DNA from: Mycobacterium sp. E787
Lineage (GTDB): Bacteria > Actinomycetota > Actinomycetes > Mycobacteriales > Mycobacteriaceae
DNA: 64,000 nucleotides
Direction: 5' to 3'
Assembly (NCBI RefSeq): GCF_001668725.1
Contig: NZ_LZKL01000033.1
Span: forward strand, 1 to 64,000
The position numbers and the translations under genes are program-made. Below are positions 1-64,000 of the stretch, piece by piece. Under the pieces are notes generated by a model. That model ran no database searches and was not told where the DNA came from. It was given only the letters and a program-made list of their open reading frames with translations. How positions within the stretch are numbered: position 1 is the first letter of the stretch; each line of letters begins with the position of its first letter.

Positions 1-1
1 C

Positions 2-451
2 GGCGACGGCCGCGACGAGCTGATCATCCCGATCGCGCGACACCCGTTCAACGGCAGCGCCAACACCCGGTTCGCGGTGTGGCGCGCGCCGGGTGACCGC
101 AACCATTACGAACGCACCCAGATGGTCGGGCAGGCCGTCTATCCCAGCGGCGACGGCTACCTGGTGACCAACGGCGGCGCGCTGGACAGCCGGGACCTCA
201 CCTTCTACCTGCCGACCGGGGCCGGGTACACGCTCGTGGTGGTGTTGACCATCGAAGCCGAGGAGGTGGACCCGGACACGCACCGGGTGCTGACCGTCGT
301 GTGCCGCGCCCACCAGGAAGACGGCCTGCACGCGGTGGACATGAGCCTGCGTCAGGCCGAGGAGACCTTCTGCGGGTCACCGGCCGCCAAGGCCATCTGG
401 CCGGACGCCGAGCGCCTCCAGATCCGGCAGTGGCGCAGGGGACAGCAGTAA
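2..451 (+). CDS. Hypothetical protein, 3' part only
   Basis: The reading frame is open from the first bases of the window and ends at TAA 449-451, so the true start lies upstream and 149 codons are visible. An internal GTG at 77 could be read as a start, but the sequence before it (GDGRDELIIPIARHPFNGS) looks like protein, so a partial gene is more likely. No catalytic motif, signal peptide or membrane segment is seen in this part. It contains one cysteine and ends in a basic tail (QIRQWRRGQQ). I do not recognise the family. It meets the opposite-strand exported protein gene tail to tail with no gap. Confidence 0.6.
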   Translation, partial: GDGRDELIIPIARHPFNGSANTRFAVWRAPGDRNHYERTQMVGQAVYPSGDGYLVTNGGALDSRDLTFYLPTGAGYTLVVVLTIEAEEVDPDTHRVLTVVCRAHQEDGLHAVDMSLRQAEETFCGSPAAKAIWPDAERLQIRQWRRGQQ

Positions 452-829
452 CTACGGCGCGCAGTAGTCGCGAGCGGTCGCCAACTGCTGCCTCGCCTTG
501 GCGAGATCGCCGGCGATTTGTTCCGGGCTTGCGGGCCGGTAGGGATCACTGGCGTCGATCTGGGACGCCAGCATGTCCGAGCGAATGCGAAGGTCGACCG
601 CGGCCGCACTCTTCAAACCGTGCAGCGGAGCCAGAGCGTTCCGAACCTGGCTCGCCAGATAAGCCGGTGTACCGGAGGGAGACACCAGGTTGAACACGTT
701 CTCCAGCCGATCGGCCGCCGGCACGATGACGCCGCACTCCGCGTCGACGGCGGCCGCGGCCGGCCCGGCCGTCGGGCACATCATTACCGCGGCGACCGAG
801 ACCGGCACCCAGAGAATTCGTCGACGCAT
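452..829 (-). CDS. Small exported protein of unknown function
   Basis: This 125-residue protein begins with a clear Sec signal: basic MRRRI, a hydrophobic stretch and an Ala-rich cleavage region ending near GPAAAAVDA (about residue 27). The mature part is mainly helical, with two cysteines (about residues 33 and 123) that could form a disulphide after export. I recognise no named domain; it has the general look of small secreted mycobacterial proteins related to hemophore-like or DUF732 families. The ATG at 829 is preceded by a CAGGA ribosome site. It lies 12 bases downstream of the decayed PE gene on the same strand and may once have been cotranscribed with it. Confidence 0.7.
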   Translation of the reverse strand: MRRRILWVPVSVAAVMMCPTAGPAAAAVDAECGVIVPAADRLENVFNLVSPSGTPAYLASQVRNALAPLHGLKSAAAVDLRIRSDMLASQIDASDPYRPASPEQIAGDLAKARQQLATARDYCAP

Positions 830-841
830 TGTTCCTGCACA

Positions 842-1413
842 CTAGCCCCACCACGACGGGATGAGGGCGAGACTTCGCATCAGCTGCCCCTCAGCTCCTG
901 TGATCAGCGAAAGACCGGTCACGCTGTGCTGGCCGATGGGAAAGTTCAGATGCGGGTCCAGCATCGGCACGAAGGGGTAGGCGGTCGGCATCATCGACGG
1001 CGGCAGCCAACGGGGACCAACGGCCTTTCGAGCCGGCCCACCGCGTGGGTGAATCGATTGAGCAGACTTTCGTTTGCCTGTTGGATCGTCCGGCAAATCG
1101 GAATTGCACCGGTCTGGTCGACCACGCTCTGCAGGGTCGGGGCGGCAGCCGCGTACGAGCTTCCGGACACGGCCAGGGCCTGCACGAACTCCCGATGAAA
1201 CGTCGACGCCCGCGCGCTGAGCGCTTGATAGGTCTGCCCGTGCGACCCGAACAACGTCGCGACGGCGGCTGACACTTCATCGGCGGCGGCGGCCGTCAGG
1301 TGCGTGGTCGGCCCCACGACGGCCGCGGTGGCTTCGCTGATCCTCGACCCGATACTGGCCAGATCCGAGGAAACCGAGGCCAGCGTTTCCGGGGCCACAA
1401 TGATGAATGACAT
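842..1413 (-). pseudogene. Decayed PE-PPE gene: PE domain joined to a C-terminal remnant
   Basis: From ATG 1413 the frame encodes a typical PE N-terminus (MSFIIVAPETLASVSSDLAS, then AAADEVSAAVATLF) of about 115 residues. Near 990-1015 the similarity jumps to the -1 strand's other frame, which reads SMMPTAYPFVPMLDP then LNFPIGQHSVTGLSL and ends GQLMRSLALIPSWWG at TAG 842-844. The same two ends, in the same order, flank a complete lipase-like domain in the intact PE-PPE gene at 45415-46911 (SMMPTGYPF, LNFPLPQSPVTGVSL, GHLMRALGLVSSW). About 340 codons in between are missing and the frames no longer match. I therefore read this as a PE-PPE gene with an internal deletion. A short PE protein could still be made, running out of frame to a stop at 991. 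Confidence 0.8.
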
Positions 1414-1503
1414 CTCGCATCTCGTCCTAGGCCACGACAATCCGTTCGTGTCATGGTCCCGATGGCCGCCCGGCAACCGCTAGGGCACTTGTGCCCTCTT
1501 CCG

Positions 1504-3279
1504 TCAGGCGTCCATGTCGGGCGCCCACCTCGGCGGGCGTGGGTCCGGCCGGTGCGAACGCGCCGCCGCCAAGGTCGCCGCCCGCTCGCCGTTGATCGCC
1601 GTCACCGGTGGGGGCTGGCCCTTGCGCAGGGTCGTGATCAGCTCGCGGTAGGGGCCGATGATGTAGACGGTGTCGCCGGCCTTGAGTCGGGCGTCGCGGC
1701 GAGGGCGCAACCTGACCGGCCCCTCCGGTCGCGTGATCGCGATGACGCGCGTCTGCGTGGACAGTTCCACCATTCGCAGACCGTCGAGCTCGCTGCCCGG
1801 CGCCACCAGCATTCCGCCGACCATGAAGGAGCGCTGCCCCACCCAAAACGTCCCGAGCACTTGCAAACCCATCGCCGCGCCGATGAACCAGGGGGCGGCC
1901 AGGTCGACGATCGACCGCACGTTTTCGAAACCGAACCGCCGGTTCACCGCGGTGCCCAACGCCCGGCCCTGAACGCGCATGACGATCGGCACCTTGGTGT
2001 CCGATCCGAGTATCTCCAGCAGGACGATGCCGGTCTCGATGTTCGCCATGTCGTCCTGGTTCACCACCGCCACCCCGCGTGCGCGTTCGACGCGCGCCGA
2101 TTCCAAGGTCTGGCGCATCGTGGGATCCCCGAAGATCACCGGCACGTCGAGGTCGGCCACGGTCGGCAGGAAGCGGTTGTTCTCGTCCGGCTCAATCACC
2201 AGGACGTCGTATCCGGCGGCGGTGAGATCGCTGACGACGCGGACGCCGATGGAACCCAGCCCCACGACGACGACGTGGTTGCGCATGTGGCGGGCCCGCA
2301 GCAGGCCGGCGGTTTTCACGAATCGGCGCGAGAGCATCAGGTCGGCGAGGAACGCGACGAGGATGGCGGTGACGATCGCGCCGCCGAACATCAACGCGAC
2401 CACGTACAGTCGCAGGGCGGTGGACTGCTGGGCGAAGCTGAATTCGCCGTAGCCCACGGTCGTAATGGTCTCGGAGGTGAAGTACAGGGCGTCGAGCCAC
2501 GACATCCGCGGGTTGTGATAGGTCAGGCGCATCACGGTGGTCGAGGCGAGTATCAGCAACAGCGCAAAAGCCAACGAGGGGAACAGCATCGGGTTGACGT
2601 CGTCGCGCATGGCCCGCGCGGCATCGATTGCGCGTCGGAGCCGGGAATGGCGTGAGCGCGTCCCCGTCGGGGGAGGCACCTTGATGCCACGGGCCTCCAG
2701 TTCGTCTTTGACGCCGATCATCGACGTCCAGTCCCCGGCGTAGACCCGCAGATCCCGCCCGGGGCAGGGCACCACCTCGCCGGGAGTGGGTGAGTTCTTG
2801 CCGTGGACGACCGCGACGGGCGCCAAGTCGGCGTAGATCTCGCGCAGCGTCGCGTCGTACGGCGCCTCGGCGCCCCACACGACGAATTCGATTCCCGCTG
2901 TTTCGAACTGGTGCGCGTTACGCGACAGCACGGCCTCCACGAGGGACGGTGTGGCGAGGTCGGCGACGTCCAGTATCGCGCCGGGGCCGTTGACGGCGGT
3001 GACCGCTTCCCGCAGCACGTCGTTGGCCAGCCGCGCCACCACGCGGACATTCGGACTGTACTCCCTTGCCAGTAAGGCGATTTCGAGATTCACAGCGTCG
3101 TTGGGCCCGGCGCAGACGACGGCGCGGGCCCGGTGCACCCCGGCGCCGAGCAGATCCGCGGCGGTGTTGATCCTGATAATCCGCGCGCCGGCGCCCCTGA
3201 GTTCCTCGGCGATCGTCTTCGACAGCGGATCATCGCCGCCGACGATGATCTCGCGATGAAATTGAAAGACCTCTCCCAT
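1504..3279 (-). CDS. Two-TM potassium channel with TrkA/RCK nucleotide-binding domains
   Basis: This 591-residue protein is a predicted K+ channel or K+ uptake subunit of the inner membrane. Residues 1-200 resemble a degenerate RCK/TrkA-N Rossmann domain (REIIVGGDDPLSKTIAEEL). Two membrane helices (about 231-250 and 290-315) flank a pore loop with the filter TVGYG at 274-278. A second TrkA-N domain starts with the nucleotide-binding motif VVVVGLGSIGVRVV at about 336. A TrkA-C domain (about 490-560) follows, ending in a proline-rich tail. Having RCK-like domains on both sides of the pore is less common than the single-RCK arrangement. Its promoter region is shared with the divergent glutamine synthetase gene, 223 bases away. 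The family is confident; ion specificity is inferred from the filter. Confidence 0.9.
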   Translation of the reverse strand: MGEVFQFHREIIVGGDDPLSKTIAEELRGAGARIIRINTAADLLGAGVHRARAVVCAGPNDAVNLEIALLAREYSPNVRVVARLANDVLREAVTAVNGPGAILDVADLATPSLVEAVLSRNAHQFETAGIEFVVWGAEAPYDATLREIYADLAPVAVVHGKNSPTPGEVVPCPGRDLRVYAGDWTSMIGVKDELEARGIKVPPPTGTRSRHSRLRRAIDAARAMRDDVNPMLFPSLAFALLLILASTTVMRLTYHNPRMSWLDALYFTSETITTVGYGEFSFAQQSTALRLYVVALMFGGAIVTAILVAFLADLMLSRRFVKTAGLLRARHMRNHVVVVGLGSIGVRVVSDLTAAGYDVLVIEPDENNRFLPTVADLDVPVIFGDPTMRQTLESARVERARGVAVVNQDDMANIETGIVLLEILGSDTKVPIVMRVQGRALGTAVNRRFGFENVRSIVDLAAPWFIGAAMGLQVLGTFWVGQRSFMVGGMLVAPGSELDGLRMVELSTQTRVIAITRPEGPVRLRPRRDARLKAGDTVYIIGPYRELITTLRKGQPPPVTAINGERAATLAAARSHRPDPRPPRWAPDMDA

Positions 3280-3502
3280 TTCGCGGGCCGTCTCGCTCGT
3301 TTGCTACCGGGGTGGCTTCGTGGTGTGCCGCATGAATACGACTATCGGCCACGAGCCCGGGAAGTGCCACCGGAGCGGCCCGGTCTTCATGGGACGCAAC
3401 AGGTTCGACTCGGGCTCGTCACGCGGACGAAATAGTTGCGGCGTAGAGAAAGCCATCGCAGCACCGCTGCCCGCGTGAAAAGCATTGCCTGAAGGAGCTT
3501 CC

Positions 3503-4930
<1,428 letters not shown>

Positions 4931-4939
<9 letters not shown>

Positions 4940-4971
4940 GGGACGTCTAGGGGACGTCTAGGGACGTCTAG
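4931..4971. repeat. Short tandem repeat over two convergent stop codons
   Basis: The nonamer GACGTCTAG occurs four times, at 4931-4939, 4942-4950, 4953-4961 and 4963-4971 (period 11, 11, 10). The first copy is the last codons and stop of the glutamine synthetase gene. The last copy supplies the stop of the convergent M15 peptidase gene, because CTAG reads TAG on both strands. It looks like slippage duplication of a gene end. Confidence 0.9.
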
Positions 4972-5627
4972 GGCCGCTCGAAGTGCTGGTAGTCGACGGG
5001 AGTCGTCCAGGCGCCACCCCACCGCCAGCCGAGGTCCGTGAACACGTGAACGGCCGGGTCGCCGTCATGAAAGATCCCCGGGTCGGTGCGGCCGCGGTCC
5101 AGGTACTCCGTGGCGTTGCGCGGTTCGATCGCGCCGCTGGAGTAGACGCACGGATTGAGCAGCGGGTTGAGGTCGATGGCCCGGCCGTAGGCGTGGAGGG
5201 ACCATCGATCGGTTCCGGGGATGCTTCGGCAATTGAACGCTGAGGTGTTGTCGTCCTCCATCGACAGCTCGTCATCGGCGGCCGGGTAGTGGTCGACCGC
5301 GCGGATCTTCTCGATGGGAAAGCGCAGCCGGTAAAGCCGCTCGAAGATCGCGAGGACCTCGGGCACCAGGTCTTCGTGCACGATCAGCTCGCCGCGGTGG
5401 GTCTGCCCGTCAAACCCGATGTGGTCGACGCCGACCCGCCGCAGCTGCGCGGGTTCGACGGGACAGCCGGGCCGCCAGCTCGCGCCGAGCTCTGCGACCG
5501 TCACCGGCAGGACGGTCTCCCCGGGGGCGGACGAAGCGGCGCTGCACTGAACCAGCATGACGGCGGCTGCCGCCATGCCCGCCGGAACGGCAAACCACCG
5601 GCTGCCGGACGTGAATGGGAATGGCAC
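4968..5627 (-). CDS. Exported M15-family peptidase (VanY / L-Ala-D-Glu peptidase type)
   Basis: This 219-residue protein is predicted to cleave peptidoglycan stem peptides outside the membrane, as a zinc carboxypeptidase or endopeptidase. The N-terminus has a signal sequence (hydrophobic VPAGMAAAAVMLV, residues 14-26) with Cys28 following LVQ, a poor lipobox, so a lipoprotein is possible but not favoured. The M15 zinc motif SLHAYGRAIDLN is at about 143-154, giving His145 and Asp152. The distal histidine lies in VDYQHF (His215). SMEDDNTSAFNCR just before the motif is also typical of M15C proteins. GTG 5627 is the start. The gene runs convergently towards glutamine synthetase and its stop lies in the shared tandem repeat. 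Confidence 0.88.
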   Translation of the reverse strand: MPFPFTSGSRWFAVPAGMAAAAVMLVQCSAASSAPGETVLPVTVAELGASWRPGCPVEPAQLRRVGVDHIGFDGQTHRGELIVHEDLVPEVLAIFERLYRLRFPIEKIRAVDHYPAADDELSMEDDNTSAFNCRSIPGTDRWSLHAYGRAIDLNPLLNPCVYSSGAIEPRNATEYLDRGRTDPGIFHDGDPAVHVFTDLGWRWGGAWTTPVDYQHFERP

Positions 5628-5676
5628 GGGGCACCAACTATAGGACTGCCCAGCCGATCCCGCCTACGCTGGCGGC

Positions 5677-7191
5677 ATGCCCGGTAAGCGGTCGGCGCGA
5701 AAGGTCATTGCCGTTGGCGCCGCCCTGCTCGTGCTCGCCGCCGCTTCCGCGCCCGGCTACGTGGCGCCGTCAGCCGTCAGCGACGGGCCTCGGGCTTCGC
5801 AGGCGCCGCCGCCTCCCGCGCCGCCGCCGCCGGAGGAGCCGGCCGCACCCCCCGCGCCCGAGTTCGCAACCGTCTCCAGGCTGATGAACGACGCGATCGC
5901 GGCACGCCGGCTGCCGGGTGCGGTGGTGGTGATCGGGCACGGGGGCAAGGTCGCCTTTCACCAGGCCTACGGCTCGCGCAAGCTGGCGGGCGAACCGGGG
6001 CTGGACGGAGCGCCGGCGCCCGCCGAGCCGATGACCGAGGATACGATCTTCGACTTGGCTTCGCTGACAAAGTGTCTCGCGACGGCGACCGCCATCATGC
6101 AGCTGTACGAACAGGGCAAGGTGCAGTTCGACGATCCCGTGCAGAAGTACTTGCCGGACTTCAACGCGGCGAACGATCCTCAGCGTGCCGAGGTGACCGT
6201 CCGCATGTTGCTGACGAACACGTCGGGCGAGGGGATAGACGTAAGCCTCGGCGATCCGTGGGGACTCGACGGGTCCGACAAAGCGGAAGGCGTCCACCGT
6301 GCGCTCAGCACGCCGCTCCAGTCGGGCCCCGGCGCGGTTTTCCGGTACTCCGACATCAACTACATCCTGCTCGGCGCGCTGCTCGAGAAGGTCACGGGCG
6401 AGGCGGAGGACGACTACGTTCAGCAAAACGTCTTCGCGCCGCTCGGAATCATGCAGACCCGCTACCTTCCCGCAGCCAAAGCCTGTGGGCCACAACGGAT
6501 TCGAGGGTCTGCGATCGCCTGGGCTCCCGCGCCGCCGGGACGCGAACCGGAGCCCTGTCCCGCGGGCGCATGGAGCGCCGGCCTCCTGCCGCGCATCGCG
6601 CCGACGGCGCTTGACGAGGAAAGCCGAGCCGATCCCGGCAAGAACCCCGATTACGGTTATCTGCTTCGTGGCACCGTGCATGACCCGACGGCGCGCCGCA
6701 TGGGGGGAGTGGCGGGTAATGCCGGCGTGTTCGCGACGGCGCACGATGTCGGCGTCTATGCGCAGGCGCTGCTCGATCGGCTTGCGGGCCGCCCGAGCGA
6801 CTTTCCGCTGCAGCCCGCGACTCTCGAACTGATGACGACGCCCCAGCAACCCGGACACACCCCCCAACAACTCAAAGCGGCGAACGAAGCCGCCCGGGCC
6901 GCCAACTATCCGGCGGTCAGGGGACAAAACCTGTTCGGGTTCGGCTGGGACATCGACACCGGATTTTCCCGGCCCCGCGGAACGGTCTTTCCCGTCGGCA
7001 GTTTCGGCAACACCGGGTTCACCGGAACCACGCTGTGGCTGGACCCCGGCTCGGACACCTATGTGGTCCTGCTCTCCAACTCGATCCATCTGCGAGGCAG
7101 CCCACCGATCTCGGATCTGCGCGGGGAGGTCGCCACCGCGGCGGCCCGGGCCCTGCGCCTCTACGGCAGCACCACACCCCCGCGCCGGTAG
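5677..7191 (+). CDS. Exported serine beta-lactamase / esterase-like hydrolase
   Basis: This 504-residue protein belongs to the class C beta-lactamase, DD-peptidase and esterase superfamily. A basic N-terminus and hydrophobic stretch (residues 8-26) form a signal peptide or anchor. They are followed by a proline-rich linker (residues 43-62, nearly all Pro, Ala and Glu) typical of wall-spanning tethers. The catalytic SxxK is S129-L-T-K132. The second motif is YSDIN at about 224-228. A late GNTGFTGT segment near 450 occupies the place of the third (KTG/HxG) motif. True beta-lactamase activity cannot be told from esterase activity by sequence. The promoter must lie in the 49 bases it shares with the divergent M15 peptidase, which hints at a linked cell-wall role. 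Confidence 0.87.
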   Translation: MPGKRSARKVIAVGAALLVLAAASAPGYVAPSAVSDGPRASQAPPPPAPPPPEEPAAPPAPEFATVSRLMNDAIAARRLPGAVVVIGHGGKVAFHQAYGSRKLAGEPGLDGAPAPAEPMTEDTIFDLASLTKCLATATAIMQLYEQGKVQFDDPVQKYLPDFNAANDPQRAEVTVRMLLTNTSGEGIDVSLGDPWGLDGSDKAEGVHRALSTPLQSGPGAVFRYSDINYILLGALLEKVTGEAEDDYVQQNVFAPLGIMQTRYLPAAKACGPQRIRGSAIAWAPAPPGREPEPCPAGAWSAGLLPRIAPTALDEESRADPGKNPDYGYLLRGTVHDPTARRMGGVAGNAGVFATAHDVGVYAQALLDRLAGRPSDFPLQPATLELMTTPQQPGHTPQQLKAANEAARAANYPAVRGQNLFGFGWDIDTGFSRPRGTVFPVGSFGNTGFTGTTLWLDPGSDTYVVLLSNSIHLRGSPPISDLRGEVATAAARALRLYGSTTPPRR

Positions 7192-7217
7192 GAAAACCCG
7201 GGCGCTAGTTTTGCCGT

Positions 7218-7607
7218 GTGACCCCACCGGTTATCCAACGCTGGATCGAGATCGTCGACGGCGGCCGCACCGACGGCCTGCACGAACTGCTGGCCGAGGA
7301 CGCGGTCTTCTACTCGCCGGCGGTTTTCACCCCACAAGAGGGCAGGGCCAAGGCCGCCGCCTACCTGACCGCGGCGGCGAAGCTGTTCGCCGACACCGAT
7401 TTCCACTACGTCGAGCAGTGGTATTCCGACCACTCCGCCGTGCTGGAGTTCGTCGCCGACGTCGACGGCACCCACGTGAACGGCGTCGACATGATCCACT
7501 GGAACGACGACGGCGAGATCACTTCGGTCAAGGTGATGCTGCGGCCGCTCAGGGCCCTTGAGACCGTCATCCCCGAGATGGCCAAGCTGTTGCAGCAGGG
7601 GAGCTAG
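7218..7607 (+). CDS. SnoaL-like / NTF2-fold protein
   Basis: This 129-residue protein has the pattern of the NTF2 or SnoaL-like fold. An N-terminal helix (VIQRWIEIVDGGRTDGLHEL) is followed by AEDAVFYSPAVFTPQEGRA and alternating strands ending GVDMIHWNDDGEITSVKVM. Members act as small cyclases, isomerases or ligand binders, and the substrate cannot be inferred here. GTG 7218 is the only sensible start. The gene follows the beta-lactamase-like gene by 26 bases on the same strand and could be cotranscribed with it. Confidence 0.75.
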   Translation: MTPPVIQRWIEIVDGGRTDGLHELLAEDAVFYSPAVFTPQEGRAKAAAYLTAAAKLFADTDFHYVEQWYSDHSAVLEFVADVDGTHVNGVDMIHWNDDGEITSVKVMLRPLRALETVIPEMAKLLQQGS

Positions 7608-7612
7608 CCGAC

Positions 7613-8134
7613 CTACTTCTGCGCGCTCGGGCAATAGGCGGCGACGGCGGACTGCGCCAAATGTTCCGCGTCATCATGACTGAGCCGCTTCGGCCACCGA
7701 TTACCGGCGGCGCTGTCCTGGTCCTGTGCGGACAAGATGTTGCCGACCGTCAGCTCGAGCGACTGCGGCCGCGGCGGCAACAGCAGGAAACAGGTGTGGT
7801 GGCCCAACTCCATGAACCGCTGGCGGATGGCCGCCTTGCCGTTGTCGGTGATGCCGTAGCCGTTCAGCATGGACAGGAATTGGGCGTCCGCGCCGTCGGC
7901 CGGGGACATCGCGGCCGACGAGGCGCTGATCGTCACGGTCTGCGGGCCCGGCGACATCGCCGTCTTGTCACGCGACAGGTAGACCCCCACCGAGATGAGA
8001 CCGGCCAGGGCGGCCGCGGCGAAGGCCGCGGCCCCGATGAGCACCGCGGCGGGCGTCTGCTTGGAGCGACGCGCCGGCCGTGTTACGTGATGAGGCACCG
8101 ATCCGGTCGGGACATCGCGGCCCTCGACAGTCAT
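7613..8134 (-). CDS. DUF732 membrane-anchored protein
   Basis: This 173-residue protein has a cytosolic basic N-terminus, one membrane helix (about residues 29-53, VLIGAAAFAAAALAGLISVG) and an extracytoplasmic domain. That domain has the DUF732 pattern: DAQFLSMLNGYGI, a mid-domain cysteine (HHTCFLLL) and a closing cysteine (AVAAYCP). The two cysteines probably form a disulphide. DUF732 proteins are abundant in mycobacteria and largely uncharacterised. The next gene upstream on this strand (8296-8895) has the same layout, suggesting a duplicated pair. Confidence 0.82.
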   Translation of the reverse strand: MTVEGRDVPTGSVPHHVTRPARRSKQTPAAVLIGAAAFAAAALAGLISVGVYLSRDKTAMSPGPQTVTISASSAAMSPADGADAQFLSMLNGYGITDNGKAAIRQRFMELGHHTCFLLLPPRPQSLELTVGNILSAQDQDSAAGNRWPKRLSHDDAEHLAQSAVAAYCPSAQK

Positions 8135-8295
8135 GCCCCACCCCCTGCCGGGTGTCCCCCGATAACGCCAAGTCCAATCAATATCGCACCGTTCGCATTC
8201 TGACGTTCAACGACACGTCAATCGCCGTGTCGAAGTCTGTCACGGCCGCGCCGGTCCGTACAGGCCGCCGGGCCGCGCGCCGCTTCCCGCGCCGG

Positions 8296-8895
8296 CTATG
8301 ACCCACCGCCCACCAGGTTGCCATTTTGCGGACAGTACGCGCGAACGGAGATGCTCACGTAAGTGTCGGCGTCGAGGCCCGGATTGCTCGAATGAAAGGC
8401 GTTGACGATCTGGGGCACCGACACGCCTCGGCGGATGTCATCGCACACCATCTTGCCGTTCGAGATGGCGGCCTCGGGGTTGGCGAACGAGATGCCGTGG
8501 TCGTTCAGGTCCTGTACGTACTTGTTGTCCTGGTCCGGTGTGGAGGCGATGGACGACGGAGCGGCGGACGCCGACGGGCCCGTCGGCGCGGGCGTCGCGC
8601 CGCCCTTGGGCGTTGCCGGCCGAGGGCTGGTGGAATCCGGGCTCAACAGCCAGAAGGCAAGAATGATCGCCCCGGCCAGTGCGAGCCCCCCGACGAGCAG
8701 CGCTCCGGCCTTGCGCCAGGTGGCGCTCCAGGACTGGCGGTCGGCCGCCGGCTCGTCGGGGACGTCGTCATAGTCGCGCGCGGACGTGCGATCCGCCGCG
8801 TCCGAACCCGCGTCATTGGGTACGGCAACCGTCTCGGCACGGTTGAGCGCGAACGTCTCGTCACCAGCCGGGGACGGCTCGGCCATGACGGCCAT
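8296..8895 (-). CDS. DUF732 membrane-anchored protein (second of pair)
   Basis: This 199-residue protein has an acidic cytosolic N-terminal segment of about 60 residues, then a single helix (about 67-88, GALLVGGLALAGAIILAFWL). A Pro/Ser/Thr/Ala-rich linker and a C-terminal DUF732 domain follow (DNKYVQDLNDHGISF, MVCDDIRRGVS, VRAYCPQNG). Two cysteines sit at the conserved places. A second in-frame ATG three codons downstream (8886) could be the start. It lies 161 bases upstream of the other DUF732 gene. No function is known; an envelope location is inferred from the anchor. Confidence 0.82.
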   Translation of the reverse strand: MAVMAEPSPAGDETFALNRAETVAVPNDAGSDAADRTSARDYDDVPDEPAADRQSWSATWRKAGALLVGGLALAGAIILAFWLLSPDSTSPRPATPKGGATPAPTGPSASAAPSSIASTPDQDNKYVQDLNDHGISFANPEAAISNGKMVCDDIRRGVSVPQIVNAFHSSNPGLDADTYVSISVRAYCPQNGNLVGGGS

Positions 8896-8988
8896 GGTAG
8901 CGGGTCCGCGGATGGATGACGGCGGCGTCGTGGCCGGCGTGGCCGCGAAATCGCCGACAATTGCCCCGCCGAGTAGCTGTGTTCGCGG

Positions 8989-9651
8989 TCAGCCCGCGGC
9001 CGCGTCGGCCTCGGTGACCCGTTCGATCCTGAGGGGCGATACGCCCAGACCGCGCAGGCAGAACCGCACCACCCGCTCGCGAATTGCGGTGCGGTCCCAA
9101 GGCTGCGTCTGCCCGTGCCGCTGCGAGCCGGCCCACACCACGCCGTGTATCGATTTCGCGGCCGTCGCCGGGACGGCGTCGTGGAACACGCCGAGTTCGA
9201 GGCCGCGCTCGATCTGCTCGATGAGCGGCTCGAGGATCGCGCCGTACGCGGGCGCAATCATTTCCGGCGACGAGACCGCTTTCGTGTGCGCGTCCATCGG
9301 CAGCCGGCGGGCGCCGTTCTCGGCGGGTTCGCCGAACGCGCGTTCCAGTCGCCCTTCGATCCAGGCGACGACCGCGTCGACCGGGTCGGCGGCGTCCGCC
9401 ATCTTTGCCCTCAGTCTCTGCGTTTCGACGCGGGCCTCTTCGAGGAAGACCGCCGCGACCAACTGGTCCTTGGAATCGAAGTGCCGGTAGAACGCGCGGG
9501 TGCTCAGCTGAGCGCGCTCCAGCACGGTGGCGACGCTGAGCCCGTGGACTCCATGCTCGTGCATGGATTTGGACGCCGCGGCCACGATGGCGCACCGCAC
9601 GTTGGGGTCGGGGGCGAGCTTGTTTCGCCGTTGCGATAGCGGGCCGCTCAT
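8989..9651 (-). CDS. TetR-family transcriptional regulator (copy 1 of tandem pair)
   Basis: This 220-residue regulator has a TetR helix-turn-helix at about residues 15-60: CAIVAAASKSMHEHGVHGLS, then VATVLERAQLSTRAFYRHF and SKDQLVAAVFLEEA. A ligand domain follows, with KSIHGVVWAG and VVRFCLRGLGVSPLRIE near the end. ATG 9651 is preferred over an upstream in-frame start at 9681 because the homology begins with MSGPLSQRRNKLAPDP. The neighbour at 9755-10456 is a clear paralogue with near-identical DNA-reading residues, so the two may share operators. The target is unknown. Confidence 0.9.
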   Translation of the reverse strand: MSGPLSQRRNKLAPDPNVRCAIVAAASKSMHEHGVHGLSVATVLERAQLSTRAFYRHFDSKDQLVAAVFLEEARVETQRLRAKMADAADPVDAVVAWIEGRLERAFGEPAENGARRLPMDAHTKAVSSPEMIAPAYGAILEPLIEQIERGLELGVFHDAVPATAAKSIHGVVWAGSQRHGQTQPWDRTAIRERVVRFCLRGLGVSPLRIERVTEADAAAG

Positions 9652-9754
9652 GCGCGCCTGACCGGGCCGTCGGGGTTGCACAGACGTGTCATAAGTGCGT
9701 AGGTACCCCCTACCCCCGTCTCCGAAAACATGAATTTCAGGGTTTGCGCTTCCG

Positions 9755-10456
9755 CTAACGTGCGGCTTCGCCGGCGCTCAGTTGCTCGATGAGGTGGGGA
9801 GCCACGCCCAGCCCCCGCAGGCAGAATCGCACCGCCCGTCGGCGGACCTCCTCGCGGTCCCAATGGTTCGTCGCCCACTGGCGCTGCGTGCCGGCCCACA
9901 CGACGCCGTGGATCGATTTCGCCGCGGTCGCCGGGATGATGTCCCTGAAGATGCCGAGCTCGAGGCCGCGCTGCAGCTGCTCGATCAACGGCTCGAGAAT
10001 CGCACCGTAGGCGGGCGAGACCGCCTCGGGTGTGGAGAATGATTTCGATTGGGCCTCCAAAGACACCTGGTGCAGCTCCGCTTTGATGTCCTCATCGAAC
10101 GCGAGGTCGAGCCGCCCGTCGATCCACGCGGCGACCGCTTCGACCGGGTCGGTGGCTTCCGACATCTTTGATTTCAGCCGCTGCACCTCGCTGCGCGTCA
10201 TCTCGAGAAAGACCGCCGCGACCAATTGGTCCTTGGAGTCGAAGTGCCGATAGAAAGCCCGCGTGCTGAGCCGGGCTCGTTCCAACACCGTGGCAACGCT
10301 GAGGCCTCGAACCCCCTGCTCGCGAACCGATTTCGACGCGGCGTCCACAATGGCGCGGCGCACGTCGGGATCGGGTGCCAGCTTCTTCCGTCGAGGCGTG
10401 ACCGTGTGGCTCAAATGGTGCTGCGGATGTGCTGCCGGATCCCCCTGTCCCGTCAT
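9755..10456 (-). CDS. TetR-family transcriptional regulator (copy 2 of tandem pair)
   Basis: This 233-residue regulator aligns along its whole length with the adjacent copy: KKLAPDPDVRRAIVDAASKS, LSVATVLERARLSTRAFYRH, and the C-terminal KSIHGVVWAGTQRQW and RAVRFCLRGLGVAPHLIEQL. The recognition helix STRAFYRHFDSKDQLVAAVF is identical in both, while the ligand domains differ more. That pattern suggests shared DNA targets but different ligands. ATG 10456 is used; a longer frame reaches 10495 but has no similarity there. The gene is transcribed away from the 320-base gap that follows. Confidence 0.9.
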   Translation of the reverse strand: MTGQGDPAAHPQHHLSHTVTPRRKKLAPDPDVRRAIVDAASKSVREQGVRGLSVATVLERARLSTRAFYRHFDSKDQLVAAVFLEMTRSEVQRLKSKMSEATDPVEAVAAWIDGRLDLAFDEDIKAELHQVSLEAQSKSFSTPEAVSPAYGAILEPLIEQLQRGLELGIFRDIIPATAAKSIHGVVWAGTQRQWATNHWDREEVRRRAVRFCLRGLGVAPHLIEQLSAGEAAR

Positions 10457-10776
10457 AGTTAACAAAAATAATCCGTGGACAGTTCGTGCACACACGCTTT
10501 CGCAAAGCCCGCGCCGCCCACTCTTCTATTAGACGAATGCACAATTGTTTCTGTCGACACCGTCCCGGCGCACCGATCACCACTCGCGCAGGTCATGCCG
10601 GCGTCGTTCACGGGGCGTCAAGGCTGATGCGGCAAATGCGTCTGCCGGGAACAGGTTTGCGAAGAGGGATCACGAGCCCGGACTTCTCGGCGCCGGACCG
10701 GCGGATCGTCGCTGTCTGGCAGCAGCCGTTTCGGTGAACCCTGGTTCACCCGCGAGATAGGCCCTAGGCTGCGGCC
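10457..10776. other. Intergenic region, 320 bases
   Basis: This divergent gap between the second TetR gene and the 10777 gene holds no convincing ORF. Its first 90 bases are richer in A and T than the surroundings (AACAAAAATAAT near 10461, and CAATTGTTTC near 10542), as expected of a promoter. Its right end holds the palindrome listed separately. Confidence 0.7.
10733..10750. promoter_or_regulatory. Perfect 18-bp palindrome, operator candidate
   Basis: GGTGAACC-CT-GGTTCACC is a perfect inverted repeat with 8-bp arms. It ends 26 bases before the ATG at 10777, where a repressor would overlap the promoter or transcription start. TetR-type dimers bind sites of this size, and two TetR genes lie just upstream. 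The link to either regulator is inference. Confidence 0.6.
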
Positions 10777-11163
10777 ATGTCGATTGATCGGGCGGCCCTC
10801 CTGGCCGGCGGCATCCGTCTCGCGTCGGGCATTTCGTTTCTCGTCGACCCGCTCCGGGCGAACCGCTGGTGGGGCGATCCGGACGAGCCGGCGCCGACGG
10901 CGCGACTGCTGCTGCGTTCGATGGGCTACCGCGACGCCTTGATCGGCGGGCTGCTCGCTGCGGCGGCGCTGCGGGGTAGGGACACCCGCGGCTGGTTTCT
11001 GGCCTCCGGCGGCGCGGACGCGGCCGACCTGCTCGGCGGCATGAGCGTGCACGACGCGCTGAAGCCCTCGCAACGGCTGATCGGCCTGGGCGGCGCCGTG
11101 GTCGGCATCGGCGTCGGGCTCTGGGGCGCGACCCGAAGGGTCCGCGACGGGGAGAATGTGTGA
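10777..11163 (+). CDS. Small membrane protein (DUF4267-like)
   Basis: This 128-residue protein has three to four short hydrophobic segments (LLAGGIRLASGISFLVD, ALIGGLLAAAAL, LIGLGGAVVGIGVGLWGA) and a loop with DAADLLGG. It resembles small actinobacterial DUF4267-type membrane proteins, a weak assignment. No catalytic residues are evident. It overlaps the following LLM oxidoreductase by four bases (GTGA), so the two are translationally coupled. The 18-bp palindrome upstream suggests repressor control of the pair. Confidence 0.75.
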   Translation: MSIDRAALLAGGIRLASGISFLVDPLRANRWWGDPDEPAPTARLLLRSMGYRDALIGGLLAAAALRGRDTRGWFLASGGADAADLLGGMSVHDALKPSQRLIGLGGAVVGIGVGLWGATRRVRDGENV

Positions 11164-12008
11164 CGGCGATGGGAGCAAGCATGCGATTCGGAGTCCTGAC
11201 ATTCGTCACCGACGAGGGGATCGGCCCCGTCGAGCTGGGCCGGGCGCTGGAGGAGCGCGAGTTCGCCTCGCTGTTTTTGGCCGAGCATTCGCACATCCCC
11301 GTCAACGCCAAGACCCCCTATCCGGGCGGTGGCCCGATTCCGCCGAAGTACTACCGCACACTGGATCCGTTCGTGGCGTTGACGGCGGCGGCGGTCGCGA
11401 CCCGGGGCCTCGAGGTGGGGACCGGGATCGCGTTGATCCCGCAGCGCGATCCCATCCTGACGGCCAAGGAGGTTGCGTCGCTCGATCTGGTCTCGCAGGG
11501 ACGGTTTCGCTTCGGCGTGGGGGTGGGCTGGCTGCGCGAGGAGATCGCCAACCACGGCGTCGATCCGAAGGTGCGCGGGCGGATGGTCGAGGAGCGGCTT
11601 CGGGCGATGATCGAGATCTGGACCCAGGATCAGGCCGAATTCCACGGCGAATTGGTCGATTTCGATCCGATCTACAGCTGGCCGAAGCCGGTGACGCGGC
11701 CGTACCCGCCGCTGTATCTGGGCGGCGGGCCGGCGAGTTTTCCGCGCATCGCCCGGCTGAATGCCGGCTGGATCGCGATGACTCCGTCGGCTGAGGCGCT
11801 GTCGGGCCAGCTCGAGGAGTTGCGCCGCGTCGCCGACCACGACGTGCCGGTGATCAACTTTCACGGGGGCGAGCCGACTGCAAAGGAGCTGGAGGGCTAC
11901 CGCACCCTCGGGTTGCAACAGGTGCTGCTGGACCTGCCCACCGAGCCCCGCGACGAGACGCTTCGGCGCCTCGACGAGTTGCAGGCGGAGCTCGCCAAAC
12001 TGGCGTAG
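11160..12008 (+). CDS. LLM-class F420-dependent oxidoreductase
   Basis: This 282-residue enzyme has the luciferase-like TIM-barrel pattern: MRFGVLTFVTDEGIGPVELG at the start, FLAEHSHIPV, GLEVGTGIALIPQRDPI, the GRFRFGVGVGWLREEI motif at about 112-127, and PPLYLGGGPASFPRIA. Proteins with this GVGWLREE signature usually use coenzyme F420, which mycobacteria make. The substrate is unknown. GTG 11160 has GGGGAG five bases upstream and couples to the preceding stop; an internal ATG at 11181 is the alternative. It resembles M. tuberculosis LLM proteins from the Rv3072c-Rv3079c region, a comparison made from memory. Confidence 0.88.
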   Translation: MTAMGASMRFGVLTFVTDEGIGPVELGRALEEREFASLFLAEHSHIPVNAKTPYPGGGPIPPKYYRTLDPFVALTAAAVATRGLEVGTGIALIPQRDPILTAKEVASLDLVSQGRFRFGVGVGWLREEIANHGVDPKVRGRMVEERLRAMIEIWTQDQAEFHGELVDFDPIYSWPKPVTRPYPPLYLGGGPASFPRIARLNAGWIAMTPSAEALSGQLEELRRVADHDVPVINFHGGEPTAKELEGYRTLGLQQVLLDLPTEPRDETLRRLDELQAELAKLA

Positions 12009-12018
12009 GGCGGCGCGG

Positions 12019-13506
12019 TCAGCCCGCGGCGCCCTCGACCGCCGACCAGTATTTCGCTTCGCGCCCGGTGAGCTCGTTCGACGTGATGGCGCCGAAGGCG
12101 GCGGCTTCGCGCGCGAACCGGGTCGGCGCCCGGGCCAACGCATCCGGGCCTTCGAGCCGAAAGCAGCTCGGTGCCAGCGGGCCGAACAGCAACGCGCGCC
12201 GCAGGTGCGGCCAGTTGTCCAGCTGTGGCTCCACCCCGGCCGCTCGGGCGAAAGTCATTGCGGCCAGGTTCATTTGGGTTTTCTGGGGTGACCCGCGTCG
12301 CGCGCGGTACTCCTTGAGCGACCTCCGCTGGTCGTCCTCATCGAGGGGCGCGATCGCGCCGCCCCACGTGTACGCGATCCACCTGGCTTGGAGTTCCAGC
12401 GGCACGAAGTATCCGCCCGACTGGTCCCACATGCCGATGAAGGCCATATTCGGGAGGTCGGGATGGAACGTGTAGCGGTCGGCGTCCAGGTGCACCGCGT
12501 CGAGGTCGAGGACGGCGCGGATGTCCTCGCTCAGGAAGGGCAGAGACAACGCGAACCCGGTGCCGAACACGATCCCGTCGAAGTCCTCGGCGTGCCCGTC
12601 GGCGAACGTCACGCACGTGCCCTCGATGGCCTTTATCCACGGCCGCACCGTGATCCGGCCCTCGGCGACGAGTGGTAGGTAATGCTGATTGAGGGTGACC
12701 CCGGCCGCGAAGAGGGACGCATCGGGCCGCGGTGCGCCGTACTGGTCGGGGCTCCCGGCCGCCTCGATGACGATCTCCTTCAGTTGCCGGTCGACCTCGG
12801 CCCTGGGCAGGCGCTCGAAGGCCAGGGCGCCGTAGCGGGTGTAGACCCGGTAGTCGGTGGGCACCCCGGCGGCGAACTTCGGCAGGACGTACCGCTGCCG
12901 CCGTTGGGTCACCACCACGCGTGCCGCGCCGAGATGGGCCAGCTCGGCGGCGATCTCGAGGGCGCTGATCGCGCAGCCCGCCACCAAGACTCGCTTGTCG
13001 CGGTACGGGCCGGCGTCGCGGTATTGGTAGCTCGAGATCGCCCCGGCCGAGCCGGCGAACGTCTCGAGGCCCGGCACGGCGGGGACCGCCGGGGCGTGGA
13101 ACCTGCCGCTGGCGACCACCACCCGCGCGAAGCTCTCGTCGCCGCCGGCATGACCAACGACCCACCGCGTGCCCTGCCGCCTGACGAGGTCGACCCGCGT
13201 GTTGAGCAGAATGCGGGGGGTGAGGCCGAAGGTTTCGGCGTATCGATGCAAGTAGCCGAGGATCGCGCGATTCGGCGGGTAGACGACTTCGGTGGTGTGC
13301 TCGAGGTCGCCGAAGGCCGTCAGCGTGCGACTGCTGTTGGTGTGCATAGCCGGCCACACGCCGCTCAGGCCGGGCAGGCCCGTCCACTGCCCGCCCGGCA
13401 TCGGCGCCTTCTCGAAGATCGTCGGTTCGAAGCCCTGCGACATCAACCAGCGGGCCGCGACCAGCCCGCCCGGGACCGCCCCGATCACGGCGACGCTGGT
13501 GGTCAC
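12019..13506 (-). CDS. Flavin-dependent monooxygenase (FMO/Baeyer-Villiger type)
   Basis: This 495-residue protein is predicted to oxygenate a ketone, amine or sulphide using FAD, NADPH and O2. The N-terminal FAD motif is VAVIGAVPGGLVAARWL, with Val where GxGxxG usually has Gly. An ATG/FMO-like motif appears as VVASGRFHAPAVPAVPGL at about 130-147. The NADPH motif VLVAGCAISALEIAAELA (about 172-189) also departs from the consensus, with Cys-Ala in place of Gly-Ser and Ala for the last Gly. Both Rossmann motifs being imperfect could alter cofactor use. GTG 13506 is the start. It is convergent with the LLM gene, 10 bases apart. Confidence 0.85.
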   Translation of the reverse strand: MTTSVAVIGAVPGGLVAARWLMSQGFEPTIFEKAPMPGGQWTGLPGLSGVWPAMHTNSSRTLTAFGDLEHTTEVVYPPNRAILGYLHRYAETFGLTPRILLNTRVDLVRRQGTRWVVGHAGGDESFARVVVASGRFHAPAVPAVPGLETFAGSAGAISSYQYRDAGPYRDKRVLVAGCAISALEIAAELAHLGAARVVVTQRRQRYVLPKFAAGVPTDYRVYTRYGALAFERLPRAEVDRQLKEIVIEAAGSPDQYGAPRPDASLFAAGVTLNQHYLPLVAEGRITVRPWIKAIEGTCVTFADGHAEDFDGIVFGTGFALSLPFLSEDIRAVLDLDAVHLDADRYTFHPDLPNMAFIGMWDQSGGYFVPLELQARWIAYTWGGAIAPLDEDDQRRSLKEYRARRGSPQKTQMNLAAMTFARAAGVEPQLDNWPHLRRALLFGPLAPSCFRLEGPDALARAPTRFAREAAAFGAITSNELTGREAKYWSAVEGAAG

Positions 13507-13524
13507 CAGGGAACTGTAAACGCT

Positions 13525-13602
13525 TCAGCTCAGGCCGATGCGGATGTCGTTGACCTGCAGGCAGTCATAGCGGTCCTCGAGGCCGCCGGTGCGGCCGAAA
13601 CC
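13525..13602 (-). other. In-frame protein-like extension after the SelO stop
   Basis: Directly after the TGA that ends selO, the same frame stays open for 25 codons and then meets TGA 13525-13527. The translation begins GFGRTGGLEDRYDCLQVNDI, ends RIGLS, and looks like the end of a real protein. It has no start codon of its own. It may be a relic of a lost gene or 3' sequence of a once longer reading frame; I do not recognise it. Confidence 0.45.
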
Positions 13603-15066
13603 TCAGGTGCCGCAGAACGTTTGGTACTTGCCGAAATCCTCCGGCGCCGGATCGGCGTAGCGCCGCAGGCCTGGTCGTTCGCGATACGGGTCGGTGACGG
13701 CGTTGAGCAGCCGCCCGAGCGGATCGAGGTCCCCGTCCGTCGCCGCGGTCAGGGCCTCCTCGACGAGGTGGTTGCGCGGGATGTAGATCGGGTTGGCGCG
13801 GTCCATCGCTTCGGCGTCCGGACCGAGGTCCCGCCAGCGCGACATCCAGGCGTCGAAGCCGGCGAGGTTGACGAAGAGTCCGCGCGCCGGTTCGGCCTCT
13901 CCCCGGGCGGCCCGACCGAGGTGGCGGAAGAAGGAGGTGTAGTCGACGTGGCTCTCCTGCAACAGGGTGAGCAGGTCGTCGACCAACCGCGTAACCGCTT
14001 GTGCCGCAACATCTCCGGACAAGCCGAGTTTGGAGCGCATGCCGGACTCCCACACGGCGTCGTAGGCCTGCCGGAACACCCCGAACGACCCCTCCGCGAG
14101 CGCGACCGCCTCCTCGACGTCGTCGGAGAGCAACGGAAGGAGCGTCTCCGCGAATCGGGCCAGGTTCCATCCGGCGACGACCGGCTGATTGCCGTAGGCG
14201 TAGCGACCCCAGAAGTCGATCGAGCTGAACACCGTCTCCGGGTCGTAGGCCTCCATGAAGGCGCAGGGGCCGTAGTCGATGGTTTCGCCGGAGATCGTCA
14301 TGTTGTCGGTGTTCATCACGCCGTGGACGAACCCGATCAGCATCCAGCGGGCCACCAGCGACGCCTGGGCGGCCACCACCGCTTCGAACAGGGCGAGGTA
14401 TGGCCGGTCGGCCCCGGCCGCGGCGGGATGGTGGCGCGCGATCGCATGGTCGGCCAGGCGCCGCAGCAGGCCCGGGTCGCCGAGCGACGCGGCGTACTGG
14501 AAGCTGCCGACGCGCAGGTGACTGCTCGCGACGCGGGCGAGCACGGCGCCGGGCAGCGGCGTCTCGCGCTGCACCGGGCGTCCGGTGGCCACCACGGCCA
14601 GCGATCGTGTCGTCGGGACGCCCAGGGCGTGCATCGCCTCGCTGACGATGTATTCGCGCAGCATCGGGCCGACCGCCGCCAGGCCGTCGCCGCCGCGCGC
14701 GAAGGGCGTGGGCCCCGACCCCTTCAGGTGCAGGTCGCGCAGGCTCCCGTCGTCGCCGACGAGTTCGCCGAGTAGCAGTGCCCGCCCGTCGCCCAGTCGG
14801 GGCACGTAGCCGCCGAACTGGTGTCCGGCGTAGGCCTGCGCCACCGGCGCGGCGCCGTCGGGCACCAGGTTGCCGACCAAAAACCGCAGCCCGTCGGCAC
14901 TGCGCAGCCAGGCGCCGTCGAGGCCGAGCTGGCCGGCCAATCGGTCGTTGACCACGAGGGGCCGCAATTCGGGAGTCGCCTCGGCCTGCCAGCGCACGGC
15001 CAACTCCGGCAATTCGCGGAAGAACCGGTCGTGCAGGGCGACGGTTGTCTCCGGTGTGACGCTCAC
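13603..15066 (-). CDS. selO: SelO family protein AMPylase (YdiU)
   Basis: This 487-residue pseudokinase-fold enzyme transfers AMP to proteins and is linked to redox stress responses. Family landmarks are [18 protein letters not shown] (about 79-96), the [15 protein letters not shown] loop (about 113-127), and the inverted catalytic region [12 protein letters not shown] and [10 protein letters not shown] (about 245-275). [14 protein letters not shown] and [16 protein letters not shown] lie further on. The C-terminus reads YQTFCGT, where animal homologues carry selenocysteine and most bacteria a cysteine-containing tail. GTG 15066 is the start. The gene lies 96 bases upstream of the monooxygenase on the same strand. 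Confidence 0.93.
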
Positions 15067-15093
15067 TCCACCGACACTACGGAACGCCCGGGC

Positions 15094-15660
15094 CTATCCG
15101 ACGGCTTGCCGGATGAGGTCGCGGGCGCGGTCGAGCATTGAGGCGAACGGACCGACGGCGAAATTCAGCTTCGCCGATTCCACGCCCGGGTGCGGGCGGG
15201 TCGGCGCGATGGCCTCCGCCGCGCGCACCGCCGAACCCATCCGCTTGAGGTCGTCGGCGTCGACTTTGCGCTCCAGCACGGGAAATTCGTCGTCCTCCTC
15301 ATGCCGGGCGTGGTCGAGCACCGCGTCACGCAGCTTGGTGAGTTCGTCGATGAACTGTTGCGACGTGATGTCGAGTTTCTCGATCGCTGAGAGCAGCTCC
15401 TTGGCTTCGTGCTCCTCCTGCAGGCGGGCGTCGACGATGCCGTCGCCGGCGTCGGCCTCGCGGCGCACCCGGGGGTGCACCACCATCTCCTCAGCCGTCT
15501 CATGGACGGCCAGCAGCTGGCGCAACTCTACGAAGGGCTTCTCGCGCGCCTTGGGATCCGAAGCGTGCAGCACTTCTTCGAACATGTCCTCGATGAGGTT
15601 GTGTTGCGCTTTGAGGAATGCGACGACTTCCTCTGGTGATTGGACAATCATGTCGGCCAT
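15094..15660 (-). CDS. Hemerythrin-like (HHE) domain protein
   Basis: This 188-residue helical protein is a predicted non-haem di-iron protein that may bind O2, NO or peroxide. Candidate ligands are in KAQHNLIEDMF (His20), AVHETAEEMVVHPRV (His53 and His61), QEEHEAKELL (about 84) and DHARHEEDDEF (about 117-127). Mycobacterial relatives have been tied to peroxide and NO responses; for this gene that is inference. ATG 15660 has a strong GGAGGT site upstream. It ends 27 bases before the selO start on the same strand, so the two may form an oxidative-stress unit. Confidence 0.9.
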   Translation of the reverse strand: MADMIVQSPEEVVAFLKAQHNLIEDMFEEVLHASDPKAREKPFVELRQLLAVHETAEEMVVHPRVRREADAGDGIVDARLQEEHEAKELLSAIEKLDITSQQFIDELTKLRDAVLDHARHEEDDEFPVLERKVDADDLKRMGSAVRAAEAIAPTRPHPGVESAKLNFAVGPFASMLDRARDLIRQAVG

Positions 15661-15726
15661 CGCCGATACCTCCAGTGATAGGGGAATGGAAGAAATACCC
15701 GGCGGGGGTCCGGGTAAACGCGGCGA

Positions 15727-15760
15727 GCCCCCGTCAGACGCCTGAGCATCCGACGGGGGC
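15727..15760 (-). terminator. Hairpin terminator candidate
   Basis: GCCCCCGTC (15727-15735) and GACGGGGGC (15752-15760) form a perfect 9-bp stem with a 16-base loop. It lies 14 bases past the stop of the WGxxGxxG gene and before the hemerythrin gene on the same strand. There is no T-run, as is common in mycobacteria. Confidence 0.6.
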
Positions 15761-15774
15761 GTCGGCCTGGACCG

Positions 15775-16050
15775 CTAGACGCCGCGCCCGGGCGTCGTGG
15801 TTGTCCCGAGGCCGGTGACGGCGTCGGTGTCCTTGCGCCGCTTCAGCCCAACGAGTCCGCCCAGCCCGAGCAGGCCGAGCAGCCCCCACAAGCCGTTGTT
15901 GTTGTCACTGTGCTGGTCATTGTTGTTGTCCGCCAACGTCGTTGTGGTCGACGACGGCGCCGGTGCGGCCTGGGTGGTGGCGTTGGCGACGCCGGCTCCA
16001 CCGAACAGCAGCGCCCCGGTGGCGGAAATGACTGCAATGGTCTTACGCAT
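15775..16050 (-). CDS. WGxxGxxG-type small envelope protein
   Basis: This 91-residue protein has a signal peptide (MRKTIAVISATGALLFGGAG, cleavage near ANA-TTQ) and a Thr/Asn-rich middle (residues 25-51). It then has a short hydrophobic C-terminal sorting-like segment, LWGLLGLLGLGGLVGLKRRK, and an unstructured tail. The Trp-Gly-x-x-Gly stretch followed by a basic stop-transfer matches the WGxxGxxG-CTERM pattern. ATG 16050 has AAGGAG six bases upstream; longer frames have no support. Function is unknown; display on the outer face of the membrane is inferred. Confidence 0.8.
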   Translation of the reverse strand: MRKTIAVISATGALLFGGAGVANATTQAAPAPSSTTTTLADNNNDQHSDNNNGLWGLLGLLGLGGLVGLKRRKDTDAVTGLGTTTTPGRGV

Positions 16051-16261
16051 GTTTGCTCCTTGAGTGGTCGTCTCGACCGAGGGGTAACCGAGAACGCGTT
16101 CGGGACCAGTCGCCTCTAGCCCTTGCGACAAGCGACGCGAGACGAAGGTCCCTGGCGTCGCAACGGATGGGCTACCCGGCGCGCCGGCGATGAAACCTCG
16201 CCCGAGCACGCTTGGCGCGTGGCCTGGTGCGACCACGCTCCCCAACTGCCATCATTTGCTG

Positions 16262-16769
16262 ATGGACGACCCCCGGCAGCGCATCGCCGACCTGGAACGC
16301 CGGCTGGCCGACGCCAGGGCGGCCGCCCGCGGCGAGAACCAACCCGTCGAGCAGCCGGTCTCCGCCGCGCAGCTGACGCCCGGTGTGCGCCCCGCCTACG
16401 CCGCGCCCCAGCGCAAGCGCCGCGGGGCCGATTTGATCGGGCCGGTCATCGCGGTGCTCGGCGGGGGGATCGGCCTCTGCGTCGGCGGAGCGGCGGCGGT
16501 GACCGCGCTGATCCCCTCGACGGCGCTGTGGATGAGTCCCATCGTCTGCCGCAGCGGATATGAAATGACCTACAACACCTCGCACTACAGCTACAAGCCG
16601 GGCCAGTCCGGGACCACTGTCAGCTTCCAGTGCGTCGGCGACGGCGACTATTACGACGTCAACGACTTCGCGGTCTTCGTGCTGCAGTCCCTGCTTGTTC
16701 GCGGTCGTCCTGGTCGTCGCGCTCGCCCTGGGTCGACTGCTATGGCGCCGCTCGCACAAGCCCGCCTGA
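16262..16769 (+). pseudogene. Two-TM membrane protein gene with a one-base frameshift near its end
   Basis: From ATG 16262 the protein begins with a charged coiled-coil-like segment (DPRQRIADLERRLADARAAA). A membrane helix (about 60-85, LIGPVIAVLGGGIGLCVGG) and an outside domain with CRSGYEMTYNTSHYSY and CVGDGDYY follow. The frame then reads SLLVRGRPGRRARPGS, unlike any membrane tail. Removing one T at 16695-16696 (CTGCTTGTTC to CTGCTGTTC) restores SLLFAVVLVVALALGRLLW followed by RRSHKPA and TGA 16767-16769, a perfect second helix with positive residues after it. As written, translation would run on to 16813. This is either a real frameshift or a sequencing error. Confidence 0.75.
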
Positions 16770-16823
16770 TCGGCGGTTCGCCATGCGGCTACCGTTTAAC
16801 AAACACCAGCTAGCACCCACGGA

Positions 16824-17765
16824 ATGAAGATGGCGACAGATCAGATGCATGAACAGGTCGACGACCAGGCGCCGGATCCCTCGGACATCGGCTGGCGCAT
16901 CGACCCCGTTCTCGCCCGCAGCTGGCTGCTGGTCAACGGCGCGCATGCCGACCGGTTCCAGGCGGCGGCGCATTCCCGCGCCGACATCGTCGTTCTCGAC
17001 ATCGAGGACGCGGTCGCGCCGAAAGGCAAGCAGGCGGCCCGCGAGAACGTCGTGCGCTGGCTCAGCTCGGAAAACACCGACTGGGTCCGCATCAACGGGT
17101 TCGGCACGCCGTGGTGGGCCGACGACCTGGCGGCGCTGGCCGAGACTCCGGTCGGCGGGGTGATGCTGGCGATGGTCGAATCGGTGGACCATGTCACCGA
17201 GACCGCCCAGCGACTGCCCAACGTGCCGATCGTGGCGCTGGTCGAAACCGCCCGGGGCCTGGAGCGCATCACCGAGATCGCCGCGGCCAAGGGCACCTTC
17301 CGGCTGGCCTTCGGCATCGGTGACTTCCGCCGCGACACCGGCTTCGGGGAAGACCCCACCACCCTGGCGTACGCCCGGTCGCGCTTCACGATCGCGGCCA
17401 AGGCGGCCAACCTGCCGAGCGCCATCGATGGGCCGACGATCGGCTCCAACGCCCTGAAGCTGATCGAGGCCACGGCGGTTTCCGTGGAGTTCGGCATGAC
17501 GGGCAAGATCTGCCTCACCCCGGACCAGTGCGCGGTGGTCAACGAGGGGCTGTCCCCGTCGCAGGACGAGATCTCTTGGGCCAAAGAGTTTTTCGCTGAG
17601 TTCGAACGTGACGGCGGGGAGATTCGCAACGGCTCCGACCTACCGCGGATTGCGAGGGCCACGAAGATCCTCGAACTGGCCCGCGCCTACGGCATCGAAG
17701 TGTCGGAGTTCGACGACGAAGAACGCGTTCACTCGCCCGCCCCGTCGGACACCTATCACTACTAG
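16824..17765 (+). CDS. CitE-like CoA-ester lyase (HpcH/HpaI aldolase family)
   Basis: This 313-residue TIM-barrel enzyme is expected to cleave or hydrolyse a beta-hydroxyacyl-CoA such as citramalyl- or malyl-CoA, using Mg2+. Visible landmarks are [15 protein letters not shown] (about 31-45), the metal-site strand [19 protein letters not shown] (about 54-72), [25 protein letters not shown] (about 137-149) and [14 protein letters not shown]. The C-terminal [19 protein letters not shown] loop is also typical. It matches what I recall of M. tuberculosis Rv3075c. ATG 16824 or ATG 16830 may be used. The DsbA-family gene follows after 16 bases, so the two probably form an operon. Confidence 0.88.
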
Positions 17766-17781
17766 GCAGGGAACAGGTTCG

Positions 17782-18477
17782 ATGAGCGACGCCGTGGACT
17801 TTCACTTCGACCCGATGTGCCCGTTCGCCTACCAGACCTCGCTGTGGATCCGGGATGTTCGCGACCAGCTCGGCATCACCGTCGATTGGCGATTCTTCAG
17901 CCTCGAGGAGACCAACAGGTCCGAGGGCCAAAAGCACCCCTGGGAACGCCAGTGGTCCTACGGCTGGTCGCTGATGCGGATCGGGGCGCTGCTGCGCCGA
18001 ACGGACATGGCGCTGCTGGACCGGTGGTACGCCGCGATAGGACGCGAGCTGCACACGTTGGGCGGCAAGCCACACGACCCCGCGATTGCGCGAAAACTGC
18101 TGGGCGACATCGGCGTCGACCCCGCGATTCTCGATGAGGCGTTGGAGGACTCCACCACCCACGACGACATTCGCCAGGACCACCAGCGCGTCGTCGATGC
18201 GGGCGGATTCGGTGTGCCGACGCTGTTCTTGGCGGGACAGTGCCTGTTCGGTCCGGTGTTGGTCGACCCGCCGACCGGTCAGCCCGCCCTGACGCTGTGG
18301 AGCGTCGTGACCGGCATGGCCGAGCTGCCGCACGTCTACGAACTGCAGCGGCCCAAGGCGCCGGCCGATCTCGACCTCATCGGGCGAAGCCTGCGTCCCT
18401 ACCTCGATGGGCGGGATTGGGTCAGCATCAACCGCGGTGAAGTCGTCGACGTGGAGCGCCTCACCAATCAAAGCTGA
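17782..18477 (+). CDS. DsbA-fold oxidoreductase of the mycothiol-dependent nitroreductase group
   Basis: This 231-residue thioredoxin-fold protein resembles M. tuberculosis Rv2466c, a mycothiol-dependent nitroreductase. Shared features are the N-terminal FxFDPxCP motif, the cis-Pro region [20 protein letters not shown] (about 148-167) and a late [10 protein letters not shown]. The active site here is MCPFAYQ (about 12-18), that is Cys-x-x-Ala rather than the Cys-x-x-Cys of Rv2466c, so it has only the attacking cysteine. It may act by a monothiol mechanism with mycothiol or as an isomerase. It follows the CitE-like gene by 16 bases. Confidence 0.82.
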
Positions 18478-18478
18478 G

Positions 18479-19729
18479 CTACGCCGCGTGCTTCGCGAGC
18501 GTGACGGCGATGCGCAGTTCGGTCTCGCTGACGTCGATTGCAGGTGCCCGCGGCGGGGCGGCCGATCGGTAGGTATGCCCGGTCGGTGTGGTGAATTCGG
18601 CTGTGTGCGTATGGTTGTCGTCGACCATGGTGCGCACCCGCCAGCCGGCGGCTTCCTTGGTGTAGTTGCAGGCCGCGCAGGAGCCCAGGCCGTTGTCGGC
18701 GGTGGTGGGCCCGCCGCGGGCCCAGGGCTGCGCGTGGTCACGGTGGCGGATGGGCGCGTCGCAATAGGGCGTGCGGCAACGTTGATCTCGCAGCTCGATG
18801 AAGCTTGCCAGGCCGCGCGGGAAGAGCCGCGCCCGTGACTCCATGGTCACCAGCGCCCCGGCCGCCGGGTGGGCGTAGAGCCTGCGCAGGGTGGCCCGCG
18901 AGCGCCGGTCGCTGACGGCGCCGGCGACCAGCGATCGCGCGACCGCCGCCGGAATAGGCCCGTAGCCGCCGAGATCGGCCGGTGTGTCGGCGCCGCCCAG
19001 CAGCGTTTCGTCGGTGAGGACCAAATTGACCGCGATGGGGGTAGGGACCGCCGCCGGGCGCCCGGTGACCCGTTCGACGAGCGTGTCGGCCATGACCTGT
19101 CCCCGCGAGCGGTCATCGAAGGTGGTGTCGGCGGACCGCTTGAGAGCCGCGAACACCGAAACGCCTTGGGTGACCGGCAACAACGCGGTCACATACGTCA
19201 TCGTGTCGGGTGCGGGCCGGATGGTGACCGTGCGCTCGTTCTCGGCCTTGGCCGCGCGCTCGACCACCGCGTGCGGGTCCAGTCGGTAGGCGATCGCCTT
19301 GGCGGCCGCTGCCACCCGCGCGTCACCCATCCCGTCCAGGCCGGCGGGATCGGCGCACATCTCGACGTCGAGCCTGCGGCGGTCCTCGACGTCGAGGCAG
19401 GCGCTTTCGCGCACGATCAGGGTGGCCCGCCATTCCGAGAGCGCCCCGCACTCCAGCGCGGCCAGCGTGTGCGGCATCTCGTGCACCAGCGCCTTGGCGA
19501 AACCCAGGTGCCGGCCACCTCGGGCCGGGGAATCCCGCCGCGCCAGGGCGATCTCGCCGGCGACGCCCCGTCCGCGCCGCGCCGCGGGGACCCCGGTCGC
19601 CGCTTCGGCGGCCCTGCGCTCGGTATCCAGGGCGACCGCCAGCCGGGCCTGATGCGCGGCCGCAGCGGACTTGACCCTCTCCAGCTCGGCGATGCGCTCT
19701 ATCAGCGCCGATTGTCGATCATCGAACAT
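18479..19729 (-). CDS. DUF222-HNH nuclease-like protein (13E12 repeat family)
   Basis: This 416-residue protein has an N-terminal DUF222 helical domain (about 1-300) and a C-terminal HNH region. In that region CRTPYCDAPIRHRDHAQPWA and GGPTTADNGLGSCAACNYTK supply two Cys pairs, the HRDH motif and an Asn. The 13E12 family is multicopy in mycobacteria and includes DNA-damage-inducible members. The position and neighbours match, from memory, M. tuberculosis Rv3074. ATG 19729 lies inside a perfect SOS box, so transcripts are probably leaderless or nearly so and LexA would block both promoter and start. Nuclease activity is predicted, not shown. The stop is adjacent to that of the convergent DsbA-fold gene. 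Confidence 0.92.
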   Translation of the reverse strand: MFDDRQSALIERIAELERVKSAAAAHQARLAVALDTERRAAEAATGVPAARRGRGVAGEIALARRDSPARGGRHLGFAKALVHEMPHTLAALECGALSEWRATLIVRESACLDVEDRRRLDVEMCADPAGLDGMGDARVAAAAKAIAYRLDPHAVVERAAKAENERTVTIRPAPDTMTYVTALLPVTQGVSVFAALKRSADTTFDDRSRGQVMADTLVERVTGRPAAVPTPIAVNLVLTDETLLGGADTPADLGGYGPIPAAVARSLVAGAVSDRRSRATLRRLYAHPAAGALVTMESRARLFPRGLASFIELRDQRCRTPYCDAPIRHRDHAQPWARGGPTTADNGLGSCAACNYTKEAAGWRVRTMVDDNHTHTAEFTTPTGHTYRSAAPPRAPAIDVSETELRIAVTLAKHAA

Positions 19730-19737
19730 GTGTTCGA
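19722..19737. promoter_or_regulatory. LexA SOS box
   Basis: TCGAACATGTGTTCGA matches the mycobacterial LexA consensus TCGAAC-N4-GTTCGA at all twelve fixed positions. It overlaps the start codon of the DUF222-HNH gene (ATG 19729-19727 on the minus strand). The DUF488 gene starts 42 bases away on the other side and could also be affected. Confidence 0.9.
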
Positions 19738-19778
19738 GTATACCTGACCGGCCGACAAGATGCCGTTACGCTGGCTGC

Positions 19779-20126
19779 ATGGGCCGAATCCGGGTCGCGC
19801 GGGTGTACGAGGAGGCCGATCCCGACGACGGCCAGCGGGTCCTGGTGGACCGCATCTGGCCGCGCGGGTTACGCAAGGACGATCCGCGGGTCGGCAGGTG
19901 GTGCAAGGACGTCGCGCCGTCGAAGGAACTTCGCGAGTGGTACCACCATGACCCTGGAAAGTTCGATCAGTTCGCCGCGCGCTACGCCGACGAACTGCAC
20001 GACAGCCCGGCGTTGGCGGAGCTGCGAAAGCTGACCAAGCGCGGCGCCGTGACCCTGGTGACGGCCACCCGCGAAGTCGACGGCAGTCACGCCGCGGTCC
20101 TGGCGGAGCTGCTCACGAGCCGGTGA
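19779..20126 (+). CDS. DUF488 family protein
   Basis: This 115-residue protein has the DUF488 signature: RVARVYEEADPDDGQRVLVD, IWPRGLRKDDPRVGRWCKDV, WYHHDPGKFDQFAARYADEL and a late GAVTLVTATREVDGSHAAVL. The single Cys in WCKDV and the WPRG motif are conserved in the family, whose biochemical role is unsettled. It corresponds in order to M. tuberculosis Rv3073c, from memory. It is divergent from the SOS-controlled HNH gene with 49 bases between the start codons, so it may share LexA control. mbtK follows on the same strand after 33 bases. Confidence 0.88.
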   Translation: MGRIRVARVYEEADPDDGQRVLVDRIWPRGLRKDDPRVGRWCKDVAPSKELREWYHHDPGKFDQFAARYADELHDSPALAELRKLTKRGAVTLVTATREVDGSHAAVLAELLTSR

Positions 20127-20159
20127 TCCGCGGGCGGCTCGGTAGGCTGGTCGGTGGAT

Positions 20160-20789
20160 ATGACCGAACCCGAAATGATCTTGCCGCGGGAACTGGCCGA
20201 CATCAGCGATGAGGTGCGTCAGGTGCCCCCGCCGCCCAGCACGGCTGAGGTTCCCGAGCCCTACGCTTTCCGGCTCGCCGACCCGGACGCCGACGCGGAG
20301 ATGGTCGCCGAGTGGATGAGCCGGCCCGCGCTCGCCGAGGCCTGGGAATCCGCCTGGCCGGCCGAGCGCTGGCATCGCTACCTGGGCGCGCAACTGGACG
20401 GTGAGTATTCGCGACCGTTTTTCGCCAGTCTGGATGGGCAAGACCGCGCCTACATCGAATTGTACCGAGCCGCAAAGGATTCCATTGCCACCCGGTATGA
20501 AGCCGATCCCTACGACTTGGGGATCCACGCGGCCATCGCCGACGAAGGGCTGGTGAACCAGGGCATCGCCGGGTACGTGCTGCCGCATTTCGTGGCCAGC
20601 GTGCTGGGCCAGGAGCCGTTGTGCCGCCGGATCATGTTCGATCCCGACCACCGCAACAAGACGGCACGGCGATTCTGCGAGCGCGCCGGCTGCGCATTCC
20701 TCGGCGAGCACGACATGTCGAATCGGCGTATGGCGCTGTTCGCGCTGCCGCGCACACCCGGGGACGTGCCCAGGCTTCGCGCCACCTGA
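20160..20789 (+). CDS. mbtK: Lysine N6-acyltransferase MbtK (mycobactin side chain)
   Basis: This 209-residue GNAT-fold enzyme transfers the long acyl chain to the epsilon-amino group of a mycobactin lysine, a step in siderophore synthesis. It matches remembered M. tuberculosis Rv1347c in length and along the sequence: MVAEWMSRPALAEAWE, RWHRYLGAQLDGEYSRPF, AYIELYRAAKD, DPYDLGIHAAIADEGLVNQG, and CRRIMFDPDHRNKTARRFCE near the end. The key His (GIHAAIAD) and Asp (FDPDHRN) are present. ATG 20160 is preferred; GTG 20154 is two codons upstream. No IdeR iron box is seen in the 33 bases upstream, so iron control is not evident here. Confidence 0.92.
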   Translation: MTEPEMILPRELADISDEVRQVPPPPSTAEVPEPYAFRLADPDADAEMVAEWMSRPALAEAWESAWPAERWHRYLGAQLDGEYSRPFFASLDGQDRAYIELYRAAKDSIATRYEADPYDLGIHAAIADEGLVNQGIAGYVLPHFVASVLGQEPLCRRIMFDPDHRNKTARRFCERAGCAFLGEHDMSNRRMALFALPRTPGDVPRLRAT

Positions 20790-21164
20790 TCACTGCTGGG
20801 CGACCCATTGCCCGAATGTCGCGGCGGCGATGCCGAGCGCGACGCTGACGACGATGTTGGCCAGCGCCGTCCAGGTTTGGCGCTCCTCGCCGAGGCGCTG
20901 CGTCTCCAGCATCCAGGTGGAAAAGGTGGTGTAGGCGCCGACGAACGCCGTCCCGGCCAGCAGCGCCGCGTCCCTGCTCAACACCAGGCCCCCGAGGAAA
21001 CCGAGCAGCGCGGCGCCGCTGACGTTCACCGCGAGCGTCCCGAACGGAAAGGCCCGGGCCGCTCGCCGGGCCACCGCACCGTCGATCACGAAGCGCAGCA
21101 CCGACCCGAAGCCGCCGACGAGCGCTACGCCGGTCCACAGCAAGGCCGTTGATATCCCGGTCAT
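20790..21164 (-). CDS. crcB: CrcB/Fluc fluoride channel subunit A
   Basis: This 124-residue four-helix membrane protein exports fluoride as a dual-topology dimer. Family motifs are [12 protein letters not shown] (about 18-29), [19 protein letters not shown] (about 41-59, the conserved Asn) and [14 protein letters not shown] (about 74-87). It overlaps the second crcB by four bases (ATGA at 21161-21164), so the two subunits are translationally coupled and probably make an antiparallel heterodimer. Its stop is directly next to that of the convergent mbtK. The pair corresponds to M. tuberculosis Rv3069/Rv3070, from memory. Confidence 0.92.
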
Positions 21165-21556
21165 CGACGGACTCGTACCCGGCGAACCAAAGCGGTCGCC
21201 AGGTACACGGCCAGCAATCCCAACACGATGCTGCTGGTGGTGTATGCGGCGGCCTTGACCCAATGGCCGTGCTGAATCATGTTCACGGTCTCGACCTGCA
21301 TCGTCGAGAAGGTGGTCAACCCGCCGCAGAGTCCGGTGCCGAGCAGGGGTCGCCGGTAGCTCGACAGCGGCAGCCGCTCGAGCAGGCGGGTCGTGAAGTA
21401 GCCGACCAGAAACGCGCCGACGATGTTGGCCGTGAAGGTGGACCACGGCCAGTGCTCCGCGTCGCGGATGACGAGGGTGTTCAACGCCGCGCGGGTTAGA
21501 GTACCGATCGCACCACCGACGAAAACCGCGGCCAACTCGCGATAGTCGTGTGCCAC
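21161..21556 (-). CDS. crcB: CrcB/Fluc fluoride channel subunit B
   Basis: This 131-residue paralogue of the downstream subunit has the motifs [13 protein letters not shown] (about 14-26), [20 protein letters not shown] (about 38-57) and [17 protein letters not shown] (about 73-89). The C-terminus is basic (VRRVRVRR), while subunit A ends VAQQ; opposite charge bias fits paired subunits inserted in opposite orientations. GTG 21556 is the start. The 133 bases up to pgmA are a divergent promoter region, and I could not find a convincing fluoride riboswitch in them. Confidence 0.92.
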
Positions 21557-21689
21557 GGTCGGTTTCCCTTCGGTGTGCGAGTGCTGCGCTTAGCAGCGTA
21601 GGGGGTCGACTTACCAGAAGGTGAACCCGGGAAGTACCTGAGAAGTCCAAGGCGGCGGGGCGCGCCGGGCACGGGCAGAATTGGTGACC

Positions 21690-23327
21690 ATGGCCCACCC
21701 GCGCGCCGGTCAGCCGGCCCAGCCCGAAGACCTCGTCGATCTGCCCCACCTGGTCACCGCGTACTACTCGATCGAACCCGACCCGGAGGACGTCGCCCAG
21801 CAGGTGGTGTTCGGCACGTCGGGTCACCGCGGGTCGGCCCTGGGCGGGGCGTTCAACGAGGCCCACATCCTGGCCATCACCCAGGCCATCGTCGAGTATC
21901 GCCGGACCCACGGCACCACCGGGCCGCTGTTCATCGGCCGTGACACGCATGGTCTTTCCGAGCCGGCGTGGGTGTCGGCGCTCGAGGTGCTGGCCGCCAA
22001 CGACGTTGTGGCGATGATCGATTCGCGCGACCGTTACACCCCGACGCCGGCGGTCAGCCACGCCATCCTGACCTACAACCGAGGCCGCACCGACGCGCTT
22101 GCCGACGGCATCGTCGTCACGCCGTCGCACAACCCGCCGTCCGACGGCGGTTTCAAGTACAACCCGCCCAACGGCGGGCCCGCCGACACCGACGCAACCA
22201 ACGCAATTGCCAAGCGCGCCAACGAGATTCTGCGCAGCGGGTCGGGCGTGCAGCGGGTGCCGCTGGCCCGCGCGCTGCAGGCCGTCCAGCGCTACGACTA
22301 CCTGGGCACCTACGTCGACGACCTGCCCAACGTGGTCGACGTCGACGCGATCCGCGCGGCCGGGGTGCGGATCGGCGCCGACCCGCTCGGCGGCGCCAGC
22401 GTCGACTATTGGGGCGAGATCGCGCAGCGGCACGGGCTGGACCTGACCGTGGTCAATCCGCTGGTCGACGCGACGTGGCGGTTCATGACGCTCGACCACG
22501 ACGGCAAGATCCGGATGGACTGCAGTTCGCCGGACGCGATGGCTGGGCTCATTAACGTGATCGCCACCTCGGACCGCTACCAGATCGCCACCGGCAACGA
22601 CGCCGACTCCGACCGCCACGGCATCGTCACCCCCGACGCGGGCCTGCTGAACCCGAACCACTACCTGGCGGTGGCCATCGACTACCTCTACACGCACCGC
22701 CCGTCGTGGCCGGACGGCATCGCCGTCGGCAAGACGGCGGTCAGCTCGTCGATCATCGACCGCGTGGTCGCCGGCCTGGGCCGCAAGCTGGTCGAGGTGC
22801 CGGTCGGGTTCAAGTGGTTCGTCGACGGCCTGATCGGCGGCACGATCGGTTTCGGCGGCGAGGAGTCGGCCGGGGCGTCGTTCCTGCGGCGCGACGGCTC
22901 GGTGTGGACCACCGACAAGGACGGCATCATCCTGGCGCTGCTGGCTTCCGAGATCCTGGCCGTCACCGGCCTAAGCCCGTCGCAGCGATATGACGAGCTG
23001 ACCGCGAAGTACGGCACGCCGTTCTACGCGCGGGTCGACGCGCCGGCCGATCGTGAGCAGAAGGCCCGGCTTTCCCGGCTGTCGACCGAGCAGGTGACCG
23101 CGACCGAGGTGGCCGGGGAGCCGATCACCGCGAAATTGACCGCCGCCCCCGGCAACGGGGCCCCGCTCGGCGGGCTGAAGGTGACGACGGCCAACGCGTG
23201 GTTCGCCGCCCGGCCGTCCGGCACCGAGGACGTCTACAAGATCTATGCCGAGTCCTTCAACGGGCCCGAGCACCTGGCCGAGGTGCAGAAGGCCGCGCGC
23301 GATGTGGTCAATCAGGTGATCGGTTAA
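21690..23327 (+). CDS. pgmA: Phosphoglucomutase (alpha-D-glucose 1-/6-phosphate)
   Basis: This 545-residue enzyme interconverts glucose 1-phosphate and glucose 6-phosphate, feeding glycogen, trehalose and cell-wall glycan synthesis. It matches remembered M. tuberculosis PgmA (Rv3068c) almost throughout: [20 protein letters not shown] near the start, the phosphoserine loop [20 protein letters not shown] (Ser at about 148), the metal loop [14 protein letters not shown] (about 301-314), [18 protein letters not shown], and the phosphate-binding [17 protein letters not shown] near the end. ATG 21690 agrees with the homologue; GTG 21684 and TTG 21681 are upstream alternatives. A tRNA gene follows after 61 bases. 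Confidence 0.96.
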
Positions 23328-23344
23328 TCGCCTGACCAGCGGCT

Positions 23345-23373
23345 TTGAACCCATCTTGCCAGTGGTGTAGCTT
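23345..23373 (+). promoter_or_regulatory. Promoter candidate for tRNA-Ala
   Basis: TTGAAC (23345-23350) and TAGCTT (23368-23373) are separated by 17 bases, a fair match to a housekeeping sigma promoter. The -10 ends 15 bases before the mature tRNA. Confidence 0.5.
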
Positions 23374-23388
23374 CGATTGGCACGACTT

Positions 23389-23461
23389 GGGGCTATGGCG
23401 CAGCTGGTAGCGCACCACACTGGCAGTGTGGGGGTCAGGGGTTCGAGTCCCCTTAGCTCCA
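23389..23461 (+). tRNA. tRNA-Ala (GGC)
   Basis: The 73-base sequence folds as a cloverleaf. The acceptor arms GGGGCTA and TAGCTCC pair with one G-U and are followed by discriminator A. There is a D arm with GCGC ... GCGC. The anticodon stem CCACA/TGTGG carries the loop CTGGCAG with anticodon GGC at 23422-23424. The T arm is AGGGG-TTCGAGT-CCCCT. The encoded 3' bases are ACAGG, so CCA is added after transcription. It reads GCC codons, common in this genome. Confidence 0.95.
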
Positions 23462-23630
23462 CAGGTAGAAGTTTGAGGCAGATGTGGGGCTCTCGTTTGC
23501 CGCACTGCGACTGCCGCGAGCGGACCGTCCTATTTTTTGTGCTGTCCAGATGAACGGCTTTGGTTATCGAACTGCCCCGCGGTCGGCCAAGCAAGTGATC
23601 GAGTCAGACGGCCCGTGATAGGCACGGTAC

Positions 23631-24293
23631 GTGACCGAGCCGCCGCTCCTCCTTGCACTGGACTTGACTGGCACGTTCGCTTTCGGACTGAACGGGGCGC
23701 TGACCGCGGTGCGCGCGGTGCGACTCGACATCGTCGGCGTGGTAACCCTCGGCTTGATCACAGCGGTGGGTGGCGGTGCGCTTCGAGATGTTCTCATCGG
23801 TGACATACCGCCAGCCACATTCAGGGATTGGCGGTACTTCACACTTGCCATTGGCGGTGGCTTGATTGCGTTTGCGCTGAGCAAGTGGCTTGATCGGCTG
23901 GAGACCCCGATCATCGTGCTGGATGCCATCGGGCTGAGTGTGTTTGCGGTCATCGGCGCGCGCAAGGCGCTGGAGTTTGGACTCGGCATCGCGCCGGCGA
24001 TTCTGCTTGGCGCCGTCACCGGGGTAGGCGGAGGCACGATCCGCGACGTCATGGTGGGACAGATCCCTACTGTGCTGCGGAGCGAGCTATACGCAATTCC
24101 CGCCATAGTGGCGGCGGGTATCACGGTCGCGACTGTCCAGTCGGGTGTCTACGGCCTACCGGCCGCGCTGGCGGCAGCAGCGGTCTGCTTCGTCATCCGC
24201 ATGCTCGGCGTGCGATTCGGCCTGAACGCCCCAAGCCCGCCAGGGGGCGATTCCGGGGCGGCGAGCTCGGAGCCCGGGCCGGATCATTGTTGA
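23631..24293 (+). CDS. TRIC/UPF0126 family cation channel
   Basis: This 220-residue inner-membrane protein has about seven hydrophobic segments and two copies of the family motif: TLGLITAVGGGALRDVLIGD (about 39-58) and LLGAVTGVGGGTIRDVMVGQ (about 123-142). These internal repeats with GGGxxRD are the hallmark of the TRIC fold (trimeric cation-selective channels, mainly K+). It ends in a Gly/Ser/Pro-rich tail. GTG 23631 is the start. The gene sits 169 bases after the tRNA and ends one base before the stop of the convergent amidohydrolase. Confidence 0.88.
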   Translation: MTEPPLLLALDLTGTFAFGLNGALTAVRAVRLDIVGVVTLGLITAVGGGALRDVLIGDIPPATFRDWRYFTLAIGGGLIAFALSKWLDRLETPIIVLDAIGLSVFAVIGARKALEFGLGIAPAILLGAVTGVGGGTIRDVMVGQIPTVLRSELYAIPAIVAAGITVATVQSGVYGLPAALAAAAVCFVIRMLGVRFGLNAPSPPGGDSGAASSEPGPDHC

Positions 24294-24294
24294 G

Positions 24295-25560
24295 TCAATT
24301 GCCTAACCAGGCAAGTGCGGCGACGACGATGGCTTGGGTCCCGGTGTCGAGCGTGGGTTGGATCACGGGCGCGAAGGTCGGCGAGTGGTTGACCGGGATG
24401 TCCTGGGCGACCCGGCCGGATTTGACCGCCTCGCGGTATTGCTGCTCGTCAATGCCGCCGATGCCCCAGTAGGTGTAAGGAACGCCGAGTGCGTTCGGGA
24501 TATCGCTGAAATCCTCGCTTGCCGACTGCGGGGCCATCGGGGTGAACCGGTCGCCGAAGTAAACCGCGAACGCGTCGCTGACGCGGTCAGTGACTTCGTC
24601 GTCGTTCACGGTGAGCGGGAAGCGGTCATAAAGCTCGAACTCGGGTTCCTGCGGCGAGTTTGACGCCTGGCACTCAGCGACGACGATGCGCCGGATGCTG
24701 TCGAGCACCGCTTTGCGGACAGATTCGTCATACGTTCGCAGATTGAGCTCAAGCACGGCATGATCGCCAATCACATTGCTCTTGGTGCCCGCGTGGATGC
24801 TTCCGACCGTCAGGACCACGGTGTCGGTCGGTGCGACCTCCCGGGACACGATCGTCTGCAGCCGAACCACGATCATCGATGCCAGCACGACGGGATCGAT
24901 CGCCGCCTGCGGCATCGATCCATGCGCTCCCCGACCGTAAACCGTGATCCGCATACTGTCGGCGGCCGAGAGCACGGGCCCACGGTGCGTGCCGACGTGG
25001 CCGGCGGGTGCGGGAAGGACGTGCTGGGCAAGGGCGACGTCGACGGACGGAACAGCGTCAGAAAGCCCGTCATCGACCATGCCCCGTGCCCCGTCGGCGA
25101 CCTCTTCGGCCGGCTGGAACAACGCCACGAGCGTCCCGTGCCAGTGCTGAGCTCCGTCGGCAAGCAACGAGGCCGCGCCGAGCAGACAGGCGACGTGCAC
25201 GTCGTGGCCGCAGGCGTGCATGACTGGCACCTCATCGCCGGCGGCGTCCGTAGCGCGGACCGTACTGGCATACGCAAGGCCGGTCGCCTCCTCGACGGGC
25301 AGCGCGTCCATGTCGGCGCGCACCAGCACGGTAGGTCCACCGCCGTTCCGCAGGATTCCGACGACGCCCGTGCCGCCGACGTTGTCGCGGACGTCGTAGC
25401 CCCATGCGCGCAACCTCTCGGCCGCCAGCTCCGCGGTGCGGTGTTCCTGATGCGACAGTTCGGGGTGCCGGTGGATATCGCGATAGAGATCCTCCTGCCA
25501 TTCCCGGATCTCGGGCAGGCGTTCCAAAATCGCGGCGGACGGGCTAGTCGCGGTGCTCAT
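24295..25560 (-). CDS. M20-family amidohydrolase / aminoacylase
   Basis: This 421-residue zinc hydrolase resembles hippurate and N-acyl-amino-acid amidohydrolases (IAA-amino-acid hydrolase-like). Metal-site motifs are TVLVRADMDALPVEE (about 76-90), VPVMHACGHDVHVACLLGAA (about 111-130), LVALFQPAEEVADGARGM (about 144-161) and a late APQSASEDFSDI. The dimerisation lid carries the conserved GRGAHGSMPQAAIDP His. It would release an amino acid from an N-acyl or aryl conjugate in the cytosol. No secretion signal is seen. The upstream gene on this strand is the Tat-exported DUF1906 protein, with 60 bases between them. Confidence 0.9.
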   Translation of the reverse strand: MSTATSPSAAILERLPEIREWQEDLYRDIHRHPELSHQEHRTAELAAERLRAWGYDVRDNVGGTGVVGILRNGGGPTVLVRADMDALPVEEATGLAYASTVRATDAAGDEVPVMHACGHDVHVACLLGAASLLADGAQHWHGTLVALFQPAEEVADGARGMVDDGLSDAVPSVDVALAQHVLPAPAGHVGTHRGPVLSAADSMRITVYGRGAHGSMPQAAIDPVVLASMIVVRLQTIVSREVAPTDTVVLTVGSIHAGTKSNVIGDHAVLELNLRTYDESVRKAVLDSIRRIVVAECQASNSPQEPEFELYDRFPLTVNDDEVTDRVSDAFAVYFGDRFTPMAPQSASEDFSDIPNALGVPYTYWGIGGIDEQQYREAVKSGRVAQDIPVNHSPTFAPVIQPTLDTGTQAIVVAALAWLGN

Positions 25561-25620
25561 CTATTGCCCTCCAATACCCTTCGTGTTCGGCGCTTCCGCA
25601 CACCCCCACGAGTCACAGGC

Positions 25621-26448
25621 TCAGGGATGTAGGTTCCACTGACCGCAATCCTCAGCAAGGACGTCGTTGACGTCGACCTCGAGTCCCCCGACCACCGGGC
25701 CAGGATTCGACGCCGTACTCACCACGCGTTGGTAGAGAACCGCGGCAGGGTCGACTTGGCCGCGGGACCAGGACCGGGTCTGCCAAGCCCACCGGCGGCC
25801 GGGGGTGCGCGAACTTCCGATGACGCCGTCGGCGGCGGCCCATCGGCATACATCGATACCGCCGTAGACGCCGGTGCGCTGGACTCCGAGTACCGAATTG
25901 ATTCCGCGAAACCACTTGAGTGCCAGATTGTTCCAGGTGTCGTGGTTTATGTCCTCGTCGACGCTGAAGAAGATCGGGGCACTCTGACCGCCGCCCGCCG
26001 CGGTATGCAGCTGCCAGGCGGTGCGAGCATCGGCGACGCCGCCCTCGAACCCGCGCCTGAAGTCCGATGGTGCTGTCCCGCCGGGCTTTCCGTATTGGTA
26101 ATTGCTGACGATCATCAGCCCGGCAGCGGTCAGCTGCTCGGCGTAAGGCCGGGTGATCGGCTTGGCGCCCATGGACGAGCCGGGACGCGATAGCGACACG
26201 TAGTTGATGACCCCGGCGTAGCCGGCAGCTCGGATGTGCTCCGCCGGAATTTGGCGCATGGCGAAGTCGATCAGTTTGGGGGTGGCGGCAGGTGCCGTAG
26301 GGATGGCAGCCGCCGTAGGGACGGCGATATTTGCCGATGCCGCAAACAGCCCCGGCAGTGCGGACATAGCGACGGCGCAGCGCAATACGTCGCGCCGGGG
26401 AATGGCGCGCGATCGCCGGAGGCGCGCATTCACCGACAAGTCCTGCAT
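25621..26448 (-). CDS. Tat-exported DUF1906 glycoside-hydrolase-like protein
   Basis: This 275-residue protein is a relative of M. tuberculosis Rv2525c, a Tat substrate. The N-terminus has IPRRDVLRC (Arg pair at about 18-19) and a hydrophobic region ending near AAA-IPTAP, a plausible Tat signal with a longer lead than usual. The DUF1906 domain follows: KLIDFAMRQIPAEHIRAAG, GVINYVSLSRPG, IVSNYQYGKPGG, APIFFSVDEDINHDTWNN, RTGVYGGIDVCRWAAADG and a late GLEVDVNDVLAEDCGQW. The acidic residues in FSVDEDIN and LEVDVND sit where lysozyme-like (GH25-like) enzymes carry catalytic acids. Activity is unproven. Upstream lies the palindrome TTGAC-N4-GTCAA. Confidence 0.88.
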   Translation of the reverse strand: MQDLSVNARLRRSRAIPRRDVLRCAVAMSALPGLFAASANIAVPTAAAIPTAPAATPKLIDFAMRQIPAEHIRAAGYAGVINYVSLSRPGSSMGAKPITRPYAEQLTAAGLMIVSNYQYGKPGGTAPSDFRRGFEGGVADARTAWQLHTAAGGGQSAPIFFSVDEDINHDTWNNLALKWFRGINSVLGVQRTGVYGGIDVCRWAAADGVIGSSRTPGRRWAWQTRSWSRGQVDPAAVLYQRVVSTASNPGPVVGGLEVDVNDVLAEDCGQWNLHP

Positions 26449-26465
26449 CGCGTGATGGTAAATAT

Positions 26466-26479
26466 TTGACTTTTGTCAA
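26466..26479. promoter_or_regulatory. TTGAC-TTTT-GTCAA palindrome upstream of the DUF1906 gene
   Basis: A perfect inverted repeat, TTGACTTTTGTCAA, lies 17 bases before the ATG at 26448 in a locally AT-rich stretch. It resembles the TTGA/TCAA half-sites found around the MarR gene start, but with six rather than four bases between the TTGA and TCAA cores. It may be an operator. Confidence 0.45.
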
Positions 26480-26572
26480 CAGAAGTAGCGTGTGGTAGTC
26501 GATATCAAATCGGTCTTTGTGGTTCACCGGCCTGAGTCAATGGCTGGGTCAGGACCCCGCGGCCGCGGGCTA

Positions 26573-27052
26573 TTAGGGCTCGTCTTCGGTGGGGGAGTCG
26601 TCGTTTTTGGCCAGGTGGCGCAGGACGCGTTCGTTGAGCGCGGCGAGCATGTCGAGCTCGGCCGGGCTGAGCAGGTCGATAAAGTTCCGGCGGACGTCCT
26701 CCACGTGCCCGGGCGCCGCCTTCTCGATGGCGGCGCGGCCGGCCGGCAGCAGGCAGACCATCGTGCTGCGGGCGTCGTCGGGGTTGGGCTCGCGACAGAT
26801 CAGCCCGTCCTTTTCCATCCGCCGCACCTGGTGGGAGACGCGGCTCTTCTCCCAGCCCAGTGTGTTGCACAGCTCGTGGGCGGGCATGCGGTCGCCGTCG
26901 TGACCCGAGAGCACCGCCAAGATCTCGTAGTCGGCGCCGGACAGGCCCGATTCCTGCAACCCGCGGTTCAGGTGCACATCAAGCTGGTGATGCGCGTGCT
27001 GGAAGGCCCGCCAGGCGCGGTCTTCACGCGGGTTCAGCCAATTCGGTTCCAT
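26573..27052 (-). CDS. MarR-family transcriptional regulator
   Basis: This 159-residue winged-helix regulator shows AFQHAHHQLDVHLNRGLQES, the HTH region DYEILAVLSGHDGDRMPAHE and LCNTLGWEKSRVSHQVRRME, and the wing KDGLICREPNPDDARSTMVC. ATG 27052 (MEPNWLNP) is preferred to an upstream frame starting at 27094, which would run through the palindromic operators. It is divergent from a Rossmann reductase gene, the usual arrangement in which MarR represses itself and its neighbour. The inducing ligand is unknown. Confidence 0.92.
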   Translation of the reverse strand: MEPNWLNPREDRAWRAFQHAHHQLDVHLNRGLQESGLSGADYEILAVLSGHDGDRMPAHELCNTLGWEKSRVSHQVRRMEKDGLICREPNPDDARSTMVCLLPAGRAAIEKAAPGHVEDVRRNFIDLLSPAELDMLAALNERVLRHLAKNDDSPTEDEP

Positions 27053-27074
27053 CAGCGTCCATGCTAGCCGATTG

Positions 27075-27117
27075 GTTGACGCATCAACAAACATAGGCCT
27101 AAGGTGGACACGTCAAC
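27075..27117. promoter_or_regulatory. Paired MarR operator candidates in the divergent promoter
   Basis: GTTGA-CGCA-TCAAC (27075-27088) is a perfect palindrome, and GTGGA-CACG-TCAAC (27104-27117) is the same pattern with one mismatch. Their centres are 29 bases apart, close to three helical turns. They lie between the MarR start (27052) and the reductase start (27150), so both promoters could be controlled. Confidence 0.65.
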
Positions 27118-27149
27118 TTTTTCGGCCTCAATCCAAGAACGGACACCTC

Positions 27150-27773
27150 ATGAGCAACATCAGCATCATCGGCACCGGGAACATGGCTCGCGCCATCGGC
27201 GCGCTGGCGGTAGCGGGCGGCAACAGCGTCGAGGTCATCGGGCGCGATCAGACCAAGGCCGCCGGCCTGGCCAAGGCTCTCGGGGGCAACGCTACGACGG
27301 CAGAGTTCGGCGCCGTCCCGGCCGGGGACATCGTGATCGTTTCCGTGTTGTACGCCAACGTCGTTCCGATCGTCATCCACTATGGAGACGCCCTCGCGGG
27401 CAAGATCATCGTCGACATCAGCAACCCGTTCAATGCCGCGGCCGACGGGCTAGCCATCCCTGACGACACCTCGATCGCGCAGGAAGTTGCCAAGGCCGCC
27501 CCGGCCAGCGCGAGCGTGGTGAAGGCGTTCAACACCATCTTCGGTGTCGTCTTGGCCCAGGGGCGGCCGCTCGACGTCTTCTTCGCCGGCGACGACGCGC
27601 GCGCCAAGGCGCGCGTGGCGGAGTTCATCGACAGCCTCGGGCTGCGCCCGCTGGACGTCGGCGGCCTGAACATGGCCCACTGGCTGGAGGGAACGGGCCT
27701 GGTCATGATGGGTCTCGCCCGCCACGGCGTGGGGAACTTCGACTTCGCCCTCGGCGCCGCCGTTCCCGGCTGA
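27150..27773 (+). CDS. NADPH-F420 reductase-like Rossmann protein
   Basis: This 207-residue protein starts with the nucleotide-binding motif ISIIGTGNMARAIGALAVAG (about 4-23) and VEVIGRDQTKA. Next come DIVIVSVLYANVVPIV, IIVDISNPFNA and VVKAFNTIFG, the layout of the NADPH:F420 oxidoreductase (Fno) and its relatives. Later DVFFAGDD and GLNMAHWLEGTGLVMMGLAR fit the same family. It may exchange reducing power between NADPH and F420 for nearby LLM enzymes, or reduce another substrate. The divergent MarR gene and two operator-like palindromes suggest inducible expression. The LLM gene starts 92 bases downstream. Confidence 0.85.
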   Translation: MSNISIIGTGNMARAIGALAVAGGNSVEVIGRDQTKAAGLAKALGGNATTAEFGAVPAGDIVIVSVLYANVVPIVIHYGDALAGKIIVDISNPFNAAADGLAIPDDTSIAQEVAKAAPASASVVKAFNTIFGVVLAQGRPLDVFFAGDDARAKARVAEFIDSLGLRPLDVGGLNMAHWLEGTGLVMMGLARHGVGNFDFALGAAVPG

Positions 27774-27865
27774 GCCGCACCCCCGACGGTCCAAGCAGTG
27801 AACGAACGAGGGCACCATCCGCCCAAATAATTGTTGATGGATCACCAAAGGGGAGGATTCTCGCA

Positions 27866-28765
27866 ATGAAGCTTGGCTTCGCACTTCCCATCGTCGGGCC
27901 CGCAATCAGCAGCGCCGCTGGTCTCAGCGCGTTCTGCCGCGGACTCGAGGACCTGGGCTACGACACGCTGTGGGTCGGCGACCGCCTGGTCACGCCGGTC
28001 GACATGCACAGCACCTATCCGGGCAAAGAGCAGCCGTATCCGCCGCAGATGACCCGTTACCTCGATCCGGTGCTGCTGTGGACCGTCGCCGCGACGGCGA
28101 CCAGCCGGGTGCGGCTGAACTCCAGCACGCTCAGCACGTTCTACTACGAGCCGGTGCACCTGGCCCGGCTGCTGACCACGCTCGACGTGCTCAGCGACGG
28201 CCGCCTCGACGTCGGCGTGGGCATCGGGTGGATGAAGGACGAGCACGACATCGCCCGCGGCGCGGACTGGCACCGGCGCGGGCGGATGCTCGACGACCTG
28301 CTGGCGTTCCTGCGCGAGTGGTGGACGACCAGCCCGGTGTCCTGGGAGAGCGAATTCTTCTCCCTGCCGCCGGTCCATGCCGACCTGCGCCCGGTCCGGG
28401 CCGGCGGTCCGCCCATCTGGATCGGCGGCGCCAGCGAGGCCGCGATGCGCCGGGTCGGACGCAGCGGCATCGGCTGGCTCGGGGTCGAGGGGCTCCAGGA
28501 CGAGGTCACCGACCACCTGTGGTCGATTGCGCGCCGCGCGGCGAAGGACGCCGGCCGCGATCCTGACGCGTTGAAGACGGCCATGCGGATCAACCTCGAA
28601 CCGGGCACGTCCGTTGACTCGGTTGTCGGCAGGCTCGAGCGCCTCGCGGGATCCGGTGCTGATGAGGCGATCGTGGATGCCTTCGCAATGTTCCCCAGCC
28701 TTGACCAGATGCTTGACTTCGCCGGCCGGGTAATTGCCCGATGGGGTGATCATGGGAAGGCTTGA
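27866..28765 (+). CDS. LLM-class F420-dependent oxidoreductase (TIGR03619-like)
   Basis: This 299-residue TIM-barrel enzyme has MKLGFALPIVGPAISSAAGL, GYDTLWVGDRLVTPV, RVRLNSSTLSTFYYEPVHLA, the GRLDVGVGIGWMKDEHDIAR signature (about 112-131) and GGPPIWIGGASEAAMRRVGR. It is predicted to use F420H2; the substrate is unknown. ATG 27866 has a strong GGGGAGG site nearby. A broken SDR gene starts inside its last codons (28752), an overlap suggesting a former operon. With the F420-reductase-like gene just upstream, it may form a functional pair. Confidence 0.88.
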   Translation: MKLGFALPIVGPAISSAAGLSAFCRGLEDLGYDTLWVGDRLVTPVDMHSTYPGKEQPYPPQMTRYLDPVLLWTVAATATSRVRLNSSTLSTFYYEPVHLARLLTTLDVLSDGRLDVGVGIGWMKDEHDIARGADWHRRGRMLDDLLAFLREWWTTSPVSWESEFFSLPPVHADLRPVRAGGPPIWIGGASEAAMRRVGRSGIGWLGVEGLQDEVTDHLWSIARRAAKDAGRDPDALKTAMRINLEPGTSVDSVVGRLERLAGSGADEAIVDAFAMFPSLDQMLDFAGRVIARWGDHGKA

Positions 28766-29140
28766 CGGCAAGGTGGCGGTGATCACGGGCGGATCAAGTG
28801 GTCTCGCGCTGGCCGGTGCCGAGTTGTTCGTCGACGAGGGAGCTCACGTTTTCATCTCGGGTCGGCGGCAGAAAGCGCTGGATGAAGCCGTCAAGCTCAT
28901 CGGCCGGAACGTGACCGGCCTGCAGGCCGATTCGGCCAACCTGGACGATCAGGACCGGTTGGTCGACGCGGTCAAGCAGGAAAAGGGCGCCGTCGACGTG
29001 TTGTGGACAAGTGCGAGGAGCGCAAGCTCGGCGAGATCACGGAGCAGCACTTCGATGCCACCTTCGGGCTGAACGCGCGCGGCACGCTCTTCACGGTGCG
29101 GAAGGCACTGCCACTGCTCAACGACGGTGGCTCGATCTTG
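28752..29140 (+). pseudogene. Truncated, frameshifted short-chain dehydrogenase
   Basis: ATG 28752 begins MGRLDGKVAVITGGSSGLAL, a typical SDR N-terminus whose TGxxxGxG motif ends in Ala instead of Gly. The frame is SDR-like to KGAVDVL (about 29000). The similarity then continues one frame over as [20 protein letters not shown], then [18 protein letters not shown]. It ends near 29140, before the catalytic Tyr-x-x-x-Lys and about 100 residues short. The sequence then runs straight into the end of the convergent cyclase gene. A frameshift plus a 3' deletion explain this; the enzyme cannot be active. Confidence 0.85.
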
Positions 29141-29161
29141 GGCCTGTCGTGCGGTGGACAG

Positions 29162-30568
29162 TTATGGAATCTCGTACACGACGATCTTGTCGGCGATGCC
29201 GCGCAGCGCGGCCTCCTTCCGAATCGGCCGGATCGCCTCCTTCTCCAGGATGGCGGCGACGCCGGGCGCGTCGATCACGGGACCGGTGATGTGGATCTCC
29301 TGCGCGGTCGACAGGCTCTGCACCCGTGCCGCGATATTCACGGTCTGGCCGAAATAGTCCTGCCGCTCGTTGAGCATCACCGCGAGACACGGCCCCTCAT
29401 GGATGCCGATCTTTACGATCAGGTCGCACTTGCCGCGCTCGGCATTGAGCTTGTCCATCGCGGCCCGCATCCGCAGGCCCGCGACGAGCGCGTGGTCCGG
29501 CTGGACAAAGGTCGCCATCACGGCGTCCCCGATGGTCTTGACCACGGCGCCCTTTTCGGCCGCGATGATCTCCAGCAGCGCCCGAAAGTGCGCGCGCACC
29601 AAGTCGAACGCGGCGAGGTCGCCCACTCGCTCGTAAAGCGCGGTCGACCCCTTGAGGTCGGTGAACAGAAACGTCAGCGAGGTGATTTTCAGACGCTGAT
29701 CGATGTTGAGATTGTCGGCCTTGAACACCTCGCGGAACGTCTGGTTCGACAGCATCCGCTTGGCGGTGAGGAACGGCCTGCGTTTGCCCAGCAGATGGTG
29801 GAGCGCGTCGGCGACAAAGACGGTGGGCAGCGTACGCAGGGGGCACTCGTTGTCGAGTGCGAGCCGCAACGGACCCGGACGCAATGTGATGGACCCGGTC
29901 GGCGGATGCGCTTTGTTGAAGATCAGCCGGAGCTCCTGAGGTTCCGCGGTCGGCTCGCCCTGGACGTCGATGAAATGAGCGGAATGCGTCACCGGCTCGA
30001 AAACGATGATGAATTGGGGTGGAAGCTGCAGCGAGCGCACCGTCTTTTCCCCTGAGGGCAGCGCAAGCGCATCCAGGGTCACTTCCCCGGTCAGCGAGGC
30101 GAAGGATTCCTTGCCGAGGTCGATGCCCGAACTCCAGAACACCTGCTTGTAGTAGTCCCAGAGCGGCAGGGTGTTGGGATCGTGGGCGGCAATCCGCCTG
30201 ACCTTGGGACTGACCGTGAAGGCCACCTCGACCTGCTCGTCGACGGAAGGCTCATAGCCGCAGGCGCATAATCCGCAGCGATAGTCGTCATCACGCAGCG
30301 ATTTCAGCGTGTCATGCGCGTCCAGGACGCCGCTACAACCGGGACAAAGCACGTTCCAGCTCAGATCGAACAGGCCAAGCCGCGAGGCATGCAGGAGGCC
30401 GGAAATCACCTTTTCTTCGTCGAGGCCGGCGCGTTTGGAAAAGTCCAGGGCGTTGATTCGATTGAGCTCATGATCTTCACCGTCCTCGATCAGCCGTGCA
30501 ATGGCATCCGCGACGGCCGAATCGGCGGTTCGCTTCATGGCCGAAACCTGCGACTGGATGTCGCTCAT
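29162..30568 (-). CDS. Class III adenylate/guanylate cyclase with N-terminal zinc-ribbon region
   Basis: This 468-residue soluble protein makes cAMP (or cGMP). The C-terminal catalytic domain (about 300-468) has metal Asp motifs [18 protein letters not shown] and [16 protein letters not shown], and the transition-state Asn/Arg motif [16 protein letters not shown]. The N-terminal 300 residues form an unusual regulatory region with two Cys pairs, CPGC and CGLCAC (about 74-105), as in a zinc ribbon, and long linkers. It resembles the DUF5939-type cyclases. No membrane segment is seen. It is convergent with the broken SDR, whose missing 3' end lies at this gene's end. The 95 bases to the next gene are divergent. 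Confidence 0.9.
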
Positions 30569-30663
30569 GACTCCAACCTAAATGCCGGCACCGACAGCCG
30601 GCACTTGCGGCTTCGCCGAATTTTGTCTGACACAGACCTCGATCAATTCATTAGGGTTGATTC

Positions 30664-31008
30664 ATGGGTGGCGAGTTCGTCGAGATCCGGATAACTCACC
30701 CGTGGGAATCTCTGCAGTCCACGCCCGAGGCAATCCTTCCGCGGCTACTGGACTGGCGGGTTGACGCCATGGGCAGGCACGTAGCCTGGCGTTACCGGAT
30801 AACCCGTTACAAGCAGGACGGCCAACCGAGGTGGTGGTTGGACGGGACCGGCCAGCACCCGTGGACCAGCGACGACGTCGAGTACCTGAAGGATGTTGCC
30901 GAGCACCACGCCGGTCGACTGTTGCGCAGGCAGCGATGGCAGCCCGGGAGCATGTACAGCGGCCAGGAGCCGCCCCTGTGGATAGGTGGCCAAGGGTTGT
31001 CGTCATGA
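30664..31008 (+). CDS. Hypothetical protein
   Basis: This 114-residue protein is rich in Trp and Arg (DWRVDAMGRHVAWRYRITRY, QPRWWLDGTGQHPWTSDD) with no signal, membrane segment or recognised motif. It looks like a small soluble alpha/beta protein. ATG 30664 fits the codon pattern of neighbouring genes. It is convergent with the TauD-like gene, 12 bases apart, and divergent from the cyclase. I do not recognise the family. Confidence 0.6.
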   Translation: MGGEFVEIRITHPWESLQSTPEAILPRLLDWRVDAMGRHVAWRYRITRYKQDGQPRWWLDGTGQHPWTSDDVEYLKDVAEHHAGRLLRRQRWQPGSMYSGQEPPLWIGGQGLSS

Positions 31009-31020
31009 CGACGCTCGAGA

Positions 31021-31908
31021 TCAGCCGCTGATCTCCGCGGCGCGTCGACGCATCGCCTCCAGCCCGTCCGATTCCGTCGCGGAGATCGTGGTGCGCACCA
31101 TGTGCCGCGGCTCCGACGCCGGCCAGGGCCGGCCGCGATGCATGGTCGCGCGGTTGTCCCACATCACCACGTCGCCCTCGCGCCACGTGTGCAGGTAGCT
31201 GCGACCGGGGGAGGTCGCCGCGTCGATCAGCTGGGCCAGCAGTTCCTGCGCCGCCTTTCGCTCCATGCCCTCGATCGCGTAGGCGTGCGAGGCGACGTAG
31301 AGCGCCTTGCGGCCGTTGACCGGGTTCGTCCACACGAGACGCCAGCATTGCGGCGGCAGCGCCGCACGCTCCGCCGGGGTGGCGAGGTCGGGCGCGATTT
31401 TGCCGCGCGAATAGGCGTACTCGTGCCAGGCGAAGGAGTTTTCCAACCGCGACTGCAGCGCCGGATCGAGGCGCTCGAACGCGAGCCGGGTGGAGACGTA
31501 TTCCGTCTCGCCGCCCCGGCCCGGAATGGTGCGCGATGACAGCACCGAAGCCAGCGCCGGCACCTTCTTGAACGTGCTGTCGGTGTGCCAGAGCTGGTTC
31601 GCCTTGTTTTCCAAGGCGATCCGGTGATCGCCGGGCACGACGTTGCCCTCCTCGTCGAGGGTTTTGAGGATCACGAGGTTGCCGCCGTGGCCCGCCGAAC
31701 CCACCTTGGTGACCTCGAGCGGACCAAAGCGGCGCGAGAAAGCGAGCTGCGCGTCATCGGTGACGTCCTGGTCGCGCAGGACGAGCACCGAGTGCTCCTC
31801 GAACGCCGCGCGCACCGCCGCGTACGCGGACTCGCTTGCCGCAACGTCGTGGATGGTCACGCCGCGGAGTTCGGCGGCAAAGCCCGGGCCCAACGGCACG
31901 ATTTCCAT
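31021..31908 (-). CDS. TauD/TfdA-family Fe(II)/2-oxoglutarate dioxygenase
   Basis: This 295-residue enzyme hydroxylates its substrate using O2 and 2-oxoglutarate; sulphonates, phenoxyacids and alkyl sulphates are known family substrates. The iron triad is His and Asp in NQLWHTDSTFKK (about 104-115) and the distal His in VVMWDNRATMHRGRPW, followed by the 2-oxoglutarate-binding Arg in RHMVRTTI. ATG 31908 is used since homology begins MEIVPLGPGFAAELRGV; the upstream frame to 31944 looks unsupported. It is divergent from the first amidohydrolase with 88 bases between, so the two may be co-regulated as parts of one degradation pathway. Confidence 0.9.
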   Translation of the reverse strand: MEIVPLGPGFAAELRGVTIHDVAASESAYAAVRAAFEEHSVLVLRDQDVTDDAQLAFSRRFGPLEVTKVGSAGHGGNLVILKTLDEEGNVVPGDHRIALENKANQLWHTDSTFKKVPALASVLSSRTIPGRGGETEYVSTRLAFERLDPALQSRLENSFAWHEYAYSRGKIAPDLATPAERAALPPQCWRLVWTNPVNGRKALYVASHAYAIEGMERKAAQELLAQLIDAATSPGRSYLHTWREGDVVMWDNRATMHRGRPWPASEPRHMVRTTISATESDGLEAMRRRAAEISG

Positions 31909-31969
31909 CGATGCACTCCGTGCGTTCCGCTCAATGGGTCGCACCCTACGCCGGCCGATGCGTTGCTCC

Positions 31970-31992
31970 TATACTCCACATACCGCTGGAGG
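31970..31992 (+). promoter_or_regulatory. -10 box and ribosome site for the first amidohydrolase
   Basis: TATACT (31970-31975) matches the -10 consensus at five of six positions. GGAGG (31988-31992) stands four bases before the ATG at 31997. No good -35 is visible, which is common for mycobacterial promoters. Confidence 0.45.
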
Positions 31993-31996
31993 TGCG

Positions 31997-33268
31997 ATGG
32001 CTGCTTGGGACACGCTGGACCGTTACGTCGTCATTTCGACCGACACTCATGCCGGGGCGGATCTGCTCGACTACAAACCGTATCTGCCGGCACGGCTGCA
32101 CGATGACTTCGATGCGTGGGCCAAGTCGTACGCCAGCCCGTTCGACGACCTGGTCATCGCCACCGCCAACCGGAACTGGGACCACGAGCTTCGCATCGCG
32201 GAGATGGACGCCGACGGGGTGGCCGCGGAGGTGCTGCTGCCCAACACGATTCCGCCGTTCTTCCCGACCACCCCGAACATCACCATCAGCCTGCCCCGCA
32301 CCCGTGACGAGTTCGAGAAGCGTTGGGCCGGCGTGCAGGCCCACAACCGGTGGCAGATCGACTTCTGCTCGCTGGCCCCGGCCCGACGCCGTGGCTTGAT
32401 TCAGATCTTTCCCAACGACGTCGAGTTGGCGCTGGAGGAAATCCGCTGGGGCGCCGAGCAGGACTGCTTTGGCGGTGTGCTGATTCCCGCGGTCTCGCCC
32501 GGTGACCCGCAGGTGGCCCCGCTTTTCCACACCCGCTACGAACCGATCTGGGCGTTGTGCGCGGAACTGGACCTCACGGTGGTGCAGCACGCGGGCGCCG
32601 GCAGCCCCGAGATGCCGATGGACCAGCCGGCGTCGAACGCGGTGTTGATCACCGAGATGGCGATCTGGGCCCAGCGCACACTCGGCCACCTCATCCTGGC
32701 CGGGGTGTTCGAGCGGTATCCGACGCTGCGATTCGTGCCGACCGAGCAGGGCACGCTTTGGGTGCCCGGGCAACTCGGCATCCTCGACGCCATGGTGCCC
32801 ACCATGAAGTCCGAGGCCCACAACCGCACCTACGGGATGTTCGGCGGATCGTCGGTCGACGAGCTGACCCTGACCCCGAGCGAATACGTCAAGCGGAACT
32901 GCTATTTGGCCAGTGAGCTGATGCCTTTCGACGGCGCGATGATCGATTTCATGGGCCCGGATCACATCATGTGGGGCAGTGACTATCCCCACGAGGAGGG
33001 CTTTGCGCCGCACTCCAAGTTGGCCATTCGTTGGGCCCTGCACGACAGGCCGGAGGACGCCTGCCGAAAGATCTTGGGCGGCAACGCCGGTCGCCTGTAC
33101 CGCTTCGACCTCGATGCGCTGACGCCGATCGCCGCCAGGATCGGGCCCACCGTCGCCGAGGTTCGTAATCCGTTGGAGGACACGGGCTATCGCGCCCCGG
33201 CCGCTTTTGGCTTCCGGCCGTTCGAAGGGGGCCTCGCCCTCAAGCGGCTGGCTCCGGAGCGGGGCTAG
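31997..33268 (+). CDS. Amidohydrolase-2 family protein, copy 1
   Basis: This 423-residue TIM-barrel metal enzyme belongs to the ACMSD / gamma-resorcylate decarboxylase / LigJ group of C-C bond hydrolases, decarboxylases and hydratases. Visible metal and active-site motifs are VVISTDTHAGADLLDY (about 10-25), AEMDADGVAAEVLLPN, VVQHAG (about 200) and IMWGSDYPHEEGFAPHSK (about 320-337). The first motif is D-x-H rather than the H-x-H of ACMSD. About 405 residues align with the two later paralogues. It is convergent with the IclR gene, sharing the four bases CTAG at their ends. Confidence 0.88.
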   Translation: MAAWDTLDRYVVISTDTHAGADLLDYKPYLPARLHDDFDAWAKSYASPFDDLVIATANRNWDHELRIAEMDADGVAAEVLLPNTIPPFFPTTPNITISLPRTRDEFEKRWAGVQAHNRWQIDFCSLAPARRRGLIQIFPNDVELALEEIRWGAEQDCFGGVLIPAVSPGDPQVAPLFHTRYEPIWALCAELDLTVVQHAGAGSPEMPMDQPASNAVLITEMAIWAQRTLGHLILAGVFERYPTLRFVPTEQGTLWVPGQLGILDAMVPTMKSEAHNRTYGMFGGSSVDELTLTPSEYVKRNCYLASELMPFDGAMIDFMGPDHIMWGSDYPHEEGFAPHSKLAIRWALHDRPEDACRKILGGNAGRLYRFDLDALTPIAARIGPTVAEVRNPLEDTGYRAPAAFGFRPFEGGLALKRLAPERG

Positions 33269-34158
33269 GACTCGTCGGCCAACGCGGCGCTGAGCCGGCG
33301 GGTCGCAGCGGTGAGCTGTTTCCCCAGGCGGGTGACGGCCGCGCCGCTCATCGGCTCGGCGCTGGGAACCAGGCTGAGCATCAGGGCGATGCCGGACCCC
33401 GGCTCCAGGATGGGGGAGTCGATGTGGCTCACCTCGTACGTGCGATCGGGGTCCAGGCTGATCGGGAACCACTCCTCCTGATGGATCAGTTCGTCGGTCA
33501 ATTCCTGCGCCAGCCGGCTCAGCCGGGTGGACCGCACCTCGGCGCTCCGCACGATCTGCGCCAGTTCCCGCAGGCGCAGATCGGGCAGGATGTGCAGACC
33601 TACCGCGTAGCCACGCCGCTTGGCCGTGGTGAGGGCCCGGCGATAGCGATCGCGGACGTCCCCGGGCAGGGTGGCCAGCCAGCGCTCGCGGGCGTCCGGC
33701 CCGGCCCAGGCGACGACCGACGCCCCGTACGGCGGGCGGTGCGGAAACTGGGTGCCGACGGGCATCGGGTGACCGCCGCCGTGCCGGCTTCGGATCTGAT
33801 CGACGACGGTCGAGGAGTCGTCGCTCACCGAGAAGGCAACGCAGTGTGCGCCCGTCGCGGCCGACAGCTCCGCCATCGCCGAGCGCGCCAACACGAGCGC
33901 CGGATAGCGGGCCGCCGCCTCCCGGCCGAGCCGGACCAGGGCGGGACCCAGGTGGTAGGTCTTGCGGACCGGGTCGCGCAGCAGCCAGCCCGCCCGGAGC
34001 AGTTCGGACAGCATCGAGTGGCAGCTGGCCTTGTGCACGCTCAACTCGCGCGACACCTCGGCCAGGGTCATGCCCGCCATCCCCCGGCTTCCATCGGCCG
34101 CCAGCTGCTCGAACAGGTTCACGACCCGCTCGGTCTGTGGGGAGGGGCGCGGAGCCAT
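33265..34158 (-). CDS. IclR-family transcriptional regulator
   Basis: This 297-residue regulator has an N-terminal winged HTH (VVNLFEQLAADGSRG, MTLAEVSRELSVHKASCHSM) and a C-terminal GAF-like effector domain (LVLARSAMAELSAATGAHCV, VGTQFPHRPPYGASVVAWAG). IclR proteins often control catabolic operons for aromatic or keto acids. ATG 34158 is chosen as the first start before the homology. It is divergent from an SDR gene that heads the degradation operon, and a perfect palindrome (34169-34183) lies 10 bases upstream of its start, which suits autoregulation plus control of the operon. Confidence 0.88.
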   Translation of the reverse strand: MAPRPSPQTERVVNLFEQLAADGSRGMAGMTLAEVSRELSVHKASCHSMLSELLRAGWLLRDPVRKTYHLGPALVRLGREAAARYPALVLARSAMAELSAATGAHCVAFSVSDDSSTVVDQIRSRHGGGHPMPVGTQFPHRPPYGASVVAWAGPDARERWLATLPGDVRDRYRRALTTAKRRGYAVGLHILPDLRLRELAQIVRSAEVRSTRLSRLAQELTDELIHQEEWFPISLDPDRTYEVSHIDSPILEPGSGIALMLSLVPSAEPMSGAAVTRLGKQLTAATRRLSAALADES

Positions 34159-34168
34159 GCAGCCAATG

Positions 34169-34183
34169 GTCGCATAATGCGAC
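34169..34183. promoter_or_regulatory. Perfect 15-bp palindrome, IclR operator candidate
   Basis: GTCGCAT-A-ATGCGAC is a perfect inverted repeat in the 56 bases between the IclR start (34158) and the SDR start (34215). A wider, looser symmetry follows, since ATGGTCGC at 34167 is mirrored by GCGACCAT at 34201. IclR-type operators are often 15-bp palindromes of this sort. Confidence 0.7.
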
Positions 34184-34214
34184 TCCTTGCGGTGCCATGC
34201 GCGACCATGTGACG

Positions 34215-35165
34215 ATGGCCACGGTGATTGCCAGGAAGACGGACCTTGAGGGCAAGGTGGCGGTCGTGACCGGGGGAGCCGGCGGCATCGGCCAAGCCTT
34301 GGGCAGGCGCTTCGGCCGCGAAGGCATGAAGGTGGTGCTTGCCGACGTCCTCGCCGAACCGCTGGAGGAGGCGACCCGGGCACTCGCGGACGAGGGCATC
34401 GACGTGGCGGGGGTACGCACCGACGTCACCGACTATTCCTCGGTCTCCTCGCTCGCCAAGGAAGCGCTCGACCGCTTCGGCGCGGTGCACGTGCTGTGCA
34501 ACAACGCCGGCACCGGCGGGGTGTCCGAGGGATACATGTGGGAACACGACCTGGCCGACTGGTGCTGGGGCATCGACGTCAACGTGCTCGGTGTCATCCA
34601 CGGCATCAAGGCTTTCGTGCCCATCCTGCTCGAGCAGGGCGAGGGACACGTCGTCAACACCTGCTCGGGCAACGGCGGGTTCGCGCCCATCGCGCGGGGG
34701 GCCATGGGCGGGCCGGCCACGGCGGTCTATCCGATGACCAAGGCCGCGGTGCTGTGCCTGACCGAAAGCCTGTACACCCACCTGGAGATGACCGGGACGG
34801 GGGTGCGGGCGCACGTCCTTTTCCCCGGCGGCTTCCTGAACACCGGGATCTGGGAGTCGTGGCGGCACCGCCCGGAGCGCTACGCCGCGACGCAGGAACG
34901 CCGCACACCGGAGGCGACACTGGAAAAGGTGGTGGCCCGTTTCGAGGCCGCCGGCGCGCGCGTCGAGTTCACCCCGCTCGAGACGGTCGCCGACCTGGTC
35001 GTGGACGGAATCCGGGCGGACCGGTTCTGGATGATGGGGCCACCCACGCCGGCCGATCAAGTCGTGAGCAAGAAGGCTGCGTCGATCCTCGGCCGCGGCG
35101 AGCCCGACTACCTGGTCGACGTCCTCGGCCGGCATGCCGAGAAAACCGAAGGAGGAACACGTTGA
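34215..35165 (+). CDS. Short-chain dehydrogenase/reductase heading the catabolic operon
   Basis: This 316-residue SDR has the NAD(P) motif VAVVTGGAGGIGQALGRRFG (about 15-34), LCNNAGTGG (about 93-101), the catalytic region VVNTCSGNGGFAPIA and the Tyr-x-x-x-Lys in AVYPMTKAAVLCLTESL. An extended C-terminus (about 230-316) is longer than in classical 250-residue SDRs. ATG 34215 is used; GTG 34209 and ATG 34197 are upstream alternatives. The stop overlaps the TTG start of the next gene, so it is translationally coupled to the acetoacetate-decarboxylase-like enzyme. It may oxidise a hydroxy intermediate to a ketone. Confidence 0.9.
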   Translation: MATVIARKTDLEGKVAVVTGGAGGIGQALGRRFGREGMKVVLADVLAEPLEEATRALADEGIDVAGVRTDVTDYSSVSSLAKEALDRFGAVHVLCNNAGTGGVSEGYMWEHDLADWCWGIDVNVLGVIHGIKAFVPILLEQGEGHVVNTCSGNGGFAPIARGAMGGPATAVYPMTKAAVLCLTESLYTHLEMTGTGVRAHVLFPGGFLNTGIWESWRHRPERYAATQERRTPEATLEKVVARFEAAGARVEFTPLETVADLVVDGIRADRFWMMGPPTPADQVVSKKAASILGRGEPDYLVDVLGRHAEKTEGGTR

Positions 35166-35965
35166 GCACCAACGAAATTCGCTACGGTCCTCGCGCGCCC
35201 GAGGCGCAGGTCGACCACGAGATCGACGCTACCAAGGCGCCCATCGCCACCGAGGCGATCACCGTCACCTACCTCACCGATCCGCAGATCGTCGCGGCCG
35301 TGCTGCCCAAGCCGCTGGAGCCGGCGGCCGAACCACTGGTACGCGTTCAGCTTCAGCGCGTCCGGATAGAAGGCAGGCCGCCGTTCGGGTCGGCGGTGTT
35401 CTCGGTGACCGCGCGGCACGGCGACCTCGCGGGCGACTATCCGCTCTTCATGCCCCAGTCGACCGAACAGTCGGTCACGGGCGGGCGCGAAACATTCGGC
35501 GAGCCAAAGAAACTGGCCCACATCGAGGTCGAGCGGGAAGGCGATCGCGTCACCGCCACCGTCGACCGGCTGGGCTATCCGCTCATCAAGGTGAACGGCC
35601 GGATCACAGGCCCGGCGGAGCTGCCGCCCGACCAGGTGAACACCGAGTTCTACTTCAAGTTCCTGCGTGCCCCCGACGGCAGCGGCATCACCGACCCCCA
35701 CCTGGTCTACGGCGAATACCACCGGCACTACGAAGTGCTGGAAAACATCGACGGCACCGTCGAATTGGGGGAGTCACCGCTGGACCCGGTGGCCGACATC
35801 GTGATCCGCGAAATCAGGTCGATGACCTGGTGTCGCCGCCGCACCATCCAGGTGGGGCGGATCGCGCAGCGGGTGCCGCAGGAGTGGTTGCTGCCGTATG
35901 TGCACCAGCGTTACGACGATGTGGCGTTGCTCGCCGCCCCCAGGCCCGAGCCGGCGCGGGCCTAG
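35162..35965 (+). CDS. Acetoacetate-decarboxylase-fold enzyme
   Basis: This 267-residue protein shows the ADC-family pattern: ATEAITVTYLTDPQIVAAVL and PKPLEP, QSVTGGRETFGEPKKLAHIE (about 101-120) and VNTEFYFKFLRAPDGSGI. The Lys pair in EPKK sits where acetoacetate decarboxylase has its Schiff-base lysine, so decarboxylase, aldolase or dehydratase chemistry on a keto acid is plausible. The start is TTG 35162, with AAGGAGG nine bases upstream and a TTGA overlap with the SDR stop. The next amidohydrolase begins four bases after its stop. It occupies the centre of the presumed operon. Confidence 0.87.
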   Translation: MSTNEIRYGPRAPEAQVDHEIDATKAPIATEAITVTYLTDPQIVAAVLPKPLEPAAEPLVRVQLQRVRIEGRPPFGSAVFSVTARHGDLAGDYPLFMPQSTEQSVTGGRETFGEPKKLAHIEVEREGDRVTATVDRLGYPLIKVNGRITGPAELPPDQVNTEFYFKFLRAPDGSGITDPHLVYGEYHRHYEVLENIDGTVELGESPLDPVADIVIREIRSMTWCRRRTIQVGRIAQRVPQEWLLPYVHQRYDDVALLAAPRPEPARA

Positions 35966-35969
35966 CGCC

Positions 35970-37184
35970 ATGGACCGGTACACGGTCATTTCGGCCGACT
36001 GCCACGCCGGAGCTGACCTGCTCGACTACCGCGAGTACCTCGATCGGCAGTACCGGGACGAATTCGACTGCTGGGCAAGGGCATACGTCAACCCGTTCGG
36101 AGACCTGACGGAGGCCGACGCCGAGCGCAACTGGAACAGCGACCGGCGCAACGCGGACCTGGATGCCGAAGGGGTCGCGGGCGAAGTCATCTTCCCCAAC
36201 ACCGTGCCACCGTTCTTCCCTCAGGCGAGCCTGGCCGCCCCCCAACCGGTGGACGCCCGCGAGCTCGAGCTGCGCTGGGCCGGCCTGCGCGCGCACAATC
36301 GCTGGCTGGCCGACTTCTGCTCTTCGTCGCCCGAGCGGCGCGCCGGGGTGGGCCAGATCCTGCTGGGGGACCTGGACGAAGCCGTCGCCGAGGTACCGCA
36401 GATCGCCAAGTTGGGCCTGCGCGGCGGTGTGCTGCTGCCCGGGATTCCCCCGGGCGCCGGCATCCCCCAGCTCTACGCCGAGCACTGGGAGCCGCTGTGG
36501 GCGGCGTGCGACGACGCCGGCGTGGTGGTCAACCACCACGGCGGCAACGCCGGACCCAACCCGACGGACGGGTGGGGCAGCTCGTTCGCGGTGTGGGTGT
36601 ACGAGACACACTGGTTCGCGCACCGGGCGCTGTGGCACCTGATCTTCAGCGGCGCGCTGGATCGCCATCCGGACCTCACCGTGGTGTTCACCGAGCAGGG
36701 CTCCGGGTGGATACCGGCCACTCTCGACTCGCTCGACGTGGCGGCGGCCCGTTACGGGCGGGCGAATTCCGCGATCGCCCGCTTCGCCGGGCCCACCGCC
36801 GGCTCGCTCAGCCTCAAGCCCAGTGAGTACTGGACCCGCCAGTGTTACGTCGGTGCCAGCTTCATGCGACCCGTCGAATGCGCCGAACGCCACCGGATCG
36901 GCGTCGAGAAGATCATGTGGGGCAGCGACTACCCACACCTGGAGGGCACCGCGCCCTACACCCGGGAGGCGTTGCGCCACACCTTCAGCGGCGTCCCGGC
37001 CGACGAGGTGGCGGCCATTGTCGGGGGGAACGCGGCGGCGGTGTACGGCTTCGACCTCGAGGCCCTCGCGCCCCTGGTCAGCCGAATCGGCCCGACCGTC
37101 GCCGAGGTTGCCGAGCCACTGGCCGTCGTGCCGGCCGACGCGAGCAGCACCGTCTTCGAGCCCGACCCCATCCGTGCCTGGTAA
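35970..37184 (+). CDS. Amidohydrolase-2 family protein, copy 2
   Basis: This 404-residue paralogue of the 31997 gene carries VISADCHAGADLLDYREYLD (about 6-25), NADLDAEGVAGEVIFPNTVP, VVVNHHGGNAG (about 187-197) and KIMWGSDYPHLEGTAPYTRE (about 312-331), which together provide the D-x-H, central His and late Asp/His metal-site residues. It is closer to copy 1 than to copy 3 (shared NTVPPFFP/NTIPPFFP and RIGPTVAEV). It is four bases downstream of the ADC-like gene and 26 bases upstream of copy 3, so it sits inside an operon. The reaction is unknown; decarboxylation or hydration of an aromatic-derived acid is a family-based guess. Confidence 0.88.
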   Translation: MDRYTVISADCHAGADLLDYREYLDRQYRDEFDCWARAYVNPFGDLTEADAERNWNSDRRNADLDAEGVAGEVIFPNTVPPFFPQASLAAPQPVDARELELRWAGLRAHNRWLADFCSSSPERRAGVGQILLGDLDEAVAEVPQIAKLGLRGGVLLPGIPPGAGIPQLYAEHWEPLWAACDDAGVVVNHHGGNAGPNPTDGWGSSFAVWVYETHWFAHRALWHLIFSGALDRHPDLTVVFTEQGSGWIPATLDSLDVAAARYGRANSAIARFAGPTAGSLSLKPSEYWTRQCYVGASFMRPVECAERHRIGVEKIMWGSDYPHLEGTAPYTREALRHTFSGVPADEVAAIVGGNAAAVYGFDLEALAPLVSRIGPTVAEVAEPLAVVPADASSTVFEPDPIRAW

Positions 37185-37210
37185 GCGCCATGGGACCTGA
37201 AAGGAGCACA

Positions 37211-38479
37211 GTGGACCCGTATCTCATCATCTCGGCGGACTGCCACGCCGAGCTGCCGACCGAGCGGTACCGCGAATACGTCGACCCGGAATACCGGGAC
37301 GACTTCGAGGTCTACCTGGCCGAGAAGACCGCCGCGGCCCAGGCGGGCGGATTCATCGACGAGGAGTTCGCCGAACAATGGTTCGCCGAGCATGGCGACG
37401 GCATCGCCGGCGGATGGGATGTGGGCCTGCGGGACAAGGAGTTGGACGGTGACGGTGTCGTCGGCGAGGTCATCTTCCCCGACGCGGACGCCGTGACGGG
37501 GGTGGCCGGGGCCCCGTTCGGCGCCGGCCTGGGCCAGTCCGGCGACCTCGACCCGGGGCGTGCCATGGCCGGGGCGCGGGCCCACAACCGATGGCTGGCC
37601 GAGCTGTGCAGCCACAGCCCCGAGCGACGGGCCGGGGTCGCGGTCGTGCCGATACTGGCGGACGTCGACGCGGCGGTCGCCGAGATCACCCGAGCGGCGG
37701 AATCCGGACTGCGGGGCGGGATCCTGATCCCGGCGCGCTGGGTCGGCTACCCGCCCTACCACGACCGTCGCTACGACAAGGTCTGGGCCGTCTGCCAGGA
37801 CCTGCAGATGCCGGTGCACACCCACTCCGGTCCCGCCCCGCAGGAGGAGTACGGCGGGCACCTGGGCATCTATGTCACCGAGGTGCGCTGGTGGGGCGCC
37901 CGGCCCCTGTGGTTCGCGTTGTGGTCCGGTGTGTTCGAGCGCTTCCCCCGGCTGCGCTGGGGGGTCACCGAGTGCGGCGCGTTCTGGGCCAACGACCTGC
38001 TGTGGCTGATGGACACGCGGTACCTGCGTGAGCACTCGGCCAAGAAGATGAGCCATCAGATGGAGGGCGACCTGACGATGCCGCCCTCGGCGTACTTCGA
38101 CCGGAACTGCTTCATCGGGGCCACCACCACCGAGCGCAGGGAGCTGGCCCGGCGCTACGAGATCGGCGTGTCGAACATGCTGTGGGGCAACGACTTTCCC
38201 CACCCTGAGGGGACTTGGCCGCACACCCGCGACTGGCTGCACCGCTCCTTCTGGGACATCCCGGTGGAGGAGACGCGACAAATGCTGGGCCTGGCCGCGG
38301 CCGAGGTGTACAACTTCGACCTGGATGCCCTCGCCCCGCTGGCCGCGCGCATCGGCCCGACCCCGGAGGACCTGGGCCAGGACGATGCGGTGAGCATCCC
38401 CAAGTGGGAGGCGGCCCGCCGGACCGGGCGCCACTGGCTGACGGACGCGGAACCCCTTCCCGACCTGGTGGAGAACTGA
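37211..38479 (+). CDS. Amidohydrolase-2 family protein, copy 3
   Basis: This 422-residue third paralogue has YLIISADCHAELPTERYREY (about 4-23), an inserted segment rich in Ala, Glu and Phe (about 40-75), LDGDGVVGEVIFPDADAV, MPVHTHSG (about 200) and NMLWGNDFPHPEGTWPHTRD (about 320-339). SDYPH of the other copies has become NDFPH, keeping the metal Asp and His. GTG 37211 follows a strong AAAGGAG site. It lies 77 bases before the MFS transporter. Two or three diverged copies in one operon suggest successive steps, or a heteromeric enzyme. Confidence 0.88.
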   Translation: MDPYLIISADCHAELPTERYREYVDPEYRDDFEVYLAEKTAAAQAGGFIDEEFAEQWFAEHGDGIAGGWDVGLRDKELDGDGVVGEVIFPDADAVTGVAGAPFGAGLGQSGDLDPGRAMAGARAHNRWLAELCSHSPERRAGVAVVPILADVDAAVAEITRAAESGLRGGILIPARWVGYPPYHDRRYDKVWAVCQDLQMPVHTHSGPAPQEEYGGHLGIYVTEVRWWGARPLWFALWSGVFERFPRLRWGVTECGAFWANDLLWLMDTRYLREHSAKKMSHQMEGDLTMPPSAYFDRNCFIGATTTERRELARRYEIGVSNMLWGNDFPHPEGTWPHTRDWLHRSFWDIPVEETRQMLGLAAAEVYNFDLDALAPLAARIGPTPEDLGQDDAVSIPKWEAARRTGRHWLTDAEPLPDLVEN

Positions 38480-38556
38480 GTAGGGCAAAAATTCCGTTCC
38501 GATCAAGCGGATCCTGATCCTTCCGCGCCGGGAGCCCGTCCGCATACGTTTCCGGG

Positions 38557-39843
38557 ATGACTTCCAGCGTGGGCAGCGTCCCCACCCGGATACCCCGGGC
38601 CACCCCCGCAACGTTCAAGCAGGCCCTCTTCGTCGCGGTGACGGCCGGGCTGGGCTATGGCTTCGATTCCTATGCGGTCAACATCTACGGCCTGGTGCTG
38701 CCGGACATCAAACGAACGCTGCACATCACCGACGCCGAGGCCGGATACATCGGCTCGATCTTCCTCTTGGGCTACACCATCGGCACCATCGGGTTCGGGT
38801 ACGCGGCGGACAGGTGGGGGCGTAAGGCCACGCTCGGGGCGTCGATCCTGCTCTACGGCATCACCACCTCGGTGGCCGGACTCACGACGAACATCGCCGC
38901 CTTCACCGGACTCCGTTTCCTCACCGGTGTGGGCGGTGCCGGTGAGCTCGCGGTCGGGGCGCCGTACACGGCCGAGGTGTGGCCCGCCAAGACCCGTGCC
39001 CTCGGTGTGGGCGGCGTGATCTTCTCGCTGTTCTCCCTGGGCTATGTGCTGGCCGCGGCCGTCGCCCTCGCCCTGGTGCCGCACTTCGGCTGGCAATCGG
39101 CGTTCATCGTGGCGATCGTCCCGGCCGTCGTCCTGTTCCTGGTCCGGCGAGGCATCACCGAATCGCACCGCTACACCGACGTGCAGACGAAGATCGTGCG
39201 CGGGGTCGCCAAGCCGCGGCTGTGGAAACTGCCCGGGGTGCGGCGACGGCTCGTCGCCGGCTGGCTCATCTACACCGCCAACGCGGTCGGCTACTGGGGC
39301 GTGACAGTCTTTTTGACGACCTACATCGTGAAGAGGTTCCACGCATCCCCGATCGACGCGATCCGGTACGCACTGCTGTTCTTCTTGCTGCAGGTGGTTT
39401 TCGTGTACCTGGGCACCGCGCTCGCCGATTGGGTGGGCCGGCGTCCCTCGGCGATCCTTGCCGCGGTCATCGAGTTCCTCTCGACGATTCTGGCGGCCAC
39501 CTCTCACTCGTTGGACCGATACCTGGTCTTCGGGGCGATCGCCATCGCCACCCTCGGCTGGCTGTGGGGCGTCGGTGACACCTATGTCTCCGAGCTCTTC
39601 CCAACGGTCTTGCGCGGCACCGGTTTCGGAATCGCGGTCGGCGGTGGCCGCATCGTCTCCATCGCGGCCCCGGCCGTGGTCGGGTGGGGCATCACGCATT
39701 ACGGGCTGCAGACGCCGTACCTGGCGCTCGCCGGCCTGTGGGTGCTGACGCTGGGCGGCTACCTGCTCGGACCCGAGACGAAAGGCAAAGAACTCGAAGA
39801 CCTGGCCGACGAGGCGCTCACGGAAGACCTGGTGCGCACATAG
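38557..39843 (+). CDS. MFS transporter (aromatic acid / organic acid symporter type)
   Basis: This 428-residue protein has 12 predicted membrane helices. Motifs include GFDSYAVNIYGLVLPDI in helix 1, YAADRWGRKATLGASI (about 87-102) between helices 2 and 3, and the mirrored LADWVGRRPSAILAAVIEF in the second half. These features match the sugar/AAHS branch of the MFS, importers of organic acids by proton symport. Its place at the end of the amidohydrolase operon suggests that it imports the pathway substrate. The end is convergent with a tiny acidic protein gene. Confidence 0.9.
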   Translation: MTSSVGSVPTRIPRATPATFKQALFVAVTAGLGYGFDSYAVNIYGLVLPDIKRTLHITDAEAGYIGSIFLLGYTIGTIGFGYAADRWGRKATLGASILLYGITTSVAGLTTNIAAFTGLRFLTGVGGAGELAVGAPYTAEVWPAKTRALGVGGVIFSLFSLGYVLAAAVALALVPHFGWQSAFIVAIVPAVVLFLVRRGITESHRYTDVQTKIVRGVAKPRLWKLPGVRRRLVAGWLIYTANAVGYWGVTVFLTTYIVKRFHASPIDAIRYALLFFLLQVVFVYLGTALADWVGRRPSAILAAVIEFLSTILAATSHSLDRYLVFGAIAIATLGWLWGVGDTYVSELFPTVLRGTGFGIAVGGGRIVSIAAPAVVGWGITHYGLQTPYLALAGLWVLTLGGYLLGPETKGKELEDLADEALTEDLVRT

Positions 39844-39844
39844 G

Positions 39845-40003
39845 CTAGCGGTGGTGCGGGGGTCGCTCGTCGCGGAGCCGCCGCTCGTCGTCCGCCGCGC
39901 GTGCCTGCTCCTCGTCGCCGAACCTTTCCAAGTCCTCGGGCGCGAGTTGCTCCCGCGACGGTTTTGGCGCGGGGCGCTGGGGAGGTGGGGGTTCGTTGGA
40001 CAT
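39845..40003 (-). CDS. Small charged protein, 52 residues
   Basis: This short protein has a Pro-rich start (MSNEPPPPQRPAPKP) and a charged helix (SREQLAPEDLERFGDEEQAR) ending RDERPPHHR. It has no signal or membrane segment and is probably disordered. ATG 40003 is chosen as the first start giving this composition. Its regular third-position GC supports a real gene. It lies between the transporter and a divergent SDR. Function unknown. Confidence 0.55.
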   Translation of the reverse strand: MSNEPPPPQRPAPKPSREQLAPEDLERFGDEEQARAADDERRLRDERPPHHR

Positions 40004-40032
40004 CAGCTGATTGTCTCGTAGCCTTGCGCGGT

Positions 40033-40770
40033 ATGTCACCACTACAGGGCAAGGTCATCCTGGTCACCGGGGCGTCGTCGGGCCTGGGCGCGGAGACGGC
40101 GCGGCTGCTATCCCGGCGGGGCGCAACGGTTTTCGGCATCGGACGGGATGTCGGGCGCCTGGCCGAGGTGTTCGCCGACATCAAGGGCTCGTACGCATCG
40201 GTGGACGTTGCTTCGGCGCAGGCCTGCCGGGACGCGGTGCGGCAGTGCGTCCAACAGTTCGGCGGGCTCGACGTCCTGATCAACGTCGCCGGAAAGCACC
40301 AGATGCGCCGCACGGAGTCGATGACCGACGACGACTGGGCCCAAGACCTCGCGGTCAACCTGAACGGGCCGTTCTACCTGTGCCGGGCCGCGCTGCCCCA
40401 TCTGCTGGAGCGCGGCGGCAACATCGTCAACGTCAGCTCCATCGCGGGCGTCGAGGGCCAGGCCTACTCGGCCGGGTACTGCGCCGGCAAGCACGGGCTG
40501 ATCGGCCTCACCCGTGCCCTTGCGGTGGAGTACACCGCGGATCGGCTGCGGGTCAACGCGGTGTGCCCGGGCGGCATGCTGACACCGCAGATCGAACAGT
40601 TCAGCGCGCCGGAGAACCCGAACTACGACCTGATCATGCGGACGGCCTCGCCGCGCGGCATGATGCAGCCCCTCGACGTGGCGAATGTCATCGCGTTCCT
40701 TGCCAGCGACGACGCCGCCGCCGTCCACGGCGCCGTCTACCGCGTCGACAACGGCAAGGGCGCCGGCTAG
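40033..40770 (+). CDS. Short-chain dehydrogenase/reductase
   Basis: This 245-residue classical SDR has VILVTGASSGLGAETARLLS (about 8-27), LINVAGKHQ (about 84-92, NAG replaced by VAG), IVNVSSIAGVEG with the catalytic Ser, YCAGKHG supplying Tyr and Lys (about 155-161), and RVNAVCPGGMLTP. The C-terminus reads HGAVYRVDNGKGAG, as in FabG-like enzymes. Its place just beyond the transporter suggests a role in the same pathway, although it is on the far side of an opposite-strand gene and has its own promoter. Confidence 0.88.
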   Translation: MSPLQGKVILVTGASSGLGAETARLLSRRGATVFGIGRDVGRLAEVFADIKGSYASVDVASAQACRDAVRQCVQQFGGLDVLINVAGKHQMRRTESMTDDDWAQDLAVNLNGPFYLCRAALPHLLERGGNIVNVSSIAGVEGQAYSAGYCAGKHGLIGLTRALAVEYTADRLRVNAVCPGGMLTPQIEQFSAPENPNYDLIMRTASPRGMMQPLDVANVIAFLASDDAAAVHGAVYRVDNGKGAG

Positions 40771-40854
40771 CGCGGGATCAGTCGGCCGATTAGGTTTTGG
40801 GCGCGAATCGGATTACTCTTGCGCGCGGCCCGTTTCTGACCCAGGAAAGCAGAC

Positions 40855-41142
40855 ATGCCCATTCAGCCCAGTCTGCGGCACCCAAACGCATTGCGCCGCA
40901 GCCGTACGCGACGCGCGGCCCCGCGGGTGAACTGCCCCACGGTCGGTCAGTGCTTTGACATCGAAGTCGCGCGAGATGCCGGCGGGTGGATGATCCGGAT
41001 TCCCGAGATCGGTGGCCTCGTCCGCGTCGGCCGCCGGGCCGAGGTGGACGTGGCGGCGCGGCGGTGCATCGCCACCCGCACCGGCATCCCGATCGGTTAT
41101 GTCTCGGTGTTCGTCGCCCGCGAGACCGCCCGCACCACTTGA
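40855..41142 (+). CDS. Small HicB-like protein
   Basis: This 95-residue protein has a basic N-terminus (PNALRRSRTRRAAPR), then CFDIEVARDAGGWMIRIPEI and GGLVRVGRRAEVDVAARRCI. The strand-strand-helix pattern with GGWMIRIPEIGG resembles the HicB antitoxin fold, which lies next to a HicA toxin when functional. No hicA is present, so this would be an orphan. Assignment is weak. AGGAAAG lies five bases upstream of ATG 40855. It converges on mmpL, 8 bases away. Confidence 0.6.
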   Translation: MPIQPSLRHPNALRRSRTRRAAPRVNCPTVGQCFDIEVARDAGGWMIRIPEIGGLVRVGRRAEVDVAARRCIATRTGIPIGYVSVFVARETARTT

Positions 41143-41150
41143 TCGACGCC

Positions 41151-43976
41151 CTAACCCTGCGGTAGCGGGCGGGAACGCACCAGCGTCGGCCACCAGAACC
41201 AGGGGCCGAGGATCCTGATGATGCACGGCACCACGAACGAACGCACGATCAGCGTGTCGAGCAACAGGCCGATGCACACGGTCGAACCCACCTGACCGAT
41301 CGTGCGCAGATCGCTGGTGAGCATCGCCAGCATGGTGAACGCGAACACCAGACCGGCCGACGTCACCACGCCGCCCGTGCTCCCCAGCGCGCGGATGAGG
41401 CCGGTGTGGATCCCCGCGTGCAGTTCCTCTCTGACGCGGATGATCAACAGCAGGTTGTAGTCCGAACCCACCGCCACCAGGATGATGAACGTCAGCGGCA
41501 ATATCAGCCAGTGCAGGGGCAGGCCGATGAGGTGCTGCCAGACGAGTATGGAGAGCCCGAACGCTCCGGCATACGAGAAAGCCACGGTACCGGGGATGAC
41601 CAAGGCGGCCATCAGGCTCCGGGTCAGGAACAACATGATCAAGAAGATCAGCACGAAGGCGGCGATCGCCACGATGAGCAGGTCGGACGCGGCGTATTCC
41701 TTGATGTCCTTGTTGGTCGAGCCCGAGCCGCCGATGTAGACACGCGCGCCCGCCAGCGAGGTCTCCTTGAGCGCCACGGTGATCGCGGTCGGGAACTGTT
41801 CGACGTGCTGCACGCCTTCCGGCCCGTTGGCGTCCCCCTCGTGCGTGACGATGATGCGGGCGGCCTTGCCGTCCGGCGACATCAGCAGCTGCATGCCCGT
41901 CTTGACGTCGTCGTTCTCGAAACCTTCATGGGGGATGTAGAAGAAGTCGTCGCTGCGCGACTGGTCGAAGTCCAGCCCCACGTTGACCTGGTCGTCGAAG
42001 GTCTGGGCGGTCTGCGTGGACTGCAGCGCGGACTGACCGTAGCTGCTGACCAACAGGCCGGCCAGCGACTCCGAGTCGTCGGCGGTGAGTTTCAGTTGCG
42101 TGATCACCTGCGGCAGGATCTTGTCTATGGCCTCGAGGGACGTTTTGGCGTCGGTGATGTCGTCGGCCAGCTTGTCGATGTTGTCGAGCGCATCGAACAG
42201 CGACCTGAAGGTCCAGCAAATGGGAATGTCGAAACAGTGCCTCTCCCAATAGAAATAGCTCTTGATCGGCCGGAAGAAATCGTCGACGTTTGAGATTTCC
42301 TGGTTCATCTCGGCGGTGATCCTCTGCAGGTCCTCCACGGTGAGAACCGTCTTGTGCAACTCATCCGACATGTTCTGGAAATAGACGATCTCTTGCCGCA
42401 AGACCTCGACGGAGTGCGTGGTGATCTGCGCCTGCTGGCTCGTATTCGAGTTCTGCTGCTTGTTGAACGGGAGCTGCTGACCGCTGCCGCTGCCCTGCGT
42501 GGTGAACAAGTAGGGGATGGTGGCGTGTTCCAGGGGCCGGCCCAGGGGGCGGGTGATGCTCTGCACCATCGCGACGCCGGGAAGGCGGATGAGGGCCTTG
42601 GCCACCCGGTCCAACGAGATGAAGTCGGCCGAGTTGCGCATGTCGTGATCCGTCTCGATCATCAGCATCTCGGAGAACAGCTTGCTCTTCGGGAAGTGCC
42701 GGTCCGCCGCCGCGAAACCCAGGTTGGCGGGGGCATTGTGCGGCTGGTATTGGCGGTCGTCGTAGTTCTGCTTGTACGTCGGCACGAAGACCGCCCCGAA
42801 CACGACGGCACCGGCGCTGGCCACCAGGATCGGCACCGGCCACCGCACCACGCTCGTGCCGATCCGCCGATACAGAGTCGCCTTGGCCTTGCTTTTCGGG
42901 TCGAAGAGCCCGAACAGGCTGCCCACGGTCAGGAAAGCCGGGCCGAGCGTCAGCGCCGCCGCGATGGTGAACAGCATGGAGATGGCGACGGCCGGCCCCA
43001 TGGTGTGGAAGTAGTTGAGTCGCGCGAAGGTCAGGCAGTAGCACGCGCCCGCGATCGTCAGCCCCGAGCCGAGGATGACCGGCGTGACACTCTTATAGGC
43101 GGTGTAGAACGCCTCCTCCCTGGTCTCGCCGGCCTGCCGTGCCTCGTGATAGCGGCCCATCAGGAAGATGCCGTAGTCGGTCCCCGCTCCCAGGGTCAGC
43201 GCGACGACGATGTTCACCGCGAACGACGAGAGCTCGATGTAGCCGAAATGCCCGAGGAACGAGATGATCCCCTTGGCGACCAGCATCTCGAACAGCACCC
43301 CCGCCAACGGCACAAAGAGGGTGACGATCGAGCGGTACACCAGCAGCAACATCCCGATGATGAGGAAGATCGTCACGATCGTGATGTCGTTCAGGCTCGA
43401 ATTCGCGATGGCGACCGTGTCCGACGCGAGCGGGGCCGCGCCGCTGACATAGACCTTGAGCCCGGGCGGCGGCGTGTCCTTCGCGACGATGTCCCGAACG
43501 GCGGCGACGGACTCGTTCGCCTGCATCTGGCCGATATCGCCCGCAAGGCGCAGCAGCACATACGAGCATTTGCTGTCGAGGCTCTGCGCCCCCGCCGCGG
43601 TGATCGGCTTGCCCCACAGGTCCATCACGTACTGCACATGCCTGGGGTCCTGCTTGAGCCGGCGGACCAAGTCGTCGTAGTAGTGGTGGTCCGCGTCGCC
43701 CAACGGCCGGTCGGCTTCGAACACGAGCATCGCCAGGCTGGTCGAATCGGACTCGTGGAACTTCGCGCCGATGGACAGCAGGGCCCGCTGCGACGGCGCG
43801 TAGTGCGGAACCACCGGCCCCGCGAGTTCCTCTGCGACCCGCTCCACCTGTGGCATGAAGGTGTTCGTCGACACGGCGAGAAGGGCCCAGAAGGCGATGA
43901 TCGGTATCGCGAAGATCCGAACCATTCTGGGGACGAAGGGCCGCCTCGGCCGTTGCTCCGCCAAATGCTCGCTCAT
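41151..43976 (-). CDS. mmpL: MmpL-family RND transporter
   Basis: This 941-residue inner-membrane protein has about 12 helices in two RND halves. It would export a lipid, glycolipid or siderophore with its MmpS partner. The first periplasmic domain spans about 45-200. The first helix bundle includes VVALTLGAGTDYGIFLMGRY (proton-relay Asp-Tyr). The second periplasmic domain (about 405-760) contains a long coiled-coil-like stretch (DELHKTVLTVEDLQRITAEM), as in the MmpL4/MmpL5 group. The second relay site is LVAVGSDYNLLLIIRVREEL. It overlaps mmpS by four bases (ATGA), so expression is coupled. The substrate cannot be told from sequence. Confidence 0.94.
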   Translation of the reverse strand: MSEHLAEQRPRRPFVPRMVRIFAIPIIAFWALLAVSTNTFMPQVERVAEELAGPVVPHYAPSQRALLSIGAKFHESDSTSLAMLVFEADRPLGDADHHYYDDLVRRLKQDPRHVQYVMDLWGKPITAAGAQSLDSKCSYVLLRLAGDIGQMQANESVAAVRDIVAKDTPPPGLKVYVSGAAPLASDTVAIANSSLNDITIVTIFLIIGMLLLVYRSIVTLFVPLAGVLFEMLVAKGIISFLGHFGYIELSSFAVNIVVALTLGAGTDYGIFLMGRYHEARQAGETREEAFYTAYKSVTPVILGSGLTIAGACYCLTFARLNYFHTMGPAVAISMLFTIAAALTLGPAFLTVGSLFGLFDPKSKAKATLYRRIGTSVVRWPVPILVASAGAVVFGAVFVPTYKQNYDDRQYQPHNAPANLGFAAADRHFPKSKLFSEMLMIETDHDMRNSADFISLDRVAKALIRLPGVAMVQSITRPLGRPLEHATIPYLFTTQGSGSGQQLPFNKQQNSNTSQQAQITTHSVEVLRQEIVYFQNMSDELHKTVLTVEDLQRITAEMNQEISNVDDFFRPIKSYFYWERHCFDIPICWTFRSLFDALDNIDKLADDITDAKTSLEAIDKILPQVITQLKLTADDSESLAGLLVSSYGQSALQSTQTAQTFDDQVNVGLDFDQSRSDDFFYIPHEGFENDDVKTGMQLLMSPDGKAARIIVTHEGDANGPEGVQHVEQFPTAITVALKETSLAGARVYIGGSGSTNKDIKEYAASDLLIVAIAAFVLIFLIMLFLTRSLMAALVIPGTVAFSYAGAFGLSILVWQHLIGLPLHWLILPLTFIILVAVGSDYNLLLIIRVREELHAGIHTGLIRALGSTGGVVTSAGLVFAFTMLAMLTSDLRTIGQVGSTVCIGLLLDTLIVRSFVVPCIIRILGPWFWWPTLVRSRPLPQG

Positions 43977-44416
43977 GCGGATTTGACCAGACAGAAGACG
44001 TGCGCATCCTGGTGGTCATCGGAGTGCTCGTCGCGGACGACGCCATTCACCAGCAGCCGGCAGCCGACTTGACCGCCGCGAACCTGCGCCGAGATGCTGC
44101 CCGACACCACGGTGAGTGTGGTCGCCTCCGTGTGCGACCACGGCAAAGTCGTGAGATTGACCTGATGCGGATGCCCGTCGACGTCCACCCAGACGAGCAT
44201 CCCGCCTTCCCCGATCGAGCCGGTCAACTCGTACGTGAGGCGCTTGAGGTTGAACTCCGGCGGTGCCGCCGGGCCGTTGACGGTGACCACGGGCGGCGGA
44301 GCCGAGAACTGGTGCACCTTCCACATGCCGACCGCGCCGGCGGCGATCGCGACGACGGCCACCAGGGGCATCCAGACCCGCGCCAGGACGGTCCTGCCGA
44401 CTGAACGAGGGCTCAC
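43973..44416 (-). CDS. mmpS: MmpS-family accessory protein
   Basis: This 147-residue protein has one N-terminal helix (about 14-32, VWMPLVAVVAIAAGAVGMW) and a periplasmic beta-rich domain. Family landmarks are VVTVNGPAAPPEFNLKRLTY, YELTGSIGEGGMLVWVDVDG, the LPWSHTEATTL strand and VGCRLLVNGVVRDEHSDD near the end. MmpS proteins assist MmpL export. GTG 44416 is preferred; an upstream frame to 44455 is low-complexity. It overlaps mmpL, forming a two-gene operon. No regulator is adjacent. Confidence 0.92.
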   Translation of the reverse strand: MSPRSVGRTVLARVWMPLVAVVAIAAGAVGMWKVHQFSAPPPVVTVNGPAAPPEFNLKRLTYELTGSIGEGGMLVWVDVDGHPHQVNLTTLPWSHTEATTLTVVSGSISAQVRGGQVGCRLLVNGVVRDEHSDDHQDAHVFCLVKSA

Positions 44417-44568
44417 TCGGTCACCTTCTCCCCCCGCTCCCGGCTCCCGGCCCACGCGGATAGTAGACGGTCATGTACCCAATGGACATCGTGCAAAGAG
44501 TATCGGTACCGGGGCCGGAAAGCGACCGGGGGGTTGCGGCATGCCCGCGGCCGGGGGATTCGGCCGCG

Positions 44569-44994
44569 TCAGGCCATCTTCCGCAGTCGCCGCTTCAAGC
44601 GTGCGCTGCGCAGAATCTGGGTCGTGAAATTGAGGGAGGCCAACATGGGGAACACCCCGAGAAACGTCCGCTCGGAGGGCGTCGCGCCGTGCAGGTGGTA
44701 AAGGCTGCCGAACACATAAAAGCAGCCCACCGAGAACAGCGCGGCGGGGATGCAGAACGTCATCGGGGAGCTGCGGACGGCCGTGATCTGCTTCGCATAG
44801 TCCAACTCCTCGCGCGATATCGGTTGGCCCTTGCGCACTTTGGCCAGCACCGTCTTGGCGGCCCCGATTTGCTCGCTTACCGGAGTGGTCGCTCGATCGC
44901 CCAGCCGCCGGACGTACACGCCGGCAATGGCGGCGAACACCAGCGCCAACGCGAGCGCAAGCACGGTCAGGAAGCCAAACAAAGCCGTACTCAT
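44569..44994 (-). CDS. Membrane protein of unknown function
   Basis: This 141-residue protein has an N-terminal helix (FLTVLALALALVFAAIAGVY), a cytosolic segment (TTPVSEQIGAAKTVLAKVRK, EELDYAKQITAVRSS), a second helix (MTFCIPAALFSVGCFYVFG), a probable third (FLGVFPMLASLNFTT), and a basic tail (RSARLKRRLRKMA). ATG 44994 follows a strong AAGGAGG. It lies 13 bases downstream of the DUF732 gene and 152 bases upstream of mmpS on the same strand. I do not recognise the family. Confidence 0.72.
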   Translation of the reverse strand: MSTALFGFLTVLALALALVFAAIAGVYVRRLGDRATTPVSEQIGAAKTVLAKVRKGQPISREELDYAKQITAVRSSPMTFCIPAALFSVGCFYVFGSLYHLHGATPSERTFLGVFPMLASLNFTTQILRSARLKRRLRKMA

Positions 44995-45007
44995 ATTCCC
45001 GTCCTCC

Positions 45008-45292
45008 TTACCGCCAGCCCGCCGGCAGGTCGGTGATGTGATTGGGACAGTAGTCGTGTGCCCCCTCGGACATGAGATTGCGCGCTTCCTCGGCCGACAC
45101 CTTGGCGCGCAACACCATGAAAGCGTATTCGGCTGGTAGGTAACCCGATTCGGGGCCCGCCGGATCGTCCATCAGCCGGCACGCTTCCTTCTCCTGGCTG
45201 CTGTCGGCTCGCGCCATGCCCAAGCCGATCCCCGAGCCGAACAGTGCGGCCAGACCGACGAGCCCGCCGGCGGCGATTTTCGTGATCCCCAC
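45008..45292 (-). CDS. Secreted DUF732 protein
   Basis: This 94-residue protein is short and secreted. Its signal peptide (VGITKIAAGGLVGLAALFGS) ends near ARA-DSS. The mature part has EACRLMDDPAG, YLPAEYAFMVLRAKVSAEEA and a closing HDYCPNHITDL, so two cysteines frame the DUF732 domain. Unlike the two larger DUF732 proteins at 7.6-8.9 kb it has no linker or cytosolic part. GTG 45292 is the start. Function unknown. Confidence 0.82.
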   Translation of the reverse strand: MGITKIAAGGLVGLAALFGSGIGLGMARADSSQEKEACRLMDDPAGPESGYLPAEYAFMVLRAKVSAEEARNLMSEGAHDYCPNHITDLPAGWR

Positions 45293-45414
45293 TGGTGTTC
45301 ACCTTCACTCGCGCACCTTGCCGGCCCAGTGTAAGGCCCCGCGTTCGCCGCGCGACGGCACGAGCTTCGCCAAACGGGTCGCGGCCCCCCGCGTCATTGC
45401 CGAGAATGGTCCCG

Positions 45415-46911
45415 ATGGCGCTGATCCAGGTTGTTCCTGAGGCGCTGGCGTCGGCCGCGGAGGACGTCGGCAACATCGGCGCGATGCTCGACCGGGCCAA
45501 CGCCTACGCGGCGTTGCCGGCGAGCGGCATCGTGCCCGCCGGGGCCGACGAGGTCAGCGCGGCGATCACGCCGCTGTTCAACGACCAGGCGGGGATCTAC
45601 CGGGAGCTTGCCACCCAGGTCACCGCGTTCCAGCGGCAATTCGCGCGACTGCTGAGCGCGGCGTGGATCGCCTATGCCGGGACCGAACAGGCCGCGCAGC
45701 AGGCGCTGCGCGACGCGGTCGGCGAGTTGGAATCACCCCTGATCTCGTTCGCCGCGCAGGCCGAAAACCCCGCTCCGACCAGCATCCCGCCGCTGATCGT
45801 GCCGCACAACGGGTCGGTGGCGCTGATCGTCGGCGGCACCACGTTCCCGCTGCCGGACGCCAAGTACGTCGGCAACATCATGGCCAACTTCCTGAACAAC
45901 CCGGCGCTGTCGCCGCTCACCGGGGCGCTCGGGCAGTCGATCTACACGCCGGAGCAGTTCTGGCCGCTCACACCGCAACTCGGCAACCTGACGCTGGGCC
46001 AGTCGGTGGCCCGGGGCGTGCAGCTGCTCGACACCGCCATCAACACCGAACTCGCGGCGGGCAACAACGTGGTCGTGTACGGCACCTCGCAGAGTTCGCT
46101 CGTGGCCACCGACGAGATCCGCAACCTGATGGCCATGGCCAATCCGCCCGACCCGAGCCGGCTTTCGTTCTTTTTGACCGGTGACCCCGGCAACCCCAAT
46201 GGTGGGTTCTTCGAACGCTTTCCCGGGCTGTACATCCCGCTGTTCGACGTCCTGATGAACGGCGCGACGCCCCCCGATTCGCCGTACCCCACCGTGATCT
46301 TCACCAACCAGTACGACATGGTGACCAACCTGCCCCGGTACGTGCTCAACCCGGTCAGCGACCTGAACGCGTTCATGGGGTTCGCGCTCTACCACGGCAC
46401 CCACGACTACGTCGACCCGACACCAGGACAGATCGGGGGCGCGATCCAACTGCCGACCTCGCCCGGTTACACCGGTTCCACCCGCTATTACGAGTTGTTG
46501 ACCCAGAACCTGCCGCTCGTCTCGCCGCTGCGGCTGTACGTGCCGGCGCCCTACGGCAACGCCCTGGCCGACCTGCTGCAGCCGGATCTGCGGGTGATCG
46601 TCGACATGGGCTACGGATCGGGGGAGTACGCCAACATCCCCACCCCGGCCAGCCTGTTCGAACTGCCGGACCCGTTCACCATCGTCCCGGACCTCGCGCA
46701 CGGCGCGGTGCAGGGACCACAGGCGGCCCTGGTCGATCTCGGGTTCCTGCCGCAGTCGATGATGCCGACGGGCTATCCGTTCAATCCGGCGCTCGATCCC
46801 GGCCTGAACTTCCCGCTGCCGCAATCGCCGGTCACCGGGGTCTCGCTGCTGAGCGGGTTCGAGGGCCACCTGATGCGCGCGCTGGGCCTGGTCTCGAGCT
46901 GGGACAGCTGA
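45415..46911 (+). CDS. PE-PPE domain lipase/esterase-like protein
   Basis: This 498-residue protein has an N-terminal PE domain of about 110 residues (MALIQVVPEALASAAEDVGN, then AGADEVSAAITPLFN). Such domains act as type VII secretion signals together with a PPE partner. A PE-PPE alpha/beta-hydrolase domain follows from about 130. The nucleophile elbow is VVYGTSQSSLVATDEI (Ser at about 225), with likely Asp in IFTNQYDMVTNLPRY and His in LYHGTHDYVDPTPGQ. It would act on lipids outside the cell or in the envelope. ATG 45415 is used; ATG 45406 is three codons upstream. Its stop overlaps the next gene's start. A decayed relative is at 842-1413. Confidence 0.92.
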   Translation: MALIQVVPEALASAAEDVGNIGAMLDRANAYAALPASGIVPAGADEVSAAITPLFNDQAGIYRELATQVTAFQRQFARLLSAAWIAYAGTEQAAQQALRDAVGELESPLISFAAQAENPAPTSIPPLIVPHNGSVALIVGGTTFPLPDAKYVGNIMANFLNNPALSPLTGALGQSIYTPEQFWPLTPQLGNLTLGQSVARGVQLLDTAINTELAAGNNVVVYGTSQSSLVATDEIRNLMAMANPPDPSRLSFFLTGDPGNPNGGFFERFPGLYIPLFDVLMNGATPPDSPYPTVIFTNQYDMVTNLPRYVLNPVSDLNAFMGFALYHGTHDYVDPTPGQIGGAIQLPTSPGYTGSTRYYELLTQNLPLVSPLRLYVPAPYGNALADLLQPDLRVIVDMGYGSGEYANIPTPASLFELPDPFTIVPDLAHGAVQGPQAALVDLGFLPQSMMPTGYPFNPALDPGLNFPLPQSPVTGVSLLSGFEGHLMRALGLVSSWDS

Positions 46912-47714
46912 TGGCCCGCCCCAGCCCCTTCCGGGCCGACCTGCTGCACGGGAGGGTCGCCCTGGTCACCGGCGGCGCCACCGGTCTCGGCCTGGAGACC
47001 GCCCGCGTGCTGGGCGGCCACGGCGCCCGCGTCGCCATCTGCAGCCGCAAGGAAGCCAACCTGCAATCCGCGGTGACGGAGTTGCAGGGTGCCGGGATCG
47101 AGGCGATCTACGGCGTGTGCGATGTCCGCCGTTACGAGGAGGTCATGACGGTCGTCGCGGACGTGGTGCAAACGTTCGGTCGCCTCGACATCGTCGTCAA
47201 CAATGCCGCCGGAAACTTCCCCGCGCCGATCAGCGACCTGAGCCCGAACGGGTTCAAAGCGGTGGTCGACATCGACCTGCTGGGGACCTTCAACGTGTCG
47301 AAGGCGGCCTACGAGCTATGGCTGCACGAGCACGGCGGCGCCGTGATCAACATCAGCGCGGCGACCCAATATCGCGGCATGGCCCTGCAGGCGCACGTGG
47401 TGTCGGCCAAGGCCGGCATCGACGCGCTGACCCGCAGCTGCGCCATCGAATGGGGGCCCGCCGGGGTGCGCGTAAATATCGTTGCGCCGGGCGCGATGTC
47501 GGGCACCGAGGGCGTGCGGCGCATCGCCGGCGATGACCAGCACCGCACGATTCAGAACCCGCTGCGGCGCCGCGGTTCGACCACGGAGGTCGCCGAAGCC
47601 GTGCTGTTCCTCGCCAGCGACGCGGCCTCGTACGTCACCGGCGCCACGCTCGTCGTCGACGGCGGTGGTTGGCTGACCGCCAGCGGCGTGCCGGACCTGC
47701 CGGGCTACCGCTGA
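46911..47714 (+). CDS. SDR resembling 2,4-dienoyl-CoA reductase
   Basis: This 267-residue SDR has VALVTGGATGLGLETARVLG (about 16-35), IVVNNAAGNFPAPISDLSPN (about 91-110) and VVSAKAGIDALTRSCAIEWG near 162-181. The NAAGNF motif and the loss of the usual catalytic Tyr (SAK in place of YxxxK) are features of peroxisomal and bacterial 2,4-dienoyl-CoA reductases, which use NADPH to prepare polyunsaturated acyl-CoA for beta-oxidation. It starts on the last base of the PE-PPE lipase stop codon (TGATG), so the two are tightly coupled, linking lipid hydrolysis to fatty-acid use. Confidence 0.86.
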   Translation: MARPSPFRADLLHGRVALVTGGATGLGLETARVLGGHGARVAICSRKEANLQSAVTELQGAGIEAIYGVCDVRRYEEVMTVVADVVQTFGRLDIVVNNAAGNFPAPISDLSPNGFKAVVDIDLLGTFNVSKAAYELWLHEHGGAVINISAATQYRGMALQAHVVSAKAGIDALTRSCAIEWGPAGVRVNIVAPGAMSGTEGVRRIAGDDQHRTIQNPLRRRGSTTEVAEAVLFLASDAASYVTGATLVVDGGGWLTASGVPDLPGYR

Positions 47715-47785
47715 CCGGCCATGCTGCCGTCGCGCCGAACGTGCACGTGGTGCGAAAAATCGCTCGACCGAGGCGCCCCACGGCC

Positions 47786-50305
<2,520 letters not shown>

Positions 50306-50450
50306 CGTGAGTCCTACTCCCTTGGGCATGCCGGCGGCGCGCAGGTGAGTCAGTGTGGCAGCGGTGTTTGCACACCAGGCGCGCAATGGGCATCCGCCAC
50401 GTGAACGCGAGCCCACCTGCGGGCGACGAAACGGCTTCCGGGGCAGGGAC

Positions 50451-51056
50451 TTACGCGATGTAGCCGCGGGGCAGCACGGAGAAGTCGACGCAGGCCGCGG
50501 CCAGCATGTCGCCCAGCCAGGCGTTGACCGGCGCGCGGAGTCTGAGCATCGCACCGGCCGACGGCGCTTTCAGCGTGGCGACGTTGCGGTTGGTCAGCAA
50601 TTGGATTGCCTCGGTTTCGATGTCGCTCCAGCCGGTGTGCACCGTCATCAGGGTCAGGACGCCCAGTTCGTCGCCGGCGGGGGACAGGATCGGGTGATGC
50701 CAGGCGCCGTCGGCCTTGGACCCGGTGTGCGGCCGGACGACCGCCAGGACGGTGCCGCCGCCGTCCTCCAGCCGCGCCGCGCCGTCGGCCGGGACGATCC
50801 GTCCCACGGTGCTGTCCGGGTTGGTGACTGTGGTCGTTCCGGCGACCGCCAGCCTCAGTTCGTCGCCCGCCGCGCCGGACAGCGTGTAGTCGGCTTTGCC
50901 GCCGTTCTTGAATCCGAGCAGAACGCCGACGCCGCCCTTCTGCTGGGCGCGGGCCAATTCGGTGCCGTCGGCCGCGGTGAGCTCGATCCGCAACGCGTTA
51001 GAGGTCGCCCTCGACACCCGCGCGGCCACGACGGTCTGGTTTCCGAGAATCGGCAT
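50451..51056 (-). CDS. Hypothetical protein with lipid-scramblase-like strands
   Basis: This 201-residue protein has repeated strand-turn patterns (GVGVLLGFKNGGKADYTLSG, VGRIVPADGAARLEDGGGTV, LTLMTVHTGWSDIETEAIQL) and a C-terminal helix pair (VATLKAPSAGAMLRLRAPVN). There is no signal or membrane helix. The layout of short beta hairpins distantly recalls tubby/LURP-one or scramblase-like folds, which is only an impression. It starts 57 bases from the divergent MFS pump gene. Function unknown. Confidence 0.65.
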   Translation of the reverse strand: MPILGNQTVVAARVSRATSNALRIELTAADGTELARAQQKGGVGVLLGFKNGGKADYTLSGAAGDELRLAVAGTTTVTNPDSTVGRIVPADGAARLEDGGGTVLAVVRPHTGSKADGAWHHPILSPAGDELGVLTLMTVHTGWSDIETEAIQLLTNRNVATLKAPSAGAMLRLRAPVNAWLGDMLAAACVDFSVLPRGYIA

Positions 51057-51113
51057 GCGGGAAATCGTAGGCCCGATGTCAACCCGACGAACGCCGGCGC
51101 AGAATTCTCGACG

Positions 51114-52607
51114 ATGAATCAGCCCACGAGCGGGAAATCGGCCGAGCAAAGCCGACTGCCGCTGGCGTCGTCCGGTGCGCGCTGGCTGATTGCGGCGGCC
51201 GTACTCGGTTCGGGCATCGCGCTGCTGGACGGCACCGTCGTCAACGTGGCGCTGCCGGCCGTCGGGCGCGACCTGGGTGGGGGCCTGACCGGTCAACAGT
51301 GGGTCCTCGACGGCTACCTGCTGACCCTCACCGCGCTGCTGCTCTCCGGAGGCGCCGCAGGCGACCGTTACGGCCGCCGACGGGTGTTCATCGCCGGGCT
51401 GGTCGTCTTCACCGCGGCCTCTGTCGTCTGCGGTCTTGCGCCGACCGTCGGCTGGCTGGTCGGGGCCCGGCTGGTGCAGGGCGTCGGCGCGGCGGCGCTG
51501 GTTCCCGGCAGCCTCGCGTTGATCGACGCCGGCATCATCGACGACGACCGGGGCCGGGCCGTCGGGATCTGGGCGGGGATGTCCGGCGTGACGACGGCGT
51601 TGGGTCCGTTCGTCGGCGGCTGGCTCGTCGACGCGGCGTCGTGGCGCTGGGTGTTCTTCTTGAACCTTCCGCTCGCCGCGGCGGTGGTGTGGATCGCCGC
51701 TCGGCACATCCCCGAATCGCGCGATCCGACCGCGCGGGGCCGCCCGGACGTCCTGGGGACCGCCGCTGTCACAATCGGGTTGTCCGGGGCGATCTATGCG
51801 CTCATCGAGGCGCCTTCGCGCGGTTGGACGTTCGTCACAGCGGCCGCCGGGATCGTGGGAACGGTGGCCCTGCTTGCCTTTCCGGCGATCGAACGACGCG
51901 CGCGATCGCCACTTCTGCCGCTGAGGCTGTTGGGATCCCGGCAATTCACCGGCGCCAACCTCACGACCCTGGCCGTCTACACCGCCGTCGGCGGCGCGTT
52001 GTTTCTGTTGGCGCTGCAGCTGCAACAAAGCCTGCACTACTCTGCGCTCGCGGCGGGGCTGGCGATGTCGCCGATGACGATCATCATGTTGATCGGCTCG
52101 CCGTGGGCCGGCGCGCTCGGGCAGAGCGCGGGGCCGCGGCTGCCCATGACGGTCGGCCCGATGGTCGCCGCGGCGGGGCTGGCGTTGATGGCCCGGATCG
52201 TGCCCGGGGCGACCTATCTCGGCGCGGTGCTGCCCGCCGTGGTCGTCTTCGGTGTCGGGTTGGCGATCACCGTGGCGCCGCTGACCGCGGCCGTTCTCTC
52301 CGCCGTGCCCGCCGCCTACGCGGGCACCGCCTCCGGCGTCAACAACGCCCTTGCCCGCCTCGCCGGCCTGCTTGCCGTCGCGGTGCTGCCGGTCGCGTCC
52401 GGCATCACCGCCGGACCGGGGCATCCGCTCGGGCCCGGCTTCTCAGTGGCGATGATCATCACCGCCACGGTCTGCCTGTTCGGCGCGTTCGTAGCGGTGC
52501 TGTCCGTCCGCACCGGGGCGCACTTCGCCCGGCAGATGCTGCCCGGAATCAGCCACGATTGCGCGGCGCCGACCACTACGTCATGGAGGAGCGGCCCCGC
52601 GAGGTGA
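51114..52607 (+). CDS. MFS drug:proton antiporter (14-TM, EmrB/QacA type)
   Basis: This 497-residue protein has about 14 membrane helices. Signature motifs are LGSGIALLDGTVVNVALPAV in helix 1 (motif D1), GGAAGDRYGRRRVFIAGLVV (motif A, about 81-100) and GIWAGMSGVTTALGPFVGGW (motif C, about 156-175). It is expected to expel drugs or metabolites using the proton gradient. The last 25 codons (HDCAAPTTTSWRSGPAR) are non-hydrophobic and overlap, in another frame, a relic of a hydrolase gene, so the native C-terminus may have been altered by a deletion. Confidence 0.9.
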   Translation: MNQPTSGKSAEQSRLPLASSGARWLIAAAVLGSGIALLDGTVVNVALPAVGRDLGGGLTGQQWVLDGYLLTLTALLLSGGAAGDRYGRRRVFIAGLVVFTAASVVCGLAPTVGWLVGARLVQGVGAAALVPGSLALIDAGIIDDDRGRAVGIWAGMSGVTTALGPFVGGWLVDAASWRWVFFLNLPLAAAVVWIAARHIPESRDPTARGRPDVLGTAAVTIGLSGAIYALIEAPSRGWTFVTAAAGIVGTVALLAFPAIERRARSPLLPLRLLGSRQFTGANLTTLAVYTAVGGALFLLALQLQQSLHYSALAAGLAMSPMTIIMLIGSPWAGALGQSAGPRLPMTVGPMVAAAGLALMARIVPGATYLGAVLPAVVVFGVGLAITVAPLTAAVLSAVPAAYAGTASGVNNALARLAGLLAVAVLPVASGITAGPGHPLGPGFSVAMIITATVCLFGAFVAVLSVRTGAHFARQMLPGISHDCAAPTTTSWRSGPAR

Positions 52608-52651
52608 CCGACGCGCTGGTGCGCCTGTTGAGCGTGGCTCCCGTCGGCTAA
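52562..52651 (+). pseudogene. C-terminal relic of an alpha/beta hydrolase
   Basis: In the +1 frame relative to the MFS gene the last 29 codons read RGADHYVMEERPREVTDALV then RLLSVAPVG and stop (TAA 52649-52651). The pattern GADHYVxEERPxEVTDALxxLL is the typical end of an alpha/beta hydrolase, with the catalytic His in DHYV. No upstream hydrolase sequence remains, so a deletion probably fused this tail to the MFS gene end. Confidence 0.6.
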
Positions 52652-53343
52652 TCCGTGACGGTCATCTGGTCGTCGCTGCTGGCCCACGATTGCGCGAAGA
52701 CGTCGATCGGCACCTGCTCGTCGCGGCCCTGCTCGCTGCCGCTGTCGTTGAGGTGCACGATGCCGGCCGCGGTGTCGACGCCGGTCACCACGACGGCGTG
52801 GTCGGCCTCCGGTTGCCCGTCCGGGGTCTTGTCCTCGACGGGCTCGCGCCAGATGAGTTCGGAGTTGACCCCGACGATGACCTTGCGGCCCTTGGCCAAA
52901 TCCTGCTCCAGCGCCGTCATGCCCGTGGGGACGCCCTTCTTCGCGGCGCCGGCCTTGTCGGTGGACACCGCGTGGATGCCGTAGTGGGCGAGCAGCGCCG
53001 GCTCGTCGTCGAACGAGGTGCCGGCGCCGGGCCGGCGCTTCTTCGGCTTGGTGTAGACCGGCCCGGAATGGACGGTGCTGGGCGTGGATTGGGCCAGCTT
53101 GACGATCGCCTGTTCGGAGGGCGCCCGGCCGGTCAGCTCACCGATCACGTCGGCGACGGCCATTTCCACGCAGTCGTCGTCGTAGCCCTGGTAGCGCCAG
53201 AACGCGGCGGCCGCCGCGGGGTCTCCGTAGACCGTGCCCTGCCCGCGGGGCGGGTTGGGCGTGGCGTGCGCGGTGCCCACGGCGAGGACCAGCGCGGCGG
53301 CGCCGCCCAGCGCTGCGAGACCGGCGGCCCGGGTGACGATCAT
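52648..53343 (-). CDS. Secreted C39-like papain-fold peptidase
   Basis: This 231-residue exported protein has a signal peptide (MIVTRAAGLAALGGAAALVL, cleavage near AHA-TPN). The domain carries a likely catalytic Cys in QGYDDDCVEMAVADVIGELT (about 58), a His in EADHAVVVTGVDTAAG and an Asn/Asp in VHLNDSGSEQGRDEQV, the Cys-His-Asn order of C39-like peptidases. QGRDEQVPIDVFAQSW near the end is also family-like. Such proteins may process secreted proteins or act as toxins or amidases; the target is unknown. ATG 53343 is the start. The gene converges with the MFS pump and hydrolase relic. Confidence 0.83.
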   Translation of the reverse strand: MIVTRAAGLAALGGAAALVLAVGTAHATPNPPRGQGTVYGDPAAAAAFWRYQGYDDDCVEMAVADVIGELTGRAPSEQAIVKLAQSTPSTVHSGPVYTKPKKRRPGAGTSFDDEPALLAHYGIHAVSTDKAGAAKKGVPTGMTALEQDLAKGRKVIVGVNSELIWREPVEDKTPDGQPEADHAVVVTGVDTAAGIVHLNDSGSEQGRDEQVPIDVFAQSWASSDDQMTVTD

Positions 53344-53378
53344 GCTGTGAATGTCTGCGCTGGGGGCCCCCGCGTTAC

Positions 53379-53702
53379 CTAATGCGCGCCGGCCAGGTTG
53401 AGCGTGACCACACCGGCGACGATCAACGCGACGCCGACGACCTTCGCCACCGACACCGGGGAGCCCAGGAACAGCACCGCGATCAGCACGATGGCGGCCG
53501 TCCCGATCGCCGACCACAGCGCGTAGGCGACGTCAGTCCGCATGCCCCGCGAGATGGACAGCGCCAGCAGCGCGAAGGAAACGGCGTAGCCGACCAGGCA
53601 GGTGACCGTCGGCCACAGCCGGGTGAATCCCTCGGTGCTCTTGAGCAAGCTGGTCGCGACGACCTCGGCGAAGATCGCGCACAGCAGGAACAGGTACGTC
53701 AA
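53379..53702 (-). CDS. mmr: SMR-family multidrug efflux pump
   Basis: This 107-residue, four-helix protein is nearly identical to remembered M. tuberculosis Mmr (Rv3065). Features are LLCAIFAEVVATSLLKSTEG with the essential Glu13, ALLALSISRGMRTDVAYALW, and AIVLIAVLFLGSPVSVAKVV, ending NLAGAH. It exports cationic dyes and quaternary ammonium compounds as an antiparallel dimer. The start is TTG 53702. It follows the coiled-coil gene by four bases, forming a two-gene operon. No TetR repressor like Rv3066 is next to it here. Confidence 0.96.
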   Translation of the reverse strand: MTYLFLLCAIFAEVVATSLLKSTEGFTRLWPTVTCLVGYAVSFALLALSISRGMRTDVAYALWSAIGTAAIVLIAVLFLGSPVSVAKVVGVALIVAGVVTLNLAGAH

Positions 53703-53706
53703 CGCG

Positions 53707-54102
53707 CTAGTCCGACGACGATTTCTTGGGGTTTTCGGCCTGCGCCTCGTCCGCGACGGCGTCCAGGTGACTGTCGTGCGCGGCCTGCCAGTGCTCGTCG
53801 GCCGCCCGCTGCAGCTGGGCGGACGAGCCCAGTCCGTCCATGGCGGCTCGCTGATAGGTGTTCGCCGTCTGCTCGTGGACGCGCGCCAGTTCCTCGTGCC
53901 GTTGGGCGGCGGCGTGGTGGGCGGCCGCCGCGGCTTGCAGAGATTCCTCCGCCCGGTGTCGCGCCAGGCTGACCGACTCGGGGGACGGCCGTTGGCCGGC
54001 GGCCAACTCCGCCCTGCGGTTGCGCAGTTCTTTCACTCGCTGCTCCACCTGTGCCGCGCGTTCCGCCGGGCGCGATTGCCCGTCGACGGGCCGTTCACTC
54101 AT
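53707..54102 (-). CDS. Alanine-rich coiled-coil protein
   Basis: This 131-residue protein is almost entirely helical, with heptad-like repeats (AERAAQVEQRVKELRNRRAE, SLARHRAEESLQAAAAAHHA, RHEELARVHEQTANTYQRAA) and several His residues. There is no signal or membrane segment. ATG 54102 is chosen as the first start of the charged region; the frame continues to 54153 without typical composition. It is upstream of and probably cotranscribed with mmr. Function unknown; a small cytosolic scaffold is one guess. Confidence 0.68.
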   Translation of the reverse strand: MSERPVDGQSRPAERAAQVEQRVKELRNRRAELAAGQRPSPESVSLARHRAEESLQAAAAAHHAAAQRHEELARVHEQTANTYQRAAMDGLGSSAQLQRAADEHWQAAHDSHLDAVADEAQAENPKKSSSD

Positions 54103-54208
54103 GACCAACTCCCCACCGCACCGTGCCGTCGAGGCTGAGCACACCTGTTTCAATCAACTATCACGCTACGACGGTGAAAACGATGACGGCTACGACGGAA
54201 GGCCAGCC

Positions 54209-55126
54209 ATGACCGTCTCCCCGCGACTGGTGCGCTTCGATGTCGGCGACGTGGTCGGCGAGCAGGCCTTTTTGGCGGCGACCTATTACCCGGCCGCGAG
54301 CCCCGCCGACGCGGTGCTCGTGTGCCTGCCGGGCGGCACCTACAGCCGCGAATATTGGGACCTGAAGATCCCCGGCCGTAGCGGCTACAGCTTCGCCGAG
54401 TTCGCGACCGGGAACGGCTACGACGTCGTCACGATCGACCCCCTGGGTACGGGCGAAAGTTCGAAGCCCGCAAGGGATTTCGGTTTCACCGACATCGCCG
54501 CCGCGCTCGCGCGGGCGGTCTCGGAGTTGCCGGCGCTGACAGGTGGCCACGCACCCGCGGTGGCCGTCGCGCACTCGCTGGGTGCCTATCTGGCGATCGT
54601 TCAGCAATCGCTGTTTCCCGGCTACGCCGGATTGGCGGCCCTCGGGTGCACCAATCGACACGTCGCGCCGCTGAACCTGGATGCGGCATTCATCGCCCGG
54701 GCCGCGACCCCGCAGGGCCGCGACGAGCTGGCGCGCCAGATCCTTTCCGCCCTTGCCGAGCCCTATGCCGAGGCCCCCCGCGAATACCTGCAGAGCTGGT
54801 TTCACCTCCCCGACGTGCCTGCCGACGTGGTCGCGGCCGACTGCGTCACGGCAAAGTCGGTGGTGCCGCGGGTGTTCGGCACCGCGATGATCCCCGGCGT
54901 CGTCGCCGAGCACGCCGCGCGGATCGATGTCCCGGTGCTGCTGGGCTATGGCGCGGTCGACGTCTCGCCGGACCCGCGGGCGGAGGCCGGCCTGTTCCGC
55001 AGCAGCCCCGACATCACGACCGTGGTCCTGGCCGACAGCGCGCACTGCCACAACATGGCGTCGAGCCGCCGGCGGCTCTGGAGGCGCCTGCTCGGCTGGG
55101 CGGCGACCGTAACGTCGGCGATGTGA
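54209..55126 (+). CDS. Alpha/beta hydrolase
   Basis: This 305-residue protein has the alpha/beta-hydrolase fold. The oxyanion region is CLPGGTYSREYWD, with the strand VVTIDPLGTGESSKPA next. The nucleophile elbow is VAVAHSLGAYLAIVQQ (Ser at about 117, AHSLG in place of GHSxG). The acid Asp is likely in LLGYGAVDVSPDPRAEAGLF and the base His in DSAHCHNMASS. The substrate is unknown. ATG 54209 has GGAAGG upstream. Its stop overlaps the next gene's ATG by one base, so it is coupled to the DoxX-like protein. Confidence 0.85.
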   Translation: MTVSPRLVRFDVGDVVGEQAFLAATYYPAASPADAVLVCLPGGTYSREYWDLKIPGRSGYSFAEFATGNGYDVVTIDPLGTGESSKPARDFGFTDIAAALARAVSELPALTGGHAPAVAVAHSLGAYLAIVQQSLFPGYAGLAALGCTNRHVAPLNLDAAFIARAATPQGRDELARQILSALAEPYAEAPREYLQSWFHLPDVPADVVAADCVTAKSVVPRVFGTAMIPGVVAEHAARIDVPVLLGYGAVDVSPDPRAEAGLFRSSPDITTVVLADSAHCHNMASSRRRLWRRLLGWAATVTSAM

Positions 55127-55566
55127 TGAAGACGCTCGAGGAACGCCTCGCCGGGCATGCGCCGGCCGTGCTGAGCCTCTTTCGCCTGGTTTACGGTTTG
55201 CTCTTCGCGGCCTCCGGCTCGGTGGTCCTGTTCGGCTGGCCCGCCCGTCCCAGCTATCCCGCCGCGTTCGGGGCCTGGCCCGGCTGGTACGCCGCCCTGA
55301 TCGAGCTCGTGACCGGACTTCTGATCGCGGCTGGCCTGTTCACCCGCGCTGCGGCGTTTTTCGCCTCGGGGCACATGGCGGTCGCCTATTTCTGGATGCA
55401 TCAACCGCGGGGGCTCTGGCCCGTCGGGGAGCCTCCGGACGGCAACGGCGGCGCCATGGCGATCCTTTATTGCTTCGCCTTCTTCCTGCTGGTCTTCACC
55501 GGCGGCGGACGATATTCGGTCGACGCCCTCCGCGGTGGGGTGACACTTCCTATCTCCTGGCGATAA
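55126..55566 (+). CDS. DoxX-family membrane protein
   Basis: This 146-residue protein has four helices typical of DoxX: FRLVYGLLFAASGSVVLFGW, YAALIELVTGLLIAAGLFTR (with the conserved E-x-x-x-G-x-x-L pattern), AAFFASGHMAVAYFWMHQPR and AILYCFAFFLLVFTGGGRYS. DoxX proteins have been linked to membrane redox chemistry, and in M. tuberculosis a DoxX relative partners with SodA and SseA. Overlap with the hydrolase suggests a shared task, so far unknown. 45 bases separate it from the next SDR gene. Confidence 0.85.
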   Translation: MKTLEERLAGHAPAVLSLFRLVYGLLFAASGSVVLFGWPARPSYPAAFGAWPGWYAALIELVTGLLIAAGLFTRAAAFFASGHMAVAYFWMHQPRGLWPVGEPPDGNGGAMAILYCFAFFLLVFTGGGRYSVDALRGGVTLPISWR

Positions 55567-55611
55567 TGGCATTCTCTTGAGCGGAGAAGCCATTTCCGGA
55601 GGAGGTCGTCG

Positions 55612-56403
55612 GTGGGCACGGAGCAACGATGCGACGGGATGGTGGCCCTGGTCACCGGAAGCAGCCGGGGCCTGGGCAAGGCGATCGCGGCGCGGCTTGC
55701 CGCGCGCGGTGCCACGGTGGCGCTGACCGCCCGCACGATGGACCCCGACCCCAAATACCAGGGATCGCTCCGCCAGACCCGCGAAGAGATCGTCGCCGCC
55801 GGTGGCCGGGCGGTCGCCATCCCGGCGGACCTGTCGCACCCCGAGGAACGCGAACGGCTTTTCGGCGAGGTCGTGCGCGCCGTCGGTGCACCGGACATCT
55901 TGGTCAACAACGCCGCGGTCACCTTCCTGCGGCCGCTCGACGGGTTCCCGGAACGGCGGGCCCGGCTGATGATCGAGATGCACGTGCTGGGGCCGCTGCA
56001 CCTGAGCCAGCTGGCGATTCCCGCGATGCGCGAGCGCGGGCGGGGCTGGATCCTGAATCTGACGTCGGTGGGCGGCGACCTGCCGCCCGGACCGCCGTTC
56101 TCCGAATTCGACCGGACCGCGGGCTTCGGGATCTACGGAACCGCCAAGGCCGCGCTCAACCGGCTCACCAAAAGCCTTGCCGCCGAACTGTATGACGACG
56201 GCATCGCCGTCAACGCCGCGGCTCCGTCCAACCCGGTGGCGACGCCGGGGGCCGGCGCCCTGGATCTGGCCAAGACCGACACCGAGGACATCGAACTGAT
56301 CACCGAGACCGCCCTGCGGCTGTGCACCTGCGATCCGAGGACCATGACCGGGCGCATCGCGCACACCCAGTCCTTCCTGGCCGAGGTCGGCCGGGCCGGC
56401 TGA
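55612..56403 (+). CDS. Short-chain dehydrogenase in a lipid-catabolism operon
   Basis: This 263-residue SDR has VALVTGSSRGLGKAIAARLA (about 11-30), a long first loop (MDPDPKYQGSLRQTREEIVA), ILVNNAAVTF (about 97-106), WILNLTSVGGD with the catalytic Ser, and GFGIYGTAKAALNRLTKSLA with Tyr and Lys (about 178-182). GTG 55612 follows GGAGGAGG. The kinase-like gene starts immediately after its stop with no gap. Relatives near APH kinases and acyl-CoA dehydrogenases oxidise 3- or 4-hydroxyacyl intermediates, consistent with the neighbours here. Confidence 0.9.
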   Translation: MGTEQRCDGMVALVTGSSRGLGKAIAARLAARGATVALTARTMDPDPKYQGSLRQTREEIVAAGGRAVAIPADLSHPEERERLFGEVVRAVGAPDILVNNAAVTFLRPLDGFPERRARLMIEMHVLGPLHLSQLAIPAMRERGRGWILNLTSVGGDLPPGPPFSEFDRTAGFGIYGTAKAALNRLTKSLAAELYDDGIAVNAAAPSNPVATPGAGALDLAKTDTEDIELITETALRLCTCDPRTMTGRIAHTQSFLAEVGRAG

Positions 56404-57363
56404 ATGCCCGAGCTCGATCTCGAGGGGCTGCGCCGGCGGCTCGCGGCCGCCGGGGTGGTCGACGTCGCCGCGCTCGCCGGGGGCGCGTCCAGCCTCACGT
56501 TCCGCGGCGCGCGCGACGCCCGGCCGGTGGTGATCAAGGTTGCCCCGCCGGGCGTGGAGCCGGTCGCGCACCGCGACGTGTTGCGCCAGGCCCGGATCAT
56601 GAAAGCGCTTGCCGGGACGCGAGTTCCGGTGCCCGAGGTGGTGTGGCAGGATCCGGGCGACCCGCCCGACACCCCGCCGCTGTTCGTGATGTCCCACGCC
56701 TCAGGACAGTGCGTGGAGCCGCTGTTCGACTGCTGCCCGCCGGCTGCCGGGCTGTTCGAGCGCTACCGCAACGCGTGCCGGGTGATGGCCGCCCTGCACA
56801 GCCTGTCGCCGTCCGAGTTGGGTCTGGCCGGCGAGCCGGTCGTCGATGCGGCCGCCGAGGTCCAGCGCTGGTGCGACACGCTGCGGACCGTGGATGCGGA
56901 GCTGGTGCCGGACTGGCGCGGTGTGCGGGACGCGCTGCTTGCCTGCGCGCCAAGGGCTTTGCGGCCCAGCGTGGTGCACGGTGACTTCCGGCTGGGCAAC
57001 CTGATGGCCGTCGGCGCCAGGATCACCGCCGTGATCGACTGGGAGATCTGGTCGATCGGCGACCCGCGCATCGATCTGGGCTGGTTGCTGATCAACTGCG
57101 ACCCCGAGACGTACCAACGGGTTCCGTCCTCCGCCGGTGTCGCGCCCCCAGCCGGCGAACTGGCCGAGATCTATCAACGCGAATCAGGTTGGGAAGTCAC
57201 CGACTTGGGCTGGTTCGGCGCGCTGGCGTGCTTCAAGTCGGCCGCGACGTGGTCGCTGATCGTCAAGCACAACCGCCGAAGGCGCTCTCCCCGGGCCGAA
57301 TTGGAGGCCATGGCCGCGACGCCGCCGCGGTTGCTGGAGCGGGCGCGGTCGATGCTGGGCTAA
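56404..57363 (+). CDS. APH-fold phosphotransferase (ACAD10/LvaA-type hydroxyacyl kinase candidate)
   Basis: This 319-residue protein has the aminoglycoside-phosphotransferase kinase fold. Landmarks are ALAGGASSLTFRG (nucleotide loop), RPVVIKVAPPG with Lys, HRDVLRQARIMKALAG, the catalytic VVHGDFRLGNLMAVG (Asp at about 194) and the metal site ITAVIDWEIWSIGDPRIDLG. Members next to acyl-CoA dehydrogenases (LvaA in Pseudomonas; the kinase half of human ACAD10/11) phosphorylate 4-hydroxyacyl-CoA. That reading is supported here by the SDR, ACAD and enoyl-CoA hydratase genes nearby. It begins directly after the SDR stop. Confidence 0.85.
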   Translation: MPELDLEGLRRRLAAAGVVDVAALAGGASSLTFRGARDARPVVIKVAPPGVEPVAHRDVLRQARIMKALAGTRVPVPEVVWQDPGDPPDTPPLFVMSHASGQCVEPLFDCCPPAAGLFERYRNACRVMAALHSLSPSELGLAGEPVVDAAAEVQRWCDTLRTVDAELVPDWRGVRDALLACAPRALRPSVVHGDFRLGNLMAVGARITAVIDWEIWSIGDPRIDLGWLLINCDPETYQRVPSSAGVAPPAGELAEIYQRESGWEVTDLGWFGALACFKSAATWSLIVKHNRRRRSPRAELEAMAATPPRLLERARSMLG

Positions 57364-57370
57364 CGGTGGA

Positions 57371-57601
57371 TCAGCGGCACCGCACGAACATGTTTTCGCA
57401 GTACATCCCGGCGCCGCCCCAGGCGAGCGACGGGCCGCCCTCGTCGGCCGGGTCGACGAACAGCGCCGGACTCTCCGTCGTGATCAGATCGACAACCCCG
57501 GGCGCCGGCGGTGAGAAAGGGTCGGGATCGGCGTTGGCCACGGCCGAACTGGCGGCGAGAGCCATCGCGCTCATCGCGCCGGCCACCAAAACCCGCTTCA
57601 T
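57371..57601 (-). CDS. Small secreted protein
   Basis: This 76-residue protein has a clear signal peptide (MKRVLVAGAMSAMALAASSA, cleavage near ANA-DPD). A short acidic mature part rich in Pro and Asp follows, with two Cys near the end (MYCENMFVRCR). ATG 57601 is preferred; the frame extends to 57682 without signal-like sequence. It converges on the kinase gene and is divergent from the porin. Function unknown; the mature protein would be only about 52 residues. Confidence 0.75.
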   Translation of the reverse strand: MKRVLVAGAMSAMALAASSAVANADPDPFSPPAPGVVDLITTESPALFVDPADEGGPSLAWGGAGMYCENMFVRCR

Positions 57602-57772
57602 TCCCGCCCTCTCTGTCGCCCGCCTATTGTAGCCCCCTGGCAAACAAACCGATACAGGATCGGCGCAACGTTCCGGGGCCATATCGCGGATGTGTTACGA
57701 ACGCACAACGACTTCGACCGGTTGCCCAGCAAATTCCCTGACGCGTTTCGCGCCGCGCCTACGGTGTCGCGC

Positions 57773-58471
57773 GTGGGGCCGGTAACCGTGGTCGTTCGCC
57801 GCGCCGCGGTTATCGCGGTTTGTCTGTTCGTGGCCGTGGCCGCGGCGCCGTCGACAAGCGCGGATCCCGACGTCGACCCCGCCGCCGTAACAGTGCCCGC
57901 GCCGGACGGTGGCGTGCCCTCGAACGCGCCGGCAATCCTCAAGACCCCGGACGGCTGGACCCTGGGCCTCGGCGCCAAGGACGAGTCGCAGATTCCGGTG
58001 GCGCCGCTGACCACCGCCGTCTCGTCCCGTGAATACCTGGCGAGCGGGACGTTCGTCGGCTCGCTCATAGGGCCTGAGCAGCCGCGGGGCACCCTCGAGG
58101 TGGGTTACGAGATCGGCTGCGGGATCGACATGAGCACTTCCAACGGCGTCACGATGGGCGGGAGTGCAGGCGTCACCCCGGGTCTTGGCCTGGCGGGCGC
58201 GTTCACCGGCGTGGTGACCCCCGTGCCGTTGATCACGGTTCCTGTCAACGGTGTGATCACCGTGGGCCTCAAGCCGGGGCTCGTGATCGTGGTGCCGGTG
58301 GTCAAGAAGCAGTTCAAGGGGCCGAGTCCCTGGGTGATGGTCAGCAACTTCCACGTCAAGATCGACGGCTGCGTGGGGCAGTCGTTCATCCGCTCCTACG
58401 CGACGCTGACCCGGGAGACCGATCAATCCGACGTGGTGCTGTCCTACGTCGGCGTCACCAAAGCCGTCTAA
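57773..58471 (+). CDS. MspA-family outer-membrane porin
   Basis: This 232-residue protein has a signal peptide (VVVRRAAVIAVCLFVAVAAA, cleavage near TSA-DPD) and a mature domain matching MspA porins. Landmarks are TPDGWTLGLGAKDESQIPVA, PLTTAVSSREYLASGTFVGS, RGTLEVGYEIGCGIDMSTSN, VGLKPGLVIVVPVVKKQFKG, and a C-terminal FHVKIDGCVGQSFIRSYATL. These form octameric hydrophilic channels in fast-growing mycobacteria. Two Cys in the mature part (GCGID, DGCVG) are unlike M. smegmatis MspA as I recall it. GTG 57773 is the likely start; a frame opening at 57692 has a poor lead. It overlaps the end of the convergent ACAD gene. Confidence 0.88.
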   Translation: MGPVTVVVRRAAVIAVCLFVAVAAAPSTSADPDVDPAAVTVPAPDGGVPSNAPAILKTPDGWTLGLGAKDESQIPVAPLTTAVSSREYLASGTFVGSLIGPEQPRGTLEVGYEIGCGIDMSTSNGVTMGGSAGVTPGLGLAGAFTGVVTPVPLITVPVNGVITVGLKPGLVIVVPVVKKQFKGPSPWVMVSNFHVKIDGCVGQSFIRSYATLTRETDQSDVVLSYVGVTKAV

Positions 58472-59817
58472 GGCCGATGGTGGCGACCCGCTTCGCCCGG
58501 CTCCGCCGCGCTAGCCATCGCCACGCCGCGGGGTATGCCCGCCAGCCGGTCGGCGAACTTCGCCTCGGCGGCCGCGCGCAGGCGCAGCAGGTGTTCGGAG
58601 GGAAACAGATCGGGCGCGGGTGAGCGGTCCTTGAGCAGGAGCCGGGCCAGCGTCACCTTGTGCACCTCGGTGGGACCGTCGGCCAGGCCGAGCACGAACG
58701 ACTCCACCAGGTACTGCACGAACGGCATCTCGTGGGTGGTGCCCAGTGACCCGTGCAGCTGGAGCGCCCGCGCCGACACGTCGTGCAACACCTTCTGCAT
58801 CATCGCCTTGACCGCCGAAATGTCCGCCCGCACCGCGTGATAGTCGTTGAATTGGTCGATCTTCCAAGCGGTTTGCAGCGTCAGCAGCCGGAAGGCCTCG
58901 ATCTCCATCCACGAGTCGGCGACCATCTCCTGGACCAGTTGCTTGTTGGCCAGGACCTCGCCCTGGGTGTAGCGTGACACCGCCCGCTCGCAGATCATGT
59001 CGAAGATGCGGCGGACCAGGCCCACCGTGCGCATCGCGTGGTGAATTCGCCCGCCGCCCAGGCGGGTTTGGGCGACGGCGAACGCCCCGCCGCGCGGGCC
59101 CAGCATGTGGTCGGCGGGCACCCGCACGTTCTCGTAACGGACGTACCCCTCGCGACCGCCGCCCGGCGGCTGATACCCCAACCCGACATCGCGCAGCACG
59201 TTGATGCCCGGGGTGCCGCCCGGTACGACGAACATCGAATAGCGTTGATATGGCGGCGCTTCGGGGTCGGTCATGGCCATCACGATGAGGAAAGAAGCCA
59301 TCGAGGCGAACGAGGAAAACCACTTCTCCCCGTTGATGATCCAGTGATCGCCGTCGGGCACCGCGGTGGTGCGGAACACCTTGGGGTCCGCGCCGCCCTG
59401 CGGCTCGGTCATCGAGAAGCAGGACACGATGCGGTTGTCCAGCAACGGCTCGAGGTAGCGCGCCTTGAGCTCGGGAGTGCCGTAATGCGCGAGGATCTCG
59501 CTGTTGCCCGAATCGGGGGCCTGCGAACCGAAGACGATGGGCGCACATTCCGAACGGCCCAGGATCTCGTTGAGCAGAGCGAGTTTCACCTGGCCGTAGC
59601 CCGGGCCGCCCAGGTGCGGCCCGAGGTGGGTGGCCCACAGGCCGCGCTCCTTGACGATCTCCTGCAGCGGCGGGATCAGGGCCTGCCGCACCGGATCGCT
59701 GAGGTCGTGGGATTCCTTGACGATCAGGTCGATCGGCTCGCACTCGTTGCGCACAAACTCCTCGACCCATTTCAGTTGTTCGGCCCACTGCGGCTCGGTG
59801 GAGAAGTCCCACGACAT
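58468..59817 (-). CDS. Acyl-CoA dehydrogenase (ACAD10/11-like)
   Basis: This 449-residue flavoenzyme belongs to the longer ACAD group found with APH kinases. Landmarks are RGLWATHLGPHLGGPGYGQV (about 58-77), FGSQAPDSGNSEILAHYGTP, SCFSMTEPQGGADPKVFRTT (FAD-binding, about 132-151), INGEKWFSSFASMASFLIVM, QLHGSLGTTHEMPFVQYLVE and LGLADGPTEVHKVTLARLLL near 380. Relatives remove phosphate from 4-phosphoacyl-CoA to give an enoyl-CoA. The gene runs opposite to the kinase but is only about 1.1 kb from it. The enoyl-CoA hydratase lies 18 bases upstream on the same strand and forms an operon with it. Confidence 0.9.
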   Translation of the reverse strand: MSWDFSTEPQWAEQLKWVEEFVRNECEPIDLIVKESHDLSDPVRQALIPPLQEIVKERGLWATHLGPHLGGPGYGQVKLALLNEILGRSECAPIVFGSQAPDSGNSEILAHYGTPELKARYLEPLLDNRIVSCFSMTEPQGGADPKVFRTTAVPDGDHWIINGEKWFSSFASMASFLIVMAMTDPEAPPYQRYSMFVVPGGTPGINVLRDVGLGYQPPGGGREGYVRYENVRVPADHMLGPRGGAFAVAQTRLGGGRIHHAMRTVGLVRRIFDMICERAVSRYTQGEVLANKQLVQEMVADSWMEIEAFRLLTLQTAWKIDQFNDYHAVRADISAVKAMMQKVLHDVSARALQLHGSLGTTHEMPFVQYLVESFVLGLADGPTEVHKVTLARLLLKDRSPAPDLFPSEHLLRLRAAAEAKFADRLAGIPRGVAMASAAEPGEAGRHHRP

Positions 59818-59835
59818 CCGTTGTCCCTTCTCGGG

Positions 59836-60609
59836 TCATTGCCACTTTTTGCGGCGCTCGGCCGCGTCCTCGGTCGCATGCGCGATCACCTGGTTGCGGT
59901 TCTCCAGTTCCAGCGCCGCCGGCAGGCTCGCCGCGTCGGTGTTCACCTGCAGCGCGCGCTTCGTCAGTTGCACGCCGAGCGGCGCCAGGCCGGCGATCAG
60001 CGACGCCAACTCGACGGCGCGATCGACCAACCGATCGGGCCCGACGACCTCGCTGACCAGCCCCCGCCGCTCGGCCTCGCCGGCCGAGACCGTGCGCCCG
60101 GTGAGCATCCAGTCGGCCGCGACGCTGGTGCCGACGATGCGGGGCAGGTGATAGCTCATGCCCATCTCGGCGCCCGACAGCCCGAGCAGGATGGCGGCGT
60201 TGCCGAACGAGGCTTGCGCCGAACAGATTCGGATGTCGGCGGCGAGGCACAGCGCGAAACCCGCCCCGACGCAGGGGCCGTTGACCGCGGCGATGACGGG
60301 CTGCGGCACCTCGCGGACGCGTTGGGCGAGCGCGGCCATGCTCTCCTGGAAGCGCATGCGGTCCAGCGCCGGCGCCGTCGCCTCGGGCACGTCGGGCCCG
60401 AAGTCGCGCATGTCGATGCCGGCGCAAAAGCCGCGACCGGCTCCGGTGAGCACGATGGCACGCGTCGACCGGTCGGCCCCCAAATCGGCCAGGGCCGCGG
60501 CCAATTCGGCTTGCATGGCCGCGTTGATGGCGTTGAGCCGCTCCGGACGGCTCAGGCGCACGACGACGACGCCGTCGGCGGGCCGGTCGAGTTCCAGCGT
60601 GTGGGACAC
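59836..60609 (-). CDS. Enoyl-CoA hydratase/isomerase
   Basis: This 257-residue crotonase-fold protein has VVRLSRPERLNAINAAMQAE, the oxyanion segment LTGAGRGFCAGIDMRDFGPD (about 60-79), VIAAVNGPCVGAGFALCLAA (about 110-129) and FGNAAILLGLSGAEMGMSYH. Catalytic Glu positions of hydratases are not both evident (GLSGAEMG keeps one acidic residue), so isomerase or other crotonase chemistry is possible. GTG 60609 is used; the frame stays open to 60735. It precedes the ACAD gene by 18 bases and could hydrate the enoyl-CoA that the ACAD makes. Confidence 0.88.
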   Translation of the reverse strand: MSHTLELDRPADGVVVVRLSRPERLNAINAAMQAELAAALADLGADRSTRAIVLTGAGRGFCAGIDMRDFGPDVPEATAPALDRMRFQESMAALAQRVREVPQPVIAAVNGPCVGAGFALCLAADIRICSAQASFGNAAILLGLSGAEMGMSYHLPRIVGTSVAADWMLTGRTVSAGEAERRGLVSEVVGPDRLVDRAVELASLIAGLAPLGVQLTKRALQVNTDAASLPAALELENRNQVIAHATEDAAERRKKWQ

Positions 60610-60774
60610 CCACCGATCGTAAAGCGTCTCTCGGTTCAGGAGAACTGCCTTCTCCAAAATGGCGAAGGGATTCTCGCGACTTGAGCGCGATCCGGTGGGC
60701 CACCCGGGGCCACAGGGGCAGTTCGGCCCGGACATGGACGGGTTCTTCGCGGCGTGGGAAGGTGACGTACTCCC

Positions 60775-63408
60775 TCAGCTGCGCGGCTGAGCTTCAGCTT
60801 CGGCGTCGCCGTAGAAGCCCACCCGAAGCAGGGCGGTGATCTCGCTGACCAAGGGCATCCGCGGATTTGTGCGGTTGCTGAGATCCTCGAATGCCGTCAT
60901 CGCCAACGCGGGCAGCGCCGCAAGGAATTGTTCCTCCTCGACGCCGTACTCCCGCAGCGATCGCGGCATGTCCAGTCGCTTCAGCAGATCGTCAACTCCG
61001 TGGAACAACCGGCCGCGGCATTCGTCGGGCTCATGCCCGCCGAAGATCAGTTGGCCGAGCTGCGCGTATTTGTCCGGCGCCACGTAGGCGGAATATCCCG
61101 GGGCGGGCATGAACTTGCTTGGCAGACTTGCGTTGTAGCGCAGCACATGCGGCAGGAAGATGCCGTTGGCTCGGCCATGCGAGATCCCGAATCTCGCGCC
61201 GACGGCATGGGCGAGCGCATGGTTCGTCCCGACGAACGCATTCGAAAAGGCAAGCCCGGCAAGGGTTGCCGCGTTGGACATGTCGGTTCGCGCGGATAGC
61301 TCGCCGGGGTCATCGTAGGCCCTGGGCAACGCGTCGAAGATCAATCGTGCCGCTTGGGCGCACAGCGCGTCCGTGTACGGCGACGCGAAGATCGAAACGA
61401 TCGCTTCCAGAGCGTGGGTGAGCGCGTCGATGCCGGTGTCGGCGGTCAGTTTCGGTGGCATGGACGAGGTCAGGACGGGGTCGACGATCGCGAGGTCAGG
61501 CACCAGGCTGTAGTCGACCAGCGTTTCCTTCTTCCCGCGCACCGTCAGCACCGCCGCCGGCGAGACTTCGGAACCGGTCCCCGACGTCGTCGGAATAGCG
61601 ACCAATTGGACGCGATGGCGGTCGGTCGGATAGTCGGCCACGCGCTTGCGCGGGTCGAGGAACGGCATCGTCAACTCGTCGAGGCTCTTCTCCGGGTGTT
61701 CGTAGAACAGCCGGATCGCCTTGCCGGCATCCAGCACCGAGCCGCCGCCGACGGCGAGCAGCAGATCGGGTTGGACCCGCTGCAGCAGCGCGACGCCACG
61801 GCGGATGGTCGCCTCGTCGGGCTCCGGTGTCACCTCGCTGAACACCTGCACGTGTTGGGTGCGTAACTTGCCTCGCAACTGGTCGACCACGCCGCGCTCA
61901 TCGGTCAGGGCATCGGTGATCACCACGACGATTTCGCAGTCGAGTTCGCGCAGGTTGTCCAGTGCGCCTTCGTTGAAGTAGGTGTTGGAGGGGACGCGGA
62001 ACCATTGCGGCGGGGTGCGGCGCCGCGAGACGGTCTTGATGTTCAGCAGTTGGCGGTAGTTGACGTTCTCCGTCGTGCTCGACCCGCCCCAGGTGCCGCA
62101 ACCCAACGAGAACGTGGGTGTGAGGTTGTTGTAGACCCCGCCGAGGGCTCCGACGGCGGTGGGCGCGTTGACCAGGATGCGCCCGGTGCGAACCGCCAGA
62201 CCGTATGCCTCGATGACGTCCTCGTCGCTGGCGTACACCGCCGAGGTGTGACCGAGCCCCCCATGCTCGGTGACCAGGACGGCCACGTCGATGGCGTGCT
62301 GGACGCCTCTTGCGCGCACCACCCCGAGCACCGGCATCAGCTTCTCGGCCAACAGGGGGTGGGAGGCGAGTTCGTCCAGGTCGGCGGGAAGCTGTGCCAG
62401 CAGCACTTTGACGGTCGGTGACACGCTGAAGTCGGCTCGGGCGGCCAGCTCCGAAGCCTTCTTCCCGACCGCCTCGAGCGAGATCTTATCGCCGCACCCG
62501 AACGCGAACTCCGCCACCGCGTCGGCCTCGGCGGGCGTGAGCAGTTGGGCGCCCATCCGCTCGAACTCGGCCATCACCTCGTCGTATATCTCGTCGTCGA
62601 TGATGCAGGTTTGCTCGGCCGGGCAAATAACGGACGAGTCAAAGGTTTTCGAGATCAGGATGTCAACGACCGCGCCCTTCAGGTCCGCGGTCTTGTGAAC
62701 GTAGATCGGCGCGTTGCCCGGACCGACGGACAGACCCGGCTTTCCGGCCGAATTCGCCAGCGCCACGATCTTCGGTCCGCCCGTGACCCAGATGAAGTCG
62801 ACCTCGGGATGCTTGAACAGGTAGTGCGTCACCTCGTGCGCGGCGTCCGGAATGACCTGCAGCGCTCCGGGCGGCATCCCGGCCGCTTCGGCCGCCGGGC
62901 GGAGGACTTCCAGGCTGCGTTCGCAACAGCGCACCGCATACGGTGACGGCCGAAAAAGGATCGCGTTGCGCGTCTTGGCGGCCACGATCGCCTTGAACAG
63001 CACCGTCGAGGTCGGATTGGTCACGGGGGTGATGCCCAGCACGACCCCGATCGGCTCGGCCACATAGGCGATGTTGTGTTCGACGTCCTCGTCGATGACA
63101 CCAACGGATTTCTTGCCACGCAGGTAGTCGTGCAGGAACTCGGTGGCGACATAGTTCTTGACGACCTTGTCCTCGAAGACACCGAAGCCCGTCTCCTCGA
63201 TCGCCACGCTGGCCAATTCGCCCGCCGCGCGGACCCCGGCGCGCACCATCGCCTCGACGATCGCGTCGACCTGCTCCTGGTCGAGCCTGCGGAATGCCCG
63301 GGCCGCCTCGGCCGCCACGTCGACGATCGCGTCGACCTCGCGTCTGCGCTCTTCGGCAAGCGCGGGTGCTTCGAGACCGGAGGCGGGCTGGCTTTGCGTA
63401 GTGGTCAT
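60775..63408 (-). CDS. adhE: Bifunctional acetaldehyde-CoA/alcohol dehydrogenase
   Basis: This 877-residue fusion reduces acetyl-CoA to acetaldehyde and then ethanol, or works in reverse. The N-terminal half is a CoA-acylating aldehyde dehydrogenase: GVVLGITPVTNPTSTVLFKA, AGKPGLSVGPGNAPIYVHKT and catalytic Cys in TFDSSVICPAEQTCIIDDEI (about 261). The C-terminal half is an iron-dependent alcohol dehydrogenase: PDLLLAVGGGSVLDAGKAIR, VAIPTTSGTGSEVSPAAVLT, and metal His residues in GTNHALAHAVGARFGISHGR. AdhE forms filaments in other bacteria. It is uncommon in aerobic mycobacteria and suggests fermentative redox balance or ethanol use. A palindrome lies upstream at 63430. Confidence 0.95.
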   Translation of the reverse strand: MTTTQSQPASGLEAPALAEERRREVDAIVDVAAEAARAFRRLDQEQVDAIVEAMVRAGVRAAGELASVAIEETGFGVFEDKVVKNYVATEFLHDYLRGKKSVGVIDEDVEHNIAYVAEPIGVVLGITPVTNPTSTVLFKAIVAAKTRNAILFRPSPYAVRCCERSLEVLRPAAEAAGMPPGALQVIPDAAHEVTHYLFKHPEVDFIWVTGGPKIVALANSAGKPGLSVGPGNAPIYVHKTADLKGAVVDILISKTFDSSVICPAEQTCIIDDEIYDEVMAEFERMGAQLLTPAEADAVAEFAFGCGDKISLEAVGKKASELAARADFSVSPTVKVLLAQLPADLDELASHPLLAEKLMPVLGVVRARGVQHAIDVAVLVTEHGGLGHTSAVYASDEDVIEAYGLAVRTGRILVNAPTAVGALGGVYNNLTPTFSLGCGTWGGSSTTENVNYRQLLNIKTVSRRRTPPQWFRVPSNTYFNEGALDNLRELDCEIVVVITDALTDERGVVDQLRGKLRTQHVQVFSEVTPEPDEATIRRGVALLQRVQPDLLLAVGGGSVLDAGKAIRLFYEHPEKSLDELTMPFLDPRKRVADYPTDRHRVQLVAIPTTSGTGSEVSPAAVLTVRGKKETLVDYSLVPDLAIVDPVLTSSMPPKLTADTGIDALTHALEAIVSIFASPYTDALCAQAARLIFDALPRAYDDPGELSARTDMSNAATLAGLAFSNAFVGTNHALAHAVGARFGISHGRANGIFLPHVLRYNASLPSKFMPAPGYSAYVAPDKYAQLGQLIFGGHEPDECRGRLFHGVDDLLKRLDMPRSLREYGVEEEQFLAALPALAMTAFEDLSNRTNPRMPLVSEITALLRVGFYGDAEAEAQPRS

Positions 63409-63429
63409 GGTCGCGTTTCGGCTCGGGAA

Positions 63430-63446
63430 GGGACGCCGAGCGTCCC
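63430..63446. promoter_or_regulatory. Perfect 17-bp palindrome upstream of adhE
   Basis: GGGACGC-CGA-GCGTCCC has 7-bp arms and ends 22 bases before the adhE ATG (63408). It could be an operator, or a hairpin in the leader of the transcript. Rex sites (TTGTGAA-N4-TTCACAA) look different, so the regulator is unknown. Confidence 0.5.
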
Positions 63447-63511
63447 CGGAATGAGCAGATGCTACGTCGGCCGCCTTGATCGAAAGTAGGGCTGAAAGGC
63501 CCTCGGCCCGG

Positions 63512-64000
63512 TTACGGCCCGAAGTTGGTGCCGCAGGTGAGCTCTTGCCACTTCGCGATCTCGGCCGCGCGCGCGTCCGCGACGTGGCGATAGAGACCCA
63601 GCGCGTCGGGGCCGAGCAGCAGGAACCCCGGGGGCTCGGTTGATTCCACGGCCCTGATGATCGCGGTGGCCGCCTTGGCGGGGTCGCCGGCCTGGGTGCC
63701 GTGCGTGGTGTCGTTCTCCTTGCGCCGCTGCCCCGCGGTGGCCGCGTAGTCGTCGATGACCGCGGCCGACTGTACGAGCGAGCGACCGGCGAAGTCCGTG
63801 CGGAACGCGCCGGGCTCCACGACCGTCACCGAAATGCCCAGCGGCGCAAGCTCACCGCGCAGGGCCCCGCTCATCCCCTCGATCGCGGCCTTCGCCGCCG
63901 CGTAGTACCCGGATCCCACCGGAGTGACCGTCGCGCCGATCGAGGAGATGTTGACGATCGCGCCGCTGCGGCGCGATCGCATGCCGGGCAGCACGGCCTT
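63512..64000 (-). CDS. Short-chain dehydrogenase, C-terminal part
   Basis: The frame is open to the window edge, so the 5' part (with the NAD(P) Rossmann motif) is missing; 162 codons are seen. The visible part has SGAIVNISSIGATVTPVGSG (catalytic Ser), YYAAAKAAIEGMSGALRGEL (Tyr and Lys of YxxxK) and SVTVVEPGAFRTDFAGRSLV. It continues with a C-terminal helical extension (DPAKAATAIIRAVESTEPPG). This layout is that of SDR oxidoreductases of the type often annotated as NAD(P)-dependent oxidoreductases. It lies 103 bases upstream of adhE on the same strand. Confidence 0.88.
   Translation of the reverse strand, partial: KAVLPGMRSRRSGAIVNISSIGATVTPVGSGYYAAAKAAIEGMSGALRGELAPLGISVTVVEPGAFRTDFAGRSLVQSAAVIDDYAATAGQRRKENDTTHGTQAGDPAKAATAIIRAVESTEPPGFLLLGPDALGLYRHVADARAAEIAKWQELTCGTNFGP

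Follow-up and report, generated by a model that had tools for sequence, protein, structure and literature searches.

The genome of Mycobacterium sp. E787 (5.7 Mb, GCF_001668725.1) carries, on contig C33 (NZ_LZKL01000033.1), an SDR family oxidoreductase (P0001), an APH-fold kinase (P0002), an acyl-CoA dehydrogenase (ACAD, P0003) and an enoyl-CoA hydratase or crotonase (P0004), raising the question of whether these genes jointly process hydroxylated acyl-CoAs through a phosphorylated intermediate; 4-hydroxy acids derived from levulinate, lactones or lipid peroxidation have been suggested as conceivable substrates. In ACAD10/11, a 4-hydroxyacyl-CoA receives a phosphate on its 4-hydroxyl from the kinase domain; the ACAD domain then removes this phosphate, leaving 2-enoyl-CoA (PMC12440821; PMC11342911). 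Literature searches for mycobacterial ACAD10/11-type genes gave no paper. The stretch analysed, referred to as the window, comprises 64,000 nt, and the named species nearest to it by kinase are Mycobacterium terramassiliense, M. sp. E3198, M. interjectum and M. montefiorense.

Organization and conservation of the locus

As reported in the initial annotation, the SDR and kinase genes directly adjoin each other and are faced at about 1.1 kb by a second pair formed by the ACAD and crotonase genes ( Table 1 ). No base separates the SDR stop codon from the kinase start codon (TGA-ATG), and the ACAD and crotonase genes, both on the minus strand, are 18 bp apart. The gap between kinase and ACAD, on whose content that annotation made no mention, is occupied by an MspA-type porin gene overlapping the 3' end of the ACAD gene by 4 bp. 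The abutting of the first pair and the short spacing of the second make two transcription units likely, and the crotonase is probably co-transcribed with the ACAD. The porin gene is wedged between kinase and ACAD in the close relatives of the window and is missing from the gap in M. interjectum and several others. Since the ends of the kinase and ACAD genes are 31 bp apart in M. interjectum and overlap by 3-4 bp in many other relatives, the porin is not a core part of the locus. Elsewhere among relatives the SDR adjoins the kinase, or the ACAD where the kinase is missing, and the crotonase neighbours the ACAD in many of them.

Table 1. Coordinates of genes and sequence motifs of the locus within the window.
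Feature	Position	Strand	Remarks
SDR family oxidoreductase P0001, 263 aa	55612-56403	+	adh_short E 2.7e-36
APH-fold kinase P0002, 319 aa, 'RDVLRQ' clade	56404-57363	+	PF01636 E 1.4e-32
Kinase beta-3 strand VIKVAPPG	56530-56553	+	Lys45 (Arg in ACAD11 kinase)
Kinase alphaC motif HRDVLRQ	56569-56589	+	Gln62 replacing canonical Glu
Kinase motif AAAEVQRW	56848-56871	+	Ala151 at ACAD11 R176 position, followed by invariant Glu152
Kinase catalytic loop HGDFRLGN	56977-57000	+	
MspA-type porin gene, 259 aa	57692-58471	+	PF09203 E 3.3e-47; outside core pair
ACAD10/11-type acyl-CoA dehydrogenase P0003, 449 aa	58468-59817	-	N, M and C domains
ACAD Asp380	58678-58680	-	equivalent of catalytic D753, mouse ACAD11
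ACAD motif RLGGGRIHHAMR	59029-59064	-	equivalents of mouse ACAD11 R626, R631, H634, R637
Enoyl-CoA hydratase (crotonase) P0004	59836-60609	-	ECH_1 E 6.7e-53

The dN/dS ratio is lowest in the ACAD (0.05-0.08), intermediate in the SDR (0.11-0.21) and highest in the kinase (0.23-0.36). All genes are under purifying selection and functional, the kinase being the freest to change. Recurrence in relatives, taken together with this selection, demonstrates that the gene arrangement is not the product of chance. In M. lepraemurium (L149) the locus is decaying, with stop codons in the crotonase, a broken SDR and a change of DWE to DWK in the kinase. An AdhE-like bifunctional aldehyde/alcohol dehydrogenase also occurs in the window (60775-63408; 1065 bits for a cut-off of 951) and was left out as a pathway member, being present in just 22 of 148 genus genomes.

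The acyl-CoA dehydrogenase and its linkage to the kinase

All five active-site residues of mouse ACAD11 (R626, R631, H634, R637 and D753, the latter a catalytic Asp replacing Glu) have equivalents in P0003, and the three that bind phosphate (R626, H634 and R637) are all contained in the motif RLGGGRIHHAMR. In ACAD11, residues R626, H634, R637 and D753 are needed for or implicated in phosphate elimination (PMC12440821). The same five-residue set is found in three P0003 paralogues of the genome and is lacking in seven ordinary ACADs, which have Glu or Gly where P0003 has its Asp. Where the mammalian enzymes have the HCMR motif, P0003 reads HAMR, as does 4hr3; this Ala for Cys is the sole departure of P0003 from the ACAD10/11 active site, and the Cys is absent from the listed phosphate-contacting residues (PMC12440821).

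The best PDB matches of P0003 are 4hr3 (E 2e-71), followed by mouse and human ACAD11 (range E 2e-71 to 3e-64). In phylogenetic trees, for which mouse ACAD11 and 3dxp served as references standing in for LvaA/LvaC, P0003 is placed in the ACAD10/11-type clade that includes mouse ACAD11 (support 100/96), within a subclade sister to the ACAD11-containing one. By its residues and clade, P0003 is assigned to the ACAD10/11/LvaC type, and phosphate elimination is its predicted activity. It thus shares both clade and active site with mammalian ACAD10/ACAD11 (8v3u, 8v3v, 2wbi), whereas in the latter kinase and ACAD form one fused protein and at this locus they are encoded by separate genes.

In a sample of 149 genomes of the genus, the window's own included, the ACAD orthologue (identity of 87% or more) occurs in about 67 and the kinase orthologue in 47, all 47 being nested within the ACAD-bearing set (hypergeometric 4e-23, a statistic that ignores shared ancestry). 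Kinase and ACAD are neighbours in each of the 10 kinase-bearing relatives annotated gene by gene. Among 80 Actinomycetota kinase loci, an ACAD10/11-type gene is located within 7 kb in 62 (48 convergent, 13 on the same strand and 1 divergent), a count that does not include the genes of L149 and L185, missed by the pattern used, and to which two contigs that end too early to show the ACAD could not contribute; the chance expectation, given about four ACAD10/11-type genes per genome, is approximately 1 locus in 100. Also, about half of the loci with kinases less than 50% identical keep the ACAD link. Kinase and ACAD distances co-vary in a mirror-tree comparison (r = 0.91, reached in 0 of 2000 permutations, and again r = 0.91 with 24 representatives), a value that shared ancestry alone could partly give. 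Kinase, ACAD, SDR and CoA ligase genes occur together on plasmids of Rhodococcus and Streptomyces, and P450 genes are also present with the kinase-ACAD cluster on plasmids of Streptomyces and Massilia. Kinase and ACAD are therefore a linked pair.

These patterns bear on the alternative of a chance neighbourhood of an ordinary beta-oxidation ACAD and crotonase with an unrelated APH-family kinase. Such genes are numerous in mycobacteria (56 ACAD and 23 APH matches in this genome), and the opposite strands and intervening porin would fit a fortuitous encounter, but the ACAD active site is not ordinary, the linkage persists in about three quarters of the kinase loci, across several actinobacterial families and with changing orientation, and the nesting in the genus sample is perfect, so that this explanation is largely refuted and highly improbable.

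Elsewhere in the genome (G000:C120:41404-43001), an APH kinase adjoins an ordinary-type ACAD with Glu and without the phosphate-binding set; for this reason, kinase-ACAD adjacency alone is no proof of ACAD10/11 chemistry.

A divergent clade of APH-fold kinases

P0002 retains the catalytic Asp, the Asn and the metal-binding Asp of the APH fold (D194, N199 and D212), and has in common with ACAD10/ACAD11 the kinase fold and superfamily and the HGDxxxxN and DWE motifs. It differs from ACAD11, 3dxp and 9o56, and also from the genome's own canonical kinases, at the beta-3, alphaC and R176 positions, where it has Lys, Gln and no Arg, respectively. In a model of ACAD11, the Arg at position 176 contacts CoA. 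Throughout 80 clade loci the beta-3 Lys and the Glu152-type Glu are invariant, the alphaC Gln is found in 79 and the R176 position is taken by small or acidic residues, never by Arg; as these loci were picked by similarity to P0002, the residue pattern is a clade signature and not independent functional evidence.

A profile of the P0002 clade recovers 9o56, 3dxp and the ACAD11 kinase domain with E values between 4e-30 and 3e-24, whereas resistance APHs reach no better than 1e-7, and the curated APH(3') model scores 29 bits on P0002 versus a cut-off of 205. A role as drug-modifying aminoglycoside/macrolide phosphotransferase was rejected on these grounds, with resistance enzymes ranking far below ACAD11 and 3dxp and the APH(3') cut-off failed. 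The AlphaFold2 model of P0002 (pLDDT 90) ranks 3dxp, the 25-hydroxysteroid kinase (9fsg, 9ft5) and Rv3168 as its nearest folds. In the tree, the P0002 clade is separate from that of ACAD11, 3dxp and C125 (support 100/98).

Neither of the placements that the initial annotation had named as fatal to its proposal was found: the ACAD groups in the ACAD10/11 clade and not with ordinary FadE proteins, and the kinase is nearer to the ACAD11 domain, 3dxp and 9o56 than to drug-modifying APHs. Of the tree placement suggested there, with ACAD11 as reference, the ACAD half holds and the kinase falls outside the ACAD11 kinase clade. The underlying claim, that kinase and ACAD act via a phosphorylated intermediate, is supported by the residues and clade of the ACAD and by the strong coupling of both genes, and is weakened by a kinase from a separate clade, devoid of the alphaC Glu and the CoA-contacting Arg. 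Loss of these two residues means that P0002 may not use a CoA ester.

We tentatively propose, at somewhat less than even confidence, that the 'RDVLRQ' kinases constitute an undescribed subfamily of the ACAD10/11-kinase line, in which a Lys-Gln pair stands where the salt bridge is normally formed and the substrate site is altered, and which would partner HAMR-type ACADs in dehydrating hydroxylated acyl-CoA, possibly not 4-hydroxy, within Actinomycetota catabolic clusters.

Candidate substrates and proposed route

In about 20 genus genomes the ACAD and SDR are retained, usually with the crotonase, and the P0002 orthologue is absent. The kinase-less cluster, a conserved catabolic one in many mycobacteria (L103-L112), contains two further ACADs together with two amidohydrolase genes and genes for P450, luciferase-like, sulfotransferase, DUF1214, Rieske and hydrolase proteins. 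The cluster's amidohydrolase is found elsewhere in the window's genome, and the pathway may therefore simply be scattered. Kinase-less genomes hold other APH kinases, one of them adjoining another ACAD10/11-type gene in the same region. Retention of the ACAD without P0002 implies that it is there served by another kinase or is able to act alone. At a distance of about 40 kb, another ACAD-linked kinase occurs in 19 of 20 genomes without P0002 versus 10 of 47 with it (Fisher p 1e-8); a claim of mutual replacement was dropped, as the remaining genomes hold a C58-type kinase and the split may follow lineages.

The persistence of the ACAD in these kinase-less genomes would also suit an enzyme that, despite its ACAD10/11 active site, acts on a polar acyl-CoA by a reductive or an ordinary dehydrogenation, the kinase being a regulator or salvage enzyme. 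This reading is very doubtful, given that all residues shown to serve phosphate elimination are kept and that the genomes in question carry other kinases of the same superfamily.

The P450, luciferase-like, Rieske and amidohydrolase neighbours suggest a larger hydroxylated or cyclic compound as substrate. Alternatively, P0002 could act on a non-CoA alcohol (tertiary or side-chain, sterol or terpenoid), the phosphate being later removed by the ACAD or another enzyme. The model for this is the 25-hydroxysteroid kinase of Sterolibacterium denitrificans (9fsg, 9ft5), which has an APH-like fold, is second-best in the fold ranking and phosphorylates an alcohol so that the phosphate can leave; the loss of the CoA-contacting Arg and the association of the ACAD with P450, luciferase-like and Rieske genes in relatives agree with it. 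However, P0002 is closer in sequence to ACAD11 and 3dxp than to this kinase, which uses a free steroid alcohol and has no known lyase gene nearby (PMC8449060), and P0002 co-evolves tightly with a CoA-type dehydrogenase; we regard this possibility as rather unlikely. A further APH-type kinase of the genome (G000:C120:68779-69672) has a LLWGDARVGN sequence resembling the printed catalytic loop of the 25-hydroxysteroid kinase and is a possible steroid-alcohol kinase.

A bacterial precedent is levulinate catabolism. In P. putida, as summarised in PMC6692424, the steps are activation of the substrate (LvaE), ketone reduction (LvaD), phosphorylation (LvaA with LvaB) and elimination plus hydration (LvaC); the same summary describes a P. 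citronellolis lva cluster with kinase, histidine phosphatase, ACAD and SDR. The window locus has the same three protein classes as Pseudomonas putida LvaA/LvaC/LvaD (kinase, ACAD and SDR), and by published description LvaC shares the ACAD10/11 active site (PMC12440821). These likenesses could reflect an lva-type route for levulinate or 4-hydroxyvalerate working exactly as in that organism, with P0002 as LvaA, P0003 as LvaC and P0001 as LvaD, but this is quite improbable. The locus has two facing transcription units, unlike the P. putida system, and none of LvaB, LvaE or LvaR was identified among the genes around it; the kinase, moreover, belongs to another clade than the canonical ACAD11/3dxp kinases, with changed residues. 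The SDR has the Ser/Tyr/Lys catalytic pattern (NLTSVGG 149, YGTAK 175), yet a search of family models gave no specific family match, and its identity to the SDRs encoded at the operonic kinase-ACAD loci used for comparison is just 31-34%; it is an unspecific SDR that cannot be tied to LvaD.

A more lva-like locus, judging from gene content, is that of contig C58 (L095 5036-12270), where kinase, SDR, ACAD (HAMR), TetR and quinone oxidoreductase genes form an operon and those for a histidine phosphatase and another APH kinase run divergently from it, an arrangement that recalls the P. citronellolis cluster. At the alphaC and R176 positions the kinase of the C58 operon is canonical, with Glu and Arg. 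Should the strain degrade levulinate, C58 would, on the same grounds of gene content, be the better candidate, and the real substrate of the window locus is probably not levulinate. The C58 locus and those of R. rhodochrous pGD02.2.1 and Streptomyces sp. NBC_00080 resemble the window locus in having an ACAD of the same HAMR subclade with a kinase and an SDR beside it. In Rhodococcus and Streptomyces the kinase also belongs to the clade of P0002, whereas the SDRs of all three loci are only about 32-34% identical to P0001.

The reading we favour, and consider fairly probable, is that the genes form a module for the phospho-dehydration of a hydroxylated acyl-CoA, in a divergent version of the chemistry known from LvaA/LvaC and ACAD10/11. 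P0002 would move phosphate from ATP onto a hydroxyl of the acyl-CoA; P0003 would hold the phosphate by its Arg/His/Arg set and use FAD and the catalytic Asp to expel it, giving the enoyl-CoA; P0004 would hydrate the latter, and the SDR would carry out an alcohol/ketone step, before or after. The gene identities, the active-site residues of the ACAD, the clade placements and the conserved kinase-ACAD linkage are direct observations, while the reaction itself, the CoA-ester substrate, a C4 position of the hydroxyl, the sequence of steps and the part played by the SDR are inferred. Counting against the module are the opposite strands of kinase and ACAD and the porin between them in the window genome, the phosphorylation of a non-CoA alcohol by the 25-hydroxysteroid kinase of related fold (PMC8449060), the roughly 20 relatives with ACAD and SDR but without kinase, and the lost alphaC Glu and CoA-contacting Arg.

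Without such an analysis, P0002-type kinases would be labelled aminoglycoside phosphotransferases, and their genes could be taken for resistance determinants. The locus offers two small, defined partner proteins with which to test what hydroxyl groups phospho-elimination can remove. It is only recently that genes were linked to this route for hydroxyacyl-CoAs (LvaA/LvaC; ACAD10/11), and the present results point to actinobacteria holding several parallel versions of it, including one whose kinase is clearly different.
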